This document shows, one piece after another, positions 1-64,000 of a stretch of 64,000 nt of DNA; within the stretch, counting starts at the first letter, position 1; every line of letters starts with the position of its first letter. The stretch is from assembly GCF_024723735.1 (NCBI RefSeq), contig NZ_JANQDU010000007.1, forward strand, positions 1-64,000, in the 5' to 3' direction. Source of the stretch: Frigidibacter sp. ROC022. Its GTDB lineage: Bacteria; Pseudomonadota; Alphaproteobacteria; Rhodobacterales; Rhodobacteraceae. A program made the translations under genes and the position numbers. The notes beneath the pieces were generated by a model that searched no databases, was not told the origin of the DNA, and was given only the letters and a program-made list of their open reading frames with translations.

Positions 1-40
1 CGGCCGGGGGCCTTGCCCCCGGACCCCCAGGATATTTGCA
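1..40. repeat. Intergenic GC-rich hairpin repeat
   Basis: A six-base stem GGGGGC/GCCCCC with a three-base loop (6-20) is followed by GGACCCCC and the AT-rich word GGATATTT. Read on the minus strand this gives AAATATCC-T-GGGGG followed by a G5C/GC5 hairpin, the same arrangement as at 50,318-50,372. I infer a dispersed intergenic repeat family. Bases 41-117 hold no gene that I can support. Confidence 0.5.
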
Positions 41-117
41 AGGTAAAGCCCGTTGCCGGTTCCCGCGGTCGGCGGCGCCGCAGGCGGCGCGCATTCACGC
101 CACCTGTGCCGAGGTTG

Positions 118-993
118 CTATGTTCTCAACACCCGCCCGGCGACCGCGTCGAGCTTGGCCATCAGGGCCGGGTCGCGCTTGTCCGGCGCGGTCATCACCG
201 CGTGCTCCAGCGCCCGGTCGCAGCCGCAGTCGCAGGGCGTCCGCGCGCCGCCGATCAGCCCCGGCAGCCGCGCCACCAGCCCGCGGGCCTTCTCGGCATT
301 GGCGCCCAGGGTGGCGATGATCTCGGCGATATCGACCGAGCCATGCTCGGGGTGCCAGCTGTCGTAATCGGTGATCATCGCCAGCGAGGCATAGCAGAGC
401 TCGGCCTCGCGGGCGAGTTTCGCCTCGGGCATTCCGGTCATCCCGATCACGTCGCAGCCCCATTGCTCGCGGTAGAGCCGCGATTCGGCAAGGGTCGAGA
501 ATTGCGGCCCTTCCATCGCCAGATAGGTGCCGCCGTCGTGCAGGGTGATCCCCATGGCCCGCGCCGCCGCCGTCGCCGCCCGGCCCAGCCGGGCGCAGGT
601 CGGATGCGCCACCGAGACATGCGCGACGCAGCCGCTGCCGAAGAAACTCTTCTCGCGGGCGAAGGTCCGGTCGACATATTGATCGACCAGCACGAAATCC
701 CCCGGCGCCAGCGCCTCGCGGAACGAACCGCAGGCCGAGACCGAGATCACGTCGGTCACCCCTAGCCGTTTCAGCGCGTCGATATTGGCGCGGTAGGGCA
801 CCGAGGAGGGGCTGTGCACATGGCCGCGCCCGTGCCGGGGCAGGAAGACCATGTCGGTGCCGTCCAGGCTGCCGCAGAGCAGCGCGTCCGAGGGCGCGCC
901 CCAGGGCGTCTCCACCCGGCGCCATTCGGCCCCCTGCAAGCCCGCGATCTCGTAGACGCCCGAGCCGCCGATGACACCGATCCTGCACTGCAT
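118..993 (-). CDS. mtnP: S-methyl-5'-thioadenosine phosphorylase
   Basis: Cytoplasmic enzyme that phosphorolyses methylthioadenosine to adenine and 5-methylthioribose-1-phosphate in methionine salvage. The 291-residue product has the expected family length. It opens with the phosphate-binding glycine segment GVIGGSGVYEI and carries the substrate-loop region around MTGMPEAKLAREAELCYA, where purine phosphorylases recognise the base and ribose. ATG start at 993. No other methionine-salvage gene is adjacent. The next gene upstream on this strand, a flavin reductase, is 73 bases away, so the two could share a transcript. A purine nucleoside phosphorylase of the same superfamily is the main alternative, but the family match looks clear. 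Confidence 0.93.
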   Translation of the reverse strand: MQCRIGVIGGSGVYEIAGLQGAEWRRVETPWGAPSDALLCGSLDGTDMVFLPRHGRGHVHSPSSVPYRANIDALKRLGVTDVISVSACGSFREALAPGDFVLVDQYVDRTFAREKSFFGSGCVAHVSVAHPTCARLGRAATAAARAMGITLHDGGTYLAMEGPQFSTLAESRLYREQWGCDVIGMTGMPEAKLAREAELCYASLAMITDYDSWHPEHGSVDIAEIIATLGANAEKARGLVARLPGLIGGARTPCDCGCDRALEHAVMTAPDKRDPALMAKLDAVAGRVLRT

Positions 994-1065
994 GGGCCTC
1001 TCCCGCTGGTTGATCCGCCGCGATGCTAGGTCAGCCCCGGCGGCATTGGAAGCCGCCCGGCGCGG

Positions 1066-1650
1066 TCAATCGTCGGGCCGGGCCATCTGGCGCAGGCTGT
1101 CCACCACGGTGAAATCGCGATAGCCGAGCCGCGCCACCGGCCGGAAGGCCAGGACGTCGAAGCGGCCGTCCTTCAGGCAGTCGTCGCGCAGATGGATGCC
1201 GATCACCTCGCCCAGCACCATGTGGTTGTCGCGGCCCAGCAGCGGCTCGATCCGGATCAGCCGGCATTCCAGCGCCGCCGGCGCCCCGGCGACCCGCGAA
1301 CAGGGGATCAGCCGGCAGTCCTCGCGGGGGAGCCCGGCCAGGTCGAACTCGTCCCCGCCCGGCGGCAGCGCCCGGGAGGTCAGGTTCATCGCCTCGGCCA
1401 TCCCGGCCTCGACCACATTGACGCAGAACACCCCGGTTTCGCGGATATTGCCCAGGCTGTCCTTGCTGCCGGTCGAGGAGAACATCACCTGCGGCGGCAC
1501 ATAGGCCACGGCGTTGAAGAAGGAATAGGGCGCCAGATTGTCGCCGCCCCCGGCGCCGCGGCTCGAAATCCAGCCGATCGGGCGCGGCGTGACGATGGCG
1601 TTGAACGGATTGTGCGGCAGGCCGTGCCCGTCCTTCGGTTCATAGAACAT
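1066..1650 (-). CDS. Flavin reductase-like FMN-binding protein
   Basis: Probable NAD(P)H-dependent FMN reductase or FMN-binding split-barrel protein. The segment from NPFNAIVTPRPIGWIS through NLAPYSFFNAVAYVPPQVMFSS is the FMN-binding signature of the flavin reductase-like domain (DUF447/HpaC-like superfamily), followed by KDSLGNIRETGVFCVN. I start it at the ATG at 1650 (194 aa), because a GAGGGGG ribosome site lies just upstream and the family normally begins near MFYEP. An upstream ATG at 1701 would add 17 atypical residues. The physiological partner is unknown; such proteins often supply reduced flavin to a monooxygenase that may lie elsewhere. Confidence 0.85.
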   Translation of the reverse strand: MFYEPKDGHGLPHNPFNAIVTPRPIGWISSRGAGGGDNLAPYSFFNAVAYVPPQVMFSSTGSKDSLGNIRETGVFCVNVVEAGMAEAMNLTSRALPPGGDEFDLAGLPREDCRLIPCSRVAGAPAALECRLIRIEPLLGRDNHMVLGEVIGIHLRDDCLKDGRFDVLAFRPVARLGYRDFTVVDSLRQMARPDD

Positions 1651-1748
1651 CCTGCGGCCCCCTCTGCCGATCCGGCTTCGTTGCCCCTCCCCTAACGCCA
1701 TGTTACGGGCGATTCCAGTGCAGGGACCCGCAGAGGAGGGGGCGCCGG

Positions 1749-2240
1749 ATGATCCATCTGGCCGAAGAGACGGCGGAGGATTGGTGGGAAGTCGAGGCGC
1801 TCTACGACCTCTGCTTCGCGCCCGGACGCGAGGCGCTGTCCTCCTATCGGCTGCGCGACGGGGTGGCGCCGGTGGCGGCGCTCTGCCTGGTGGCCCGCGA
1901 CGAGACCGGCGGCCTCGGCGCGGCGATCCGCTACTGGCCGGTGCGGGTCGGCGGCCGGCCGGTGCTGCTGCTGGGGCCGATCGCGGTGCACCCGACCCGT
2001 CAGGGCGAGGGGCTGGGCGGGCTGCTGATCAACGAAAGCCTGTCCGAGGCGGCGCGCCAGGACTGGCGCCGGGTGCTGCTGGTCGGGGACGAGCCCTATT
2101 ACGGGCGCTTCGGCTTCCGCAAGCTGGAAGGCGTCGAGATGCCGCCGCCGACCAACCCGGACCGGGTGCTGGGCCGCTCTCTGGGGGCCGAGGCCTGGGC
2201 CGGCGTGACCGGGCCGGTGACCCGCTGGAACGAGGCTTAG
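1749..2240 (+). CDS. GNAT family N-acetyltransferase
   Basis: Predicted acetyl-CoA-dependent N-acetyltransferase of the YhbS-like GNAT group, 163 residues. The GNAT core is visible: a beta-strand LLLGPIAVHPTRQGEGLGG contains the pyrophosphate-binding R/Q-x-x-G-x-G/A signature (RQGEGLGG), then helix LLINESLSEAA, then VLLVGDEPYYGRFGFRKLEG, typical of the YhbS subgroup. The start has a purine-rich GAGGAGGGGG stretch just upstream. Substrate cannot be told from sequence. It is divergent from the flavin reductase gene and followed after about 50 bases by an EcsC-like gene. Confidence 0.88.
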   Translation: MIHLAEETAEDWWEVEALYDLCFAPGREALSSYRLRDGVAPVAALCLVARDETGGLGAAIRYWPVRVGGRPVLLLGPIAVHPTRQGEGLGGLLINESLSEAARQDWRRVLLVGDEPYYGRFGFRKLEGVEMPPPTNPDRVLGRSLGAEAWAGVTGPVTRWNEA

Positions 2241-2292
2241 CAGTTGCATTGGGACGCCGGCGCGCCCATTTCTGGTGAAAAGGGAGTGCGCC

Positions 2293-3078
2293 ATGCCGGT
2301 TTCCGAGCCGACGATTCTCGACCTGCCCGACGAGGCCGCCGCCGAGGTGGCGGCGCTGGCCCGCGCGATGCAGCGGGCCAACGGGCCCTTCATGCGGTTC
2401 CTGAATTCTCTCGGCGGCAAGGTCGAGGACCGGCTCGACCTGCTGCCGGTGCAGGTCCGCGACGGGCTGACCACGATGACGGCGGGGATCCTGGAACAGG
2501 TCTACCGGGCCGCGGCGGTGGTGGCCGGGCACCGGGCGGTGCCCAAGGCCGATGCGCGGCTGCACCGGATGGCGGCCATGGTCTCGGGCGCGGCGGGCGG
2601 TGCCGCCGGTCTCGGCTCGGCGCTGGTCGAATTGCCGGCCACCGTGGCGCTGATCTTCGGCGCGATGCAGAAGGCGGCGGGCGAAGAGGGTTTCGACCCG
2701 GCCTCGGAAGAGGTGCGGGTGATCTGTCTGGATATCCTCGGCTCGGGCGGGCCGGGGGCGGCGGATGACGGGGTGAACACCGGCTTTCTGGGTGCCCGGC
2801 TGGGGCTTTCGGGCAGCGCGATTCATGCGGTGATCGCGCGGGTGGCGCCGCGCTTCGCGACGATGCTGGGCCAGAAGCTGGCCAGCCAGACCGTGCCGAT
2901 CCTCGGTGCCGCCGCCGGGGCCGGGGTCAATTTCATGTTCATGGACTACTTCCAGGCCATGGCGCGGGTCCGCTTCGGCCTGCGGCGGCTGGCGCTGGAA
3001 CATGGCGAGGAACCGGTGCGCGAGGCGTTCAGCGCCGAGATCGCCCGCAGCGTCACCGCCCCCGACCCCGCGGGCTGA
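2293..3078 (+). CDS. EcsC family protein
   Basis: Member of the EcsC family, proteins of unclear biochemical role named after a gene beside a Bacillus ABC transporter. The 261-residue product shows the family pattern of amphipathic and glycine/alanine-rich helical segments: MVSGAAGGAAGLGSALVELPATVALIFGAMQ in the middle and LASQTVPILGAAAGAGVNFMF near the C-terminus, the latter being characteristic. I use the ATG at 2293, preceded by AAAAGGGAG; an in-frame ATG at 2275 has no better site. It may be peripheral or membrane-embedded. Convergent with the following methyltransferase gene. Confidence 0.8.
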   Translation: MPVSEPTILDLPDEAAAEVAALARAMQRANGPFMRFLNSLGGKVEDRLDLLPVQVRDGLTTMTAGILEQVYRAAAVVAGHRAVPKADARLHRMAAMVSGAAGGAAGLGSALVELPATVALIFGAMQKAAGEEGFDPASEEVRVICLDILGSGGPGAADDGVNTGFLGARLGLSGSAIHAVIARVAPRFATMLGQKLASQTVPILGAAAGAGVNFMFMDYFQAMARVRFGLRRLALEHGEEPVREAFSAEIARSVTAPDPAG

Positions 3079-3095
3079 GCGCCCCGGCCCGCGGC

Positions 3096-4058
3096 TCAGG
3101 CCAGGGCCCTGTCCTCGTCGCTGGTTTCCGGCCGCGTGCTTTCGCGGCTGGCGGTGACGACAAAGGCATGTACCGGCTCGCCGCGGTCGCGCCTTACCAC
3201 GGCAGGCGTGATCCGCGCCGCGCCAAAGCCGGCCTGACGCAGCAGCCCGTGCAGATAGCCCCGCCCATGCCGGAAGCGCCGCGCCGGACCCAGGCGGTAA
3301 CCCGGCCCGGAACCGTCCTCGTCGGGATCGGCCTCGGCGGTGAAACACAGCCTGCCGCCCGGTCGCAGCGCCGCCGAGGCCCAGCCGACCATCCCCTCCA
3401 GCGCGCCCAGATACATCACCACATCGGCGGCGGCGAGCGTGTCCCATTCCGCCTCGACCGGGGCCAGCGCTTTGATGTCGGCCTGCTCCAGCCGGTCATA
3501 GACGCCCTTCGCCTCGGCCCGGCGCAGCATTTCCGAGGACAGGTCGCAGCCTTCCAGCCAGTTGCAGCGGGGCCGCAGCAATGGCCCCAGAAGCCCGGTG
3601 CCGCAGCCGAGATCGAGCACCCGGCCAAGGCCCGCCGGCGCCACCGCCCGCAGCGCCTCGGCGATCAGCTCCGGCCCGCGATAGTCGAGCGCGCCCCGCA
3701 GCGCCGCCTCGAACCCGGGCGCATAGGTGTCGAACAGGGTGGTGACGAAGGCCGCCGGCATTGTGTCGCCCAGCGGCACCGGGCGCAGCAGGTCGCGGCG
3801 CAGGCTGGCGCCCAGCCTGTCGCTCGGGTCGGCCAGCACCGCCTTGTCATAGGCCATCGCGGCGGCCTCGCGGTTCCCGGCAGCCTCGTGAAAGGCGCCC
3901 AGCCGGACCCAGCCCGCCGCCCAATGGGGCAGGGTGGCAAGGGTCTGTTCCATCAGGTCAGCGGCGGCCGCGGGGTCGCCTTCGGCGGCCAGCGCCTCGG
4001 CCCAGGTCAGGCGGCGGTCGGCGGCAAGATCGCCGGAAGATGCGGGCAGGGCAAGCAT
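3096..4058 (-). CDS. TPR-containing class I SAM methyltransferase
   Basis: Predicted S-adenosylmethionine-dependent methyltransferase with an N-terminal tetratricopeptide segment. Residues about 15-80 form TPR-like helices (WAEALAAEGDPAAAADLMEQ; WVRLGAFHEAAGNREAAAMAYDKAV). The SAM-binding motif I is VLDLGCGTGLLGPLL, motif II-like acidic LEGCDLSSEML follows, and ADVVMYLGALEG resembles motif IV. The middle sequence FDTYAPGFEAALRGALDYRGPELI is typical of the biotin biosynthesis BioC-like/TPR methyltransferase group found in alphaproteobacteria. I start at the ATG at 4058 (MLALPAS); the reading frame extends to 4118. Substrate unknown. Confidence 0.83.
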   Translation of the reverse strand: MLALPASSGDLAADRRLTWAEALAAEGDPAAAADLMEQTLATLPHWAAGWVRLGAFHEAAGNREAAAMAYDKAVLADPSDRLGASLRRDLLRPVPLGDTMPAAFVTTLFDTYAPGFEAALRGALDYRGPELIAEALRAVAPAGLGRVLDLGCGTGLLGPLLRPRCNWLEGCDLSSEMLRRAEAKGVYDRLEQADIKALAPVEAEWDTLAAADVVMYLGALEGMVGWASAALRPGGRLCFTAEADPDEDGSGPGYRLGPARRFRHGRGYLHGLLRQAGFGAARITPAVVRRDRGEPVHAFVVTASRESTRPETSDEDRALA

Positions 4059-4213
4059 CGGGGAACCAGGGGACAGGGAAGGTGCATGGCCCGGAACGGG
4101 CCGGGGCGGGTCGAACAACAGGGTCTTGTCAGTCGAGCGGCTCTTGCATTCGGATGTCTCCGGCGCGGCAGATGGGCCCTGCTTGGGCCTCTGTCAAGGG
4201 GAGGGCGCCGGGC

Positions 4214-6454
4214 TCAGGACAGGCTGCGCAGATAGTCCAGAACCGCCGGGCGCAGGCTTTCGGCGCCCTCGGCCTCTGCGGCGTCCATCCGGGCCTTCAG
4301 CTCGGCCAGATCGACGCGGCGGATCAGCGATTTCACCGGCCCGATCGAGGCCGGGCGCATCGACAGGGTACGGAACCCGATCGCCGCCAGCGCCACCGCT
4401 TCTATCGGCCGCCCGGCATCTTCGCCGCAGAAGGACACCGGCGTGCCCGCCGCCGCGCAGCGTTTGACGATCATCTTCAGCAGGCTCAGGAACGAGACAT
4501 CCAGCGTGTCATAGCGCCGCCGGACCAGTTCGTTCTCGCGATCGGCGGCAAAGAAGAACTGCTTCAGATCGTTGCCCCCGACCGAGATGAAATCGCAGCC
4601 GTCGAAGAAGGTATCCGGCGCGAAGGCCATCGAGGGTGTTTCCAGCATCGCCCCGATTTCCAGCTTCTCCGGCAGGACATGGCCCAGCCGCCGCTCGCGC
4701 TCCACTTCCTGCAGCAGAAGCTTGCGCGCCGCGGTCAGCTCTCCGACCTGGGCGATCAGCGGGAACATCACCGTCAGCGGCCGCCCCGCCGCCGCCCGGA
4801 TCAGCGCCTGCATCTGCATCCGCATCACCCCGGGCTTGTCCAGCCCGACCCGCACCGCGCGCCAGCCCATCGCCGGGTTCGGCTCGTCCGGGCGCTTCAT
4901 GTAGGGCATCACCTTGTCCGAGCCGATGTCCAGGGTCCGGAACACCACCCGTTTGCCGCCCGCCGCATCCATCACCCGCGCATAGAGCGCCGCCAGCTCG
5001 CTGCGTTTCGGCACCCGGTTCCGGATCAGGAACTGCAATTCGGTGCGGAACAGCCCGACCCCCTCGGCGCCCGAGCCGACAAGGCTGGGCAGGTCGGCCA
5101 TCAGCCCGGCGTTCATGTGCAGGTTGATCCGGGTGCCGCAGGTGGCCTCGGCCGGCTTGTCGCGCAGCGAGACATAGCGGCTCTGCGCCTCGGCCTGCAT
5201 CGCGATCTTGTCGCGGAAGGCCGAGGCGATCTGATCCTCGGGCCGCAAATGCACCAGCCCCTGGTCGCCATCGACAAGGATGTGGTCACCGTTCAGCGCC
5301 TCGGTGGTGATCCGCTCGGCCTGGATCACCAGCGGGATCGCCAGCGCCCGCGCCACCACCGCGGCATGGCTGCCGACCGAGCCGTGCTCCAGCACGATCG
5401 CCTTCAGCTTCCTGCCATAGTCCAGCAACTCGCCCGGGCCGATGTTGCGGGCCACGAGGATCGGGTCCTCGGGCATCTCGGCGCCGGTGTCATGGCCCTG
5501 CCCGGTCAGGATGCGCAGCAGCCGGTTCGACAGGTCGTCGAGATCCGAAAGCCTTTCGCGCAGATAGACATCCTGCACCTGGTCCATCCGCGCCCGGGCC
5601 GAGGACTGTTCCTTCTCCACCGCGGATTCGGCGGTCAGCCCGCGGCCGATGTCCTCCTCCATCCGCCGGATCCAGCTGCGCGAATGGGCGAACATCCGGT
5701 AGGCTTCCATCACCTCGCGCCCGGCGCCGTCGGCCTGGGTCTTGGCCAGCAGGTCGTCCACGGTCAGCCGCAGTTTCTCGACCGCGTCATGCAGCCGGGT
5801 CAGCTCGGCCTCGGGATCGTCGGCCACCGGTCTTGTGACCACCACCCGCGGTTCGTGCAGATAGACATGGCCCTCGGCCGCGCCCTCCTGGCCCGACTGG
5901 CCGCGAAACATCACCGCCTGCTTGTGCAGCGCCTTCAGCGCCTCGCCTTCGCCCAGGAAGGCGCCCAGCTCGGTCATCTCGGCCAGCACCATGGCCACGA
6001 CTTCCAGCGCATAGACCTCGTCGTCGGAATAGAGCCGTGCGTCGCGCGACTGCACGACCAGCACGCCCAGCCGCTCGCCCAGCCGCTGGATCGGCACCCC
6101 GAGGAAGCTCGAGAACACCTCTTCCCCGGTTTCCGGCATGAAGCGGAACCCCTTCTCGGCCGGGGCATTCGCGGTGTTCAGCGCCGTCGCGGTGCGCGCC
6201 ACCCGGCCCACCAGGCCCTCGCCCAGCCGCATCCGCGTCTGGTGCACGGCCTCCGGCTTCAGCCCCTCGGTCGCGCAAAGCTCCAGGGTCTCGGCATCGC
6301 GGAACAGGTAGATCGAGCAGACCTCGGTCTCCATCGAATCGGCTATGAGATGGGTGATCCGGTCGAGCCGCGCCTGGCCTGCGGAACTCTCGGCCAGCGT
6401 ATCACGCAGCCGTCCAAGCAGTTTTCGGCTTTCGGTTTCTGTGCGCTCCGGCAT
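4214..6454 (-). CDS. ptsP: Phosphoenolpyruvate-protein phosphotransferase PtsP (EI-Ntr)
   Basis: Enzyme I of the nitrogen phosphotransferase system. It autophosphorylates from phosphoenolpyruvate and passes phosphate to NPr and EIIA-Ntr, a regulatory rather than sugar-importing chain. Domains in order: an N-terminal GAF sensor domain (about residues 20-160), an EI N-terminal helical region, the swivelling phosphohistidine domain with GSVGSHAAVVARALAIP (active-site His), and a C-terminal PEP-binding TIM barrel with GVGLFRTELQFL, FRTLDIGSDK and GSDK-type motifs, ending in the FCGEDAGRPIEAVALAAIGF region. The start at 6454 (746 aa) matches family length; the open frame extends to 6670. In related genomes ptsP commonly sits beside lysC; here lysC lies 4.3 kb away beyond a PepSY locus and a mini-island. 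Confidence 0.94.
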   Translation of the reverse strand: MPERTETESRKLLGRLRDTLAESSAGQARLDRITHLIADSMETEVCSIYLFRDAETLELCATEGLKPEAVHQTRMRLGEGLVGRVARTATALNTANAPAEKGFRFMPETGEEVFSSFLGVPIQRLGERLGVLVVQSRDARLYSDDEVYALEVVAMVLAEMTELGAFLGEGEALKALHKQAVMFRGQSGQEGAAEGHVYLHEPRVVVTRPVADDPEAELTRLHDAVEKLRLTVDDLLAKTQADGAGREVMEAYRMFAHSRSWIRRMEEDIGRGLTAESAVEKEQSSARARMDQVQDVYLRERLSDLDDLSNRLLRILTGQGHDTGAEMPEDPILVARNIGPGELLDYGRKLKAIVLEHGSVGSHAAVVARALAIPLVIQAERITTEALNGDHILVDGDQGLVHLRPEDQIASAFRDKIAMQAEAQSRYVSLRDKPAEATCGTRINLHMNAGLMADLPSLVGSGAEGVGLFRTELQFLIRNRVPKRSELAALYARVMDAAGGKRVVFRTLDIGSDKVMPYMKRPDEPNPAMGWRAVRVGLDKPGVMRMQMQALIRAAAGRPLTVMFPLIAQVGELTAARKLLLQEVERERRLGHVLPEKLEIGAMLETPSMAFAPDTFFDGCDFISVGGNDLKQFFFAADRENELVRRRYDTLDVSFLSLLKMIVKRCAAAGTPVSFCGEDAGRPIEAVALAAIGFRTLSMRPASIGPVKSLIRRVDLAELKARMDAAEAEGAESLRPAVLDYLRSLS

Positions 6455-6708
6455 TCCCGATCCGTTGCCATTCCTGTCGTCCGGCAGTGCCGGCGGCTTC
6501 TTAGAGCACATAGGACAGGTCGGGGAAACAATCTTTCGGCGAATGTCGCGAATGGTGGTCGCCGGAATGCCGAATCCTGGCAATCTCGCGCCGATTTGTC
6601 GCAAAACGATACGCCGTGCAAAGTCGCGATGCCGCTCCGGGCCACGATGACCCTGCGTCATCCTTCCCACTGGAAGCAGGTCCAGCGCCTCGCTATCAAG
6701 GTTTCGTG

Positions 6709-7074
6709 ATGCGCAGGCTCCTGCCCCTGTTCCCGAGACTGGCTCTCGTCATCGTGCTGAGCGGCGCGCTGGCCGGCATCGGTTTCGCGCATCGGCTGGG
6801 CAGCCAGGCGTTCAATCCGGCGGTGCTCGCCTATGTGCAGGCCGGCGGCTCGCTGGCCGACATCTGCGGCGGGTTCGGCGACAGTTCGGTGAAGAGCGGG
6901 CGCAGCTGTGACGCCTGCCGCCTTGTCCATGCCGTCGCCCTGCCGGAGATCGAGCGGGTCTGCCTCGACTTCTACCGCAGCCCCATCGGGCGCATCTCGG
7001 CGCCGCGCGTCCAGGCCGAACCCTCGGTCTGGCGCGATCTGTCGCACCCGGTCCGGGCCCCTCCGCAGGTCTGA
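6709..7074 (+). CDS. Small exported or membrane-anchored Cys-containing protein
   Basis: A 121-residue protein whose first 30 residues (MRRLLPLFPRLALVIVLSGALAG) form an uncleaved anchor or signal peptide. The rest is predicted periplasmic, with a Cys motif CGG at about 51 and a CDACRLVHAVALPE segment in which a CxxC plus His could bind metal or haem. That arrangement resembles DUF2946-like small proteins found beside copper or iron uptake genes, but I cannot confirm family membership. It lies 72 bases upstream of the PepSY membrane protein on the same strand and is probably co-transcribed with it. ATG at 6709 chosen because the open frame upstream is not hydrophobic and overlaps the ptsP promoter region. 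Confidence 0.65.
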   Translation: MRRLLPLFPRLALVIVLSGALAGIGFAHRLGSQAFNPAVLAYVQAGGSLADICGGFGDSSVKSGRSCDACRLVHAVALPEIERVCLDFYRSPIGRISAPRVQAEPSVWRDLSHPVRAPPQV

Positions 7075-7146
7075 TCCTCGAACAGAAACCCATGGATCAA
7101 CTTCAGGCGCCTTGCCCGGCAAGGCTGCCGCTATTGGAGAACCCGA

Positions 7147-8556
7147 ATGGTCACCATCGACCCGACAGAGGTGCCCGCGTCCGCCAGCAAGGCGACCGGC
7201 CCCGACAAGTTCTATTTCGCCGCATGGCGCTGGCACTTCTATGCCGGCCTCTATGTCATCCCCTTCCTTCTCATGCTGGCCACCACCGGCCTGATCATGC
7301 TCTGGGTCAGCGTGCTCGACGGGCGCGACGGGGAATGGATTCCCGTCACCCCGGCCGGCGCGCCCCTGGCCGTCTCGGCCCAGGCCGATGCCGCGCTGGC
7401 GGCGGTTCCGGACGGGCAGCTGATCAAATACATCGCCCCGCGCCGGCCGGAGCTGGCGGCGGTCTTCCGGATCGATGCCGGAGACGGCGCCACGATGGTG
7501 GCGGTGAACCCCTATACCGCCGAGGTGCTCGAAACGCGGCCGTGGCAGGCGGGCTGGTACGACCTTGCCAACGACATCCACGGCACCCTTCTGCTGGGCG
7601 TCACCGGCGACCGGATGATCGAGATCGCCGCCTCGCTCGGCATGGTTCTGATCGCCAGCGGTCTCTATCTGTGGTGGCCGCGGAACGGGCAGGGGCTGCG
7701 TGTCCTGCTGCCCAACCTGGCCGCCCGTGGCCGGTCGCTGTGGAAGACGCTGCACGCCACGCTGGGCGCCTGGATTTCGATCGTGCTGGTGCTGTTCCTG
7801 GTCTCGGGCCTGTCCTGGGCCGGGGTCTGGGGCGAAAAGCTGGTGCAGGCCTGGAGCACCTTCCCGGCCGAGAAATATTCCGCGCCGCCCTCGGATGTCA
7901 CCCATGCCAGCATGAACCTCGGCAACAGCAAGGAGGTTCCCTGGGCTCTGGAGCAGACCCCGATGCCGGCCTCGGGCTCGGAGGCCGGGGCGAACGGCCT
8001 GGCCGGGGACACGCCGCCGACCCTGGATACCGTCGTCGCCTTTGCCCGGCAGATCGGGTTCGACGGCCGGTTCCAGCTGAACCTGCCGAAGGGCGAGACC
8101 GGGGTCTGGACCATCTCGCGCGATTCGATGAGCAACGACAGCGCCCATCCGACCGATGATCGCACGGTGCATATCGACCGCTACAGCGGGAAGATCCTGG
8201 CCGACATCCGCTATGCCGACTATTCGCCCTATGGCAAGGCGATGGCGGTCGGCATCGCGCTGCACGAAGGCGACATGGGCTGGTGGAATGTCACCCTGAA
8301 CACGCTGTTCTGCCTGTCGGTGATCTTCGTCAGCCTCAGCGGGGCGGTGATGTGGTGGATGCGGCGCCCGACCAAGGCGGGCCGTCTGGCGGCGCCGCCG
8401 ATGCCGCGCGACCTGCCGCTCTGGCAAGGCGCGATGCTGGTCGGGCTGGCGGTCTCGCTGGCCTTCCCGATGGCCGGGATCACGATCCTCGGGATGCTGT
8501 TGCTGGACGTGCTGCTTCTGTCGCGGCTCCCGGCGCTGCGGCGCATGTTGAGCTGA
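7147..8556 (+). CDS. PepSY-associated TM domain protein
   Basis: Inner-membrane protein of the PepSY_TM family (PiuB-like), 469 residues. It shows the family pattern: a first membrane helix after FYFAAWRWHFYAGLYVIPFLLMLATTGLIML; a periplasmic PepSY segment; a second helix at MIEIAASLGMVLIASGLYLWWPR; a third at WISIVLVLFLVSGLSWAGVW; a second PepSY-like region; and C-terminal helices near TLFCLSVIFVSLSGAVMWWMRRP. Conserved histidines such as HFYAGLY and NDIHGTLL are typical and may bind haem. Such proteins often accompany siderophore receptors or act as ferric reductases. The small Cys/His protein just upstream supports a metal-related role, though no TonB receptor is present here. Confidence 0.88.
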   Translation: MVTIDPTEVPASASKATGPDKFYFAAWRWHFYAGLYVIPFLLMLATTGLIMLWVSVLDGRDGEWIPVTPAGAPLAVSAQADAALAAVPDGQLIKYIAPRRPELAAVFRIDAGDGATMVAVNPYTAEVLETRPWQAGWYDLANDIHGTLLLGVTGDRMIEIAASLGMVLIASGLYLWWPRNGQGLRVLLPNLAARGRSLWKTLHATLGAWISIVLVLFLVSGLSWAGVWGEKLVQAWSTFPAEKYSAPPSDVTHASMNLGNSKEVPWALEQTPMPASGSEAGANGLAGDTPPTLDTVVAFARQIGFDGRFQLNLPKGETGVWTISRDSMSNDSAHPTDDRTVHIDRYSGKILADIRYADYSPYGKAMAVGIALHEGDMGWWNVTLNTLFCLSVIFVSLSGAVMWWMRRPTKAGRLAAPPMPRDLPLWQGAMLVGLAVSLAFPMAGITILGMLLLDVLLLSRLPALRRMLS

Positions 8557-8572
8557 GCTTCGGGAAAGAGCG

Positions 8573-8596
8573 GCGCCGACCCCTGGCGGTCGGCGC
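8573..8596 (+). terminator. Stem-loop after PepSY gene
   Basis: GCGCCGAC and GTCGGCGC form a perfect eight-base stem with an eight-base loop, 17 bases after the PepSY stop codon. There is no strong T-run, so it may be a weak or Rho-assisted terminator. Bases 8,597-8,727 show nothing else. Confidence 0.45.
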
Positions 8597-8727
8597 TGCT
8601 GCTCCCGCAAGGGTTTCCGGTGCCTTGATAGGACCCTTCCGGCCGGGGCGGAGTCCGGACCGGGCTGCACCCGGCACAAGGCCGGACCGCCGGGGCACCG
8701 CCCCCGGCCGTCTGCGCGACCTTACCT

Positions 8728-8792
8728 GCGGTTCAGGCCGCCGGCTTCGTGCGGGATGCCATGCCGGCAGGGTTAGGGTCCCGTTAACCAAG
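8728..8792. repeat. 65-bp direct repeat, left copy
   Basis: This 65-base segment recurs at 10,613-10,677 in the same orientation with about eight mismatches and no gaps by hand alignment. It opens GCGGTTCAGGCCGCCGG, contains GCGGGATGCCATGCCG and ends CCCGTTAACCAAG. Both copies bracket the lower-GC mini-island. The tail contains a CtrA-like TTAA-N7-CTAA word when read on the minus strand. Confidence 0.8.
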
Positions 8793-8856
8793 GGCGATTA
8801 TACGTATATTTTAGAAAGCAAGATGGACGAGGTAGACCAGACCGGACAGGCCGGTT

Positions 8857-9609
8857 TCAAGGTTTCTGAGGAGATGATTGGGGCGGGGGCGGTTGAGCTT
8901 CCGTCTGCGCTGGATTGTGGCCCTGTGCTATCGCGTGAGATAGCAGCGAGCGTCCTATCCGAAGCCTTATCGGTTGTAGCGTTTCAGCGTGAAACGCCTG
9001 CATGCTCCTAGCGAGGTCGCGGAATCTGGCGGAGTATCCGTTAATGTCCTCTACTGACAGAAACTCTGCCGGGGTGGCTCCTTTGGGGCGACTGCGTTGT
9101 GGCACGTCAAGAAGGACGAGCCGACTTGCCTCAAAAAACGGAACCCAAAATGTCTGAACGTCGCCGCCTTTTCCCTTTTGGTTTAGGCATAGGCCATGGG
9201 CGACCTTGTTGCGGTTCTTGTTGGCTTTGCTTGCGGTGAGAGACAGGCGCCCCCACTGATCGATGGCATACTTGGAATCGGCGTCTTGTGGGCTTAGTCC
9301 AAAAGACAGGACGGTTGACACGACGCGAAGGCGAGATTCAAAGCTGGTAATAGCGTTGAAGCCGGATAGAATTCCCATAAGTCCGCCGAGTGGCGATGCC
9401 AGGGTACCGAAGATGATGGACAGGTGGTGCTCGACAACCGTCCAATCTGAGATTGCCCTGCCTACTGCCAGAAAAATCGGGCTGTATGCCTCGTCATCGT
9501 GAGGTTCGAGAAAATCCAACCGGAGAGTGTATTTGCCAGCTTTTGAAGACACCGTGAAGAACCTCCTACGGATGAAGTCGAAGCCCGACGAAAAGCCTGG
9601 GGCCGACAT
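8857..9609 (-). CDS. Hypothetical protein with HEPN-like motif
   Basis: Unrecognised 250-residue protein. Its helical centre carries ASKANKNRNKVAHGLCL, in which R-N-K-V-A-H fits the Rx4-6H signature of HEPN domains, a superfamily of RNases and nucleotide-binding proteins frequent in toxins and defence systems. An upstream segment, FLAVGRAISDWTVVEHHLSIIFG, is typical of the first HEPN helix in MAE_28990-like or Swt1-like proteins. The C-terminus is proline/glutamine rich. The start is uncertain: ATG at 9609 is used, with a TTG at 9615 and no good ribosome site. It lies in a lower-GC island, which suggests transfer. Function inferred from motif only. Confidence 0.65.
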   Translation of the reverse strand: MSAPGFSSGFDFIRRRFFTVSSKAGKYTLRLDFLEPHDDEAYSPIFLAVGRAISDWTVVEHHLSIIFGTLASPLGGLMGILSGFNAITSFESRLRVVSTVLSFGLSPQDADSKYAIDQWGRLSLTASKANKNRNKVAHGLCLNQKGKGGDVQTFWVPFFEASRLVLLDVPQRSRPKGATPAEFLSVEDINGYSARFRDLARSMQAFHAETLQPIRLRIGRSLLSHAIAQGHNPAQTEAQPPPPQSSPQKP

Positions 9610-9742
9610 AGACAACGAAAAGAAGCGGTGCGATGAAGCGGATGATCGCGGCGGTGGTACTCAAGATTCCGGGACCCGACGCACGTGATGAGCGTGGCGT
9701 CCCATACAACACGCCGCGGCACAACCACGAGGCAGGCGCCCC

Positions 9743-10009
9743 CTAGAACCGAGCTTCAATCCAGTTCTGCGTCCCTTTGTAGCATCGATGCTTTGCGGGC
9801 TTGGTGACCAATTCTACAACGATAAGAGAATCATCTTCGTCAATGTAGTGCGTGAGATGGGCAGATAGGTCATCTGGGCTATCGTTGCGCCAGTCCAAGA
9901 GATAGACTGAATCCATGGTCTTAAGCGCCTCAAGACGAGACATTTCCTCCCATAGAACGGGGTAGTCTTTTGTCTTGTTGAGTTGGTACGATACTAAGAA
10001 CGCGGCCAT
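9743..10009 (-). CDS. Cas2/VapD-like small protein
   Basis: An 88-residue protein opening MAAFLVSYQLNKTKDYPVLW, then LEALKTMDSVYLLDWRNDSPDDLSAHL, then DEDDSLIVVELV. This strand-helix-strand-helix-strand order with SYDLN-like first strand and a central D-S-x-W/Y-L-L word is that of the SinR/VapD/Cas2-like ferredoxin-fold small proteins annotated near toxin-antitoxin loci. GAGG lies seven bases before the ATG at 10,009; a GTG start at 10,015 is possible. It is upstream of the HEPN-like gene on the same strand, 133 bases away, so the two may form a unit. No CRISPR array or Cas1 is present, so a Cas2 role in spacer acquisition is not supported. Confidence 0.6.
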   Translation of the reverse strand: MAAFLVSYQLNKTKDYPVLWEEMSRLEALKTMDSVYLLDWRNDSPDDLSAHLTHYIDEDDSLIVVELVTKPAKHRCYKGTQNWIEARF

Positions 10010-10110
10010 TTCCACACCTCAAATTTGCACGGCGAGAAGGCTATTCTGATTCTACTTTAGTGAGGAGTCTTTTCAGAACTCGCTGAAACCCCTTACGGGA
10101 CAAGATCTGA

Positions 10111-10612
10111 TTAGGAACTCGCCCGTGCATCAGGGCGCCGGTAGGTGAGGCGCTTACCTTTTGCCGCTTTCAGGATCAACGCGGCGCGCTCGGTGTCCGT
10201 CACGCCGTTAGCAGTGCGGGTATTGCAACGGAATTCGAATTCGGCGGTATAGCGGTGCAGGTGCTGGCGTCCGCAGTGCTGATAAACGCCTCTCATGCCG
10301 CGCTTGAAGATGGAGAAATAGACCTCAATCGTGTTGGTATGCACATCGCCGAGAAAATATTCGTCGACGCCGTGCGATGTGAAATCGTGGTGCGCGAACT
10401 CTTTCTTGAGGTGAGTGTCTTGCCCCGCTTCGCCGGTGTAGATCAGCAGCTTCGCCGGAAATGTTCTCGCGCAGGATCGGCAGAAGCGTCGATTGCTTGA
10501 GGTCGTCCACCACGATTGAGCGAGCCTTTCGGGTGGTGCGATCCATCAGCGACAGGATTTGGTATCTGTGCTGGTAGCCGCGAGCTTTCTTCTTGTTCTT
10601 ATCGATCCCGCC
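10111..10612 (-). pseudogene. IS1595-family transposase remnant
   Basis: Decayed DDE transposase of the IS1595 (ISSpo8-like) group. The C-terminal part reads HTNTIEVYFSIFKRGMRGVYQ and RYTAEFEFRCNTRTANGV, matching the conserved DDE_Tnp_IS1595 end. The preceding part, GIDKNKKKARGYQHRYQILS then MDRTTRKARSIVVDDLKQST, is in a different frame, so at least one frameshift separates them. The 5' half is absent: the frame runs into the 65-bp repeat at 10,613. It cannot encode an active enzyme. No intact terminal inverted repeats were recognised. Confidence 0.85.
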
Positions 10613-10677
10613 GCGGTTCAGGCCGCCGGTTTCGGGCGGGATGCCATGCCGATACGGTTAAGACCCCGTTAACCAAG
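10613..10677. repeat. 65-bp direct repeat, right copy
   Basis: Second copy of the repeat at 8,728-8,792. It abuts the truncated end of the IS1595 transposase remnant on one side and continues on the other side into the 3'-flank repeat that follows lysC. Read from lysC, this segment is the distal part of a longer element also seen in part after yebC. Confidence 0.8.
10658..10673. promoter_or_regulatory. CtrA-type motif TTAA-N7-TTAAC
   Basis: TTAA at 10,658-10,661, seven bases, then TTAAC at 10,669-10,673 is the full consensus for the alphaproteobacterial cell-cycle regulator CtrA. It lies inside the right 65-bp repeat, downstream of lysC rather than in front of an obvious promoter. It could be functional or a chance property of the repeat. 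Confidence 0.4.
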
Positions 10678-10715
10678 ATCCCTGTCCCCAGGGGATTTCA
10701 CGTCATTTCAATGGG

Positions 10716-10741
10716 TTGACCCCCCGTCCCCATGGGGACGG
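10716..10741 (-). repeat. 3'-flank palindromic repeat after lysC
   Basis: CCGTCCCCATGGGGACGG (10,724-10,741) is a perfect 18-base palindrome starting 16 bases after the lysC stop. Followed in the lysC direction by a G6 run and TCAA, the 24 bases 10,716-10,739 are identical in reverse complement to 54,028-54,051, which sit 17 bases after the yebC stop in the same relative orientation. It may act as a terminator or mRNA 3' stabiliser. Confidence 0.65.
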
Positions 10742-10756
10742 TCCCGAATCCCGGCT

Positions 10757-11995
10757 TCAGCCGGCCTTTTCCAGCTCGAAACAGTCGTGCAGGGCCTGGA
10801 CCGCCAGCTCCAGATATTTCCGGTCGATCAGCACCGAGATCTTGATCTCCGAGGTGGTGATGACCTTGATGTTGACCCGCTCGGCCGAGAGCGCCTTGAA
10901 CATCTGGGCGGCGACGCCGGCATGGCTCCGCATCCCGATCCCGACCACCGACACCTTCGCCACGTCGGTATCCGCGACCAGCCCGGCAAAGCTGATCTCG
11001 CCCCGGTCCCGCGCCTCGTTCACCGCCTTCTCGGCCCGTTTCACCTGTTCGACCGGGCAAGAGAAGGTCATGTCGGTGTGACCCTCGTCCGAGATGTTCT
11101 GCACGATCATGTCGACATTGATCCCGGCATCCGCCAGCGGCCCGAAGATGGCCGCGGCGATGCCCGGCCGGTCCTCGACCTGGGTCAGTGTGACCTTGGC
11201 CTCGTCACGGGAAAAGGCGACGCCGGAGACAACCTTGCTTTCCACAATATCCTCCTCGGCACAGACCAGCGTGCCCGCGTTTTCGTTGTTGTCCTCGAAG
11301 CTCGACAGAACCCGCAGCCGCACCTTGTAGCGCATCGCCAGTTCCACCGAACGGGTCTGCAGCACCTTGGCGCCGAGCGAGGCCAGTTCCAGCATTTCCT
11401 CGAAGGCGATCCGGTCCAGCTTGCGCGCCTTGGGGCTGATCCGCGGATCGGTCGTGTAGACACCATCGACATCGGTGTAGATGTCGCAACGCTCGGCCCC
11501 GAATGCCGCCGCGAAGGCGACCGCCGTGGTGTCGCTGCCGCCGCGTCCCAGCGTGGTGATCCGGCCCTCTTTCGAGACTCCCTGGAACCCCGCCACGACA
11601 GCGACCTTCATGCCTTCGTCGAACTTGCGGTTGATGTTGTCGTTCGGGATGTCGACGAACCGTGCCGAGCTGTGTGCCGAGGTGGTCATGATCGGCACCT
11701 GCCAACCCTGCCAGCTGCGTGCGGGAATATCCATTTCCTGAAGCGTCAGCGCCATCAGCCCGGCGGTGACATTCTCTCCCGACGAGACGACGGCATCATA
11801 TTCGCGCGCGTCGTAGAAGGGAGAGGTCTCTCCGACCCAGCCGACCAGCTTGTTGGTTTCGCCCGACATCGCGCTGACGATGACGATCACGTCATAGCCA
11901 TTCGCAACTTCGCGCCCGACGCGCTTGGCCGCGCGGCGGATGCGATCCAGTGTGGCGACGGACGTGCCGCCGAATTTCATTACCAGAAGCGGCAT
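10757..11995 (-). CDS. lysC: Aspartate kinase
   Basis: Phosphorylates aspartate, the first step toward lysine, threonine, methionine and diaminopimelate. The 412-residue product starts MPLLVMKFGGTSV, the KFGGTS nucleotide/substrate motif, and contains GRGGSDTTAVAFAAAFGAERCDIYTDVDGVYTTDPR, typical of class II bacterial aspartokinases. Two C-terminal ACT domains follow (around TLTQVEDRPGIAAAIF and VSVVGIGMRSHAGVAAQMF) and mediate feedback inhibition by lysine and/or threonine. ATG at 11,995 chosen; the open frame extends to 12,061 without family-like sequence. A palindromic repeat follows the stop. Confidence 0.95.
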   Translation of the reverse strand: MPLLVMKFGGTSVATLDRIRRAAKRVGREVANGYDVIVIVSAMSGETNKLVGWVGETSPFYDAREYDAVVSSGENVTAGLMALTLQEMDIPARSWQGWQVPIMTTSAHSSARFVDIPNDNINRKFDEGMKVAVVAGFQGVSKEGRITTLGRGGSDTTAVAFAAAFGAERCDIYTDVDGVYTTDPRISPKARKLDRIAFEEMLELASLGAKVLQTRSVELAMRYKVRLRVLSSFEDNNENAGTLVCAEEDIVESKVVSGVAFSRDEAKVTLTQVEDRPGIAAAIFGPLADAGINVDMIVQNISDEGHTDMTFSCPVEQVKRAEKAVNEARDRGEISFAGLVADTDVAKVSVVGIGMRSHAGVAAQMFKALSAERVNIKVITTSEIKISVLIDRKYLELAVQALHDCFELEKAG

Positions 11996-12085
11996 CGCGA
12001 CCCCTGCACCTGGCCCCCCTGGGCCCGCGCGGTTCCTATGGGAAGGCGTGCGCAGGTGCAAGTGGCGGCCTTGGTCAGGGCCCGG

Positions 12086-12733
12086 TCAGAGCGGCATTGC
12101 CTGACCTTCCCAGGTCTCGAAACAGCCGGTGGTCTCGGGGCCGAGCGCGGCAAAGCGTGCCGCCAGCCCGCGCGCCGAGTCGCCGGCCTCGATATTGGCG
12201 GCGCTGCCCGCCGTCATCCCCGAGATCACCCAGCCGGGATGGTAGATGCCGACGGCGATGCCTTCGTCGGCCAGATCGGTTGCCAGATTGCGCCCGATGT
12301 TCAGCACCGCGGCCTTCGACGCCCGATAGGCGTAGGAGCCGCCCCGGGCGCGGGTGTTCGAACCCATCTGCGACGAGATGATCGCCACTTTCGACGGGGA
12401 GGCCGCCCGCAGGTTGGGCAGCAGGGCCTGGACGGTCAGGAACGGGCCGGTGGCATTGGTGGCGAAGCTTCGGGCGAAGATGTCCGCGTCATAGGTATCG
12501 CCCAGCCCCATGCCCCGGTCGAAATAGGCCCCGGCGTTGCAGATCAGCAGGTCGATCGGCTGATCGGAGAGCCGTGCCGCCAGATCGGTGATCGAGGCGG
12601 GATCGCTGACATCGAGCGGCAGAAGGTCGCCCTGCGGTTGCCGTGTGGTGCCAAGCACCTCGGCCTCTTCGCTGCGGTAATGGGCCAGCAGGGCAGCCCC
12701 GAGTCCGCGGTTCGCGCCAGTGATCAAGATCAT
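12086..12733 (-). CDS. SDR family oxidoreductase (C-factor-like)
   Basis: Short-chain dehydrogenase/reductase of 215 residues. It begins MILITGANRGLGAALLAHY, with the TGxxxGxG cofactor motif at residues 5-12, has NAG (LLICNAGAYF), an active-site region IISSQMGS followed by YAYRASKAAV (YxxxK), and the PGWV segment. The short length and wording resemble CsgA/C-factor-like SDRs and sniffer-type carbonyl reductases. NAD(P) preference and substrate are not predictable. It precedes lysC on the same strand with about 90 bases between. Confidence 0.88.
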   Translation of the reverse strand: MILITGANRGLGAALLAHYRSEEAEVLGTTRQPQGDLLPLDVSDPASITDLAARLSDQPIDLLICNAGAYFDRGMGLGDTYDADIFARSFATNATGPFLTVQALLPNLRAASPSKVAIISSQMGSNTRARGGSYAYRASKAAVLNIGRNLATDLADEGIAVGIYHPGWVISGMTAGSAANIEAGDSARGLAARFAALGPETTGCFETWEGQAMPL

Positions 12734-12809
12734 GTGAGGGCCTTCCTGATTGTCCCGAGTCAGGAAACCAACCTAGTCCCGGGTGTGGCCGAGGCAAGCC
12801 CTGCAGGGG

Positions 12810-13268
12810 TTACTGGGTCTTGCGCTGCGGCATGAAGGGCAGCGGAGTCACCGGGATGCCGTCTTCGATCAGCGCCTTGGCATCGGCCGGTTTCGCCTCG
12901 CCCCAGATCGACCGCCCCGGTGCGTCGCCCTCATGCATCGCGCGGGCTTCGGCGGCAAAGGACATGCCGACATATTCCGAGTTCTCCTCGACCTTCCGGC
13001 GCAGTTCGGCCAGCGCACGCTCGCGGTCGTTGCGCGGTGTGGTCAGCGGGCCGGACTCTTCGCCCGCGACGGCCGGAACCGCGGGTTCGGCGGCGGCCTT
13101 GCGGGCCGGGCGCACCCGCGGCGCCATCAGCGACTTGGTGACCTTCGTCGATCCGCACTCGGGGCAAGCAACCATTCCGGCACCTTGAAGCTTGTCGAAG
13201 GCTTCGGCGGATTGGAACCAGCTTTCAAACGCATGGTCCTGGTCACAGGAGAGCGCGTAGCGGATCAT
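12810..13268 (-). CDS. DUF1178 family zinc-ribbon-like protein
   Basis: A 152-residue member of DUF1178, a proteobacterial family of unknown function. The N-terminus MIRYALSCDQDHAFESWFQS is highly characteristic, with C8/H12 followed by CPECGS (about residues 35-40), suggesting a small zinc ribbon. The C-terminal half contains the conserved VGMSFAAEARAMHEGDAPGRSIWGEA. Located directly upstream of the SDR gene and downstream of a NUDIX gene on the same strand. Confidence 0.9.
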   Translation of the reverse strand: MIRYALSCDQDHAFESWFQSAEAFDKLQGAGMVACPECGSTKVTKSLMAPRVRPARKAAAEPAVPAVAGEESGPLTTPRNDRERALAELRRKVEENSEYVGMSFAAEARAMHEGDAPGRSIWGEAKPADAKALIEDGIPVTPLPFMPQRKTQ

Positions 13269-13347
13269 TGCGGGTCTTCGGTCCTTTGATCTGGATGCGG
13301 CAGGGGCCGCGGTAATGGACAGGATCTAGTCGCGGCGACCCTGCAAA

Positions 13348-13851
13348 TCAATGGTTTAAGACGCTCTTGCCGAAATACAGCTCGGGCTTGAAGTTCAGGA
13401 TCAGCTGCGCCAGTTCGGGTTCATCGACCCGCTCGGCGGCCTTCTTGGGCGAGAACCACTTGCGTTGTCGCTGGCGTCGTTCGGGGAACCGGGAGGCCAC
13501 GGTATCGACCTTCAGCGGGAACAGGGCGACCACACAGGGCAGGTCGTCCCCTTCGTCTTCGAGCAGCTTGGTATAGGAATAGATCCCCAGGCAGGCCGCC
13601 GCGATCTTGCCCTTCACGCCGGCTTCTTCCCAGGCCTCACGCTCGGCCGCCTCGACCGGGGTCAGCCCGGCCATCGGCCAGCCCTTGGGCACGATCCAGC
13701 GCCGGGTCGTCCGGCTGGTGACCAGAAGCACCTGGGTGTCCGAGCCCTTGCCCCGGAAACACAGCGCCGCAAACTGGGTTCGGACGCCACGCTTGTTCGT
13801 TGCCGAATCCGGAATCGTACTCTGCTGAATATGACCGATACTGGTTCCCAT
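13348..13851 (-). CDS. NUDIX hydrolase
   Basis: Predicted nucleoside-diphosphate-linked hydrolase of the diphosphoinositol polyphosphate/diadenosine phosphohydrolase-like subgroup, 167 residues. The NUDIX box is recognisable as PKGWPMAGLTPVEAAEREAWEEAGV. The catalytic REAWEEAG core is intact, while the first glutamate of the G-x5-E element is replaced, as is common in this alphaproteobacterial subgroup. Flanking signature TTRRWIVPKGWP supports this. The first 20 residues are not conserved and the start could be further in. Substrate unknown. Confidence 0.88.
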   Translation of the reverse strand: MGTSIGHIQQSTIPDSATNKRGVRTQFAALCFRGKGSDTQVLLVTSRTTRRWIVPKGWPMAGLTPVEAAEREAWEEAGVKGKIAAACLGIYSYTKLLEDEGDDLPCVVALFPLKVDTVASRFPERRQRQRKWFSPKKAAERVDEPELAQLILNFKPELYFGKSVLNH

Positions 13852-13986
13852 GTCCGCCTGTCTGGTCTTGTCTCGACCACGTTTTTTTACAGTCTATCAT
13901 GCCGATTCCCCATAGGGAACATAAGTTTACTTAGGCTTTTGCGGGCCGATGTCCAGATCCGACGCTGCCGGGAAATGCGGTGACGG

Positions 13987-15288
13987 TCAGCGCCTGGCCG
14001 GAGTTTCGAGTGCCCGGTTGCCGGTCATGGCGCCGATCCGGGCGACGAAATCGGCCACTGCCTCGGGGCCGGTTCCGGTCCCGGCCAGCGCCTTCTGCGC
14101 CCGCCGGACCATGTTGGTCCGGCCCTCGGGATTGCCCAGCAGCCGCAGCATCTCGGCGGTCAGCGTTCCGGCGTCCGAGACTTCGGCGCTCGCCCTGGCC
14201 GCGGCAAGGGCACGGTAGGCTTCGGCGTTGTTGGCGACATGCGGGCCATGGATGATGGCGCTGCCGCAGGCGGCGGGCTCGAACGGCGTATGGCCGCCCT
14301 TGGGCACCAGAGAACCGCCGACGAAGGTCACCGCCGCCAGTCGATACCAGAGCCCCATCTCGCCCAGCGTGTCGGCCAGGTAGACCGAGGTCTTCGGCCC
14401 CGGTCTGTCGCCCCTGGAGCGCCGCGCCACCGGTTGTCCGGCGGAGGACGCCAGCAGCGCAAGCTGTTCCCCCCGCTCGGGGTGGCGTGGCGCCAGGATC
14501 AGTTTCAGCTCGGGGCGGAACTCGCGCGCCTTGCGGAAGGCGGTCAGCAGGATCTCCTCTTCGCCGGGATGGGTCGAGGCGGCCAGGATGGTGTCGTCGC
14601 GGGGCAGGGCACGGGCGAAGGCGGCGATCTCGGCCGGATCGGGGCCGGCGACCTGGACCGCGGCTTTCAGGTTCAGCCGGGCGCCGATCCGCCTGGGCGG
14701 CAGGCCCAGACGGCGGAGCCGCTCGGCGGTCTCGTCATCCTGCGGGGCGATGAAATCGATCAGACCGAGTATTTGCCGGGCGATGCCGGGGAAGCGGCCC
14801 CAGAGCCGGGCCGAGCGGGCCGACATCCGGGCACCGGCGACCAGCACCGGGACCCGGCGGGCCTTGGCCATCGCCATCCGGTTCGGCCAGATCTCGTTCT
14901 CGATCGTCACCAGCGCCACCGGCTGCCATCCGGCGAGGAACCGCGCCAGCGCCCAGCGGGTGTCGATGGGGGCCAGCCTGGCGTCGACCCGGGCTTCGCC
15001 CCAGCCCTGCGCCTGTTCCCGCCCTGTCGCGGTATTCGCCGTCACCACCAGCCTGAGCCTTGGATCACGGCGCAGCAGTTCCTTGGCGATGCCGCGTGCC
15101 GCCACCAGTTCCCCGACCGAGGCGCCATGCAGCCAGACCACGGGTCCGCGGGCCACCGATCGGGGACCGCGGCCCAGCCGCTCGGCCAGATCGGCGGCGG
15201 TTTCGCGCCCGGTGATCCGGCGCCAGACCAGCCGTGGCGCCAGCACGATGATCCAGAGGCTGAGCAGGAAGTATCTGTAAAGCGCCAC
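13987..15288 (-). CDS. waaA: 3-deoxy-D-manno-octulosonic acid transferase
   Basis: Glycosyltransferase that adds Kdo from CMP-Kdo to lipid A precursor at the cytoplasmic face of the inner membrane. The 433-residue protein has an N-terminal membrane anchor (MALYRYFLLSLWIIVLAP), a GT-B fold N-domain with WLHGASVGELVAARGI, and the C-domain signature FVGGSLVPKGGHTPFEPAACGSAIIHGPH, which contains the family's GGS and GGHN/T-like elements. The N-terminal residue runs of GT30 enzymes (VTIENEIWPNRM) are present. Presence of this gene indicates a Kdo-containing lipopolysaccharide. Confidence 0.93.
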   Translation of the reverse strand: MALYRYFLLSLWIIVLAPRLVWRRITGRETAADLAERLGRGPRSVARGPVVWLHGASVGELVAARGIAKELLRRDPRLRLVVTANTATGREQAQGWGEARVDARLAPIDTRWALARFLAGWQPVALVTIENEIWPNRMAMAKARRVPVLVAGARMSARSARLWGRFPGIARQILGLIDFIAPQDDETAERLRRLGLPPRRIGARLNLKAAVQVAGPDPAEIAAFARALPRDDTILAASTHPGEEEILLTAFRKAREFRPELKLILAPRHPERGEQLALLASSAGQPVARRSRGDRPGPKTSVYLADTLGEMGLWYRLAAVTFVGGSLVPKGGHTPFEPAACGSAIIHGPHVANNAEAYRALAAARASAEVSDAGTLTAEMLRLLGNPEGRTNMVRRAQKALAGTGTGPEAVADFVARIGAMTGNRALETPARR

Positions 15289-15483
15289 GCGAGGTTCCCT
15301 GTCTGCCGGGCCGTCCGCCCGGGGAGCGGCAGGGCATCGTCGGTTGCCCGTCGCCGGCCAGGGCTTGCTTAGTGCAGCAGGGCGCCGCGATCAATGCAGA
15401 GCCGGGCCGGCGGCCGGGGCGGCGCGTTGCGGGGTGGCGCGCCGATCCTGTAAGGAGGGCTGCGGCAAGGATGGAGATGACGA

Positions 15484-16152
15484 GTGGCCAATGACGCGGC
15501 CCCGGTGCGGGGGGTGGTCTTCGATCTGGACGGAACCCTGGTGGACAGTGCCGGCGACCTGCGCGATGCGGCGAACCTGCTGCTGGCGGAACTGGGAAAG
15601 AAGCCGATCGACCTGGAAACGACGATCGGGTTTATCGGGCGCGGGGTTCCGACGCTGGTGCGGCGCGTGCTCGGGCATCGCGAGGTTGCGGTCGAGGGCG
15701 CCGAACTGGAGGCCAGAACCGCCCGCTTCCTTGCCCATTACGAACCCAGGGTCACCGCCAGCACCCGGCCCTATCCGGGCGTGGTTGCGATGCTGGAGGA
15801 TTTGCAGGCGCGGGGGATCGGGCTGGCGCTCTGCACCAACAAGATCGAGTCGGCGACCCGGAGCATCTGCGACGTGCTGGGGCTGACCCGGTTCTTTCCG
15901 GTCATCGTCGGCGGAGACACGCTGCCGCAGCGCAAGCCCGATCCGGCGCCGCTGCTGCTGGCGATCCGCAAGCTGGGCCTGGAGCCGGAAGAGGTGCTCT
16001 ATGTCGGTGACAGCGAGACCGACTATGCCACGGCGCGGGGCGCGCAGGTACGGTTCGCCTATTTCGAAGGCGGCTATCAGCGCGCCGCGATTGACGATTT
16101 CCGGCCCGATTTCCGCCTGGCTGCGACGGCGGATGTGAAGGGACTGATCTAG
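15484..16152 (+). CDS. gph: Phosphoglycolate phosphatase
   Basis: HAD-superfamily phosphatase, predicted to dephosphorylate 2-phosphoglycolate from Rubisco oxygenation or DNA repair. The 222-residue product has motif I VFDLDGTLVDSAGDLRDA, motif II LALCTNK, motif III lysine in PQRKPDPAPLLLAI and motif IV VLYVGDSETDYATA. The start is GTG at 15,484 with GGAG about 10 bases before it; the nearby ATGs lie in a frame that stops at once. Its last four bases overlap the end of the convergent HAD gene on the other strand. Confidence 0.9.
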   Translation: MANDAAPVRGVVFDLDGTLVDSAGDLRDAANLLLAELGKKPIDLETTIGFIGRGVPTLVRRVLGHREVAVEGAELEARTARFLAHYEPRVTASTRPYPGVVAMLEDLQARGIGLALCTNKIESATRSICDVLGLTRFFPVIVGGDTLPQRKPDPAPLLLAIRKLGLEPEEVLYVGDSETDYATARGAQVRFAYFEGGYQRAAIDDFRPDFRLAATADVKGLI

Positions 16153-17042
16153 GGCTGGTCGAGCAGGAAATCCGGGCGGATGCCCGAGGCGGCGATGGCG
16201 GCGCCGGCGTCCTGGCCGGCGAAGAAGCCGTAGCCGGTGACAAGGGCCGAGCCGATCCCCGCTGCCTGCGCCCCGAGAATGTCGGTATGCAGGCTGTCGC
16301 CCACCATGACGATCCGTTCCGGTGCCACCCCGGCGCCGATCCGGGCGCGGGCGGCGCGGAAGATGTTGCCGAAGGGCTTGCCGAAGAATCGCGGCGTTAC
16401 GCCGGTCTCGTCGGCAAGACGGTGGGCGTAGTGGCCGGGCTCGATCGAGAAGCCGTGTTCGCGCGGGGCGACGATATCGGGGTTGCCGACCCAGACCGGA
16501 CGCGGCCGGTCGCGCAGCGCCGCGACCAGCAGGCGTTGCCGGGCCTCGGTCCATTCGGCGCTGCCGAGCAGAAGGAAGCCCTCGACGGCGTCATAGGCGG
16601 CGGCGTCGTCCTCCAGGTCGAGATGGTCGATCCCCAGATCTCCCCGATCCGCGGCGCGGGGCAGCGCGATGCCCCATTGGCGCGGCGGCTCGTCGCGCAG
16701 GGTCTGAAGCAGGGTCCGGCGGCTGCTGATCACGTCCTCGGGCGCGAAGTCGTAGCCCAGGGTGCGGTATTTCCCGACCAGGCCGGCAGTCGTGTAGCTG
16801 GCCGCATTGGTCAGGACCATGAAGCGCTTGCCGGCCTGGCGGAGCCGCCCGATCCGCTCGGCGACGCCGGGGATCGCGGTTTCGCCGATGTTCAGCACCC
16901 CGAAGGCGTCGAGCAGAAACACGTCGAACGTGTCGGCGATTTGCTCGAGATTCGCCGCCCTGCGACAGGCGCCTCCGGCGGTGGCCGCCGGCAGACGGTG
17001 GCGCACGGCTTCGTAGCCGTCGAAGGCGGTTCCTGAGCTCAT
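16149..17042 (-). CDS. HAD superfamily IIA phosphatase (TIGR01459-like)
   Basis: Predicted sugar-phosphate phosphatase, 297 residues. Motif I is DVFLLDAFGVLN, motif II FMVLTNAAS, a C2-type cap follows, and FGKPFGNIFRAA plus IVMVGDSLHTDILGAQAAGI give motifs III and IV. The pattern fits class IIA (NagD/4-nitrophenylphosphatase/TIGR01459) enzymes. ATG at 17,042 lies just five bases beyond the stop of phnE2, so it is almost certainly the last gene of the phn operon. I infer it hydrolyses an organophosphate brought in by that transporter, or one released from it. The substrate is not visible in the sequence. The open frame continues far upstream but overlaps phnE. Confidence 0.87.
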   Translation of the reverse strand: MSSGTAFDGYEAVRHRLPAATAGGACRRAANLEQIADTFDVFLLDAFGVLNIGETAIPGVAERIGRLRQAGKRFMVLTNAASYTTAGLVGKYRTLGYDFAPEDVISSRRTLLQTLRDEPPRQWGIALPRAADRGDLGIDHLDLEDDAAAYDAVEGFLLLGSAEWTEARQRLLVAALRDRPRPVWVGNPDIVAPREHGFSIEPGHYAHRLADETGVTPRFFGKPFGNIFRAARARIGAGVAPERIVMVGDSLHTDILGAQAAGIGSALVTGYGFFAGQDAGAAIAASGIRPDFLLDQP

Positions 17043-17047
17043 GTCGT

Positions 17048-17863
17048 TCAAATGATCGCTCCCCGCACCTTGGCAGAAACCCATTCGCCGAGCACCACGG
17101 CGGCCAGGATCACCAGCAGGATCAGCGAGACCTGCGGCCAGGCCAATGTGTTCAGGGAACTCGACAGTTGCAACCCGATCCCGCCGGCGCCGACCAGGCC
17201 CAGCACCGTGCTTTCGCGGATGTTGATGTCCCAGCGGAACACCGAGATGCCGGCGAAGGCGGGCATGATCTGTGGCGCGATGGCATAGACCATCACCTGC
17301 CAGCGGCTGGCCCCGGTGGCCGAAATCGCCTCGACCTGGGTCTCGTCGATTTCCTCGATGGCCTCGTAGAGCAGCTTGGCGCAGAATCCGATCGAGCGGA
17401 TCGCGATGGCGATGATCCCGGCAAAGACGCCGGGGCCGATGATGGCGATCAGGAGCAGCGCCCAGATCAGCGAGTTGATCGAGCGGCTGGCGACGATGAT
17501 CAGCAGCGCCACCGGGCGGATGATCCAGACCGAGGGCGACGTGTTGCGGGCAGCCAGGAAGGCCACGGGCACGGCGAAGACAAGCGCGATCATCGTGCCG
17601 AGCGTGGCGATGTTCAGCGTGTCCCAGATCGGCCACCAGAGCGCGTCGATATAGGACCAGCGCGGCGGCGTCGCCCGGTCGAGGATATCCCCGGCGATCC
17701 GCGGCGCGTCCCAGACGAAGAACCAGGTCGTGGCGGCGGAAATCCGTTGCCAGCACCACAGGAACACCGCGACGCCGACCAGCCAGCCAAACCAGCGCAG
17801 CAGCGCCTCGCCGGTGCTGCGGCGGCGCCAGACCTTGGCGCCCGAAATCTCGCGAACCGGCAT
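17048..17863 (-). CDS. phnE: Phosphonate-type ABC transporter permease (second PhnE)
   Basis: Inner-membrane permease of the phosphonate/phosphite/phosphate ABC family, 271 residues with about six predicted helices. The cytoplasmic EAA-like loop reads EIDETQVEAISATGASRWQVMVYAIAPQ, and the family-typical [20 protein letters not shown] is near the C-terminus. It starts one base overlapping the stop of the first phnE (TGATG), so translation is coupled. Two non-identical permease genes in tandem are a common arrangement in this family and imply a heterodimer. Confidence 0.93.
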   Translation of the reverse strand: MPVREISGAKVWRRRSTGEALLRWFGWLVGVAVFLWCWQRISAATTWFFVWDAPRIAGDILDRATPPRWSYIDALWWPIWDTLNIATLGTMIALVFAVPVAFLAARNTSPSVWIIRPVALLIIVASRSINSLIWALLLIAIIGPGVFAGIIAIAIRSIGFCAKLLYEAIEEIDETQVEAISATGASRWQVMVYAIAPQIMPAFAGISVFRWDINIRESTVLGLVGAGGIGLQLSSSLNTLAWPQVSLILLVILAAVVLGEWVSAKVRGAII

Positions 17864-18684
17864 CAGCGCACCCTCGCCCGGATAAGGCCGGAGAGATACT
17901 CCAGCAGCATGACGATGCCGATGATGACCAGCAGGATCGCCGCGGCGGTGTCGAACTCGTAGCGGTCGAAGGCGGTGTTCAGCGTCGCCCCGATTCCGCC
18001 GGCGCCGACCAGGCCGAGGATGGCGCTTTCGCGGAAGTTGATGTCGAGCCGATACATCGACAGGCCGATCAGTCGCGGCATGACCTGCGGCTGCACGCCG
18101 TAGTTGATCCATTGCGTCCAGCGTGCGCCGGTGGCGCGGATCGCCTCGCCCTGGGTCTTGTCCATCGCCTCGATGTCCTCGGCCAGCAGTTTCGACAGGA
18201 AGCCGATGGTGGCGAAGGACAGGGTCAGGAAGCCGGCCAGCGGGCCGAAGCCGAAGATCGCGACCAGCAGGATGGCAACGATGATCTCCTGCAGGGCGCG
18301 GCTGAGGGCGACGATGGAACGGCAGATCAGATAGACCGGCAAGGGCGCGATGTTGCGGGCAGCGCCAAGGCCGATCGGGATCGAGATCAGGATGCCCACC
18401 ACCGATGCGGCGACGGTCATCACCAGGCTTTCCAGAAGGCCCTCCCAGATGTCGCCGGCGCGGCTGACGAAATCGGGTCGGGCGAAGGACATGATGAAGG
18501 CGGCGCCACGGTCCAGCCCTTCGTAGACCCGCGACCAGTTCACCTCGACCGAGGCGATGGCGAGGACCAGGTAGACCAGCCCGCCCAGGGTCAGCGTCCA
18601 GCGCAGCCAGGCGCGGCGGATCAGCGGCGGCCGCTTCCAGCGCCGGCCGAGCATGCTGTCGAGATCGGTTGCCGCGGCGCTCAT
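17863..18684 (-). CDS. phnE: Phosphonate-type ABC transporter permease (first PhnE)
   Basis: Companion permease, 273 residues. Helices include [18 protein letters not shown] and [21 protein letters not shown]. The EAA loop is [28 protein letters not shown] and the C-terminal signature is [20 protein letters not shown]. It overlaps phnC by four bases (ATGA type) and the next permease by one base, so the order phnC-phnE-phnE is translationally coupled. Ligand specificity is set by PhnD, not by this subunit. Confidence 0.93.
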
Positions 18685-19484
18685 GCAAGCTCCTCCTCGA
18701 CGGAGTCGTCCTCGGCGTCCTCGTCCTTCTTGATCGTGGCCTGCCAGTCCTCTTCGCCATAGATCGTGGTCAGGACCTCGGGCGACAGGGCATCGGGCGG
18801 GCCGTCGAATTCGATCGCGCCGAACCGCAGGCCGATCACCCGCTGCACGAAGAGCTGTGCCAGGGCCACGTCATGGATGTTGATGATCGCTGCCAGGCCA
18901 CGCTCGGCGCAGAGTTCGCAGATCAGACGCATGATCTGGCGCGATGTCTTGGGATCGAGCGAGGCCGTGGGCTCGTCCACCAGCAGCAGCGCCGGGTTCT
19001 GGATCAGCGCACGGGCGATGCCGACGCGCTGGCGCTGGCCGCCCGACAGTTCGTCGGCGCGCTTGTCGGCCATGGCCAGCAGGCCGACGCGATCGAGCAG
19101 GCGGAACGCCTCGTCCACATCGGATTGCGGGAAGCGCCGGGTCAGGCTGCGCCAGAACCCGACATAGCCGAGCCGCCCGGACAGGACGTTTTCCATCACC
19201 GTCAGCCGCTCGACCAGCGCGTATTCCTGGAAGATCATCCCCATCTTCCGGCGTGCCCGGCGCAGGGCGCCGGCGCCCAGATGGGTCAGTTCGATGTCGT
19301 CCAGCCAGACCTCGCCGCTCGTCGGTTCGACCAGCCTGTTGATGCAGCGGATCAGTGTCGACTTGCCGGCGCCGGATGGCCCGATCAGTGCCAGAACCTG
19401 GCCCTTGGGCACTTCCAGATCGACCGCTTTCAGGGCCTGATCGCCGGTCTTGTAGGTCTTGACCAGCTTTTTGAGCCTCAGCAT
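18681..19484 (-). CDS. phnC: Phosphonate-type ABC transporter ATP-binding protein
   Basis: ATPase of the uptake system, 267 residues. Walker A GPSGAGKS is at about residues 35-42, the ABC signature [15 protein letters not shown] follows, then Walker [14 protein letters not shown] and the H-loop histidine in IINIHD. ATG at 19,484 is preceded by GAGGGG. Seventy-nine bases separate it from the binding-protein gene phnD. The acidic C-terminus ([16 protein letters not shown]) is unusual but harmless. Confidence 0.93.
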
Positions 19485-19563
19485 CCCCACCCCTCGTCCG
19501 TTCATGATTGCAACACGGCGGCCCGCCGGGGCAGGCCGCCGTATCTCCGGTCTGGTTCGTCGC

Positions 19564-20541
19564 TTACTGGCAGGTGTAGGAGACCCCGTTGGCGGCGTCG
19601 ATCTTGCGGATCACTTCCCAGAAGTCCTTGTAGTTCATCGGCAGGAACTGCTCTTCCCCGGACTTGATGAACTCTTCCTTGAGCGACGTGCCCTCCCAGT
19701 CGAACTCGAAGAAGGCTTCCTCGATCTTCTTCTGAAGCTCGGGCTTGAGGTTGTAGACGACGCCGAAGCCGGTGGTCGGGAAGGTCTGCGACTTGTAGAT
19801 CGAAACAACCTGATCGGGCTTGACCACATCGCGGTCGATCATCCGTTCCAGCACCGAGTTGGCGATGGCGGCGGCCGGATAGTCGTGGTTGGCGACGCCG
19901 AGGATCGAGTTGTCATGCTTGCCCGAGAAGACCGGCTCGAAGTCGCGTTCGGGGATCATGCCGTAATCGGCCTTGAGGATGGCCGAGGGCGCCTTGAAGC
20001 CCGAGTTCGAGGTCGGCGCGGTGAAGGCCATCTGCTTGCCCTTGATGTCCTCGACCTTCTCGATGCCCGAGCCCGGATAGGTGATGATCTCCATCTCGTA
20101 GCCGAAGCCGCCGTCCTTGGAGGCCATGATGGTGAAGGGCCGGAACCCGGCGCAGTTCACCGCCAGCGGATTGGACCCGGTGTTGAAGCCCGAGATGTGC
20201 AGGCGGCCGGACCGCATCGCCTCGATCTGGGCGGCATTCGACTGCACCGGGAAGAAGACGACGTCCTTGCCGGTCTTCTCCTTCAGGAAGTCCAGGAAGT
20301 CGGCCCAGGCGGTCTTGTAGACGGCGGGGTCTTCGACCGGGGTATAGGCGAAGATCAGCGTGTCGGGATCGAGCCACTGCGAGGGATCGGTCGGGACATC
20401 GGCAATCAGGTCGCCGTCCACGTCGCAGTAGCGCGCATCCAGGTCGCCGCGCGGGCAGTCCTGCGCCATGGCGCCGCCGGCCGTGAACAGGGCGGCCAGC
20501 GCCGTTGCCGCGGCCGAGACCGCCAGTCTGTGAAATGTCAT
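19564..20541 (-). CDS. phnD: Phosphate/phosphite/phosphonate-binding protein
   Basis: Periplasmic solute-binding protein of the PhnD family, 325 residues. A cleavable signal peptide ends near GGAMAQD. The family core is evident: [24 protein letters not shown], then [23 protein letters not shown] with the S-x-S-G phosph(on)ate-binding motif, then [15 protein letters not shown] lyase genes are absent from the window, so the ligand may be phosphite, phosphate, 2-aminoethylphosphonate or an organophosphate. It is the second gene of a DeoR-led operon. Confidence 0.9.
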
Positions 20542-20607
20542 GGTTAGTTCCTCCCTTTGAATTTCTTGTTCCTGCGCCGCTCTCTTCGGCGGCGGTTGTT
20601 CTGCGGG

Positions 20608-21405
20608 TCAGGCCGCCACAAGCACCTCGACACTGGCCTTGTTCAGGGCGGCTTGCATCGCAGGGTCCGGCCGACGGTCCGTCACGACCGAGGCAAATGA
20701 GTCCAGCGCTCCTACATGCGCCATCCCGGTGGTGCCGAGCTTGGCGCCGTCGATCACCAGATGCGCCCGGTCGGCGCGGCGCAGCATGGCGCGCTTGATC
20801 GCGGCAAAGCCGCGCACGGTTTCCGAGACGCCTTCGGGCGTCAGGCCGGAAGCGCCGATGAAGCAGCGGTCGAAATGGTGACGGTCGATGAATTCGATCG
20901 CGTCGGGGCCGACGACCGCGGCCTCGGAAGGAAGGAAGTCGCCGGGGCAGAGAATGACCTGGGCGCCGGCGCTCTGGCCCACGGCCATGGCGATCGGCAG
21001 GCTGTTGGTCAGCACCGTGCACTGGGTGCCTTCATAGGCGAGGAAACGGGCCATCTGCAGCGTCGTCGATCCGGAATCGACCATCACCGAATCACCGGGT
21101 TGCACCAGCGCCGCCGCGCGGCGGCCGATCCGTTCGCGCTCCTCGACCCGGGCCTGGTTGCGTGCATCGAAATCGGGATACTGCTGGTGCGAGGCGACAG
21201 TGGCCCCGCCATGCGCGCGGCTCAGCAATCCCTTCTTGCTCAGCGCGTCGAAGTCGCGGCGGATGGTTTCGGTGGAGACGCCGAAGCGTTCGGCCAGTTC
21301 CGCAATGCGGACATGCGGATAGAGCTTCAGCTCCAGCAGAATGCGTTCGCGTCGCTCGGCCTTGCGAAGCCGCGGGCGGGATGTTTTATTTGCCTGGTCC
21401 AGCAT
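20608..21405 (-). CDS. DeoR/GlpR family transcriptional regulator
   Basis: Repressor-type regulator of 265 residues. Residues about 15-70 form the DeoR winged helix: RERILLELKLYPHVRIAELAERFGVSTETIRRDFDALSKKGLLSRAHGGA. The C-terminal phosphosugar-sensing domain contains DSGSTTLQMARFL, TNSLPIA, and GASGLTPEGVSE. DeoR proteins normally sense phosphorylated sugars. Being first in the phnDCEE-HAD operon suggests the system handles, or is induced by, a sugar or glycerol phosphate, rather than responding to phosphate starvation through PhoB alone. ATG at 21,405 chosen; the frame continues to 21,456. Confidence 0.9.
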   Translation of the reverse strand: MLDQANKTSRPRLRKAERRERILLELKLYPHVRIAELAERFGVSTETIRRDFDALSKKGLLSRAHGGATVASHQQYPDFDARNQARVEERERIGRRAAALVQPGDSVMVDSGSTTLQMARFLAYEGTQCTVLTNSLPIAMAVGQSAGAQVILCPGDFLPSEAAVVGPDAIEFIDRHHFDRCFIGASGLTPEGVSETVRGFAAIKRAMLRRADRAHLVIDGAKLGTTGMAHVGALDSFASVVTDRRPDPAMQAALNKASVEVLVAA

Positions 21406-21493
21406 AGTCCCCCCAGATTGCCCGCAACCTTGGCTTGATCGGTCGGATTTCGTCAAGCTTTGTGGTTAATCGCACATCTATGTAACGTTCTTG

Positions 21494-21506
21494 TTGCATA
21501 GCGCAA
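21494..21506. promoter_or_regulatory. Candidate operator between deoR and Na/Pi gene
   Basis: TTGC-ATAGC-GCAA is a short dyad in the 241-base intergenic region between the divergent DeoR gene and the Na/Pi cotransporter gene. It is a plausible site for autoregulation by the DeoR protein, based only on symmetry and position. I see no clear PhoB box. Confidence 0.3.
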
Positions 21507-21646
21507 ACTGTGATGTTCGTATCTGGCGGCAGGACGCGACGAACAGCGAACACGCGCGGAGGCCGGGCGGCCACCGCCGGAGGAACCGATAAAATGAGAC
21601 GGAACAGCTCGATTCTACGGGCCATGCGCGGCATGGCGGCAGTGCG

Positions 21647-23302
21647 ATGACGATGTTCGCTCTGCATCTGGCAGGGGCGGTGGCGCTGCTCCTTTGGTCG
21701 GTGGGACTGGTCCGCACCGGGGTCGAGCGTGGCTTCATGGCGCAGCTGCGGGCCAGCCTGCGCCGGGCCGCGAAACGTCCGGTTTCGGCGGCGATGGCCG
21801 GGGCGGCCTCGGCGGTGGCGCTGCAGTCCTCGACCGCGGTGGCGATCCTGGTGGTCACCTTTGCCGCGGCCGGCAGCCTGGTCCCGCCGGTGGGTCTTGC
21901 GATCATGCTGGGCGCCGATGTCGGGTCGGCCGTGGCGGCGCAGATCCTCTTTGCGCCGGTTCAGGACATCGTGCCGATTCTGCTGCTCGTCGGGGTGGTG
22001 CTGTTCCTGCGGGCGCGAACCCCGGCGCCGAAGCAGTTCGGCCGAATTCTGATCGGGCTGGCACTGGTCCTGGTCTCGCTGACCATGATCCGCGAGGCGA
22101 CCGGGCAGTTGCGGGACAGCGTGCTGGTCGGGATGGTGGCGGAATACCTGTCGTCGGACCTGATCGCCTCGTTCGTCCTGGGGGCGGCCTTTGCCTGGGC
22201 GATGCATTCCAGTATCGCGGCGGTGCTGACCGTGGTCACCTTCGCCGCACAGGGCGTGCTGCCGGCGTTGCCGGCCGCGGCCCTGGTGCTGGGCGCGAAT
22301 ATCGGTGGCGGGCTGATCCCGGTGACGCTGACACTGACGGCGCCGGTCGCGGCGCGGCGGATCGTGCTGGCGAATTTCGCGGTGCGCGGCGGAGGCGCGG
22401 TGCTGGGCCTGATCATCCTGATCGCGTTGGCGCCGGATCTGGGGCTGCTCGGCGGCACCGCCTCGCGCCAGGCGATCAACCTGCACCTGGCGTACAACAT
22501 CGTGCTTGCCGTGGCCGGGCTGCTGGTCCTCAACCCGGCGCTGCGGTTGATGGCGCTGCTGGTGCGCGAGCCCGCGCAGCCGGTTGATGCCAGGGTCAGT
22601 TCGCTGGACGAGTCGGCGCTGCAGACCCCCGACCGGGCGCTGGTCTGCGCGACGCGGGAACTGCTGGTGATGGGCGAACGGGTGCACGGGATGCTGGTCC
22701 CGGCCCTTGGCCTGTTCCGCAACTGGGACCCCGAGGTCGTCGAGGCGATCGAGAAGGGCGAGGAAGAGGTCGACCGGCTGCATTTCCAGATCAAGCTCTA
22801 TGTCAGCCGGTTGCAGGACACGAGCCTGACCGGTGAGCAGTCGCAGCACGCGCTGGACCTGGTGACGCTGGCCAACAATCTGGAAGATGCCGGCGACCAG
22901 ATATCCTCCAACCTGGTGGAACATGCGCGGCGCATGCAGACCGAGGGGCTCTCCTTCTCCGAGGACGGCTGGCGCGACCTGACCGACTTCCACGACTGCG
23001 TGCTGTCGAATGCCCAGCTGGCGCTGAACGTGCTGATGACGAATGACGCGGATTCGGCGCGGCAGCTGGTCGAGGAGAAGGACCGGATCCGGCAGCTGGA
23101 ACAGACCCTTCAGGCCCGCCATTTCGCCCGGCTTCGCAGCCGCAATCCGGTGAGCATCGAGACCAGCAACCTGCATCAGGAGACGATGCGGGCGCTGAAG
23201 CAGATCAACACGGCCTTCTCGCTGGTCGCCTATCCGATCGCGCGCGAGACCGGCGACCTGCTGTCGAGCCGCCTGGCCGGGAACGCCGCACGGGCCCGCT
23301 AG
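21647..23302 (+). CDS. Na/Pi cotransporter family protein
   Basis: Sodium-dependent phosphate carrier of the NptA/PhoU-associated family, 551 residues. The N-terminal part has two inverted membrane repeats with the QSSTAVAIL (ALQSSTAVAILVV) and HSSIAAVLTV (AMHSSIAAVLTVV) signatures characteristic of Na/Pi-II carriers. From about residue 330 there is a soluble C-terminal PhoU-like helical domain (EEEVDRLHFQIKLYVSRLQ and so on). It is divergent from the DeoR-phn operon, making this a phosphorus-uptake locus. Direction could be import or export. Confidence 0.92.
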   Translation: MTMFALHLAGAVALLLWSVGLVRTGVERGFMAQLRASLRRAAKRPVSAAMAGAASAVALQSSTAVAILVVTFAAAGSLVPPVGLAIMLGADVGSAVAAQILFAPVQDIVPILLLVGVVLFLRARTPAPKQFGRILIGLALVLVSLTMIREATGQLRDSVLVGMVAEYLSSDLIASFVLGAAFAWAMHSSIAAVLTVVTFAAQGVLPALPAAALVLGANIGGGLIPVTLTLTAPVAARRIVLANFAVRGGGAVLGLIILIALAPDLGLLGGTASRQAINLHLAYNIVLAVAGLLVLNPALRLMALLVREPAQPVDARVSSLDESALQTPDRALVCATRELLVMGERVHGMLVPALGLFRNWDPEVVEAIEKGEEEVDRLHFQIKLYVSRLQDTSLTGEQSQHALDLVTLANNLEDAGDQISSNLVEHARRMQTEGLSFSEDGWRDLTDFHDCVLSNAQLALNVLMTNDADSARQLVEEKDRIRQLEQTLQARHFARLRSRNPVSIETSNLHQETMRALKQINTAFSLVAYPIARETGDLLSSRLAGNAARAR

Positions 23303-23377
23303 GCTGGGCGTCCCGCGCGGGGGCGGCAGCCCCGCAGCTATGCGGGAATGCCGTTGTGCAAGGGTTGCCCTGCCGGT

Positions 23378-25045
23378 CTACTTCGCGTTCGCGGCCTCAC
23401 CGACATTGTCGACGCCGCGCTCTTCCAGAAGCGTCGTCAGCCAGTTCGAATCCATCTCGGGCACCGAGGACAGAAGAAGGTCGGTGTAGGGATGGTGCGG
23501 CGGGGTGAACATCTCGTCCTTCGGCCCCTGTTCGACGATCTTGCCCCTGCGCATCACAACGACCTCGTCGGCGATCGAGCGGACCGTCGCCAGGTCGTGG
23601 GTGATGAACATGTAGGCCAGGTTCAGCTCTTTCTGGAGCCGGTCGAGCAGCTTGAGGATGCCCTCGGCCACCAGCTGGTCCAGGGCGCTGGTCACCTCGT
23701 CGCAGATGATGAACGAAGGCTCTGCCGCCAGCGCCCGGGCGATGCCGATCCGCTGTTTCTGGCCGCCGGAGAGTTCCGGCGGATAGCGGTTGTAGAACTT
23801 GGCGGGTTCCAGCTCGATCAGATCGAGAAGTTCGTCCACCCGGCTCTTCAGCGCCGCGCCGCGCAGCTTGCCGTAGAACTGTGCCGGACGGCCGATGATC
23901 TCGCTGATCTTCACCTTCGGGTTCAGCGCCGTGTCCGCCATCTGATAGATCATCTGCGCCTGGCGCAGCTGGTCCTTGGTGCGGTTGTGATAATCGGCGG
24001 GCAGTTCCTCGCCGCGGAACAGGATCTTGCCGGCCGAGGGCGGCAGAAGCCCGGTGATGCAGCGCGCCGTGGTCGATTTGCCCGAGCCGGATTCGCCCAC
24101 GACCGCGACGGTCATGCCTTCGTAGATGTCGAAGGACACGTCATCCAGAACCTTCTCGCCGCTCGTGTAGGAGGCGTCGACATGCTGGACCGAGATGACC
24201 GGCACCACATCGCCTTTGGGCCGCGACCGCTGCGGACGCTGGAAGCTGCGGACCGCCCAGAGCGACTTGGTGTAATCCTCCTGGGGTGATGACAGCATGG
24301 TGTCGGTGTCGGCGGTCTCGACCTCTTCGCCTTTCAGCAGCACCTTGATCCGGTCCGCCATCTGGGCCACGACCGCGAGGTCGTGGGTGATGTAGATCGC
24401 GGCGGTGTTGTACTCGTCAACGATGTCGCGGATCGCCGCCAGCACCTCGATCTGGGTGGTGACGTCCAGCGCCGTGGTCGGTTCGTCGAAGATGATCAGG
24501 TCGGGGCGGCAGGCCATCGCCATCGCCGTCATCGCCCGCTGCAACTGCCCGCCCGAGACCTGGTGCGGATAGCGAAAGCCGATCTCGGTCGGGTTCGGCA
24601 GCCGCAGCTTCTCATAGAGCTCCATCGCATCTTCCTGCGCCTGAAGCCGTTTCTGGATCCGGTACTGGACCGGGGCCTCGGTGTGCTGGTTGATGATCTT
24701 GTGGGCCGGGTTGAAGCTGGCCGCCGCCGACTGTGCGACATAGGCGATGCGCAAGCCGCGCAGCGCCCGCAGGTCGGATTTCGGCGTGGTGGTCAGTTCC
24801 ATCCCGTCGAATTCGACCGTGCCGCCGGAAATCCGGCAGCCGTCGCGGGCAAAGCCCATGGCCGCCAGTCCGATGGTCGATTTGCCGGCGCCGGATTCCC
24901 CGATCAGGCCCAGCACCTCGCCCCGGTGAAGGGTAAGATTGACGCCGTGGACGATCTCGATCCATTTCTCGTCCGAGTAGCCTTCGATCCGCAGGTCGCG
25001 AACCTTCAGCAGGACGTCCTTCTTCTTTTCTTTCGTATCGGTCAT
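23378..25045 (-). CDS. Fused dipeptide/oligopeptide ABC ATPase (DppD-DppF)
   Basis: Cytoplasmic energising subunit with both nucleotide-binding domains in one chain, 555 residues. The first Walker [10 protein letters not shown] is at about residues 49-57 with signature [10 protein letters not shown] and Walker [13 protein letters not shown]. The second Walker A is GESGSGKST near 315, with signature [15 protein letters not shown] and Walker [14 protein letters not shown]. Each domain ends in the oligopeptide-type C-terminal extension. It lies three bases downstream of the permease gene. Fused ATPases are common in alphaproteobacterial peptide or opine importers. Confidence 0.93.
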
Positions 25046-25048
25046 GTC

Positions 25049-26110
25049 TTACTCCTTCAGTCCGGAGGCGCGGAACAGCATCCAGTCGACAACGAAGTTC
25101 ACCGCCACGGTCAGCAGGGCAATCGCGCCGGCCGGAATGAGCGGGGTGACATCGCCAAACGAAATCAGGGTCGCGTTTTCGCGGACCATCGAGCCCCAGT
25201 CGGCGGTCGGGGGCTGGATACCCAGCCCGAGGAAGGACAGGCCGGCGATCAGCAGGAAGACGAAGCAGAACTCGAGCCCGAATTCCGCGATCAGCGGCGC
25301 GGTCGAGTTCGGCAGGATCTCCTTGCGGATCAGGTAGCCGGTGCCTTCACCGCGCAGGCTGGCGGCCTCGATGTAGTCCATCACCACCACATTGCCCGCG
25401 ACGGCCCGGGTCAGGCGGTAGACGCGGGGCGAGTAGATGATGGCGACGATCACCACGATGACCAGCATGCTGGTGCCGAAGATCGACAGCATCAGCAGCG
25501 CGAAGATCAGCGAGGGGACCGACATGATGACATCGGCGCCGCGGCCCATGATCTGGTCGAGCCAGCCCTTGCGGACCGCCGCGAAGAGCCCTGCAATCGC
25601 GCCGATGAAGAAGGCCAGGATCGTGGCCGCCAGCGCCAGGCCGACGGTGTTGCGGGCGCCATAGACGATGCGGCTGAACACGTCGCGGCCCAGCTGGTCG
25701 GCCCCCAGAAGCATGTTGGCATCCGCAGGGGCGAAGGCCGACGAGATCACCTCGGCCTCGCCATGCGGCGCGATGACCGGCGCGAAGATGCCCATGACCG
25801 CGTAGATGAAGATCACGAAGAGACCGAAACTGGCGGTCAACGGCGCGGTCTTCAGGGCCCGGGACATGTCTCTTGGCAGGGTCAGGACCAGGAATTCGCG
25901 CCAGGCGTAGGAGGTGCCGGCCGCCAGGGCGATGATCCCGGCCAGAACGGTCACGAACCAGAGTGCCGGCTGGCCGCCGATGATGCCCATCAGGAAGCAC
26001 ACCAGCGTCAGCGTGAACAGCAGCAGGAAGAGCGACCGCTTCTGATAGTAGGCTGCCAGGCAGGAGCTGCCGATCAGCAGCGCATAGAATCCGATGACAA
26101 AGTAATTCAT
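25049..26110 (-). CDS. Peptide-type ABC transporter permease (DppC-like)
   Basis: Inner-membrane permease, 353 residues, longer than a standard DppC (about 300) because it has three extra N-terminal hydrophobic segments (YFVIGFYALLIGSSCLAAYY, SLFLLLFTLTLVCFLMGIIG, ALWFVTVLAGIIALAAG). The DppC core follows: PHGEAEVISSAF, LLGADQLGRDVFSRIVYGARNT and the EAA loop EAASLRGEGTGYLIRKEILPN. Only 10 bases separate it from the DppB-like gene. The N-terminal extension is the odd feature. Confidence 0.92.
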   Translation of the reverse strand: MNYFVIGFYALLIGSSCLAAYYQKRSLFLLLFTLTLVCFLMGIIGGQPALWFVTVLAGIIALAAGTSYAWREFLVLTLPRDMSRALKTAPLTASFGLFVIFIYAVMGIFAPVIAPHGEAEVISSAFAPADANMLLGADQLGRDVFSRIVYGARNTVGLALAATILAFFIGAIAGLFAAVRKGWLDQIMGRGADVIMSVPSLIFALLMLSIFGTSMLVIVVIVAIIYSPRVYRLTRAVAGNVVVMDYIEAASLRGEGTGYLIRKEILPNSTAPLIAEFGLEFCFVFLLIAGLSFLGLGIQPPTADWGSMVRENATLISFGDVTPLIPAGAIALLTVAVNFVVDWMLFRASGLKE

Positions 26111-26120
26111 TGGGCTGCCC

Positions 26121-27077
26121 TCATTTCGGATGCCGCAGGCGCGGATTGGTCAGGATCGACCCGACATCGGCTGCGAGATTCAACAGAATGAACGTTGCGG
26201 CGAAGATCAGGCAGCAGGCCTGAACGATCGGGAAGTCGCGTTTCGACACCGCATCCACCAGCAACTGGCCGACGCCGGGATAGACGAAGACGACTTCGAC
26301 CAGGACCACGCCGGTGATCAGGTAGGCGAGGTTCAGGGCAACGACATTGATGATCGGGGCAAGCGCGTTCGGCAGCGCGTGGAAGACGATGACCTTCCAG
26401 GACGGGACGCCCTTGAGCCGCGCCATCTCGATATAGGGCGAGGCCAGCAGGTTGATGATCGCGGCCCGGGTCATGCGCATCATATGCGCCATCACGACCA
26501 GCACCATGGTCAGCGCCGGCAGGAAGGTTCGATACAGGAGATCGCCGAAGGACATGTCGCCCTGCAGGCTCGAGATCGCCGGGAACAGGCCGGTCTTGAC
26601 CGAGAGATAGAGGATCAGGACGTAGCCCAGAAAGAACTCAGGCGACGAGATCGCGGTCAGCGCCAGGATGTTGGCGACCCGGTCGAAGACCGAGTTGCGG
26701 GCCAGGGCGACGAGGATGCCGAGGATGATGGCCAGCGGCACCGCGATGGCGGCGGCGTATGAGGCAAGGAACAGCGTGTTCAGCAGCCTCGGGCCGATGG
26801 TCGAGCTGACCCTCTCGCCGGTGACCAGCGAGTTTCCGAAGTCGCCGGAAATCGCGCCGGTGAGCCAGTGGAAATATCGCACGATGGCCGGTTGATCGAG
26901 ACCCATCTGTTCGCGCAGCGCGGCCAGGTTCTCGGGGGTGGCGCTTTGACCCAGCACCGCCTGAGCGATGTCACCGGGAAGCATTTCGACGGCCCCGAAG
27001 ATGAGGATCGAAATCACGAAAAGCGTCACAACTCCGAGGGCGAGCCGTTTCAGGATGAGACTAGCGACGTCACCCAT
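26121..27077 (-). CDS. Peptide-type ABC transporter permease (DppB-like)
   Basis: Inner-membrane permease of 318 residues. Typical DppB elements: an N-terminal helix ILKRLALGVVTLFVISILIFGAVEMLPGD, TPENLAALREQMGLDQP, then the EAA-loop region EMARLKGVPSWKVIVFHALPNALAP and VEVVFVYPGVGQLLVDAVSKRDFP. ATG at 27,077 has GGAGGG at ideal spacing; an ATG at 27,089 lies within the ribosome site. It forms the DppB/C channel with the next gene. Confidence 0.93.
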   Translation of the reverse strand: MGDVASLILKRLALGVVTLFVISILIFGAVEMLPGDIAQAVLGQSATPENLAALREQMGLDQPAIVRYFHWLTGAISGDFGNSLVTGERVSSTIGPRLLNTLFLASYAAAIAVPLAIILGILVALARNSVFDRVANILALTAISSPEFFLGYVLILYLSVKTGLFPAISSLQGDMSFGDLLYRTFLPALTMVLVVMAHMMRMTRAAIINLLASPYIEMARLKGVPSWKVIVFHALPNALAPIINVVALNLAYLITGVVLVEVVFVYPGVGQLLVDAVSKRDFPIVQACCLIFAATFILLNLAADVGSILTNPRLRHPK

Positions 27078-27159
27078 TGTTCCCTCCATTCCTTCCGCAC
27101 CGTGGCGGCTTGTTCTTCTTGTTGCTTCGGGGTTTCGAGATCCCTCCCCGAGGTAGGGT

Positions 27160-27219
27160 GCGACGGCCCCGCAGGGCCGTCGCCGAGTCGTGTCGGGACC
27201 GCCTGTCGGCGGCGGTCCC
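27160..27219 (-). promoter_or_regulatory. Tandem stem-loops between binding protein and permease genes
   Basis: Two perfect hairpins follow the binding-protein stop codon: GGGACCGCC/GGCGGTCCC (27,195-27,219) and GCGACGGCCC/GGGCCGTCGC (27,160-27,183). Neither is followed by a T-run on the coding strand. Such intercistronic structures after binding-protein genes usually protect the upstream message from 3' decay, so the binding protein is made in excess. That role is inferred here. Confidence 0.6.
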
Positions 27220-27226
27220 TGCTAGC

Positions 27227-28831
27227 TCAGGCGAACCACCAGCGGCTCGGGGCGCGGGCACCGTCGCAGGCCCAGCTCGCGGCCAGGTCCGGGTTGTGCT
27301 GCACCTTCGTGGAGTGCGCGAAGACGAAGTTGTTGAAGAACGGGATGATGGTCCCGCCGTCGTCATGCATCAGAAGCGACATTTCGCGGTACATCTCGGC
27401 GCGCAGGTTCTGGTCGAGTTCCGCCTTGGCTTGCAGCAGCAGTTCGTTGAACCGCTCGTTCTGCCAATGGCTCTCGTTCCAGGCAGCGTCCGACTTGTAG
27501 GCCAGGGTGAACATCACGTCAGGCGTCGGACGTGCCCCCCAGGAGACCGCGGTGAACGGCTTCTTCAGCCAGACATCCGAATAGTAGCCGTCGTTCGGCT
27601 CGCGCACGACGTCGATGTTGATGCCCGAGGCCTTGGCCTGTTCCGAGTAGAGCACGCACATGTCGACCGCACCCGAGAACACGCTGTCCGCGGTGTGCAG
27701 GCTGATCGACATCCCTTCGGCGCCGGCCTTCTTCAGCAGGGATTTCGCCTTGTCGGGGTCGTATTCGTGCTGCGGAATGTCCGTCGGATAGAAGGGCTGC
27801 ACCGGGGCGATGTGGAAGTCGTTGCCCATGGTCGCGGCACCGAAGGCGATCTTGTCGATGATCTCCTGCCGATTCATCGACAGTTTCAGCGCGGTCCTGA
27901 CATCGACGTTGTCGAAGGGTGCGGTGTCGCAGAACATCGGCATGGTGATCGCGGCGCCGGAAGGCACGTTGTCCACCTCGATGTCCGGGCGGCGTTGCAG
28001 AAGCGCCAGGGTCTTGAGCTCGACCAGCGAGACGCAATCCACATCACCCGTCACCAGCGCGGTCTGGCGCGCATTCGGGTCGTTGAGGATCAGCATCTGG
28101 ACCTTGTCGAACCAGGCGCCTTCGCCATGCCAGCCATCGTGACGGCTGAGCGACCAGCTGACGCCGAATTCACCTTCGTCGATCTTGTAGGGGCCGCAAC
28201 CGTCGGCGGATTCCCAGTCGATCGTGCCGTCGTCATTGGCCGGGCAGATCGCCAGGTGGTAATCCGTCATCAGCCAGGGCAGGTCGGCGTTGCCGCCATC
28301 CAGGGTGATGACGATCGTGGTGTCATCCTTGGCGGTGATGTCGGTGACCGAGGTCAGCAGCGCCTTGGCCGCCGAACTGGTTTCGCCGCGGTGGTGGTTC
28401 AGCGAGGCGACCACGTCATTCGCGGTGACCTTGCGGCCGCTGTGGAAGCTGGCCTTGTCGGTGATCTTGAAGGTCCATTCGGCCGCGTCCGGGGTCGCCG
28501 ACCATTCCGTCGCCAGATCCGGCCCGAGCGAGTTGTCGGGATTGATCATCGTCAGATAGCTTCGGTACTGGTGCGCCAGGAAGATCATCTGACGGGTCAC
28601 ATAGGTGCCGGGATCGTGGGTATCCGAGGTGTTGCCGTCATGGATGCCCCAGCGGAAGGTCCCGCCGCGCTTCGGTTCGGCCCGGGCGGCGCCGGTCCAC
28701 AGGCCGGTCGCGGTGGACGCGGTCAGGCCCGCGGCCATCGAGCGTTGCATGAATGAACGTCTCGATATCCGGCCTTCGCGGGCTTCGGCCGCGAGTCCGT
28801 CCATGAGGTTCGGCTTCTTGAAATTGGTCAT
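27227..28831 (-). CDS. ABC transporter solute-binding protein (peptide/opine family 5)
   Basis: Periplasmic binding protein of the SBP family 5, 534 residues. The N-terminus carries a twin-arginine motif SRRSFMQ followed by a hydrophobic stretch ending near GAARAEPK, so export by Tat is predicted. The body contains ATEWSATPDAAEWTFKI, KVTANDVVASLNHH, and PYKIDEGEFGVSWSLSRHDGW, family 5 signatures. ATG at 28,831 chosen; the open frame runs on to 29,002 without signal-like sequence. First gene of a four-gene importer operon. The ligand cannot be named; the divergent GlxA regulator hints at an amine, betaine or opine. Confidence 0.92.
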   Translation of the reverse strand: MTNFKKPNLMDGLAAEAREGRISRRSFMQRSMAAGLTASTATGLWTGAARAEPKRGGTFRWGIHDGNTSDTHDPGTYVTRQMIFLAHQYRSYLTMINPDNSLGPDLATEWSATPDAAEWTFKITDKASFHSGRKVTANDVVASLNHHRGETSSAAKALLTSVTDITAKDDTTIVITLDGGNADLPWLMTDYHLAICPANDDGTIDWESADGCGPYKIDEGEFGVSWSLSRHDGWHGEGAWFDKVQMLILNDPNARQTALVTGDVDCVSLVELKTLALLQRRPDIEVDNVPSGAAITMPMFCDTAPFDNVDVRTALKLSMNRQEIIDKIAFGAATMGNDFHIAPVQPFYPTDIPQHEYDPDKAKSLLKKAGAEGMSISLHTADSVFSGAVDMCVLYSEQAKASGINIDVVREPNDGYYSDVWLKKPFTAVSWGARPTPDVMFTLAYKSDAAWNESHWQNERFNELLLQAKAELDQNLRAEMYREMSLLMHDDGGTIIPFFNNFVFAHSTKVQHNPDLAASWACDGARAPSRWWFA

Positions 28832-29196
28832 AACGTCTCCCTGTGTCTCTGATTTTCTTGTCGCCGGAGGGCACTCCCCTATGGCCCCCTCGCCCAGCTC
28901 TCCGGCCCTCTCGTCATTGGCGAGGTCTGAAAGCGACATCGTCATAGGAAACCACGAAAAGCCGCAAACTTCTAGACCATGAGCCGAGGAATTGCATTTC
29001 ATTCTTATTTTCTATAGGTTTCTTGGAGTTTGACGGTTCAGGCAGAGCTGATTTCGGAAAAGCCAATGTCCAAAAAACGACATCTGACCCGGGCAAGAAA
29101 CGAAGGTTTCCCCTTCCGGGTCCCGGCTGCGCAAGGGCCGGGGGCGGCCCCGGCGGGCGCGCGGGGCGCGGGGTCGGACCGGCCTGATCCGGCGTG
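28832..29196. other. Divergent promoter region, ABC importer operon and GlxA regulator
   Basis: This 365-base gap has an AT-rich centre near 28,990-29,040, unlike the flanks, and must hold the promoters of both divergent genes. A TTGACG word at about 29,031-29,036 on the plus strand could be a -35 box for the regulator, but I cannot define a convincing -10 box. Confidence 0.35.
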
Positions 29197-30150
29197 ATGG
29201 AACAGGCGCAGGACGTCACGGTTGTTCTGATTGACGAGTTCCCGCCGTTGGCCCTGTCCTGTGCCCTTGCCCCCCTGGCTCTTGCCAATCAGCTGAGCGG
29301 GCGGACCCTGTTCGCCTGGCATCTCACCTCGGTGACCGGGCGCGAGGTGACCAGCGCGAACGGCTATTCCTTCCTGGTCGATCGCAGCTTTCAGCCGACC
29401 GATGCGAACGGGCTGCTGCTGGTCCTGTCGGGGGCCAGGGTCGAGCGGGTCGCCACCTCGCAGCATGTGAACTACCTGCGTCGCGAGAAACGGCGCGGCA
29501 CCCGGATCGGTGCGCTCTGTTCCGGCGCCTATGTGCTGGCCCGGGCCGGCATGCTGGAAGGGGTGCGCACCGCCGTAAGCTCCGACCTTCACGATACATT
29601 CGACGCCTTCTTTCCCGATGTCCCGGTCACGAGCGCCGGCTTTGTCGCGGATGAACGCTATTACAGCGCCTCGCATGCCAAGGCGGCGCTCGACCTGATG
29701 CTGGCGCATGTCGAGTCGCGGCACGGCAAGGGGCTGGCGGGGCGGATTGCCGACCAGATCGTCGAATTCGGGGTGCGCAGCGTGGCGACCGAGGTGAGTT
29801 CCTTCCTGAAGGTCTCGGGCGCCCAGAAGAACGCCCATCTGGCCGAGGCGATCCGGCTGATGGCGGCGGCCTATGGCGCCTCGGCGCCCTCGGCGGCCGA
29901 GATCGCCGGCAGCCTGGGGATCTCGCCACGGCAGTTGCAGAGACTGTTCCGCGAGAATCTGAACCGGACCCCGAAAGGCTATCTGACGCATCTGCGGCTG
30001 TCCAAGGCGCGGGAAATGCTCTTGCAGCACAACATGCCGATCAGCCAGATCGCCGATGCCTGCGGCTTTGGTTCATCCGCCAATTTCTCCCGCGTCTATC
30101 GCCGCGAGTTCGGCGTGTCCCCGGCCTCGCATCGCAAACCGGCGGACTGA
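29197..30150 (+). CDS. GlxA-type AraC family regulator
   Basis: Transcription factor of 317 residues with an N-terminal class I glutamine amidotransferase/DJ-1-PfpI-like domain (GALCSGAYVLARAGML carries the nucleophile-elbow cysteine) and a C-terminal AraC double helix-turn-helix (IAGSLGISPRQLQRLFREN; ISQIADACGFGSSANFSRVYRREFGVSP). Members such as GbdR, CdhR and ArgR of Pseudomonas control catabolism of betaine, carnitine or arginine. Being divergent from the ABC importer, it probably activates it. Start ATG 29,197; a GTG lies three bases earlier. Confidence 0.9.
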   Translation: MEQAQDVTVVLIDEFPPLALSCALAPLALANQLSGRTLFAWHLTSVTGREVTSANGYSFLVDRSFQPTDANGLLLVLSGARVERVATSQHVNYLRREKRRGTRIGALCSGAYVLARAGMLEGVRTAVSSDLHDTFDAFFPDVPVTSAGFVADERYYSASHAKAALDLMLAHVESRHGKGLAGRIADQIVEFGVRSVATEVSSFLKVSGAQKNAHLAEAIRLMAAAYGASAPSAAEIAGSLGISPRQLQRLFRENLNRTPKGYLTHLRLSKAREMLLQHNMPISQIADACGFGSSANFSRVYRREFGVSPASHRKPAD

Positions 30151-30380
30151 GCGGCGGCGACGGCGGGCGGCCCGGAGCGCCCGGGTAAGCCGTGGCCTCC
30201 CTGCATCAACACCCGCGAAGAACATGCCCTGGCGCCACGGGGCTATTCACATCCCGATGGGCCAAGTGCCAACCATGCACCGACTTTCGACCTGGACCAC
30301 TCGACCGGGGCCGCTCGGCAAGACCGAACGGGCGGAACTTCAAAGTGTCCCGGCTGCCTCCAGCGAATGGGGATGACTGC

Positions 30381-32453
30381 ATGACGGAACAACAGAGGCA
30401 GGAAGAGCAGAGGCTGAACGATTGTCTCGCCCGGATCGACGCCAATCTTGGCGTGATCGGCTCGCGCCTGGCCGAGTATCAGCGTGACATTCAGGCCGCC
30501 CACGATCACATGTGGGAACATCGCCGCGACATGGATCACCTCGACAAGGCGGCGATGCGCCAGTCGATCGACCAGATGATGCGCTCTTCGGAGGTCTTGC
30601 GTGCCCAGGCGGTCAAGCTGGAGAAGCTGCGCAAGTCACCCTATTTCGGTCGTTTCGATTTCCGCCGCGCCAACTGCAACGAGACGGCGGTCCATTACAT
30701 CGGCATCCACGATTTCCGCGATGAGGAAACGCAGGACCCGTGGGTCTATGACTGGCGCGCGCCGGTGTCGGCGCTGTTCTACGACTTCGAAACGGGACCG
30801 GCGCAGTATGTTGCGCCGTCCGGCACGATCGCCGGCGACCTGACCCTGAAACGGCAGTTCCGCATCCGCGACAGCGAGATGGAATTCATGCTGGATGTCA
30901 GCCTGAACATCGTTGACGACGTGCTGCAGGACACGCTGGCGCAGACCAGCGACGACGGCATGAGGAACATCGTTGCCACCATCCAGCGCGACCAGAATGC
31001 GATCATCCGCGATGCCGAGGCGCATACGTTGATCATTCAAGGTGTGGCGGGATCGGGAAAGACCTCGATCGCGCTGCACCGCATCGCGTTCCTGCTCTAT
31101 CGCTTCAAGGATACGCTGACCTCGTCCGACATCCTGATCATTTCGCCGAACCGCGTGTTCGCCGACTACATCGGCAACGTGCTGCCCGAACTGGGCGAGG
31201 AATCCGTGCCCGAGATCGGGATGGAAACCCTTGCGGCGCAACTCCTGGGCGACAGGATCCGTTTCCAGACCTTCTTCGAGCAGACGGCGCTCTTGCTGGA
31301 GACCGATGACGAAGCCATGAAGGAGAGGATCCGTGCCAAGGCGGCCCCCGAATTCCTGCGCCTGATCGAATCCTATGCCCAGCACCTGGAAAAGACGTCC
31401 TTTCAGCCCCGGGACATCACGGTCCGCAGGCGTCCCTTGCCGGGCTTCGTGTTCGAGACCACCTGGCAGCGGCTGAAGCGGCTGGACCTGGCCGAGCGCA
31501 TCGTGGCCTGCGGGAATGCGGTGATCGATCAGTTCGAAGCCCAATACAGGATCGAGCTTGGCAAGGAAGAACGCGCCGTTGTCCGCAAGGCGGTGCGCGA
31601 CATGGTCAACCGGACGACGCTGCGCAAGGCCTACAGGCAGTTCTTCGACTGGATCGACCGGCCGGAGCTGTTCCATCCGAATGGCGGAATGCTGGAATAT
31701 GCCGATGTCTTTCCCATGATCTATCTCAAGATGCTGACCGAAGGGGTCGAGAACCCCTATGCGGGAGTCAAGCATCTGCTGGTCGATGAAATGCAGGATT
31801 ACACGCCGGTGCAATATGCCGTGCTGGCGCGGCTGTTCCAGTGCCGCAAGACGATCCTGGGCGATGCGACCCAGTCGGTGAATCCCTACAGCGCCTCGAC
31901 GCCCGAGCGGATCGAAAGCGTTCTGGAAGGCGCGTTTCGCGTGACGCTGAACAAGAGCTACCGTTCCACCTGGGAAATCATGCAGTTCGCTCTCGGCATC
32001 TCGCCCAACCCGGATCTGATCGCGATGGAGCGTCACGGGCCGGCGCCGGACGTGCAGGTGGTGAAGACGCAGAAGGACGCCGTGGCACGCATCGCGGACA
32101 TCATCCGGGAGTTCCGCAGTTCGGACCATGGCAGCCTGGCCGTTCTGGCCAAGACGCAGGCGCAGGCCAGGCGACTGCAGAAGGCGCTGTCCGGGATGGG
32201 CGTTGACACCCGGTTGCTCGAAGAGGGAAGCACCGGCTTCTCCACCGGCGTCATGGTCTGCACGCCGCACCTTGCCAAGGGGCTGGAGTTCGATCAGGTC
32301 GTCATCGCCGATGCCAGCGCTCGGGTCTATTCGACCGAGATGGATCGCAATCTGCTCTATGTCGCCTGCACCCGGGCGATGCACCGTCTCAGCGTGATTT
32401 CGGTCGGCGAAACAACCGATTGCCTCAGGACAGCGCAGTTCGTCGGTGCTTGA
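30381..32453 (+). CDS. HelD-like RNA polymerase-associated UvrD-type ATPase
   Basis: A 690-residue member of the HelD family, SF1-like ATPases that in Bacillus and mycobacteria dislodge stalled RNA polymerase from DNA. An N-terminal antiparallel coiled coil (about residues 5-85) precedes the diagnostic SPYFGRFDFRRA and WVYDWRAPVSALFYDF segments. Walker A GVAGSGKTS is at residues 221-229 and is followed by IALHRIAFLLY. Walker B-like LVDEMQDYTPVQY lies near 470. C-terminal motifs include LNKSYRSTWEI, CTPHLAKGLEFDQVVI and LLYVACTRAMHRL. ATG at 30,381 chosen. HelD is mostly described in Firmicutes and Actinobacteria, so its presence here is notable. A plain DNA helicase IV is the alternative. Confidence 0.88.
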   Translation: MTEQQRQEEQRLNDCLARIDANLGVIGSRLAEYQRDIQAAHDHMWEHRRDMDHLDKAAMRQSIDQMMRSSEVLRAQAVKLEKLRKSPYFGRFDFRRANCNETAVHYIGIHDFRDEETQDPWVYDWRAPVSALFYDFETGPAQYVAPSGTIAGDLTLKRQFRIRDSEMEFMLDVSLNIVDDVLQDTLAQTSDDGMRNIVATIQRDQNAIIRDAEAHTLIIQGVAGSGKTSIALHRIAFLLYRFKDTLTSSDILIISPNRVFADYIGNVLPELGEESVPEIGMETLAAQLLGDRIRFQTFFEQTALLLETDDEAMKERIRAKAAPEFLRLIESYAQHLEKTSFQPRDITVRRRPLPGFVFETTWQRLKRLDLAERIVACGNAVIDQFEAQYRIELGKEERAVVRKAVRDMVNRTTLRKAYRQFFDWIDRPELFHPNGGMLEYADVFPMIYLKMLTEGVENPYAGVKHLLVDEMQDYTPVQYAVLARLFQCRKTILGDATQSVNPYSASTPERIESVLEGAFRVTLNKSYRSTWEIMQFALGISPNPDLIAMERHGPAPDVQVVKTQKDAVARIADIIREFRSSDHGSLAVLAKTQAQARRLQKALSGMGVDTRLLEEGSTGFSTGVMVCTPHLAKGLEFDQVVIADASARVYSTEMDRNLLYVACTRAMHRLSVISVGETTDCLRTAQFVGA

Positions 32454-32569
32454 GCCCGCTGCTTGCCGGCATTCGGGTCCGGCCCGCGGCGCCCGGCCCG
32501 ATGCGGGATCGCCTGCTTCCCGAGCCGGCTCTGTGGAGAGCAGGCATGGCGCAAGTCGTCGAGGTGATG

Positions 32570-32643
32570 TGGAGGCGGGTACCGGAATCGAACCGGTCTA
32601 CACGGATTTGCAATCCGCTGCGTAACCTCTCCGCCAACCCGCC
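32570..32643 (-). tRNA. tRNA-Cys (anticodon GCA)
   Basis: On the minus strand the 74 bases fold as a standard cloverleaf: acceptor GGCGGGT pairs with ACCCGCC, D-stem GCG/CGC, anticodon stem GCGGA/TCCGT around loop TTGCAAA (anticodon GCA), T-arm ACCGG-TTCGATT-CCGGT, discriminator T and an encoded CCA. U73 with a GCA anticodon is diagnostic for cysteine. Confidence 0.97.
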
Positions 32644-33053
32644 GGAGTGCTGGTTTCATTATGGTTTCGCGCAGGGGCGGTCAAGCGGTTATCGGTGCGG
32701 GGTGGGCGGGGGTCCGGGCCGCGGCCGTGTGGCCCCGGGGCGCGGGTTGCCCGTGGCCGGACCGGTAGGGCGGCGCAATCCTCTTCCGGTTCGAACGGCA
32801 GCGCCGGCGGCCGGTGCCACGCCATCGCCACAATTCGACGTTCGGACATTTTGGCCGGGACCTTGGGCGGTAAGCGCTCGGACCTTCGGTCGAGAGGGCT
32901 CGGACTTTGGTCTGAATGGCCCTGAATCGGCGGTTGAGCCGTCTAGGCACCGCAGCGCAACTCGTTGAATATTCGAACGGATCAAAGATGATCCGAACCG
33001 AACCCGGTGTTTCTTGGGGGGGCTCCGGTTCAAGAAAGCGATAGGAGCTTACG
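32644..33053. other. Intergenic region upstream of secreted repeat protein
   Basis: No gene supported. The first half is GC rich with several reading frames that look like shadows. The last 120 bases are more AT rich (GAATATTCGAACGGATC around 32,967-32,983) and end in GATAGGAG before the start codon at 33,054, so the promoter of the secreted repeat protein probably lies here. Confidence 0.4.
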
Positions 33054-33668
33054 ATGAAGATTGGGATAGCAATTCCCCTGTTCATGACACTCGGCCTTGC
33101 ACCGCCCGCGCAGGCGCTGGACCTGGGCAATGCGCTCTCGGTTCTGTCGCTTGGCGATGGCTCCGTCGGTGCGCTGGCGGGTGAGGGGATTCCCCTGGAC
33201 GGGCTGGCCAGCCTCAGCTTCGCGGGCAAGGCCGTCGTCTCCTCGCCGGACACCGCACCTCTGGTCGACGCGACGCTGCTGGGCGCGCCCGAGGAAGACG
33301 GGCATCGGACCGTGGCGAACGTGAAGGTCGGCACCAGCGACCTGCTCGGCAGCGGCCTGCTGGACGGCGGCCTGCTGGGCGGCGACGGTGATCTGCTGGG
33401 CGGCGTGACCGAAACGGTCTCGGGCCTGACCGGTGGCGTCCTGGACGGCGACGGCGGCCTGCTGGGCGGTGACGGTGATCTGCTTGGCGGCGTGACCGAA
33501 ACGGTCTCGGACCTGACAAGCGGCGTCCTGGGCGGCGATGGCGGCCCGCTGGGCGGCGTGGGCGAAACGGTTTCCGGTCTGACCGGCGGCACACTGGGCG
33601 GCGATGGCGGCCTGGTTGGCGGCGTGACAGACGCGGTTGGAAGTCTCACCGGCGGCCTTCTTAACTGA
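33054..33668 (+). CDS. Secreted Gly/Asp/Leu repeat protein
   Basis: A 204-residue exported protein of unrecognised family. Residues 1-21 are a signal peptide ending near AQA, so the mature chain begins LDLGNALSVLSLG. From about residue 95 it consists of imperfect repeats built on GDGDLLGGVTETVSGLTGGVL, repeated at about 19-33 residue spacing, each with GGDG and TETVS-like words. Repeats rich in G-D-G and L could form a beta-roll or bind calcium, but the strict RTX nonapeptide is absent. A GATAGGAG ribosome site supports the start. Its mature N-terminus resembles those of the exported proteins at 35.1 and 35.8 kb. Confidence 0.75.
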   Translation: MKIGIAIPLFMTLGLAPPAQALDLGNALSVLSLGDGSVGALAGEGIPLDGLASLSFAGKAVVSSPDTAPLVDATLLGAPEEDGHRTVANVKVGTSDLLGSGLLDGGLLGGDGDLLGGVTETVSGLTGGVLDGDGGLLGGDGDLLGGVTETVSDLTSGVLGGDGGPLGGVGETVSGLTGGTLGGDGGLVGGVTDAVGSLTGGLLN

Positions 33669-33772
33669 AGAGCAACCCTGCCACCTAAACGCCGGTGAAC
33701 CGCCGCGCCGAGAAATCGGCGCGGCACTTCTTTTTCTGGGGAGGTGATCCTGACGGCACGGCCGCCGGAGGG

Positions 33773-35059
33773 TCAGGATTCGACGAAACGTCCGGGCCGC
33801 GCTCCGCCACCCCGGCGCAACGGCACCAGCATCCGGGCCACGGGCCCGTGGCGGCGCATGTAGCGCTTGTAGAGCCGGTATTCGCGGGCGCCGCTGCAAT
33901 TCGCTTCCTCGGTGCGGGCGCGCAGGAAGTAGATCGTGTTGATCCCGATCAGCGCCAGCGTGTTGCCCAGTGCATCCAGAGGCGACACCGCCAGGAAGGG
34001 CAGCTGGATCAGCCACATGGTGAGGTTCTTCGACACATAGGCCGGGTGCCGGAGCAGCGCGTAGGGTCCGCGATGGACGGTGCCGCGATAGGTGACATTG
34101 GAAAAGCGAATCCCGAAGCTCACGGTGCTGAGGACATAGAGGCAGAGCAGCAGCAGGATCATGGACCCCCAGAGCTGATAGGCCAGCGGATGGGCCTTCA
34201 GCAGGCTGCCCCAGACGATGTCGTCGTCATAGGCCAGGTATTCGCGCCCGATGACCTGCCAGAACGGTGCATAGCAGATCAGGCAGACGAGCCAGCCCTT
34301 CACGCCCCGCTCGGCCCAACGCACATGCGCGCCCAGAAGCCGGGTCGCCACCGCATAGCCGATGATCGCAAAGCAGACATCGACGAAGAACAGGTAGCGA
34401 TAGGCGTATTCGTAGAAGGCGGTGAAGGACTGGAAGTCACCTGATGCCTCGCGAAAGAAGATCCAGTCGTCCAGACCGTAGCAATACATCAGCGGCAGGA
34501 AGAAGAACTTGACCGCAGAGGCGCGGAGGAAATCGCCGATCTTCTGCGGATCGCCGGTCGTGCCGAGACTGCAGACCCATGTGCCGAAGGCGTGCAGCTG
34601 ATCGTGCGGTTCGGTCAGCAGCCGGTCGGCCAGGACGACATATGCCGCCAGGCCCAGGGCGATCGGCACCGCGTTGTCGAAGACCTGCAGGGTGAAGCGC
34701 TGATACCAGGGGCTGAGGTAGAGCGGCACGGTTGCATAGAGCGTTGCAGCGCCCAGCAGCAGCGCACCCAGGCCGACCAGCTTGACTGCAATCCGCGTCC
34801 AGACCGCCCCGTCGGGGCGGGTCGGTGCCAGAGTCACCCCGGCCTCGGGTTGCCGCCAGGTCTGAAACAGGACGAGGTCGCTGATTGCCATGACGGCGAA
34901 GACGGACAGCAGGAACAGGTTGTAGTGCAGCTCGGCCGAGCCGCCGATGCCTGCCGGCCAGTACACAAAGCCGGCGAACAGCGTCGCCAGCCCGAGAAGC
35001 CCGGTCAGCAGCGGCGGTGAGTTGCGGAAGTGACGGGCGCGGCTGTGGGGGCGGGCCAT
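33773..35059 (-). CDS. Multi-pass membrane protein with isoprenylcysteine methyltransferase-like C-terminus
   Basis: A 428-residue inner-membrane protein with about nine hydrophobic segments. The C-terminal part, GPYALLRHPAYVSKNLTMWL, then a helix, then RARTEEANCSGAREYRLYKRYM, is the signature of the ICMT/PEMT-like membrane methyltransferase fold, where R-H-P-x-Y and the E-E pair contact S-adenosylmethionine. The N-terminal 250 residues contain no domain I recognise. The substrate could be a lipid, an exported small molecule or a protein. It lies among secreted low-complexity proteins, on the same strand as the two that follow. Confidence 0.75.
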   Translation of the reverse strand: MARPHSRARHFRNSPPLLTGLLGLATLFAGFVYWPAGIGGSAELHYNLFLLSVFAVMAISDLVLFQTWRQPEAGVTLAPTRPDGAVWTRIAVKLVGLGALLLGAATLYATVPLYLSPWYQRFTLQVFDNAVPIALGLAAYVVLADRLLTEPHDQLHAFGTWVCSLGTTGDPQKIGDFLRASAVKFFFLPLMYCYGLDDWIFFREASGDFQSFTAFYEYAYRYLFFVDVCFAIIGYAVATRLLGAHVRWAERGVKGWLVCLICYAPFWQVIGREYLAYDDDIVWGSLLKAHPLAYQLWGSMILLLLCLYVLSTVSFGIRFSNVTYRGTVHRGPYALLRHPAYVSKNLTMWLIQLPFLAVSPLDALGNTLALIGINTIYFLRARTEEANCSGAREYRLYKRYMRRHGPVARMLVPLRRGGGARPGRFVES

Positions 35060-35118
35060 GTTCTGATGCTCCGGTTGCCGGGGTCGAGCGATGGTCGCGA
35101 CCCCGTGAAATGGATGGC

Positions 35119-35730
35119 TCAGAACTGGTTCCGGGCCAGTGTCTCCTGGATCTGGGCGATGGTGGCGGAAGTCTGGACCAGGCCGGTCCCGATCCGGCCG
35201 CGGGCTCCGACAACCACGCAGTGGCGTGCCCGGTCCCAGACCGATCCGGTCTGAATCCAGACGGTGACCAGTTCCAGCCTGTTGTCGATCATTGCGCCCT
35301 CGACAGGGCCGATCGGTCGTCCCTCGCGGTCCAGCGCAAGGTAGCCGTTGAACGCGCTCGAATTTCCCCGTCCCGGGGCGCAGCGCGGGGGCGTGGTGGG
35401 AGAGGCTACCGGCATGGCCCTGGCAGAGGGCTCAATGACCACGAGTTCGGGCAGCTGGATGCCGGACGGGGCCTCGTCCTGCGCAGACGCCGGGATCGTG
35501 ACCGGTCCCGTCGGGCCGGGTTCCTCGGCGCTGTCGCGGGGCTGCTGCCGTGTTCGAATTTGATGCTTGTCCCACTGCGTCGAAAGGGCATCGCCGCCAT
35601 TACCGATGCCCAGCACGCTGTTAACTGTGGCGAGGTCCAGGCTTTGTACCGGACCGGTCCCGGCAAGGAGCATCGCGGCACCGATCAGCGTCCCAAGGGG
35701 CGCGCCGCGCTTGATCCGGGGTAATTGCAT
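35119..35730 (-). CDS. Exported protein with C-terminal domain shared with neighbour
   Basis: A 203-residue exported protein. Signal peptide residues 1-30 (GTLIGAAMLLAGTGPVQS), then mature LDLATVNSVLGIGNGG, a proline-rich linker, and a C-terminal domain NGYLALDREGRPIGPVEGAM, then LVTVWIQ, then CVVVGARGRIGTGLVQTSATIAQIQETLARNQF. By eye this aligns with the C-terminal domain of the 35.8-kb protein (NGVPVLDLNGVRLGTIVGAY, CVEYTTKSGKATKDGIVVSA). The G-x-x-LD-x-x-G-x-x-x-G-x-V pattern resembles a PRC barrel. Function unknown. ATG at 35,730 chosen as the only start giving a signal peptide. Confidence 0.72.
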   Translation of the reverse strand: MQLPRIKRGAPLGTLIGAAMLLAGTGPVQSLDLATVNSVLGIGNGGDALSTQWDKHQIRTRQQPRDSAEEPGPTGPVTIPASAQDEAPSGIQLPELVVIEPSARAMPVASPTTPPRCAPGRGNSSAFNGYLALDREGRPIGPVEGAMIDNRLELVTVWIQTGSVWDRARHCVVVGARGRIGTGLVQTSATIAQIQETLARNQF

Positions 35731-35819
35731 TTGCGCCTCCGTCAGTTTGGTTCCGCCACCGTGGTCGATCGGAAAAAGCCCCGGCCGCAGGGCAGATCGC
35801 GGCCGGGGTAGTGCGGTGG

Positions 35820-36767
35820 TTAGCGCGAAAGCGCGGCGACCAGCGAATCGCGGGTGGCGCTGACCACGATTCCGTCCTTGGTCGCCTTGCCCGACTTGGT
35901 CGTGTACTCGACACAACCACCGCGAGGCGCGATCACCGGGTCCACTGCCAGGCGAACCTTGACCAGGTCGCTGCCCTCGACATAGGCGCCGACGATGGTC
36001 CCGAGCCGCACGCCGTTCAGGTCGAGAACCGGAACGCCGTTCAGGACGGTGTAGTTGCCGGCGGCCGGGCAATGACCCGATCCGGCATATTTGCGCGGCG
36101 CGGGCGTGGGGGTTCCCGGAACGCCCGAGGTGCCGGAAGCACCGGACGAGCCCGAGCTGCCCGACGAACCGGACGACCCGGAGCTACCCGAGGAGCCCGA
36201 ACTGCCCGAGGAACCGGACGACCCAGAGCTGCCCGACGAACCGGAACTACCCGAAGAGCCCGAACTGCCCGAGGAACCGGACGACCCGGAGCTGCCCGAC
36301 GACCCGGAGCTACCCGAAGAGCCCGAGCTGCCGGAGGAACCCGAACTGCCCGAAGAACCGCCACCGACGCCGACACCGACGTCGATCCCGCCGCCGCCGA
36401 TGCTGACGCCCACGTCGATGCCGCCCGAAGAGCCGCCGCCGACACCAACGCCGACGTCAACGCCGCCATTGCCCGCGTCGACGCCCGCGTCGACAACCGA
36501 AGAGCCGCCGACGCTGACATCCGCGTCGACCACCGAGGAACCGCCGACGCCGACATTTGCATCGACACCGCCGACGCCCACACCGACGTCGAGCCCGCCG
36601 TCGGAACCGCCGCCGACCGAAACGCTGACGCCGCCGAGATCGAGGTCAAGCGCGAGACCCGCAGCCGGAACGGCCAGAATTGCGCCCAGTGCGAACGCCG
36701 AATTGCGCAGCATCCCCTTCAGCGAAGTCCCCAAATTGCTTTGGGTCTCCAGTTTCCTATTTGCCAT
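35820..36767 (-). CDS. Exported Ser-Ser-Gly repeat protein
   Basis: A 315-residue protein with an N-terminal export signal (LRNSAFALGAILAVPAAGLAL) and mature start DLDLGGVSVSVGGGSDGG. Residues about 50-130 are G-V-D-V-G-V-G-V repeats. These are followed by roughly two dozen consecutive Ser-Ser-Gly triplets, a short ASGTSGVPGTPTPAPRK linker and a C-terminal 75-residue domain homologous to that of the neighbouring 35.1-kb protein. Low-complexity S/G stalks with a globular end resemble surface or matrix proteins. The start ATG at 36,767 has AGGAAG upstream. The DNA repeat is prone to length change. Confidence 0.78.
   Translation of the reverse strand: MANRKLETQSNLGTSLKGMLRNSAFALGAILAVPAAGLALDLDLGGVSVSVGGGSDGGLDVGVGVGGVDANVGVGGSSVVDADVSVGGSSVVDAGVDAGNGGVDVGVGVGGGSSGGIDVGVSIGGGGIDVGVGVGGGSSGSSGSSGSSGSSGSSGSSGSSGSSGSSGSSGSSGSSGSSGSSGSSGSSGSSGSSGSSGSSGSSGSSGSSGASGTSGVPGTPTPAPRKYAGSGHCPAAGNYTVLNGVPVLDLNGVRLGTIVGAYVEGSDLVKVRLAVDPVIAPRGGCVEYTTKSGKATKDGIVVSATRDSLVAALSR
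36124..36360 (-). repeat. Nine-base-type tandem repeat encoding (SSG)n
   Basis: Tandem units of the form GAGCCCGAGCTGCCC/GAGGAACCGGACGACCCG (plus strand) encode the Ser-Ser-Gly run on the minus strand. Codons vary between copies while the protein triplet is kept, which points to selection on the peptide. Confidence 0.8.
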
Positions 36768-38408
36768 TTTCAATACTTCCTTCCATTCAACGAAGCGTTC
36801 CCAGACCTCCCATTGATCCGGTCGGTCGATGTGCGGCCGACGAGAATGTCGCCGGCCGCTCCTGCACGTCCCCGTCGCCCGGGGGGTGGCGAAGGGTCCG
36901 AAAATGCCGGCCCGGCTTCTGGCCCGTGCAAATGTCGGGCTGTCTTCCGGGGTCCGCACAGCCCATGACGGGCGGCCGGGTCCAGCAATCCGTGCAGATA
37001 TCGATTCAACCGAAACCACTTGGGTGCTACATGGCGTATCTCACTGGATACACACATAAACTACCGTGACCGGTGCCGTTGCAGGAAGCCTTGAAACCGC
37101 CGATCCATTCAACCAGAGCGCGTCATAGCACCAAAGGACCATGCCGGTCATACCATGCTCGGAGGGCCGTTCGAATTCCTGCGGGCACGGGCCGATGCCG
37201 GTTCCGGTACGAGACCGTCCAGCTGTCGTCCGCGGCCCTCGGCGCGCCGGGCCAGGCACGAATCATTCCCCTGTTTCCTTTCCTTTGAAACCTGGTTTCT
37301 TGGCCGCCCTGCAGGCCCTGGCGATCAGAAAGCCATTCCACAAAATTCGTCTCGATGCCCGGACGTTTTCACGCACGCGCTACAAACGGACATTCGGACA
37401 CGATGGGCCGTATTTCCATCCATCGTTAGCTGGATGGAAATAGTCCGCGGGGTGTGTAGGCCTAAAGATCGACCAAAGTAGGCTATTCGGAAACCCCGGG
37501 AACGGTGAGATTCGGGCAGGGGTGGCGCAACGGGTCGCTCGACCATGCCGCGCAATGCTGCGGTCAAGGGAAATGGGGCCGTGGAAAGCAACGGTGGAAG
37601 TCATTGAATTCGAATTGCGGAATATAACGGCTATTCGGGGGCGAAGACGGCTGTATTCAGCATACCCCTGGCGCCCGGCATCGGTCGGGCGCAATCCGAT
37701 ACCGTTTCGGAAATTCTTCGGGACGGGGGCGGAAATCGGCCGGCCGGTTCTTTTCTGGAATCAACGCAGCGGGAGCGGTCGAAATCGCCACATATATCAG
37801 GAAGTCACGGCGGCAATCGCCGGCACGACTCCTGGTGCCGGGCTTCGGTGCCATCCGTCGGCCCGGGTCCCGGGATCGACGCGACGCAGTTCGTTGGACG
37901 ATGCCGGAGTTCTGGCGAGGTTAAACTCCCGGTTGCGGTTGAGCCCCGATTGGGTCGGGTTCGTCGGGAGCCTTGCGGGAAAGCACCGGGCCGGGGCCCG
38001 GTTTGGCGGCGGCGGTCTGCGCGAGTCATCCGAACGGCAGGCAGCGGCCGACATGAGTCTGCACTATACATATGGAGAGAGTGCGGGGGCGGAATGCCAG
38101 GGGCAGCGCAATCCCCATGAATAAAGGGATTCCCGCCCTGACGGGGCAGGAGGCAACGCCTGTGTCCGCATCTGTCAGACTTGGTCGGAATTGTGGCCGG
38201 TTTGTGGCGAAGGCGGGTATTCCCCGCAGTTTTCGGTGCAATCCTGCCCGGCTGCCGGTCATCGTTTCCGCGCTGCGCCCGGGAATGCATGCGACCTTTG
38301 GACTAGAGGCGCCAATTCTCCTGTTCGGACGATTACCCGCAGCGGTTGCGCGTGCGACCTTGCCTGCAAGTGCTGAAGAGCGGCACCAGGAAGGACGGTA
38401 TCGGTACA
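36768..38408. other. 1.6-kb stretch without a supported gene
   Basis: Open frames exist on both strands (for example 37,522-38,124) but have no recognisable domain, biased codon pattern or ribosome site. The base composition is more even than in neighbouring genes. It contains the dyad at 37,411-37,442 and the presumed promoters of the SSG-protein gene (left) and the regulator operon (right). It could hide small RNAs. Confidence 0.5.
37411..37442. promoter_or_regulatory. Perfect 12-bp inverted repeat
   Basis: TATTTCCATCCA (37,411-37,422) and TGGATGGAAATA (37,431-37,442) are exact reverse complements around an eight-base centre TCGTTAGC. No T-run follows on either strand, so it does not look like an intrinsic terminator. 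It could be an operator for a dimeric regulator or a structured RNA element. Confidence 0.6.
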
Positions 38409-38666
38409 ATGGATGATCGCATCACAACAATGGTTCCTGGCATGATATTGGTCGCGACCGTCGCCGGGTTCGTCTCGGCGGTCGTCATGGCCGTGATGGG
38501 CGCGCCGATCTCAATGATGATCAAGGGCTACTATATCGCGGCCTGCATTGCGGCGCTTCTATTCTGGGTGCGCCCGCGTGTCATGGAATTGCTTGGCCGT
38601 CTGCGCATCCTTCTGAAAAGCGGGCACCGGGAAGAACCGGTCTCGAACGATCGGCTGGTCAGCTGA
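38409..38666 (+). CDS. Small membrane protein, unknown
   Basis: An 85-residue protein with two predicted membrane helices: ITTMVPGMILVATVAGFVSAVV followed by YIAACIAALLFWVRP, and a basic cytoplasmic tail (RVMELLGRLRILLKSGHR). The start ATG at 38,409 is chosen because the hydrophobic segment follows closely; the frame extends upstream to 38,346. It is 87 bases before the pseudo-receiver gene on the same strand. No family recognised. Confidence 0.6.
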   Translation: MDDRITTMVPGMILVATVAGFVSAVVMAVMGAPISMMIKGYYIAACIAALLFWVRPRVMELLGRLRILLKSGHREEPVSNDRLVS

Positions 38667-38753
38667 GGACAATCTGGGTGTGGGGCACCCGAGCCGGCAT
38701 TGAATGGAATTCGATGCCAACAGGAATAAACCAGTAATCGCCGGAGAAACAAA

Positions 38754-39365
38754 ATGGCTTATCAGGACCGTCCCCTTGCCGGACCACGCATCTCCTACCC
38801 GCGCCCGCTGTCCCTGCTGTCGGCCCTGGGTGCCTGGGCGCTCGGCTTTCTGGGTCGGGAGGAGCGCGATGTGCGCGACGTGCCGCGTGTTCGGGCCGAC
38901 GAGGATGCCGGGTTCGAACTGCTGCGCCGCGGGGCGCTGAGCGACCGGAAGATCCTGGTTGTCGGCAGGGCCGGTGGCGAGCTGATGCCGCTGGTGCTGG
39001 GCATGACCGAATACGCGATCGACGTCCGGCACTTCGACAGCTTCGAGGCGGCCGCGCATCTGGTCTGGGAGCGGACCCAAAGCGAATATGTGATCGTCGT
39101 GGACATCGACACCTTCTCGTCCACCTCGGCCGCCGTGGAAGCCCTGCGGTTGTTCCGGCAGGCCCACCCCGGCACCGTCGTGGTCATTGCGTCGGCCTTT
39201 TTTGCCCGCCATGATTTCTCGGGCGAACGGCGCGCGATCGCGGATGCATCGGTGCGGCTGCCCTGCGGACGTGTCGGCATTTCTCTGGCAATTGCCTGCG
39301 GGATCGAGAATAACGAGGGTGCACCGGCCGATACGGCCCAGTGCCTTCGTGAAGGAACGCGTTGA
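38754..39365 (+). CDS. Receiver-like (pseudo-receiver) domain protein
   Basis: A 203-residue protein with a CheY-like alpha/beta domain in the second half. It runs from DRKILVVGRAGGELM (first strand, with the usual acidic pair missing), through YVIVVDIDTFSS (predicted phospho-acceptor strand), to GTVVVIASAFF (T/S strand), and ends VRLPCG where a true receiver has L-x-K-P. Loss of the lysine and acidic pair suggests a phosphorylation-independent pseudo-receiver. The N-terminal 55 residues contain a short hydrophobic stretch (LSLLSALGAWALGFLG). It overlaps the next gene by four bases, and the set ends in a LuxR-type regulator, so a signalling role is likely. Confidence 0.6.
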   Translation: MAYQDRPLAGPRISYPRPLSLLSALGAWALGFLGREERDVRDVPRVRADEDAGFELLRRGALSDRKILVVGRAGGELMPLVLGMTEYAIDVRHFDSFEAAAHLVWERTQSEYVIVVDIDTFSSTSAAVEALRLFRQAHPGTVVVIASAFFARHDFSGERRAIADASVRLPCGRVGISLAIACGIENNEGAPADTAQCLREGTR

Positions 39366-39811
39366 AAGGCCTTGCCCCGCACGCTATGACGGTACACAAC
39401 CAGAAGTATAAGGGCGGTTTCCGCCTGGGTTTTGTGGTGCTTGTTCTTAGCTCCGTATTCTGTGTGACGGCGGCCACTGCCGATAGCGGGACATTCATCA
39501 AGACGAGTGACGAGGACTTTCTGCAGATTGTTCGGGAAAAGGGTATCCGCACGAATTTTGCCGAGATCGTCGATGCCCTGGACCGAGAAGGCTACGAAGT
39601 CGTCAAGGTTGAGCAGACCCTTTTGAACCGTGTCCTGATCAGGGCGCGAAATTCATATCACCTGCGCGAGATCGTTGTCAGTCGCGCGTCGGGCCAGATT
39701 TTGAGGGACAGGATCATAGAGACGTTCGAACAGCCACAGAAACCAGCGTCGTCGTCGCTCGATCATATTCTGAAGACGACGCCGGGTGGCATTCGCCTTC
39801 GGGACGAGTGA
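39362..39811 (+). CDS. Exported PepSY-like small protein
   Basis: A 149-residue protein with an N-terminal signal or anchor (LGFVVLVLSSVFCVTAATADS) and a PepSY-like periplasmic module: NFAEIVDALDREGYEVVKVEQTLLNRVLIRARN, then REIVVSRASGQILRDRI. Two starts are possible: TTG at 39,362, overlapping the upstream stop (TTGA) with GAAGGA at good spacing, or ATG at 39,386, which has no visible ribosome site. Overlap with both neighbours indicates a co-translated unit. PepSY domains often inhibit or modulate partner proteins; a role in sensing for the downstream membrane regulator is an inference. Confidence 0.65.
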   Translation: MKGLAPHAMTVHNQKYKGGFRLGFVVLVLSSVFCVTAATADSGTFIKTSDEDFLQIVREKGIRTNFAEIVDALDREGYEVVKVEQTLLNRVLIRARNSYHLREIVVSRASGQILRDRIIETFEQPQKPASSSLDHILKTTPGGIRLRDE

Positions 39812-40404
39812 TGCACCAACCGCGGATCTCTGAGCCGCATGCACAGAACCACAAACATGAGCCCGGGCAGGGCCAGGTTCCCAATCGTGCGATGATCTGG
39901 TCGGGTCTGCGCTGGCCCGCCCTGATCGCGATCATTCTCGTCCTGCTCATTCAGGTGGCGAGCGCCGCATTCTTCACCATCAAGCTGCTGGGCGAGGTGT
40001 TCCTCTGGGACCTGGCGATGATCCCATGGGAGTTGCAGGAGCGGCTCGAGCTTCTGTCCAGCCTCGGCCTGCTCTGCGGCCTGGTCAGCAGCGTGGCCCT
40101 GCTGCTCATCTCGACCCGCCGGATGTCGCGAATCAACGATCAGCTCCATGCGGCGGCGGGGCAGTTCCAGTTCTACATCGACCGCCAGTTCGCCGAGTGG
40201 CAACTGACCCCGACCGAGCGTCATGTGGCGATCCTGGTCATCAAGGGATTCAGCAATTCCGAGATCGCAGGGCTCAGGGGAACCACCGAGTCGACGGTGA
40301 AGTCGCAACTGACCTCGATCTTCCGAAAGGCCAACCTGAGCAGCCGTCAGCAGCTGGTGGCCTGCGTGATCGAGGACCTGGTGGCCGCCGTCCCCGAGAC
40401 CTGA
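39811..40404 (+). CDS. Membrane-anchored LuxR-type transcriptional regulator
   Basis: A 197-residue protein with two N-terminal membrane helices (LRWPALIAIILVLLIQVASAAFF and LELLSSLGLLCGLVSSVALLLIS), a short coiled region, and a C-terminal LuxR/FixJ helix-turn-helix: WQLTPTERHVAILVIKGFSNSEIAGLRGTTESTVKSQLTSIFRKANLSSRQQLV. There is no receiver or autoinducer domain, so it would bind DNA from the membrane, like ToxR-style one-component regulators. Start ATG overlaps the preceding stop (TGATG). Likely targets are the exported-protein genes nearby and the 37.4-kb dyad, which is speculative. Confidence 0.82.
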   Translation: MHQPRISEPHAQNHKHEPGQGQVPNRAMIWSGLRWPALIAIILVLLIQVASAAFFTIKLLGEVFLWDLAMIPWELQERLELLSSLGLLCGLVSSVALLLISTRRMSRINDQLHAAAGQFQFYIDRQFAEWQLTPTERHVAILVIKGFSNSEIAGLRGTTESTVKSQLTSIFRKANLSSRQQLVACVIEDLVAAVPET

Positions 40405-40541
40405 TCCCGGGGAACTGGCCGAACCCGTTTGGCGCGGCATTTTGCCAACCTTTCAGGGGGGCTTCCGAAGTCATCATGCGTTGCCCCCGGTTCCCCGCTG
40501 TGGCAATGAAAGACTCGGACCGCCTTACACTGGACCAGAAC

Positions 40542-41195
40542 ATGCCCAGCTTTTCCGAACTCCGCACGATCATGGTGGACACCCAGGTTCGCACGGCGGA
40601 CGTGACCAAGTTCCCCATCATCGACGCCATGCTCGACGTACCGCGCGAGGCCTTCGTGCCCAGCAACAAGCGCGATGTCGCCTATGTAGGCACCAACCTG
40701 CCCCTGTCGGCGGATCGCGTGGTGCTGGACCCGCGTACCCTGGCCAAGATGCTGGACGCGCTGGACATTCGGCCGGACGAACTGGTGCTGGATGTGGGGT
40801 GCGGGCTTGGCTACTCCTCCGCCGTCATCGGGCGCATGGCCGAGGCTGTCGTGGCGCTCGAGGAAGACGAAGGCATGGCCGCCGAGGCCGAGGCGGCGCT
40901 GACCTCGGTCGGGGCCGACAATGTCGCGGTGGTGACCGGCCCGCTGGCGGCCGGCGCGGCCAAGCATGGTCCCTACGATGTCATCACGATCCAAGGCGGT
41001 GTCGAAGCGCTGCCCGACGCGCTCGTCGCACAGCTGAAGGAAGGCGGCCGGATCGGCTGCATCTTCATGCGGGGCGGGCTGGGCACGGTCCGCATCGGTC
41101 ACAAGTCCGGCGACACCCTGGACTGGCGCTACGCCTTCAACGCAGCCGCGCCGGTTCTGCCCGGTTTCGCCCTGATCCCGAGTTTTGCATTATGA
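40542..41195 (+). CDS. Protein-L-isoaspartate O-methyltransferase family protein
   Basis: SAM-dependent methyltransferase of the PCMT family, 217 residues. It contains MVDTQVRTADVTKFPIIDAMLDVPREAFVP, typical of the alphaproteobacterial PCMT subgroup, motif I LVLDVGCGLGYSSAVIG and VVALEEDEGMA (motif II). The subgroup lacks some canonical PCMT residues, and repair of isoaspartate is not certain. ATG 40,542 chosen by family alignment; ATG 40,506 is in frame and possible. Its stop overlaps the tolC start, a pairing seen widely in Rhodobacteraceae. Confidence 0.87.
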   Translation: MPSFSELRTIMVDTQVRTADVTKFPIIDAMLDVPREAFVPSNKRDVAYVGTNLPLSADRVVLDPRTLAKMLDALDIRPDELVLDVGCGLGYSSAVIGRMAEAVVALEEDEGMAAEAEAALTSVGADNVAVVTGPLAAGAAKHGPYDVITIQGGVEALPDALVAQLKEGGRIGCIFMRGGLGTVRIGHKSGDTLDWRYAFNAAAPVLPGFALIPSFAL

Positions 41196-42577
41196 GCTTT
41201 CATTCATCCCGTTCCCTGCCGCGTTTCCTGACCCGCTTTGCCGCCGTGGCGGTGGTCGCGATCGCCGCCGCAGCCCCGCTGCGGGCCGAAACCCTGACCG
41301 ACGCGCTGATCTCGGCCTACAAGAATTCCAATCTGCTGGAGCAGAACCGCGCCCTGCTGCGTGCCGCCGACGAGGATGTCGCCACTGCCGTCGCCTCGTT
41401 GCGGCCGGTGTTGAGCTATGCCGCTTCGGCCAACCGGAGCTATGGCTCCCAAAGTTCCAGCTTTTCCGCCACGTTGACGCTTTCGGCCGATATCATGCTG
41501 TTCAACTTCGGCCGGTCCCAGATGGCCGTGGACCTGGCCAGGGAATCGGTGCTGGCGACTCGCGAGGCGCTGGTGAGCGTCGAGCAGAACGTCCTCTACT
41601 CGGCGGTCGATGCCTATATGAGCGTCATCAGCGCTGCCGAATTCGTCGCCCTGCGGGAGAGCAACGTCCGGCTGATCACGCAGGAACTGCGGGCGGCTCA
41701 GGACCGGTTCGAGCTGGGTGAAGTGACGCGCACCGACGTGTCTCTGGCCGAGGCCAGGCTGGCACTGGCGCGCGCCAACCTGGCTGCCGCCCAGGGCGAC
41801 TACAACGCCGCCCGCGAACGCTACAAGGCCGCCATCGGCCATTATCCGGGCCAGCTCAGCCCGCCGCCCGCCGCGCCGCGGACCGCCAAGACGGTGGAAG
41901 CCGCCCGCAGCATCGCCATGCGCATGCATCCGTCGATCCTGCAGGCACAGCGCGAGGTCACGATCAACGAACTGTCGATCGAGATCGCCAAGGCGGCGAT
42001 GAAGCCGGCGCTCACCGCCGGTGCCAGCACCAGCCTGATCGACGGGGGCACCACGTCATCGTCGCTGAATCTGACGCTCTCGGGTCCGATCTATCAGGGC
42101 GGCAAGCTCTCGGCCGCCTATCGCAAGGCCATCGCCCAACGCGATGCGGCGCGGTCGGGGCTGTTGCAGCAAAGCGTGCTGGTCGAACAGAACGTCGGCA
42201 TCGCCTGGTCGCAGGTCGCCGTCGCGGCGGCCCAGCTCGAGGCGAGCGACCGGCAAATCCGCGCCTCGACCGTTGCCTATCGCGGGGTCCGCGAGGAAGC
42301 CACCCTGGGCGCACGCACCACGCTGGACGTGCTGAATGCCGAACAGGAACTGCTCGACGCCAAGGCCAGCCGGATTTCGGCCTACTCGACCTATTACACC
42401 GCCACCTATGCCCTGCTGCGGGAAATGGGCCTGTTGACGGTCGATCACCTCAAGCTCGGCATCGTGACCTACGATCCTGAAGGCTACTACAACGCCGTCA
42501 AGACCGCCCCGGTGCGCAAGGTCAGCCCGCAGGGTCAGAAGCTGGACAGGGTGCTGAAAAGCATCGGCAAGAACTAG
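41192..42577 (+). CDS. tolC: TolC family outer membrane efflux protein
   Basis: Outer-membrane channel for type I secretion and tripartite efflux, 461 residues. Signal peptide to about residue 32 (AAAAPLRAE), then two TolC repeats. Signatures: LTDALISAYKNSNLLEQNRALLRAADE, the SYGSQSSSFSATLTLSADIMLFNFGRSQ strand region, DRFELGEVTRTDVSLAEARLALARA, and EATLGARTTLDVLNAEQELLDA in the second repeat. It is translationally coupled to the methyltransferase. It could export surface or matrix proteins such as those encoded at 33-37 kb, but no ABC/HlyD partner is in the window. Confidence 0.93.
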   Translation: MSFHSSRSLPRFLTRFAAVAVVAIAAAAPLRAETLTDALISAYKNSNLLEQNRALLRAADEDVATAVASLRPVLSYAASANRSYGSQSSSFSATLTLSADIMLFNFGRSQMAVDLARESVLATREALVSVEQNVLYSAVDAYMSVISAAEFVALRESNVRLITQELRAAQDRFELGEVTRTDVSLAEARLALARANLAAAQGDYNAARERYKAAIGHYPGQLSPPPAAPRTAKTVEAARSIAMRMHPSILQAQREVTINELSIEIAKAAMKPALTAGASTSLIDGGTTSSSLNLTLSGPIYQGGKLSAAYRKAIAQRDAARSGLLQQSVLVEQNVGIAWSQVAVAAAQLEASDRQIRASTVAYRGVREEATLGARTTLDVLNAEQELLDAKASRISAYSTYYTATYALLREMGLLTVDHLKLGIVTYDPEGYYNAVKTAPVRKVSPQGQKLDRVLKSIGKN

Positions 42578-42667
42578 GCTGTCGCCTGACAGGGCCACAT
42601 TCAGTTGTGTGAACAGGGCGGATCGACTACCATATTTCCGAGGTGACGTGCAGGGAGCCGGACGTGA

Positions 42668-43906
42668 ATGTCTGAACCGATGACGAATATCGAGATCGAG
42701 GATGTGCTGTCCTCGATCCGCAGGCTTGTTTCGGAAGACAGTTCGGAAGCCCGTGCCAAGGCCAAACCGACGCCGCTGATGCTGACACCGGCGTTGCGCA
42801 TCGCCGACCCGGTAGAGCCCGTCAAACCCGTCAGACCCGTGAAGCCCGCCGAACCGGAAGCCGCCGAGCCCGGGGCCGAATCGGAGGTTGCCGCCGCACC
42901 GGAGCCTGTCGCGGAAGACCATGCCGTGTCGGAGGCCGGAGCACAGGCACCGGACGACGAACCGCTGGACAGCCTGTCGGCCGACGCCGAAGCGTTCGAG
43001 GATGAATTCGAGGCGCCGGAAGAGTTTCTGGAGGGGCAGGCCGGGCAGGATCTCGATAACTGGTCCGACGAGAGCGTGTTGGCCCAGGTGCGCGAAGAGA
43101 TCATCACCGAGGAAATCGTCGATGAGATCGCCTTCGTCGAGACGGCTGACGCCCCGACCGGAATGGAAGAGCCCCAGGAGGCCGAAGCGGTCGAAGCCGG
43201 GCTGAGCCAGACCGATGTGGCCGGGGCCGAGCCGACTGACGCCGAACTGGCCGAAACCGATGTGCCCGAGGCCGGGCCGACCGAGGCCGCGCTGGCCGAG
43301 GCAGAAGTGACCGAGGCCGAGGGCGCCGAAGCGGCGGCGGTTCCGGACCAGGCGGCCGAACCGGCCGACAGCGTCCAGGCCGATGCCGATGAAGAGATAG
43401 AGGTGGCGTTCGACGAGGTGGAAGCCGAGGCCGAAGCCTTCTTTTCCCAGCGTGAGGAAATCTCGCTGGAAGACCGGATCGCCGATCTGGAAGCGGCGAT
43501 CGGCCAGTCGGACGAGGAATTCGAACCGGACGGCTCCGAGGATCAGGATCCGCATATTCCGCAATCGGTCCTGCGCCCGGCGGTCGGAACGGCTGCGGCC
43601 GAGGCCTGGGACGTGCGCGCCGAACCGCCGGTCAGTGACCTGCCCGAGGCGGTCGCCGAGCAGGAAGCGGCTGCGGAGAACGAGGCCGAGGCCCCGGCCG
43701 ATGCGGACGCGCCGCGGGACGACGGCGAAAGACTGGTCGAAGAGGCGCTGATCGACGAGGACTCGCTGCGCGACATCGTCGCCGAACTGGTGCGGCAGGA
43801 ACTGCGCGGCGAATTGGGCGAACGCATCACCCGCAATGTCCGCCGCCTGATCCGGCGCGAGATTCACCGTGCCCTGGCGCTGCAGACCCTTGAAGAAGAC
43901 GACTGA
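42668..43906 (+). CDS. PopZ/DUF2497-like acidic polar scaffold protein
   Basis: A 412-residue, strongly acidic protein with the architecture of alphaproteobacterial PopZ-like scaffolds: a short conserved N-terminal helix MTNIEIEDVLSSIRRLVSED, a long disordered Pro/Glu/Ala-rich middle (about residues 30-360), and a conserved helical C-terminus DIVAELVRQELRGELGERITRNVRRLIRREI, which would oligomerise. PopZ anchors the chromosome origin at the cell pole in Caulobacter. The middle is longer than in most relatives and contains degenerate AE-rich repeats. In related genomes this gene sits between tolC and valS; valS is not here and cobQ is convergent. Confidence 0.82.
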   Translation: MSEPMTNIEIEDVLSSIRRLVSEDSSEARAKAKPTPLMLTPALRIADPVEPVKPVRPVKPAEPEAAEPGAESEVAAAPEPVAEDHAVSEAGAQAPDDEPLDSLSADAEAFEDEFEAPEEFLEGQAGQDLDNWSDESVLAQVREEIITEEIVDEIAFVETADAPTGMEEPQEAEAVEAGLSQTDVAGAEPTDAELAETDVPEAGPTEAALAEAEVTEAEGAEAAAVPDQAAEPADSVQADADEEIEVAFDEVEAEAEAFFSQREEISLEDRIADLEAAIGQSDEEFEPDGSEDQDPHIPQSVLRPAVGTAAAEAWDVRAEPPVSDLPEAVAEQEAAAENEAEAPADADAPRDDGERLVEEALIDEDSLRDIVAELVRQELRGELGERITRNVRRLIRREIHRALALQTLEEDD

Positions 43907-43914
43907 CGCGCGGC

Positions 43915-45378
43915 TCAGCGCCGGTCCGTGACCTCGGCGGCCAGCGCGGCGATCCGGTCCAGGTCCAGATGTGTCGAGAGATGCGCGGCCAGTGCGTCCA
44001 GCGTCGTCTCGACCCCGGCCTCGTAGTCCAGTCCCGAAGCGGTGCCGCCCAGCCGGGCCAGGAACGCGGCCCGGAAGTCGTCGCTGGCGAACAGACCGTG
44101 CCAGTAGCAGCCCATGACGCGCCCGTCGGCAGAGGCGGCCCCCTCTGTCTCTCCGGCGGTGCCGATCCAGCCCCGCGCGCGATCCGGCCCCTCGCTGCGG
44201 CCGATATGTATCTCGTAGCCCCGGATCGGCGCACCGGTCGGCAGATACAGGCCCTGGGCCGGTGTCAGCCGCTTGTCGGGGACCATCACGGTCTCGATGT
44301 CCAGCAGCCCCAGCCCCGGCACCCGGCCCGGCGGGCCTTCGACGCCCTCGGGGTCGTCGATCCAGCGGCCCAGCATCTGATAGCCGCCGCAGAGCCCCAG
44401 AACATGGCCGCCGCGCCGGCAATGCGCGGTCAGGTCCACATCCCAGCCCTCGGCCCGGAAGGCCGCCAGATCGGCCGTGGTGGACTTGGAGCCGGGCAGC
44501 AGCACAAGCGCGGCATCGCCGGGCAGGGGACGGCCCGGCGGCACGATCTCGACCGTGACGCCGGGTTCGGCCATCAGCGGGTCTATATCGTCGAAATTGG
44601 CGATCCGGGGGAACTGCGGCACCGCGATCTTCAGGGCACCGCCCGCCTGTCCGCGCAGGTCGAGCACGTCTTCGGCGGGTAGCCGTCGCGCCGCGTCGAA
44701 CCAGGGGATCACCCCGAGCGAGGGCCAGCCGGTGCGCTGCACGATTTCGGCCAGCCCGCCGTCGAACAAGCGCGGGTCGCCGCGAAACTTGTTCACCGCG
44801 AAGCCGCGGATCATCGCGGCGTCCTCCGGGTCCAGCACCGCGCGGGTGCCGACCAGCTGCGCGATCACCCCGCCGCGGTCGATGTCGCCCAGCAGGATCA
44901 CCGGCACGGCCGCGGCGCGGGCGAAGCCCATGTTGGCGATGTCGCCGGCACGCAGGTTGATCTCGGCCGGAGAGCCGGCGCCCTCGACCAGCACGAGGTC
45001 GGCGCCGGCGGCCAGGCGGTGGAAACTGTCCAGCACCGGGGTCATCAGCTCGGGCTTGCGGGCGCCATAGTCGGCGGCGCGCAGCGTGGCCCAGCGTCGG
45101 CCCTGCACGATGACCTGGGCCCCGGTTTCCGATTCGGGCTTCAGCAGCACCGGATTCATGTCGATCACCGGCGCCCGGCCCGCTGCCCGCGCCTGAAGCG
45201 CCTGGGCCCGGCCGATCTCGCCGCCGTCCTCGGTCACCGCCGCGTTGTTGGACATGTTCTGCGGCTTGAACGGCGCCACCCGCAGCCCTTGACGGGTGAA
45301 GGCCCGTGCCAGCCCGGCCACGATCAGCGATTTGCCGACATTCGAGCCGGCCCCCTGAATCATGATCGCCTTGGCCAT
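43915..45378 (-). CDS. cobQ: Cobyric acid synthase
   Basis: Amidates four side chains of adenosylcobyrinic acid a,c-diamide in cobalamin biosynthesis, 487 residues. The N-terminal dethiobiotin synthetase-like P-loop domain starts [25 protein letters not shown], and [26 protein letters not shown] is diagnostic. The C-terminal class I amidotransferase domain has [14 protein letters not shown] (nucleophile Cys) and a late histidine in [11 protein letters not shown]. No other cob gene is adjacent. Convergent with the PopZ-like gene, eight bases apart. Confidence 0.95.
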
Positions 45379-45460
45379 TGCCCGCGGTCCCCAGCCTGTC
45401 GTTCCCGCCCGGTCTTGCCCGCTGTTGCGGGAGGGCGCAAAGGAAATATGCCCAAACGAA

Positions 45461-45488
45461 AAGCGCGCCCGGTCAGGGCGCGCCTTTT
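45461..45488. terminator. Bidirectional intrinsic terminator
   Basis: GCGCGCCC (45,463-45,470) and GGGCGCGC (45,476-45,483) form a perfect stem with a five-base loop, followed by CTTTTT on the plus strand and by CTTTTCG on the minus strand. It lies 23 bases after the stop of the DUF6280 gene and terminates that transcript. Confidence 0.85.
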
Positions 45489-45510
45489 TCAGATCGTCGG
45501 ATGTCGCGTG

Positions 45511-45843
45511 TCAGGCCGCTTCGGCAGCCTCGGCCGCGGCTTCGGCGGCGTGCCGACGCTCGCTCTCCTCGCGCGACAGCGCGACAGAGGTGCGGACACC
45601 CTTCGACACGAATTCCATCAGGCCGGCGACAACCCGCTCGTTCGGGTCGATCCCGGCGCAGGACAGGACTTCACGGCCATCGCGCGAACGCGCCCAACGG
45701 GCGATCTGGTCGGGGCCGTTGCCGTACTTCTTGTCGTCGGCAATGGCATCATCCAACGCCGCCAGAACCACCGCGGCAAAGAGTTTGCGCGCCCGCTGGC
45801 CCTGCTCGTTGTTGAAAGCCGTTCCGTCAACGAAATCTCTCAT
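45511..45843 (-). CDS. DUF6280 family protein
   Basis: A 110-residue soluble helical protein matching DUF6280, a small Rhodobacterales-restricted family of unknown function. Conserved segments include RDFVDGTAFNNEQGQRARKLFAAVVLAALDDAI and PDQIARWARSRDGREVLSCAGIDP. The C-terminus is alanine/glutamate rich. ATG at 45,843 with a GAAGACGAG leader; the frame upstream is unlike the family. A near-consensus promoter lies about 165 bases upstream and an intrinsic terminator follows, so it appears to be a monocistronic, well-expressed gene with a long leader. Confidence 0.82.
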   Translation of the reverse strand: MRDFVDGTAFNNEQGQRARKLFAAVVLAALDDAIADDKKYGNGPDQIARWARSRDGREVLSCAGIDPNERVVAGLMEFVSKGVRTSVALSREESERRHAAEAAAEAAEAA

Positions 45844-46008
45844 CTCGTCTTCCTTGTTCTTGCTCTTGCATTTTTCAGACGTGCCGCCCCTTATGGACCA
45901 TTTCGGCCGATTCGGCATTACCCTTTCGGAATGGCAGGCATGTCATCAGTGCATGGCTGGCCCGTCAAAGCTACCAATATTGGTGCGCAATGGGCGAGTA
46001 TTCGCGCA

Positions 46009-46036
46009 TATATAGACCCTGCCATGAATCCGTCAA
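46009..46036 (-). promoter_or_regulatory. Sigma-70-type promoter for DUF6280 gene
   Basis: On the minus strand TTGACG (46,036-46,031) is followed after 16 bases by TATATA (46,014-46,009). This is the best -35/-10 pair in the 450-base gap and predicts a 5' leader of about 160 bases before the DUF6280 start codon. Confidence 0.55.
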
Positions 46037-46176
46037 GCTTTTGCCGAACGAATGCCGCAGAGCAGCGTTTACCGCTAACGGCCTTCCCTTGGGGAAGTCG
46101 AGTCCCGCCTTCCGGCAACCCTCGACACAACATGGTGCGGCTTCGCCACAGGTCAAGTCACCCAAGCAGGTGCGGG

Positions 46177-46191
46177 TTAACGAGTCCCTAA
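46177..46191. promoter_or_regulatory. CtrA-like motif TTAA-N7-CTAA
   Basis: TTAA (46,177-46,180), seven bases, CTAA (46,188-46,191) differs by one base from the CtrA full site. It is about 140 bases upstream of the promoter assigned to the DUF6280 gene. The rest of 45,844-46,230 shows no gene. Confidence 0.35.
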
Positions 46192-46230
46192 TGACGCATC
46201 GGCGGGGCCGGATTCCGGCCCGAATGCAAA

Positions 46231-46250
46231 CGGGGCCCCGAAGGGCCCCG
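46231..46250 (-). terminator. Terminator after rplY with UUCG tetraloop
   Basis: On the minus strand CGGGGCCC-TTCG-GGGCCCCG folds into an eight-base stem with a UUCG tetraloop, followed by GTTTGC. A smaller stem GCCGCC/GGCGGC (46,264-46,279) lies between it and the rplY stop. Together they probably end the rplY transcript. Confidence 0.75.
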
Positions 46251-46292
46251 CCGCAATCCTGAAGCCGCCAAAGGGCGGCCGGCCCCGGGGGC

Positions 46293-46928
46293 CTATTCTT
46301 CTTCGGCTTCCGTCTCTTCGACTTCTTCCGCCTCGTCCTCGCCTTCCGACGAACGCAGGCCAGACGGCGCCGCGATGTTGGCGATGACGAAGTTGCGCTT
46401 GATCGTCGGAACCACGCCCTTCGGCAGGGTGACGTCGCCGATATGGATCACGTCGCCGACTTCGCGGCCGGTCAGGTCCACGGTGATGTGATCCGGGATC
46501 TCCGAGGCCAGCACTTCCAGCTCGACTTCCGGGCGCACGACGACCAGCGTGCCGCCCTTCTTCAGGCCCGGCGCCTCTTCGTGACCTTCGAAGTTCACGT
46601 GGATGTACAGCTTGATTCGCGAGTTCTGATGCAGCCGCATCAGGTCGATATGCGTCGGCAGGTCCTTGACCACGTCCTTCTGCACGCTGCGGCAGATTAC
46701 GCGGACATCGTCGTGACCTTCGACCTTGAGGTTCCAGAGCGTCGAAAGGAAACGCCCGGCCCGAAGCCGCTTCAGAAGCAGGTTGTAGTCTATGTTGATC
46801 GGCAGCGGGTCGATGCCGCCGCCATAAACGATACCAGGTACGGCGCCGTTGCGGCGAGCTTGACGGGCGGCCCCCTTGCCTGTCCCCGTCCGTACCGTGG
46901 CGATCAGATCAGGGATCTTTCCAGCCAT
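46293..46928 (-). CDS. rplY: 50S ribosomal protein L25/Ctc
   Basis: Binds 5S rRNA in the large ribosomal subunit. The 211-residue product is the long, Ctc-type form with an N-terminal L25 domain ([27 protein letters not shown]) and a C-terminal TL5 beta domain ([28 protein letters not shown]), then a highly acidic tail [18 protein letters not shown] at 46,928 chosen. In many genomes pth follows rplY; here no pth follows and a UUCG terminator ends the transcript. Confidence 0.95.
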
Positions 46929-47172
46929 GGGTCTTCTCCATCTAAAATCGCGGCCCTCCTCCAAGGGTGCAGGCGCCGCATGAGCGCTGCCCTATAGTGC
47001 AGAACCGCGCCGCAGGGAAGCAGAATATCGGCGCAGGCGGGCAGGGAGCGCGGCCGGTGGACCAGGATGCCGCAATCTACCATTCTGCGCGCAATCGTGC
47101 TTTTGTATACTTGCCGTACGGTGCCGGTCGCATTCCGGCGGCCGGGCGGGGGCGGCAACAGGGAGGCGCTGC

Positions 47173-47889
47173 GTGACCAAACGGACCAACGAGTTGATCA
47201 ACTATGATTTTGTCACCGCCCGGGGGGATGACGACTCGCTGTTGCTGGACACCCGCGTCAAGAAGGATGCCGAGGCGACCCGTGCCGCGATCCTGACGGC
47301 AGCGACCTACGAATTCTCGGAATACGGGGTCTCGGGCGCCCGGATCGACCGGATCGCGGCGCGCGCCCAGGCCAACAAATCGCTGATCTACAGCTATTTC
47401 GGCGACAAGGAAGCGCTCTACGCCATCGTTCTGCGCTCGGCCTATGCCCAGATCCGCGCCGGTGAACGCGAACTGGACCTGTCCTCGCTGGAGCCGGTCG
47501 AGGCGATCCGCGAACTGGTCCGCTTCACCTATGAGCACTACATCAAGTCGCCCTGGTTCCTGCGCCTGCTGGCCGGCGAGAACCTGCGCCGCGGCGAGAC
47601 GGTGCGCGGCATCGAGGATATCCGCGACCTGCAGTCGCCGCTGAAACAGGTGGTCGAAGGCATCCTGGAGGAAGGGAGGGCCCAGGGGCTGTTCCGCGAC
47701 GATGTCGGGCCGACCGAACTCTACCTGCTGATTGCCTCGCTGTTCTACTTCCCCTTGTCGAACAAATACACGATCGAGGTGGTCTTCGAGGTCGATACCC
47801 AGTCCGAGGCCTGGAGCAAGGCATTGCTGAAGCGGTCGCAGGATCTGGTGATTGCCTTCCTGAGGCCCCCCGACAGCCAAGAGGGCTGA
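47173..47889 (+). CDS. TetR family transcriptional regulator
   Basis: DNA-binding regulator of 238 residues. The N-terminal TetR helix-turn-helix is at about residues 35-85: ATRAAILTAATYEFSEYGVSGARIDRIAARAQANKSLIYSYFGDKEALY. The C-terminal ligand domain is helical (TetR_C_33-like, with SPWFLRLLAGENL). GTG start at 47,173 with GGGAGG upstream; the first 30 residues are outside the usual domain, so an internal start is possible. It lies 105 bases before and in the same direction as the Gfo/Idh-DUF993-isomerase set and is the likely regulator. Confidence 0.88.
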   Translation: MTKRTNELINYDFVTARGDDDSLLLDTRVKKDAEATRAAILTAATYEFSEYGVSGARIDRIAARAQANKSLIYSYFGDKEALYAIVLRSAYAQIRAGERELDLSSLEPVEAIRELVRFTYEHYIKSPWFLRLLAGENLRRGETVRGIEDIRDLQSPLKQVVEGILEEGRAQGLFRDDVGPTELYLLIASLFYFPLSNKYTIEVVFEVDTQSEAWSKALLKRSQDLVIAFLRPPDSQEG

Positions 47890-47994
47890 GGGCGCAAATG
47901 CGCGGGACGCAGGGTTGCGGTGGAAAAAACCAACTGGTTAGAACATTAGAGAATGTGTATGCAGGGGAAAATGCCCCGGCAAAGGAGAGACAGC

Positions 47995-49146
47995 ATGGAC
48001 ACGCGGCGCATCGGGATCATCATGCATGGTGTGACCGGCCGGATGGGAATGAACCAGCACCTGATCCGTTCGGTGCTGGCGATCATGGCCGAGGGGGGCG
48101 TGACGCTGTCGGACGGCAGCCGTCTGATGCCCGACCCGATCATCGTCGGGCGCAATGCCCACAAGGTTCAGGCCCTGGCCGAGAAACATGGCATCCGGCG
48201 TTGGTCGGCCGATCTCGACGCGGCGCTCGGCAACCCCGAGGACACGGTGTTCTTCGATGCCGCCTCGACGAAACTGCGCCCGGAACTGCTGCGCAAGGCG
48301 ATCGACGCCGGCAAGCATGTCTATTCGGAAAAGCCGGTCTCGGAGAGCCTGGAGGACGCGATCGCCATCGCCCGCCATGCCCAGGCCAAGGGAATCAAGC
48401 ACGGCATCGTGCATGACAAGCTCGACCTGCCGGGGCTGCGGAAGCTGCGGCGGCTGCGCGATTCGGGCTTCTTCGGGCGCATCCTCTCGGTCAAGGGCGA
48501 CTTCGGCTACTGGGTCTTCGAAGGCGACTGGATGCCGGCGCAACGCCCGTCCTGGAACTACCGGGCCAAGGACGGCGGCGGCATCGTCGCCGACATGCTG
48601 TGCCACTGGCGCTATGTGCTGGACAACGTCATCGCGCCGGTCAGGTCGGTCTCCTGCACCACCGCCACCCATATTCCGACCCGATGGGACGAGACCGGAA
48701 CGGAATACAGGGCCGACGCCGACGACGCCGCCTATGCGACCTTCCTGCTCGAAGGCGATATCGTCGCCCAGATCAACTCGAGCTGGTGCACCCGGGTGCG
48801 TCGCGACGATCTCGTGACCTTCCAGATCGACGGCACCCATGGCTCGGCCGTGGCGGGGCTGCACAAATGCTTCTCGCAGCACCGGGTGAACACCCCGAAA
48901 CCGGTCTGGAATCCCGATATGCCGCAGACGCTGGACTTCTTCGAGGGCTGGGAAGAGGTGCCCGACAACCAGCATTTCGACAATGGCTTCAAGGTCCAGT
49001 GGGAGGCCTTCCTGCGCCATGTCGCCGAGGATGCCCCCTTTACCTATACCCTGGCCGAAGGCGCCAAGGGCGTGCAGCTGGCCGAGGCCGGATACCAGAG
49101 CGCGCGCGAGCGCCGCTGGATCGACCTCCCGGACCTGGGGCTGTGA
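47995..49146 (+). CDS. Gfo/Idh/MocA family oxidoreductase
   Basis: NAD(P)-dependent sugar or polyol dehydrogenase-type protein, 383 residues. The N-terminal Rossmann fold has GIIMHGVTGRMGMNQHLIRS as its dinucleotide motif, followed by the family's EKPVSESLEDAIAIARHA (lysine of the E-K-P motif is catalytic). The C-terminal alpha/beta domain includes GRILSVKGDFGYWVFEGDW. An AAAGGAGAG ribosome site precedes the ATG. Only two bases separate it from the DUF993 gene. The substrate is unknown; together the three genes look like a sugar or inositol-type catabolic segment. Confidence 0.9.
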   Translation: MDTRRIGIIMHGVTGRMGMNQHLIRSVLAIMAEGGVTLSDGSRLMPDPIIVGRNAHKVQALAEKHGIRRWSADLDAALGNPEDTVFFDAASTKLRPELLRKAIDAGKHVYSEKPVSESLEDAIAIARHAQAKGIKHGIVHDKLDLPGLRKLRRLRDSGFFGRILSVKGDFGYWVFEGDWMPAQRPSWNYRAKDGGGIVADMLCHWRYVLDNVIAPVRSVSCTTATHIPTRWDETGTEYRADADDAAYATFLLEGDIVAQINSSWCTRVRRDDLVTFQIDGTHGSAVAGLHKCFSQHRVNTPKPVWNPDMPQTLDFFEGWEEVPDNQHFDNGFKVQWEAFLRHVAEDAPFTYTLAEGAKGVQLAEAGYQSARERRWIDLPDLGL

Positions 49147-49148
49147 CC

Positions 49149-50300
49149 ATGCAGGTGCTGCTTCCCGACGCCTCGGGCCGGATCGCGCCCTTCACCCTGC
49201 ACGCCGGTCCCCGGCCGGAACAGACCGGCGGCTGGACCCGGACCGCCTATGCCGCGGCGCATGTCGTGGCCGACCCCTTCGCCGATGTCGATCCCTGGCT
49301 GGGCGGCGCGGTGGACTGGGAGGCGACCATGGCCTTCCGCCGCCATCTCTGGTCGCTCGGATTCGGCGTCGCCGAGGCGATGGACACCGCGCAGCGCGGC
49401 ATGGGGCTGGACTGGCCGACCTCGCTGGAACTGATCCGACGTTCGGTCGCCGAGGCCAGGGCCGACGGGCATCTCATTGCCTGCGGCGCCGGCACCGACC
49501 ATCTGGCGCCGGGCGCCGATGTCACGCTGGCGCAGGTGATCGAGGCCTATGAAGAGCAATGCGCGGCGGTCGAGGCGACCGGCGGTCGGGTGATCCTGAT
49601 GGCCTCGCGGGCGCTGGTCCGGGCGGCCCGCGGCCCCGAGGACTATGCCACGGTCTACGGCCGGGTTCTCTCGCAGCTCCGGCAACCGGCGATCCTGCAC
49701 TGGCTGGGCGAGATGTTCGACCCGGCGCTGGAAGGCTATTGGGGCAATGCCGACCACATGGCGGCGATGGAGACCTGCCTGCAGGTGATCGGCGCCAATG
49801 CCGACAAGGTAGACGGGATCAAGATCTCGCTGCTTTCGGCGGAAAAGGAAATCGCGATGCGCCGCCGCCTGCCGAAGGGCGTCCGGATGTATACCGGCGA
49901 CGATTTCAACTATCCGGCGCTGATCGCCGGGGACGAGCAGGGCCATTCCGACGCGCTGCTGGGGATCTTCGATCCGATCGCCGGCGCCGCCGCGCGCGCA
50001 CTCTCGGCCCTCGGCGCCGGGGACATGCAGGGCTATGCCGAGGCATTCGATCCGACCGTGCCGCTGTCGCGGCATGTCTTCAAGGCGCCGACGCGGTTCT
50101 ACAAGACCGGCGTGGTCTTCCTCGCCTATCTCACCGGCCACCAGTCGCATTTCACCATGATCGGGGGCCAGGAAAGCGCCCGCTCGACCCTGCATCTGGC
50201 CGAGATCATCCGCCTCGCCGATGCCGCCGGTCTGTTCCCCGACCCCGAGTTGACCGCGCCCCGGATTCGCGCCGTCATGGCCGCCCGGGGGGTCGCCTGA
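49149..50300 (+). CDS. DUF993 dihydrodipicolinate synthase-like protein
   Basis: Predicted class I aldolase-like TIM-barrel protein of the DUF993 family, 383 residues. Recognisable segments: WEATMAFRRHLWSLGFGVAEAMDTAQRGMGLDW, the Schiff-base strand DKVDGIKISLLSAEKEIAMRRRLP with a lysine in G-I-K-I-S, and MYTGDDFNYPALIAGD. Members are linked to the DHDPS/NAL superfamily, which cleaves or forms C-C bonds with pyruvate or similar. It is tightly coupled to the upstream oxidoreductase. No transporter for the sugar is adjacent. Confidence 0.88.
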   Translation: MQVLLPDASGRIAPFTLHAGPRPEQTGGWTRTAYAAAHVVADPFADVDPWLGGAVDWEATMAFRRHLWSLGFGVAEAMDTAQRGMGLDWPTSLELIRRSVAEARADGHLIACGAGTDHLAPGADVTLAQVIEAYEEQCAAVEATGGRVILMASRALVRAARGPEDYATVYGRVLSQLRQPAILHWLGEMFDPALEGYWGNADHMAAMETCLQVIGANADKVDGIKISLLSAEKEIAMRRRLPKGVRMYTGDDFNYPALIAGDEQGHSDALLGIFDPIAGAAARALSALGAGDMQGYAEAFDPTVPLSRHVFKAPTRFYKTGVVFLAYLTGHQSHFTMIGGQESARSTLHLAEIIRLADAAGLFPDPELTAPRIRAVMAARGVA

Positions 50301-50317
50301 TGCCGGCCCCGGCCGGC

Positions 50318-50372
50318 TTCATCTTCGAAATATCCCGGGGGTGAGGCCGCAGGCCGAGGGGGCAGCGCCCCC
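50318..50372. repeat. Intergenic repeat, second copy of the window-start type
   Basis: GAAATATCCCGGGGG followed 17-18 bases later by GGGGGC-AGC-GCCCCC (50,358-50,372). The same order occurs, on the opposite strand, at 1-40. Such AATATCCCGGGGG elements are frequent in Rhodobacteraceae intergenic DNA. Position just after the DUF993 stop suggests a 3'-end element. Confidence 0.55.
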
Positions 50373-50418
50373 TTCGCCCGGTCCCGCCCCGTTCCGCCGC
50401 TGCCAGGAGAGCCCGCCG

Positions 50419-51246
50419 ATGAAACCCGTCACAGCCGACCGAATCTCGCTCAACACCGCGACGGTGAAGGCGCAATGGGGTCTTGCCGAATGTATCGAGG
50501 GCGCCGCGCGGCACGGTTTCGGCGGCATCTCTCCCTGGCGCGACGTGCTGGCCGAGATGGGCACCACCGCCGCCGCCCGGGCGATCCGCGATGCCGGGCT
50601 GGCGGTCTCGGGCCTCTGCCGCGGCGGCTGGTACACGGCCGAGGGGGCGCTGACCCAGGCGGTGATGGATGACAACCGCCGTGCCGTGGACGAGGCCGCC
50701 GAGCTTGGCGCCGCCTGCCTGGTCATGGTGGTCGGCGGGCTGTCCGAAGGCTCCAAAGACCTGCCCGCCGCCCGCGCCATCGTCGCCGAGGGGCTGGCGC
50801 GGACGCTCGAACATGCCCGCGGCGCCGGAGTGCCGATCGCCATCGAGCCGCTGCATCCGATGTATGCCGCCGACCGCGCCTGCGTGAACACCACGGCCCA
50901 GGCGCTCGACCTCTGCGATGCTCTGGGCGAGGGCATCGGCCTGGCGCTGGACGCCTATCACGTCTGGTGGGACCCGGAACTGGCGGCCCAGATCGCCCGG
51001 GCGGGCCGGGAAAGATTGCTGGCCTTCCATGTCTGCGACTGGCTGGTGCCGACCCGCGACCTGCTGACCGATCGCGGCATGATGGGCGACGGGGTGGTCG
51101 ATCTGAAGGGCTTCCGCGGGATGGTCGAGGCGCAGGGGTTCGAGGGGCTGGTCGAGGTCGAGATCTTCTCGGCCCGGGACTGGTGGGCCCGCGATGCCGA
51201 CGAGGTCCTGGCCACCGTCGCGGCGCGCTGTCTGGAGCATTGTTGA
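50419..51246 (+). CDS. Sugar phosphate isomerase/epimerase family protein
   Basis: Xylose isomerase-like TIM-barrel protein, 275 residues. Family signatures: SLNTATVKAQWGLAECIEGAARHGFGGISPWRD at the N-terminus, VPIAIEPLHPMYAADRACVNT with the metal-binding glutamate, LALDAYHVWWDP, and FHVCDWLVPTRDLLTDRGMMGDGVVDLKGF with metal-binding H/D residues. GGAGA lies before the ATG. It is the third gene of the Gfo/Idh-DUF993 set, after a 118-base gap that contains a repeat. Likely an isomerase, epimerase or dehydratase acting on the same carbohydrate. Confidence 0.9.
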   Translation: MKPVTADRISLNTATVKAQWGLAECIEGAARHGFGGISPWRDVLAEMGTTAAARAIRDAGLAVSGLCRGGWYTAEGALTQAVMDDNRRAVDEAAELGAACLVMVVGGLSEGSKDLPAARAIVAEGLARTLEHARGAGVPIAIEPLHPMYAADRACVNTTAQALDLCDALGEGIGLALDAYHVWWDPELAAQIARAGRERLLAFHVCDWLVPTRDLLTDRGMMGDGVVDLKGFRGMVEAQGFEGLVEVEIFSARDWWARDADEVLATVAARCLEHC

Positions 51247-51271
51247 ACGGCGGGGAGGACCGCAGGCCCAT

Positions 51272-51360
51272 GGTGCGTGCGAGCACGCACCCTACCCGTT
51301 CGGGATAAAGCTGCCGCCCCCGCCGCGAGCCGCCTCGTAGGGTGCGTGCTTGCACGCACC
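51272..51360. repeat. Inverted pair of GGTGCGTGC palindromic repeats
   Basis: Two copies of a 24-base element, one at 51,272-51,295 and one reversed at 51,337-51,360. Each has an eight-base stem GGTGCGTG/CACGCACC followed by CTAC; the loops differ (CGAG and CTTG). They lie between two convergent genes, like BIME/REP structures, and could end both transcripts. A third copy is at 54,142-54,165. Confidence 0.75.
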
Positions 51361-51380
51361 GCTCCGCCGCAGGCCCGGAC

Positions 51381-53153
<1,773 letters not shown>

Positions 53154-53270
53154 TGCAGGGTTCTAGCACGGCTGCGGCCAAGGTCACGCGCGCTTTGAGA
53201 GCGCGGGCTTGCAGCCCCCTTGGCCTTCGCGCTATGCACCGGCGCGAACCTCATCAAGCCGGAGACCACA

Positions 53271-54011
53271 ATGGCAGGCCATTCCAAATGGGCCAACATC
53301 CAGCACCGCAAGGGCCGGCAGGATGCAGTGCGCTCGAAACAGTTCTCGAAATTCTCGAAAGAGATCACCGTCGCCGCCAAGATGGGCGATCCCGACCCCG
53401 ACAAGAACCCGCGCCTGCGTCTTGCGGTCAAGGAAGCCCGCGCCAACTCGATGCCCAAGGACAATATCGAGCGGGCGATCAAGAAGGCGACCGGGGGCGA
53501 TGCCGAGGATTACGAGGAAATCCGCTACGAGGGTTACGGCCCGAACGGCATCGCGATCATCGTCGAGGCGATGACCGACAACCGCAACCGGACCGCGTCG
53601 AACGTGCGCTCGATCTTCAGCAAGCACGGCGGGAACCTGGGCGAGACCGGATCGGTCAGCTTCATGTTCGACCGCAAGGGCGAGGTCAGCTATCCGGCTT
53701 CGGTCGGTGACGCCGAGACGGTGATGATGGCGGCGATCGAAGCCGGTGCCGAGGATGTCGAGAGCGACGAAGAGGGGCACTGGATCTATTGTGCCGATAC
53801 CGACCTGAACGAGGTCTCCACGGCGCTGGAGGCGGTGCTGGGCGAGAGCGAGTCGACCAAGCTGGTCTGGAAGCCGCAGACGATCACCATGCTGGACCTT
53901 GAGGGCGCGCAGAAGATCTCGAAGCTGATCGAGGCCCTGGAAGACGACGACGACGTGCAGAACGTGACCGGGAATTTCGACATCCCCGAGGATGTGGCCG
54001 AGCAGCTCTGA
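53271..54011 (+). CDS. yebC: YebC/PmpR family transcriptional regulator
   Basis: A 246-residue member of the YebC/TACO1 family, which in recent work includes a translation factor easing proline-rich stalling and was earlier described as a DNA-binding regulator near ruvC. N-terminal [32 protein letters not shown] is invariant in the family, and [44 protein letters not shown] is the core. The ruvCAB genes that often follow are absent. A palindromic repeat identical to that after lysC begins 17 bases past the stop. Confidence 0.95.
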
Positions 54012-54026
54012 GCCCTGAAATCTGCC

Positions 54027-54051
54027 TGTCCCCATGGGGACGGGGGGTCAA
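54027..54051 (+). repeat. 3'-flank palindromic repeat after yebC
   Basis: GTCCCCATGGGGAC (54,028-54,041) plus G6-TCAA is a 24-base perfect match, in the same orientation relative to the upstream gene, to the element after lysC (10,716-10,739). A looser, gap-free similarity continues for about 50 more bases in both places, ending in CTGGTTAATGG here and CTTGGTTAACGG there. Confidence 0.7.
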
Positions 54052-54141
54052 GTTGCTGGAATCGTTATAAAAGCCCTGCGGACGGCCATCCTGGTTAATG
54101 GAATGTGACCGGGGTCGTGACGGGACGCGGCGGCATCGGGT

Positions 54142-54165
54142 GGTGCGTGCGAGCACGCACCCTAC
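54142..54165. repeat. GGTGCGTGC palindromic repeat, third copy
   Basis: Identical over 24 bases to the element at 51,272-51,295. It lies between the yebC 3' repeat and the truncated oxidoreductase gene. Confidence 0.75.
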
Positions 54166-54276
54166 CTCCGAGACACTCCCCGGCCGGGCAGGCGGGAGCA
54201 GGGTTCCGCCCGGGGACAGGGCGCGGTTCTTGCATTTGCGGCGCAAGCCGCCAGACTGCCCCGGGGAGGCCGCAGG

Positions 54277-55053
54277 ATGAAGACGCGAAGCATGGGGTGT
54301 TGCATCTCGGGCGGCGGCCCCGCCGGGCTGATGCTGGGCTATCTGCTGGCCCGGGCCGGTGTCGAGGTCACGGTGCTGGAAAAGCACGCCGATTTCCTGC
54401 GCGACTTTCGCGGCGACACGATCCACCCCTCGACGATGGAGCTGATGGCGCAGCTCGGCCTGCTGACGGAATTCCTGAAGCTGCCGCATAGCAAGTTCGA
54501 CCGGATGACCTTCGACTTCGACGGTCAGGTGGTGCCGGTGGCGGATTTCTCGACCCTCGACGTGGCCGCACCCTATGTGGCGATGATGCCGCAATGGGAT
54601 TTTCTCGATTTCATTGCAGACCGGGCGCAGGCGCTGCCGAACTTCCACCTGCGGATGCGGACCGAGGCGCGGGGCCTGCTGATGGACGGCGAACGGGTGG
54701 TCGGTATCCGCGCCGAGGGGCCGAAGGGGCCGCTGGAGATCCGTGCCGAGCTGAGCGTGGCCGCCGATGGGCGGCATTCCGTGCTGCGTGAGGCGGCGGG
54801 GCTGGAGAGCCGGTGTTTCGGCACCCCGATCGACGTGTTGTGGTTCCGGCTGTCGATGAAGCCGGACGATCCGGACGGCTCTTTCGGACGGATGCGGGCC
54901 GGGCGGATCGCGGTGCTGCTCAACCGGGGCGACTACTGGCAATGCGCCCAGGTGGTGCCCAAGGGCGGCATCACAGATCAATGGTATTTCAATAACTTAC
55001 CTGGCAGTGGGACAGATTTTTGTCCTATAGTTAATTGTATTTTCTTAGTTTGA
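54277..55053 (+). pseudogene. FAD-dependent oxidoreductase, C-terminally truncated
   Basis: The N-terminal half of a group A flavoprotein monooxygenase-like protein. CISGGGPAGLMLGYLLARAGVEVTVLEKHA is the FAD-binding GxGxxG motif, and VAADGRHSVLREAAGL is the DG motif. Homologues of this type are about 400 residues. Here recognisable sequence ends near VVPKGGIT (about 54,970), after which some 25 unrelated residues (QWYFNNLPGSG and so on) run to a stop at 55,053. The change coincides with an abrupt fall in GC, so insertion of the island most likely split the gene. The missing half is not visible in the window. Confidence 0.8.
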
Positions 55054-55061
55054 AGTCCCAC
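55007..55061. repeat. Short inverted repeat near island left end
   Basis: GTGGGAC (55,007-55,013) and GTCCCAC (55,055-55,061) are exact reverse complements 41 bases apart, with a very AT-rich middle. It may be the remains of a transposon end or a regulatory structure. Nothing else recognisable occupies 55,054-55,151. Confidence 0.35.
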
Positions 55062-55151
55062 CGAAAATGAAGGTGAGTTGCGGTAGGGCGCCTTAGACTT
55101 TAATGCCCCGTTCGCGGCCTATGTGGTGTAGCCCAGTGTTCACGACACCAC

Positions 55152-55316
55152 TCATTCCCAACCCCGTCGAATATCGGTGCGGTGACATTCGGGGCAGTGC
55201 ACTGGGGAGGTCGGCCTGTCCAATCGCCGGGCTTCGCGCTGCTCCTCTGCGTCCAGTACCTCGTTCTCGAAGCGGTGGCCGCAATTCTTACAACGAAAAC
55301 GAACGGTCTCAGTCAT
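55152..55316 (-). CDS. 54-residue zinc-ribbon protein
   Basis: A very short gene, easily missed. It translates as MTETVRFRCKNCGHRF at the N-terminus, then a charged helix EVLDAEEQREARRLDR, then HCPECHRTDIRRGWE and stop. The two CxxC/CxxC-H knuckles (C9, C12 and C42, C45 by my count) form a classic zinc ribbon. The ATG at 55,316 overlaps the last eight bases of the TIR gene, so the two are translationally coupled. It could be a nucleic-acid or protein-binding accessory of the TIR protein. Similar small ribbon proteins also occur alone, so the link rests on context. Confidence 0.75.
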   Translation of the reverse strand: MTETVRFRCKNCGHRFENEVLDAEEQREARRLDRPTSPVHCPECHRTDIRRGWE

Positions 55317-56256
55317 AAGTCACCCCCGCCTGGTCTAGAAATTCCGCCCAGAGGGACTCGGCAGCGGACTCCGGGCTCAAGCGCTGGCGCTCCTGACCGA
55401 AGCCCATCAGCGTTCCACCGCTGAGGAACTGCTCGTACTCATCGGCCTCGACTGAGAATCCACCTTGGGCAGTGTTTTCACCTGCATTTTCGGAGAACGA
55501 GTAATAGATGTCGCCGAAGCCACCGTAACCGTTGGCACAGTGAACAGTGATGTGTGCGGTCCCCCGATCCCTGACACGGTTTACAATCGTGCATCCAAAA
55601 GTCGTCGGGGAACGGGACGCGAAGCGCCCGCGTAAGTCCTCGATGGAGTCAATCTCGGCGGTCGCGCGCTGAAAATAATCTCGGATGGTCGCGAAAGCGG
55701 ACTCACGATACTCGCTACGGTCTATTTGATCAAAATCGCGCTTTACACGATAGCGCCGTTCGCTGGTTGCGGCAGTCGGCTGCGACGCGACGGTAGCATT
55801 GATTTCTTCTGCCGGCTCGGCATCCCGAGTTTGCACGATCCGCCGCAGCGCTTTCACGATGTCTAGGTAGGCGTTGTTGGCATTTGTCCACTCGCTAACA
55901 GGCTTGCCATCATGCGGCAGTGCCTTGAGCCTCCTCAAAGGCGAAGAAGTCCAGTCGCAGGGCTCGATGATAATCGGTACCACTCTGGCTTCGTTGGCCT
56001 CGTGCCGCTCCAAAGCCCGTTGCATTTCACGTTCGACGCAGTAGTCGGAAGCGAGAAAGTCCGGACTTACGAGAAGCAGGAACAGCTCGCAGGTCTCCAA
56101 CTCGGCGGCAATCTCGGCGTCAATCTCGCTGCCGCCAAGAATCTCGCGGTCGAACCAAGCTTCGAGCAGGCCATCACGGCGCAACGTTGCCAAATGCGTG
56201 TGAAGTCTCTCTAAGGCCGCGCCGTCCTTGTGCGAGTAGGAAATAAAGGCCCTCAT
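55309..56256 (-). CDS. TIR domain protein
   Basis: Predicted TIR-domain effector, 315 residues. Residues 1-140 form a TIR_2 fold: MRAFISYSHKDGAALERL (box 1), WFDREILGGSEIDAEI, LFLLLVSPDFLASDYCVEREM (C73, with E77 at the usual catalytic glutamate place), and RVVPIIIEPCDW. Bacterial TIR domains hydrolyse NAD or make signalling nucleotides. After a linker, residues about 170-315 form a second domain I do not recognise (ANGYGGFGDIYYSFSENAGEN, WAEFLDQAGVTYD). The start is uncertain: ATG 56,256, ATG 56,265, or TTG 56,280 overlapping the DUF2188 stop. Middle gene of DUF2188-TIR-zinc ribbon. Confidence 0.85.
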   Translation of the reverse strand: MRAFISYSHKDGAALERLHTHLATLRRDGLLEAWFDREILGGSEIDAEIAAELETCELFLLLVSPDFLASDYCVEREMQRALERHEANEARVVPIIIEPCDWTSSPLRRLKALPHDGKPVSEWTNANNAYLDIVKALRRIVQTRDAEPAEEINATVASQPTAATSERRYRVKRDFDQIDRSEYRESAFATIRDYFQRATAEIDSIEDLRGRFASRSPTTFGCTIVNRVRDRGTAHITVHCANGYGGFGDIYYSFSENAGENTAQGGFSVEADEYEQFLSGGTLMGFGQERQRLSPESAAESLWAEFLDQAGVTYD

Positions 56257-56276
56257 TCCAACCATTCCCGCACCAC

Positions 56277-56513
56277 TCAATGCTTCTTGTCACGCGGCGG
56301 GAACGGATCGCGGCCAGGCGCAACCGTGTCCGAGTCGCGCCACTTTCCGTCACGTCCTTGAATGCGAACTTCTCCGCCGCCTTGGTTTGACACCGTGCGC
56401 TTCGCGGCAGCCTCCGCTTCGCGCTGCGTTCCATGAACGCTACTTGCCCTGTCGGCGCCGGGCGCCTTAACCGCCCATCCTTTCGGATGCTTCGTTACGT
56501 ACCTGTCTGTCAT
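56277..56513 (-). CDS. DUF2188 domain protein
   Basis: A 78-residue protein matching the DUF2188 pattern: RYVTKHPKGWAVKAPGADRASSVHGTQREAEAAAKR and GGGEVRIQGRDGKWRDSDTV. DUF2188 proteins are small, basic and of unknown function, frequent in mobile regions. AAGGAG precedes the ATG at good spacing. Its stop overlaps the upstream-most possible start of the TIR gene (TTGA). It is the first gene of the operon and starts next to the shared promoter with the helicase gene. Confidence 0.82.
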   Translation of the reverse strand: MTDRYVTKHPKGWAVKAPGADRASSVHGTQREAEAAAKRTVSNQGGGEVRIQGRDGKWRDSDTVAPGRDPFPPRDKKH

Positions 56514-56528
56514 TGCAGTCTCCTTCTC

Positions 56529-56557
56529 TTGACATCGATTTTAGATCGGTATATAAA
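56529..56557 (+). promoter_or_regulatory. Sigma-70-type promoter of the helicase-nuclease gene
   Basis: TTGACA (56,529-56,534), a 17-base spacer and TATAAA (56,552-56,557) are near consensus. The start codon of the helicase-nuclease is at 56,620. Confidence 0.75.
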
Positions 56558-56574
56558 CTATACCCATATAGTTT
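56555..56574. promoter_or_regulatory. Operator-like perfect inverted repeat
   Basis: AAACTATA-CCCA-TATAGTTT is a perfect eight-base inverted repeat. It overlaps the -10 box and predicted start site of the plus-strand promoter, and the spacer/-10 zone of the minus-strand promoter. Position and symmetry fit a repressor that would control both directions at once. No obvious repressor gene is adjacent. Confidence 0.65.
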
Positions 56575-56583
56575 TAATGTCAA
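56557..56583 (-). promoter_or_regulatory. Opposing promoter of DUF2188-TIR operon
   Basis: On the minus strand TTGACA (56,583-56,578) faces the plus-strand TTGACA. A -10-like TATAGT lies at 56,562-56,557 (15-base spacer) or TAGTTT at 17 bases. Weaker than the plus-strand promoter but well placed for the DUF2188 gene that starts at 56,513. Confidence 0.5.
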
Positions 56584-56619
56584 TAGTGTAACTAGTCAGT
56601 CTCACGGAAAGGGGCAGCT

Positions 56620-59600
56620 ATGAAAGTGCGCGGCAAAGAACTCATCCTGAGCGCGTCCGACCTCGTCGGCCATTTGAATTGCGCCCATATGACCGAGCTT
56701 GATCTCGGAGTGGCGAGTGGCGCACTAAAGAAGCCATCGGTCTGGGACCCCCTTCTAGAAATTCTGCGCGAACGCGGGCGTCGCCATGAAAAGAGCTTCA
56801 TCGACCACCTTGAGGCCGAGGGTTTAGCAACGCGCGTCATTGACGGCGTAGACATCACCGCGGACGCGTTCGCCGAAACGAAAGCAGCGATGGCCGATGG
56901 TGTAGAGGTTATTGTGCAGGCAGCACTTCAGCACGGTCGTTGGGCTGGACGTGCTGACATATTGAGGCGTGTCGAAACTCCGAGCGGTCTCGGCGAGTGG
57001 TCCTATGAGATCATCGACACCAAGCTCGCTCGTGAAACCAAAGCGGGGTCGGTCCTACAGCTCTGTCTGTATGCAGACCTGCTTGAGAAAGCGCAGGGTC
57101 TGGCTCCGAAGCATATCTACGTCGTCGCTCCCTGGTCGAATTTCGAGCCGCAAGAGTTCCGGTATGCGGACTATGCAGCCTACTTCAGGAAGGCGAAAAC
57201 CGCGATCGAAGAGGCGACCACAATCGATGCGCCTCCAGCCCTTTATCCCGAGCCAAAGGAACACTGCGATATGTGCCGCTGGCGTGAACGGTGTGATGCA
57301 CGCAGGCGTGAAGACGACCATCTGTGTCTTGTCGCAGGGATCAGCAAGAACCAGCGAACGGAACTACAGGAGAACGGCATTTCAACCGCGGCGGCGCTTG
57401 CCGCCATGCCTGTGCCTATGCCGTGGAAGCCGCAGCGCGGTGCCCCGCTTTCCTATCATAAGGCGCGCGAGCAAGCCCGCATACAAATCGAGTCGCGTGC
57501 TGCGGGCAAAACGCTCTATGAGCTGCTCCCTGCCGTGCAGGATATCGGTCTATGCCTTTTGCCAGAGCCATCGGAGGGTGACATCTTTTTCGACATCGAG
57601 AGTGATGTTCTTGTAGGCGAGCACGGCCTCGAATATCTCTTCGGTTACAGCTACCGGGACGAGAATGGGGCGTGGGCCTACACCGCCGACTGGGCGTTTG
57701 ACCGCGAACGTGAAAAAGAGATTTTCGAGTGCTTTGTGGATTTCGTGACGGAGCGTCAGAAGACATACCCTGACCTGCATATCTACCATTACGCAGCTTA
57801 CGAGCCGGGAGCCCTGAAGCGGTTGATGGGCCGCTACGCCACCCGCGAATCCGAGATTGATGATTTCCTGCGCGGCGACTTGCTTGTCGATCTCTACGCC
57901 GTGGTCCGCAACGCGCTACGCGCAGGCGTAGAAAGCTACTCGATTAAGAAGCTTGAGCCTCTGTACGGCTTCGAGCGAAACACCGACCTCCCGGATGCCA
58001 ATATGGCACTTGCCAGCCTGCAAGCAGGGCTAGAGCTCGGCGATATCGAAAACGTCAGCACCGAGGACTGCGCGACGGTGCAGTCCTACAATGAAGATGA
58101 CTGCAACTCTACAATGGCGCTGCGAGACTGGCTCGAAGAGCGGCGGCAAGAGATCATAGATTCAGGGACAGATGTCTCGCGACCGGCTCCATCGGATCAA
58201 CAAGCCAGCGACGAACTGACCGAGCGGCAGGAGGCCATTCAGGCGCTAGTTGAGAGTCTTACACGCGACATTCCCGCCGACATTGAGGAGCGGAGCGTCG
58301 AACAGCAGGCGCGATGGATTCTGGCCTACTTGCTCGACTGGCATCGCCGCGAGCAAAAGGCAACCTGGTGGGAGTATTTCCGGCTTGCCGACCTCACCGC
58401 CGAAGAATTGATTGACGAGCGCGTCGCACTTTCCGGTCTGACTTACATGGCAACAGTTGACCAGACCAAAACGGGTATTCCGATCGATCGCTACCGTTTT
58501 CTGCAGCAAGACACCGACCTGCGCGGCGAGGAAGGCCTGCGGCGAGTGGGCGGCGATTCCATTGGAACGGCCGTCATGATTGATAGCGAGGCGCGTACGA
58601 TCGACATCAAGAAGACCAAACAAACCGCAAATGTTCACCCGGCAGGCGTCTTTGCTTTTCAGAACTTCGACCACAAAGAACAAGCGGACGCCCTCTTCCG
58701 TATCGGAGAATTTGTTGCCGAACACGGCATCCTCGGCGATGGTCCCTTTCAGGCTGCTCGGTCTTTACTCCTGCGTGAGCCGCCACGCCTTGGCGGCCAA
58801 CCAATCCGGCTGACCGAAGAGCTTCCCCTCGATGCAGGCGTTCGTATCGCCGACTATCTCGGAGAGGGAATCTTGCCCATACAGGGACCACCCGGCACGG
58901 GCAAGACCCACACAGGCGCGCATATGATTTGCCGTCTGGTCGAGCGCGGCAAGAAAGTTGGGATCACAGCAAACTCGCACAAGGTCATCCGCAATCTGCT
59001 CAACAAGATCGTCACGGTTGCCGATGAAAAGGGCATCGCGCTCACTTGCATACAGAAACCCGGCGAACAGGAACCGGACCAGAAACGCCTGATCTTTGCC
59101 CGCAAGAACGAAGATGTCTTCACCGCGCTTTCTACCAATCGTGCACACGTCGCGGGTGGGACAAGCTTCCTTTGGTCGCGCAATGATGCCGCAGACACAC
59201 TCGACGTGCTGGTGGTCGATGAAGCTGCGCAGATGTCACTCGCCAATGTGATCGCCGTGTCACAAAGCGCCCGCACCGTGATTTTGCTCGGCGATCCGCA
59301 GCAGCTCGATCAACCGACACAGGGCTCCCATCCTGATGGCACGGGTGTTTCATCTCTTCAGCATGTTCTAGGCCAAGAGCACACGATTGCCGGCGATCGC
59401 GGTCTGTTCCTAGAACAGACGTGGCGTCTCCATCCCGATATTTGCGCTCTAAACTCCGAGCTATTCTACGATGGGAAGCTTGCGGCCAAGCTGGACTGTG
59501 CGCGGCAGAAAATCAATGCCAGCGGCCCGATCAGTGGCAGCGGTTTGCGCTACCTTCCAGTGCATCATACCGGCAATCGCAGCTCTTCGATCGAAGAAGC

Positions 59601-60027
59601 GGAGACTACCGCGAAGCTAGTGAACGATATCGTCGCAAGCCAGCCAACATGGATCGACCGCGACGGCGACGAGCATGCAGTCAGGCTTGAGGACATCCTC
59701 ATTATCACACCCTACAACGCGCAGGTCTTCGAGATTCAGCAGCGTCTGCCGGGCGCACGGGTCGGCACCGTAGACAAGTTCCAGGGCCAGGAAGCGCCGA
59801 TCGCTATCTACTCGATGGCGACATCAAGCTATGCTGACGCGCCCCGCGGTATGGAATTTCTCTACAGCGCCAATCGTTTCAACGTTGCGATTTCCCGCGC
59901 ACAATGCGTCGCCATTCTGATCGCTTCCCCGGACATCTTCGAGGCTGACTGCAAGACTCCTCGCCAGATGCAACTTGCAAACGGATTCTGTCGCTATCTT
60001 GAGCTTGCACAACCTGTTGCTCTTTAA
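56620..60027 (+). CDS. RecB-like nuclease / SF1 helicase (TM0106-type)
   Basis: A 1,135-residue fusion. Residues 1-230 are a TM0106-type PD-(D/E)xK nuclease: GRADIL, YEIIDTKLA, QLCLYADLL, and cysteines C21 and HCDMCRWRERC, which would hold a Cas4/AddB-like iron-sulphur cluster. Residues about 320-510 are RNase H-like with DIFFDIESDV and YNEDDCNSTMALRDWL, suggesting a 3'-5' exonuclease. The C-terminal third is an SF1B helicase (Dna2/Upf1-like): Walker A GPPGTGKTHTGAH near 757, Walker B VVDEAAQMS near 864, then EQTWRLHPDI, VDKFQGQEAPIAIYS and NRFNVAISRAQ. All catalytic motifs look intact. It would process DNA or RNA ends. A defence role is inferred from context. Confidence 0.9.
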   Translation: MKVRGKELILSASDLVGHLNCAHMTELDLGVASGALKKPSVWDPLLEILRERGRRHEKSFIDHLEAEGLATRVIDGVDITADAFAETKAAMADGVEVIVQAALQHGRWAGRADILRRVETPSGLGEWSYEIIDTKLARETKAGSVLQLCLYADLLEKAQGLAPKHIYVVAPWSNFEPQEFRYADYAAYFRKAKTAIEEATTIDAPPALYPEPKEHCDMCRWRERCDARRREDDHLCLVAGISKNQRTELQENGISTAAALAAMPVPMPWKPQRGAPLSYHKAREQARIQIESRAAGKTLYELLPAVQDIGLCLLPEPSEGDIFFDIESDVLVGEHGLEYLFGYSYRDENGAWAYTADWAFDREREKEIFECFVDFVTERQKTYPDLHIYHYAAYEPGALKRLMGRYATRESEIDDFLRGDLLVDLYAVVRNALRAGVESYSIKKLEPLYGFERNTDLPDANMALASLQAGLELGDIENVSTEDCATVQSYNEDDCNSTMALRDWLEERRQEIIDSGTDVSRPAPSDQQASDELTERQEAIQALVESLTRDIPADIEERSVEQQARWILAYLLDWHRREQKATWWEYFRLADLTAEELIDERVALSGLTYMATVDQTKTGIPIDRYRFLQQDTDLRGEEGLRRVGGDSIGTAVMIDSEARTIDIKKTKQTANVHPAGVFAFQNFDHKEQADALFRIGEFVAEHGILGDGPFQAARSLLLREPPRLGGQPIRLTEELPLDAGVRIADYLGEGILPIQGPPGTGKTHTGAHMICRLVERGKKVGITANSHKVIRNLLNKIVTVADEKGIALTCIQKPGEQEPDQKRLIFARKNEDVFTALSTNRAHVAGGTSFLWSRNDAADTLDVLVVDEAAQMSLANVIAVSQSARTVILLGDPQQLDQPTQGSHPDGTGVSSLQHVLGQEHTIAGDRGLFLEQTWRLHPDICALNSELFYDGKLAAKLDCARQKINASGPISGSGLRYLPVHHTGNRSSSIEEAETTAKLVNDIVASQPTWIDRDGDEHAVRLEDILIITPYNAQVFEIQQRLPGARVGTVDKFQGQEAPIAIYSMATSSYADAPRGMEFLYSANRFNVAISRAQCVAILIASPDIFEADCKTPRQMQLANGFCRYLELAQPVAL

Positions 60028-60074
60028 CGGCATCGAGGGACCAGCAGCGATGACCTTCAATATTGCAAGCGGAG

Positions 60075-61010
60075 TTAGATGAGCTTCGCATTGCCACTAG
60101 AGTCGATCTGAACGATTGCTCCAACACGTCGGTAGACCGTAGCACCATCGGAAAATTTCGCGCGTACTACTTGCGCATGAGCGTCTGCCAACAATGTAAA
60201 GGTAGCGTTTTCTGCAGCCCCCGCCGCAGCAGGCCCAGCACCGATCATCAGCCCACCTCCATTCGTCAAAACGAAACGATCATGGAAGTCTTCGCCTCCG
60301 GCAATCTGCTCCCATTCATAGAGCTGCAATTTGAACCCAACAGGGATCATTCCCTTCGTCAAGCGCGGTGCGTCTCGTGCAAGCAGAATATCCGGAGGTC
60401 GACTATCGTGAGTTCGGAAATGGATCTTTATCGTCTTGCCTCCGAAGCCTGCGCCTGACAACTTGGCAAGTAGAGCTGCCAGCGGACCCATGAAATCACC
60501 TTTTGCCGGGCGTAAGTCAAAAAATGGATCAACGATATCGACCTCCGTTGCCGGGGCGACCAATCCGAACAATGCATCGGCGATATCGGCGGCAACACGA
60601 CCAACATCGCGGCTAATCTGAGCTTCGATCAGAGCGTTCTCTTCATCGCAATCATCCGATACTAAGGCCTCGGCGCACCCAGTGGGCTTGTCAGAACAAA
60701 TAATTGCGCGAAATGGACGCGCGGCATGTTCCCGCAAAGCATTTTCAATCCAAGGATTGTCTGGATCGTAGGCTCTGCCGAAATCAACGACGCGAATCTT
60801 CCTGGTCGCCTTTAGTCGCTCGACCATGCTGGCCAGCTTGATATCGGAAACACCGGCATCTGCGGCGGCGGCGAGGACTTCCTTCTCCCACTTCGGAGGA
60901 AGTCGCGAAATCAACCTGCCCTTATCAAAGCCGAACTTTTCGATGAGAAACCTGAAAGTGTTCCAATCTGCCCCAATTGCCGCAGGCTCAACAGCGTATT
61001 CCGAATGCAC
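60075..61010 (-). CDS. HDR-motif (MIT_C/phospholipase D-like) protein
   Basis: A 311-residue protein of no named family that I recognise. The C-terminal half contains EVDIVDPFFDLRP, then IKIHFRTHDSRPPD, then WEQIAGGEDFHDRFVLTNGGGLMIGAG. The H-D-R-x-x-x-T-N-G-G order resembles the MIT_C/PLD-like fold, where the histidine may be catalytic or structural. The first 100 residues are helical and charged. The GTG start overlaps the last base of the ATPase stop (TAGTG), with GAGGAG inside the ATPase gene, so expression is coupled. I infer it is an effector or partner of that ATPase. It is convergent with the helicase gene. Confidence 0.65.
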   Translation of the reverse strand: MHSEYAVEPAAIGADWNTFRFLIEKFGFDKGRLISRLPPKWEKEVLAAAADAGVSDIKLASMVERLKATRKIRVVDFGRAYDPDNPWIENALREHAARPFRAIICSDKPTGCAEALVSDDCDEENALIEAQISRDVGRVAADIADALFGLVAPATEVDIVDPFFDLRPAKGDFMGPLAALLAKLSGAGFGGKTIKIHFRTHDSRPPDILLARDAPRLTKGMIPVGFKLQLYEWEQIAGGEDFHDRFVLTNGGGLMIGAGPAAAGAAENATFTLLADAHAQVVRAKFSDGATVYRRVGAIVQIDSSGNAKLI

Positions 61011-62704
61011 TAGAACAGCTCCTCCGCACGTTCGTCAAAGAAGCCTTGTGGCCAGCGGTCGAGGAAATCGCCATCCTCTGAAACGCGCAGCGGCTTGAAC
61101 CGAACACCTTCGAGCCCGCTCTCCACATAGATGACCGACAGATCATCGGGCGTAATCCCATCAAATCCAGGCGGGACTTCGTTGTCCGTTTGCTCGCGAA
61201 TCCGGCGCAAAAGCCGAAGCATGATGTGCTCACTGTGGGTCTCCACGATGAGAGACTTGCCCGAGAACAATCGATCAGGATCGCTGCGAACAGCGCGGAT
61301 GAACAGATCCCCCATACCAACCTGAATCGCGGGATGGACGTGAAGCTCCGGTTGCTCAATAGAAAGAATTCCATCCGCTTTTCGCAAGCTGGCAACAACC
61401 ACCGGAACCATTTGCGAGATGCCGACGCCAACATCGCCAGGAGCGACCAGAATACCTTTTTCGAAATCACGAAGTGCGATTTCGGAACGTGTCTTCAAAC
61501 TGAAGTAGAGCTCCTGAAGCTCGCCTATGTCATCTTCTTGAAGACCACGCTCGAAAACCTGATCGAAGCGACTGGGCACCGGAATTTCGCGAAACTCTAC
61601 ACGCTCCAAGCGATACGTTGTGCGAAGGCGCGTTTCGTCTGAAAGCCATCGATTGACAGCCTCCATCAATTCGCCACTGCGGTCATTGTAGAGAAGGTCC
61701 CAAGCTGCGAGACCCTGAGCCCACCGCGCCTCATCCGGGGTGACCTGTGGGCGATAGTTCCGGCTCGGAATATCCCGCAATGGCCCGATGTATGTCGTTT
61801 CCGAGAGAAAATCTCGAACTATTCGGGCCGGCCCCAACACCAATTCGGATAGAAGCGCGCGCAACCCGTTCACACGCGGCGTGCGCTCCTCCAACTCTGC
61901 CTTCGACACGTCTGGATCGCGAATATCAAGCGCCAAGTCTTTGTCCAACGCCGGCAGGGCGCCGCGCAGCGTGGCAACGGCAATCCGAAGCTGATCATCC
62001 GGAGTCTTCGGCGTTGAGCGATCCGCCGCGGCCTCCCGAGCAAGCACCCAAATCTCATCTTCAAGTGGAGAGGAAGCCGCTAGCTCCTCTCCGCCTTCTT
62101 CAGCCAATTCGTCCGGGCGGACAGCCCGACGGAGCAAGCGATGGTCAAAGTTGAAATCAGTCAATTGCGCCCGTCCAGCCTGTGGGGGCGAGATAATTGA
62201 CGCCACGGGCTCGCCATCAAGCTCGACAGAGAGCCTCGCCACATAGGGCGCCTGTTCACGTTCACTCCAACGGACTTCAACCTCTAGAGCGCATCCCTGA
62301 ACGACCGCGTAGTCCTCGAACTCTGCGCTCTCACCAAGTAGATAGCGCAGTTGAAGCTCGGAGAATTCAGGATCACCCAGAGACAACCCATCGTTTAGCG
62401 GCAGAGCGTCAGTTCCCTGCTCCTCCTGCATGTCCATTTCCAGTTTGATCGTAACAGCACGATCGAGTTCATGGTTGTGAACAAGCGTCGCAAAGCCGCC
62501 GAGATCGATGAGACCGCCGGCTATCGTCCTATCGGGATCGACATTTCCGCGATCAAGAACTTCACGTAGGTAGTGCAGTGCCTGGAGGATTGTACTCTTG
62601 CCGGCGCTGTTCGGACCAAAAAGCAACGTGATAGGCCGAAGATCGATGACCTGACGGCCACTAATACCTTTGAAATTCGCAATCTCTATCCTGGTCAAAC
62701 GCAT
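61010..62704 (-). CDS. OLD-like AAA ATPase with DUF3696 tail
   Basis: ABC/SMC-type ATPase of 564 residues. Residues 1-40 hold the IEIANFKGI start and Walker A GPNSAGKS (30-37). Q-loop and insertion regions follow. The signature-like GVGISQMVPVVVASL and Walker B ILSIEQPELHVHP are in the C-terminal third, then LIVETHSEHIMLRLLRRIRE (H-loop). The end, DRWPQGFFDERAEELF, is the DUF3696 signature. Relatives drive defence systems such as OLD/Gabija- or PARIS-type modules, where the ATPase senses and a partner acts. No TOPRIM domain is present. Nine bases separate it from hsdS; it overlaps the HDR-motif gene. Confidence 0.88.
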   Translation of the reverse strand: MRLTRIEIANFKGISGRQVIDLRPITLLFGPNSAGKSTILQALHYLREVLDRGNVDPDRTIAGGLIDLGGFATLVHNHELDRAVTIKLEMDMQEEQGTDALPLNDGLSLGDPEFSELQLRYLLGESAEFEDYAVVQGCALEVEVRWSEREQAPYVARLSVELDGEPVASIISPPQAGRAQLTDFNFDHRLLRRAVRPDELAEEGGEELAASSPLEDEIWVLAREAAADRSTPKTPDDQLRIAVATLRGALPALDKDLALDIRDPDVSKAELEERTPRVNGLRALLSELVLGPARIVRDFLSETTYIGPLRDIPSRNYRPQVTPDEARWAQGLAAWDLLYNDRSGELMEAVNRWLSDETRLRTTYRLERVEFREIPVPSRFDQVFERGLQEDDIGELQELYFSLKTRSEIALRDFEKGILVAPGDVGVGISQMVPVVVASLRKADGILSIEQPELHVHPAIQVGMGDLFIRAVRSDPDRLFSGKSLIVETHSEHIMLRLLRRIREQTDNEVPPGFDGITPDDLSVIYVESGLEGVRFKPLRVSEDGDFLDRWPQGFFDERAEELF

Positions 62705-62713
62705 CGCAGCACC

Positions 62714-63907
62714 TCAAAGCTCGCCGCGAAAGGCGCGTTGCGACAAGGCATCGAACATTTGGCTCGCTTCGTTCAAGGAAGCACTGAGACGAGCTCGCAT
62801 TGCTCCGAACTTTTGCGTGATTGCAACGAATTCGCTTTGAAGGTTATCGCCTGGCACCAGAATTGGCAGCGCCTGCAAACGTGACGTGTCAAGCCGTTTT
62901 GTCCCGTGGGCCGCCGTGTCCACTTGGCTTAGAATCCTATTATGAAGAACCTTGAGGCTCCAAAATCCAAACATTGGATCAATTTCAGAATTGAACTTCA
63001 CCGCCTTCATGTCCTGATTGATGGCCACCTCTCTTTGCGTCAGGGCAATTGGAACGGTGTGCGCAAGGATCATACCCCGCACAACTATCAACGGCGTGTT
63101 TGCAGGTATTCGTTTGAGACTGGTTTCAGAAAACACTACTTCAGAAACATGATCCTCCGCATCGTAGATCAAGTCTACTTTCATGTCTTTGGGCGACACC
63201 CAAGGGAAGTTCCCTTCCCAATAGTCGGCTCGTTTCTTGCTGGGCGTCCCGCCAGAAATGAAGCTTGCAACTTCACCCAGTGTTTGTTGCCAATACCCGT
63301 GTGGATTCCGCACAGGATCACCAAACATCTCTAAAAACGCTGAACCGAGAAGATCGTCAGAGATACGAAGAGCAGCTTCGCGTTTTCGACGAATACCATC
63401 GGCCTTGTCCAGAATCTCAGCGATCGTTTGTTGCTCATGAAAATCGAAATCTGGAATATCCAACTTCTTGAAGCGCTTCACATCCAAGTTGGAAATATTG
63501 GTCGTTTGACGTCCCAAATGTCGTATCGCATGCTGAGTGGCGGGATTTGTTAGCCAATGATACAAGAAGCGGGGATGCGTCTTGCCTTTCTTCGGGCGAA
63601 CAATTGAGATGAAACCCCCAGCTGTTGCTAGATAGTCAAGATCACCAACGTAGCTGCATTTGCCGACGAGTTCCCAACTATTTGCGCTAGAAACCAAGAC
63701 ATCGCCAGGTTTCAAATATTTTTTTTCGTCCCTCATTATGGACTTTGGAATCGCGATCAAATCAGACTCATCCAAGTCTCGTTGCACGTTCTTTGTCCGC
63801 ATGCATACAACTGCATCCTCCCTGCTCACATCGACGAGCTGATCAGGTTTGAAGGTGATGCCTCGGATAAAATCCATCACATCATCCAATTGAACCATGT
63901 TGGTCAT
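62714..63907 (-). CDS. hsdS: Type I restriction-modification specificity subunit
   Basis: DNA-recognition subunit, 397 residues with two target-recognition domains. The first ends in the conserved helix DVKRFKKLDIPDFDFHEQQTIAEILDKADGIRRKREAAL. The second opens WQQTLGEVASFISGGTPSKKRADYWEGNFPWVSPKDM and ends LDTSRLQALPILVPGDNLQSEFVAI. Its ATG overlaps the hsdM stop (ATGA), the standard arrangement. Together with HsdM it would set the methylation target; hsdR is not in the window. The next two genes downstream, the ATPase and the HDR protein, are on the same transcript by spacing. Confidence 0.93.
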   Translation of the reverse strand: MTNMVQLDDVMDFIRGITFKPDQLVDVSREDAVVCMRTKNVQRDLDESDLIAIPKSIMRDEKKYLKPGDVLVSSANSWELVGKCSYVGDLDYLATAGGFISIVRPKKGKTHPRFLYHWLTNPATQHAIRHLGRQTTNISNLDVKRFKKLDIPDFDFHEQQTIAEILDKADGIRRKREAALRISDDLLGSAFLEMFGDPVRNPHGYWQQTLGEVASFISGGTPSKKRADYWEGNFPWVSPKDMKVDLIYDAEDHVSEVVFSETSLKRIPANTPLIVVRGMILAHTVPIALTQREVAINQDMKAVKFNSEIDPMFGFWSLKVLHNRILSQVDTAAHGTKRLDTSRLQALPILVPGDNLQSEFVAITQKFGAMRARLSASLNEASQMFDALSQRAFRGEL

Positions 63908-64000
63908 CCAAGCATTCTCCTCAAATCAGCCAGATCATCAGAGATTTCTTGGTTGAGGTCATTCAGCCGCCCAAGGATCACGAGTGGAGAATCGAATTTG
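63904..64000 (-). CDS. hsdM: Type I restriction-modification methyltransferase subunit, C-terminal end
   Basis: The final 32 residues of a gene cut by the window edge: SPLVILGRLNDLNQEISDDL followed by ADLRRMLG and a stop overlapping the hsdS start. The helical I-L-x-x-L-x-x-L-x-x-E-I pattern is that of HsdM C-termini, and the overlap with hsdS supports the call. No catalytic motif is visible because only the end is present. Confidence 0.7.
   Translation of the reverse strand, partial: KFDSPLVILGRLNDLNQEISDDLADLRRMLG

Follow-up and report, generated by a model that had tools for sequence, protein, structure and literature searches.

The locus described here raises the question of how a DNA-binding protein held in the membrane might receive its signal. 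In the window, by which we mean the whole 64,000-nucleotide stretch of Frigidibacter sp. ROC022 DNA that was analyzed, three overlapping genes encode a receiver-like protein (A), an exported PepSY-like protein (B), and a membrane-bound regulator with a LuxR-type helix-turn-helix (HTH) domain (C), and two further genes nearby encode exported proteins with the same C-terminal domain (D1 and D2, together D). A preliminary description made from the sequence alone had likened the trio to a ToxR/ToxS-style one-component sensor built from different parts. We asked which of these genes belong together, what kind of protein each encodes, and which genes the regulator might control.

Gene organization of the locus

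Coordinates are collected in Table 1; the gene starts, called by a simple codon-bias method, are approximate. The overlaps reported earlier for A, B, and C can both be read in the sequence. The stop codon of A (39363-39365) falls within a TTGA (39362-39365) that also offers a candidate TTG start for B at 39362, preceded by GAAGGA, with the ATG at 39386 as an alternative start. The stop codon of B (39809-39811) shares its last base with the start codon of C, the ATG at 39811, in a TGATG (39809-39813).

Table 1. Features of the locus, in order of position along the window
Feature	Length (aa)	Position	Strand	Basis and remarks
ICMT-like membrane protein, multi-span	428	33773..35059	-	Pfam ICMT 7.3e-4, under cutoff
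D2, exported, C-terminal domain same as D1		35119..35730	-	D profile; start codon approximate
D1, Gly-rich/collagen-like exported protein		35820..36713	-	Collagen match, D profile, tail alignment; start codon approximate
D1-A intervening region		36714..38753	.	Inferred from gene positions
Small two-helix membrane protein	85	38409..38666	+	Translation, TM prediction
A, pseudo-receiver	203	38754..39365	+	Translation, family alignment, AlphaFold model; receiver fold ~64-189
B, exported PepSY-like protein	149 from TTG 39362; 141 from ATG 39386	39362..39811	+	
C, membrane LuxR-type regulator	197	39811..40404	+	TM helices 37-55 and 82-100; LuxR/GerE HTH 131-184

The small membrane protein that had been placed ahead of the trio does exist as an open reading frame, but it is not conserved: phmmer at 1e-4 recovered no relatives among the 80 named loci, the best 80 of at least 280. 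Because of this lack of conservation it is probably not a core part, and we dropped it as one. A promoter scan of 36700-40600 returned no sites (1.0 expected), terminator-like sites in that interval numbered 7 against 3.7 expected, and an Rfam scan of 36600-40600 gave no matches at the gathering score. Judging by gene positions, the region between D1 and A probably holds divergent promoters. Near the end of the window, inspection by eye also picked out a TIR-like protein (55309-56256, minus strand), a protein of 1,135 residues (56620-60027, plus strand), and an AAA-type ATPase (61010-62704, minus strand), possibly a defense island.

C is a predicted membrane regulator with a LuxR-type HTH

The DNA-binding part of C matches GerE (PF00196) at 1.8e-9 and 37.5 bits, above the Pfam cutoff of 23.5, which places it among LuxR/FixJ-type HTH proteins, and GerE was present in 38 of 39 C proteins at 1e-3. 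Two transmembrane (TM) helices were predicted in 37 of the 39 and three in the remaining 2; in C itself, only about 26 residues separate the two helices. These results bear out the earlier reading of C as a two-helix membrane LuxR HTH protein. Neither the autoinducer-binding domain of quorum-sensing LuxR proteins (at E <=1) nor a winged-HTH family was among the Pfam matches of C, which consisted of GerE and weaker sigma-type or other matches, and its N-terminal part is made up of the two TM helices. All 39 C proteins match the NCBIfam profile of the LIC13292 family (NF047608), C over positions 84-162 of 166; at 56 bits against a cutoff of 200, C falls outside that family as defined. No paper naming LIC13292 was found in the literature searched.

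B belongs to an exported, PepSY-like family

B carries a hydrophobic segment at residues 14-32, and 37 of 41 relatives have a similar segment within their first 50 residues. By itself, B has no PepSY match in Pfam at E <=1 and lies below the PepSY_2 cutoff; six of the 41 relatives match PepSY_2 (PF13670) at 0.01, the best at 5e-4. Exported PepSY-like protein is still a suitable label for B, with PepSY_2 homology a possibility at the level of the family. The model of B consists of a single small confident domain, a helix with four strands, for which PDB fold matches were weak, with none at E <=0.001. Nine matches of the B profile to PDB sequences at E <=1 were all unconvincing and were discarded.

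The family is marked by a motif, T78-x-L80-N81-R82 ... R94-E95 ... G103 ... R107-D108 (numbering of the 141-residue form). In an alignment of 81 B domains found ahead of C, T78, L80, R82, R94, E95, G103, and D108 are near-universal, R94 being present in 81 of 81. The B profile also catches PepSY_2 proteins that sit beside a cytochrome b561 gene in the equivalent place before C. These pass the PepSY_2 cutoff at 43-56 bits and, in the sequences seen, are without the T-x-L-G/N-R motif carried by the B proteins encoded directly ahead of C. A further arrangement was seen at L033, L034, L037, L041, and L042, loci with an adjoining trpB-like gene: a tandem pair of PepSY-like genes precedes C, and the distal copy is without the LGR motif of the C-adjacent copy.

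A is a predicted pseudo-receiver

A by itself has no Pfam match, and Response_reg is matched by 2 of 29 family members (best 4.3e-6). Its AlphaFold model has a mean pLDDT of 81.9, with values of at least 90 in each block across 61-190, and this predicted structure superimposes on receiver domains with a Z score of 13.1 and an rmsd of 2.6 over 116 residues. PDB sequences matched by the A family profile are mostly receivers (17 at E <=0.1, best 3.9e-4). The first 13 Foldseek entries for A, SIS-domain proteins with TM scores of at most 0.41 and rmsd above 11, were rejected; a second look was led by receivers. The family alignment comprises 28 relatives and A, leaving out L080 (a 530-residue protein) and a second weak match at L078; the weakest matches of the A search, open frames of about 480-530 residues, may be unrelated.

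As the preliminary description had stated, A lacks the lysine and the acidic pair of receivers. Counting positions after strand 1, G71-R72 stands where the acidic pair would be, and L169 stands where the lysine would be. Across the family, an acid occurs at position 71 in 0 of 29 members and at position 72 in 2 of 29, and the lysine is found in 4 of 29. The phosphoacceptor equivalent, D117, is retained in A; across the 29 members this position holds D in 18 and N in 7. Several other positions hardly vary: R135 and D164 in 29 of 29, R159 in 28, P170 in 27, and S147 and D119 in 26 each. A has the receiver fold, then, and not the conserved acidic pair/Asp/Lys set. The degenerate phosphorylation positions, together with near-invariant residues of the family's own, argue that A, as judged from alignment and model, is a member of a pseudo-receiver family. 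Atypical receivers such as HP1043 and the CpaE type have the receiver fold in common with the A model (Z 11.4-11.6); A differs from them in being a stand-alone family that conserves a set of residues of its own.

Alternatively, A might be a working receiver whose kinase is encoded elsewhere, with B and C a separate branch of a two-component pathway. Consistent with that idea are the retained D117, the lysine in a few relatives, and the LuxR-type HTH genes found in the fetched flanks at 6 of 28 A-relative loci, including the A-B-C locus L052. The near-absence of acids at 71 and 72, the replacement of D117 by N in seven members, and the missing lysine of A itself weigh against it, and we regard it as very improbable.

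Most A relatives sit away from B-C: in the set L052-L079, only 3 of 28 loci (L052, L053, and L063) are known to have a C of this kind near A (~3 kb). Elsewhere in the Frigidibacter genome, A has only weak matches (4e-6 and 1e-3). Hydropathy points to one or two N-terminal TM helices in six A relatives (L060, L061, L066, L072, L077, and L079). At L056, L057, L060, and L065, from several genera, A-family pseudo-receivers have a ribosomal protein S1-like gene in their vicinity and lack a C-like gene in the flanks fetched, and L124 and L128 each hold two A-family genes within one A-B-C-D locus.

B and C form a widespread pair

C-like proteins (E <=1e-10) were found in at least 235 of 394 family genomes, one genome per genus, or about three in five sampled genera, and a PepSY-like gene lies nearly always just ahead. 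This count, like that of D below, is a lower bound, since part of the first-look candidates was scored per genome. In a first set, B lay upstream of C on the same strand within 1.5 kb at 47 of 52 loci; five weak HTH-only matches (L021-L025) had been removed beforehand, and the misses were L008 (at a contig edge), L012, L018, L019, and L030. A second set of 83 loci comprised the best 80 of at least 280 together with the window, L109, and L213; three were untestable for B, and B lay upstream of C within 0.9 kb at 79 of the remaining 80. The 4.4-Mb genome itself encodes C and two paralogues, and its four B-like matches (E <=0.01) are all beside these three C genes (loci L031 and L032), so the pairing of B with C is more than chance. 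Going by these neighborhoods, B-C is the core, a module that is frequent in the family and mostly found without A. The claim that the three genes are conserved together, which a co-occurrence search addressed, is supported, with the correction that A goes with one group of C proteins (see below).

The constancy of this pair also bears on a second alternative, in which C acts alone and B is an export or folding accessory for D or other envelope proteins, so that adjacency would only coordinate expression. PepSY-like domains are mostly known from roles other than transcription control, in propeptides and as inhibitor-like domains, and loci with two PepSY-like genes ahead of C exist, as such an accessory role might allow. 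However, B accompanies C without D at most of the 79 loci, of which the D group accounts for only 17, and R94 is invariant. We consider this alternative quite improbable.

Beyond the family, in a class sample of 240 genomes, C-like proteins occurred in 14, 11 of them outside the family. At the 11 class-sample loci besides those of the genome itself (L215-L225), a B-profile match precedes C in L215, L216, L217, L221, L222, and L225; a b561-like gene was identified by eye in L215, L216, L217, L221, L224, and L225; and L218, L219, L220, and L223 have neither. In some of these distant relatives the cytochrome b561 gene sits between the PepSY gene and C, a row also present in L043, L045, and L048. 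Where proteins were tried in Pfam, cytochrome b561 was matched in 3 of 3 and PepSY_2 in 6 of 6. The PepSY - b561-like - membrane LuxR rows (L215, L216, L217, L221, and L225; L043, L045, and L048) span several alphaproteobacterial families and are possibly the ancestral form of the module. They hint at a redox or envelope origin for B-C and, likewise, at a redox or envelope signal. At L220, CxxCH cytochrome-like genes adjoin C, with no PepSY match.

A and D accompany one group of C proteins

In an unrooted, quick IQ-TREE analysis of 85 C proteins, the 19 loci with D occupy one side of a branch with an SH-aLRT of 96. The genera represented include Frigidibacter, Roseinatronobacter, Natronohydrobacter, Solirhodobacter, Nioella, Alkalilacustris, Roseicyclus, Maritimibacter, and Anianabacter. 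Within the second set of 83 loci (the best 80 of at least 280, and three), this group has D at 19 of 19, A at 16 of 18 testable loci, and the ICMT-like gene at 7 of 19; A is absent from L109 and L213, and L125, with a 54-base upstream flank, could not be tested for A. No A, D, or ICMT-like gene occurs at the remaining 64 loci, of which 53 have full flanks. Thus the D genes (35119-36713), which lie outside 38409-40404, are the most constant extra partner of C in the group.

Gene order within the group varies (A-B-C at nine loci, B-C-A at four, and A on the opposite strand beyond D at three), and the linkage of A and D has therefore outlasted rearrangement. The linkage of D counts as one evolutionary event, an independent-pairs test of A versus D had too few pairs, and since the C tree is unrooted, gain of A and D within the group and loss elsewhere both fit. 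L213 (G274), where D adjoins a C-like gene with no A or B within 17 kb, falls on a long branch whose placement is unsure. L118 is a near-copy of L119, and L124 and L125 come from one strain; L119, L132, and L142 are taken as G221, G170, and G245, with the named copies alone counted in the tree and locus tables.

D1 matches Collagen at 4.4e-13, and D2 has no Pfam match. The tail alignment shows two invariant cysteines in the C-terminal domain of D. Eight of 19 D tails match the PRC barrel (PF05239) at E <=1 (best 3.3e-5), D1 at 0.053 and 14 bits against a cutoff of 21.2. In its own genome the domain occurs in two copies, D1 and D2, at this locus only. D was found in at least 11 of the 394 family-sample genomes, in six of them beside a C-like gene (G000, G109, G170, G221, G245, and G274). 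Of the remaining five, four (G165, G299, G383, and G397) have it beside a gene judged by its sequence to be isocitrate-dehydrogenase-like, as is also the case for a third G221 copy. D relatives whose fetched flanks contain neither A nor B nor C are L204-L208 and L212, and at L204-L207 and L212 a D-like Gly-rich exported protein adjoins the isocitrate-dehydrogenase-like gene. In the window, another exported Gly-rich repeat protein (33054-33668, plus strand), which is without the D tail domain, lies beside the ICMT-like gene.

Two positions change together with the group. Residue 58 of C, at the outer end of TM1, is D in 42, E in 9, and N in 7 of 66 other proteins and becomes K in 13 and R in 3 of the 19 in the D group, and residue 81 of B, G in 61 and R in 3 of 64 others, becomes N in 14 of 17. 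This co-variation in aligned sequences gives a hint of B-C contact, and only a hint, because the changes lie on a single branch.

These distributions also allow a third alternative, namely that B-C, as a redox or envelope switch, serves a dispersed regulon, and that A and D are co-travelling neighbors, neither partners nor targets. The company that distant C relatives keep with PepSY_2 and cytochrome b561 fits this account, as does the absence of A and D from 64 of the 83 C loci. A search of upstream regions from 16 loci for a palindromic operator in common was also negative, finding none beyond 20 dinucleotide shuffles. Yet A and D stay linked to C across three gene orders, and in the Frigidibacter genome the D domain is found here alone and A has only its weak matches elsewhere. 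We therefore regard the account of co-travelling neighbors as unlikely.

Proposed mechanism

We give about an even chance to the reading that B-C is a ToxR/ToxS-like membrane one-component switch, with A as a phosphorylation-independent modulator and D as the main target. Gene order, domains, the predicted fold of A, its degenerate phosphorylation site, and the linkage of A, B, C, and D are the observations that support it. On this proposal, B and C would bind each other as the two halves of the switch. C would pass the membrane twice, with its LuxR-type HTH on the cytoplasmic side; its very short outer loop would leave the sensing to B, the exported PepSY protein. A, with a receiver fold but without the normal phosphorylation residues, might be a cytoplasmic adaptor or anti-activator that targets C. 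The neighboring D genes would be the main output of C, activated or repressed, as position, topology, and linkage suggest, and the locus would therefore control a surface or matrix component. A fuller version is possible, though we lean against it: a phosphorylation-free three-part system, derived from a PepSY-b561-regulator module, in which a periplasmic PepSY sensor, a two-helix LuxR factor, and a phosphorylation-dead receiver that gates it would together switch the collagen-like D.

If the proposal is true, a widely distributed path from membrane to genes has gone unnoticed, sensing on behalf of a transcription factor can be added to the roles of PepSY domains, and a receiver fold works free of phosphorylation in a membrane system. 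A regulator would also be in place for an exported, collagen-like protein family, with possible consequences for attachment and life on surfaces.

Comparison with known systems

The preliminary description did not recognize the trio as a described system, and we likewise found no account of a B-C or A-B-C-D system in the literature searched, which mostly excluded subscription journals. A paper on iron limitation in Pseudomonas contains both "PepSY" and "LuxR" (PMC3377617). Comparable in build to C are DadR, CadR, and HcdR of Eggerthella lenta, LuxR regulators that, according to the part of the source consulted, have 10-12 TM helices and activate neighboring genes (PMC9734109). Like C, they join N-terminal TM helices to a C-terminal LuxR HTH. 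They differ in their 10-12 helices, against two in C, and the text seen of that source mentions no PepSY or pseudo-receiver partner.

In ToxR-like regulators the winged HTH is of the OmpR type, and a periplasmic domain accompanies a single TM helix. ToxR/ToxS, TcpP, and CadC are membrane-integrated one-component regulators (see also PMC7496328, PMC5430869). C has neither the OmpR/PhoB-type winged HTH nor the single TM helix with a periplasmic domain, and it differs from all three systems in its LuxR-type HTH, two TM helices, very short outer loop, and PepSY-like partner. In common with ToxR/ToxS, however, it has a membrane-tied DNA-binding domain, and ToxR/ToxS has a separate helper protein encoded next to it; the predicted anatomy of the locus thus agrees with the original suggestion of a ToxR/ToxS-style one-component sensor made of different parts.
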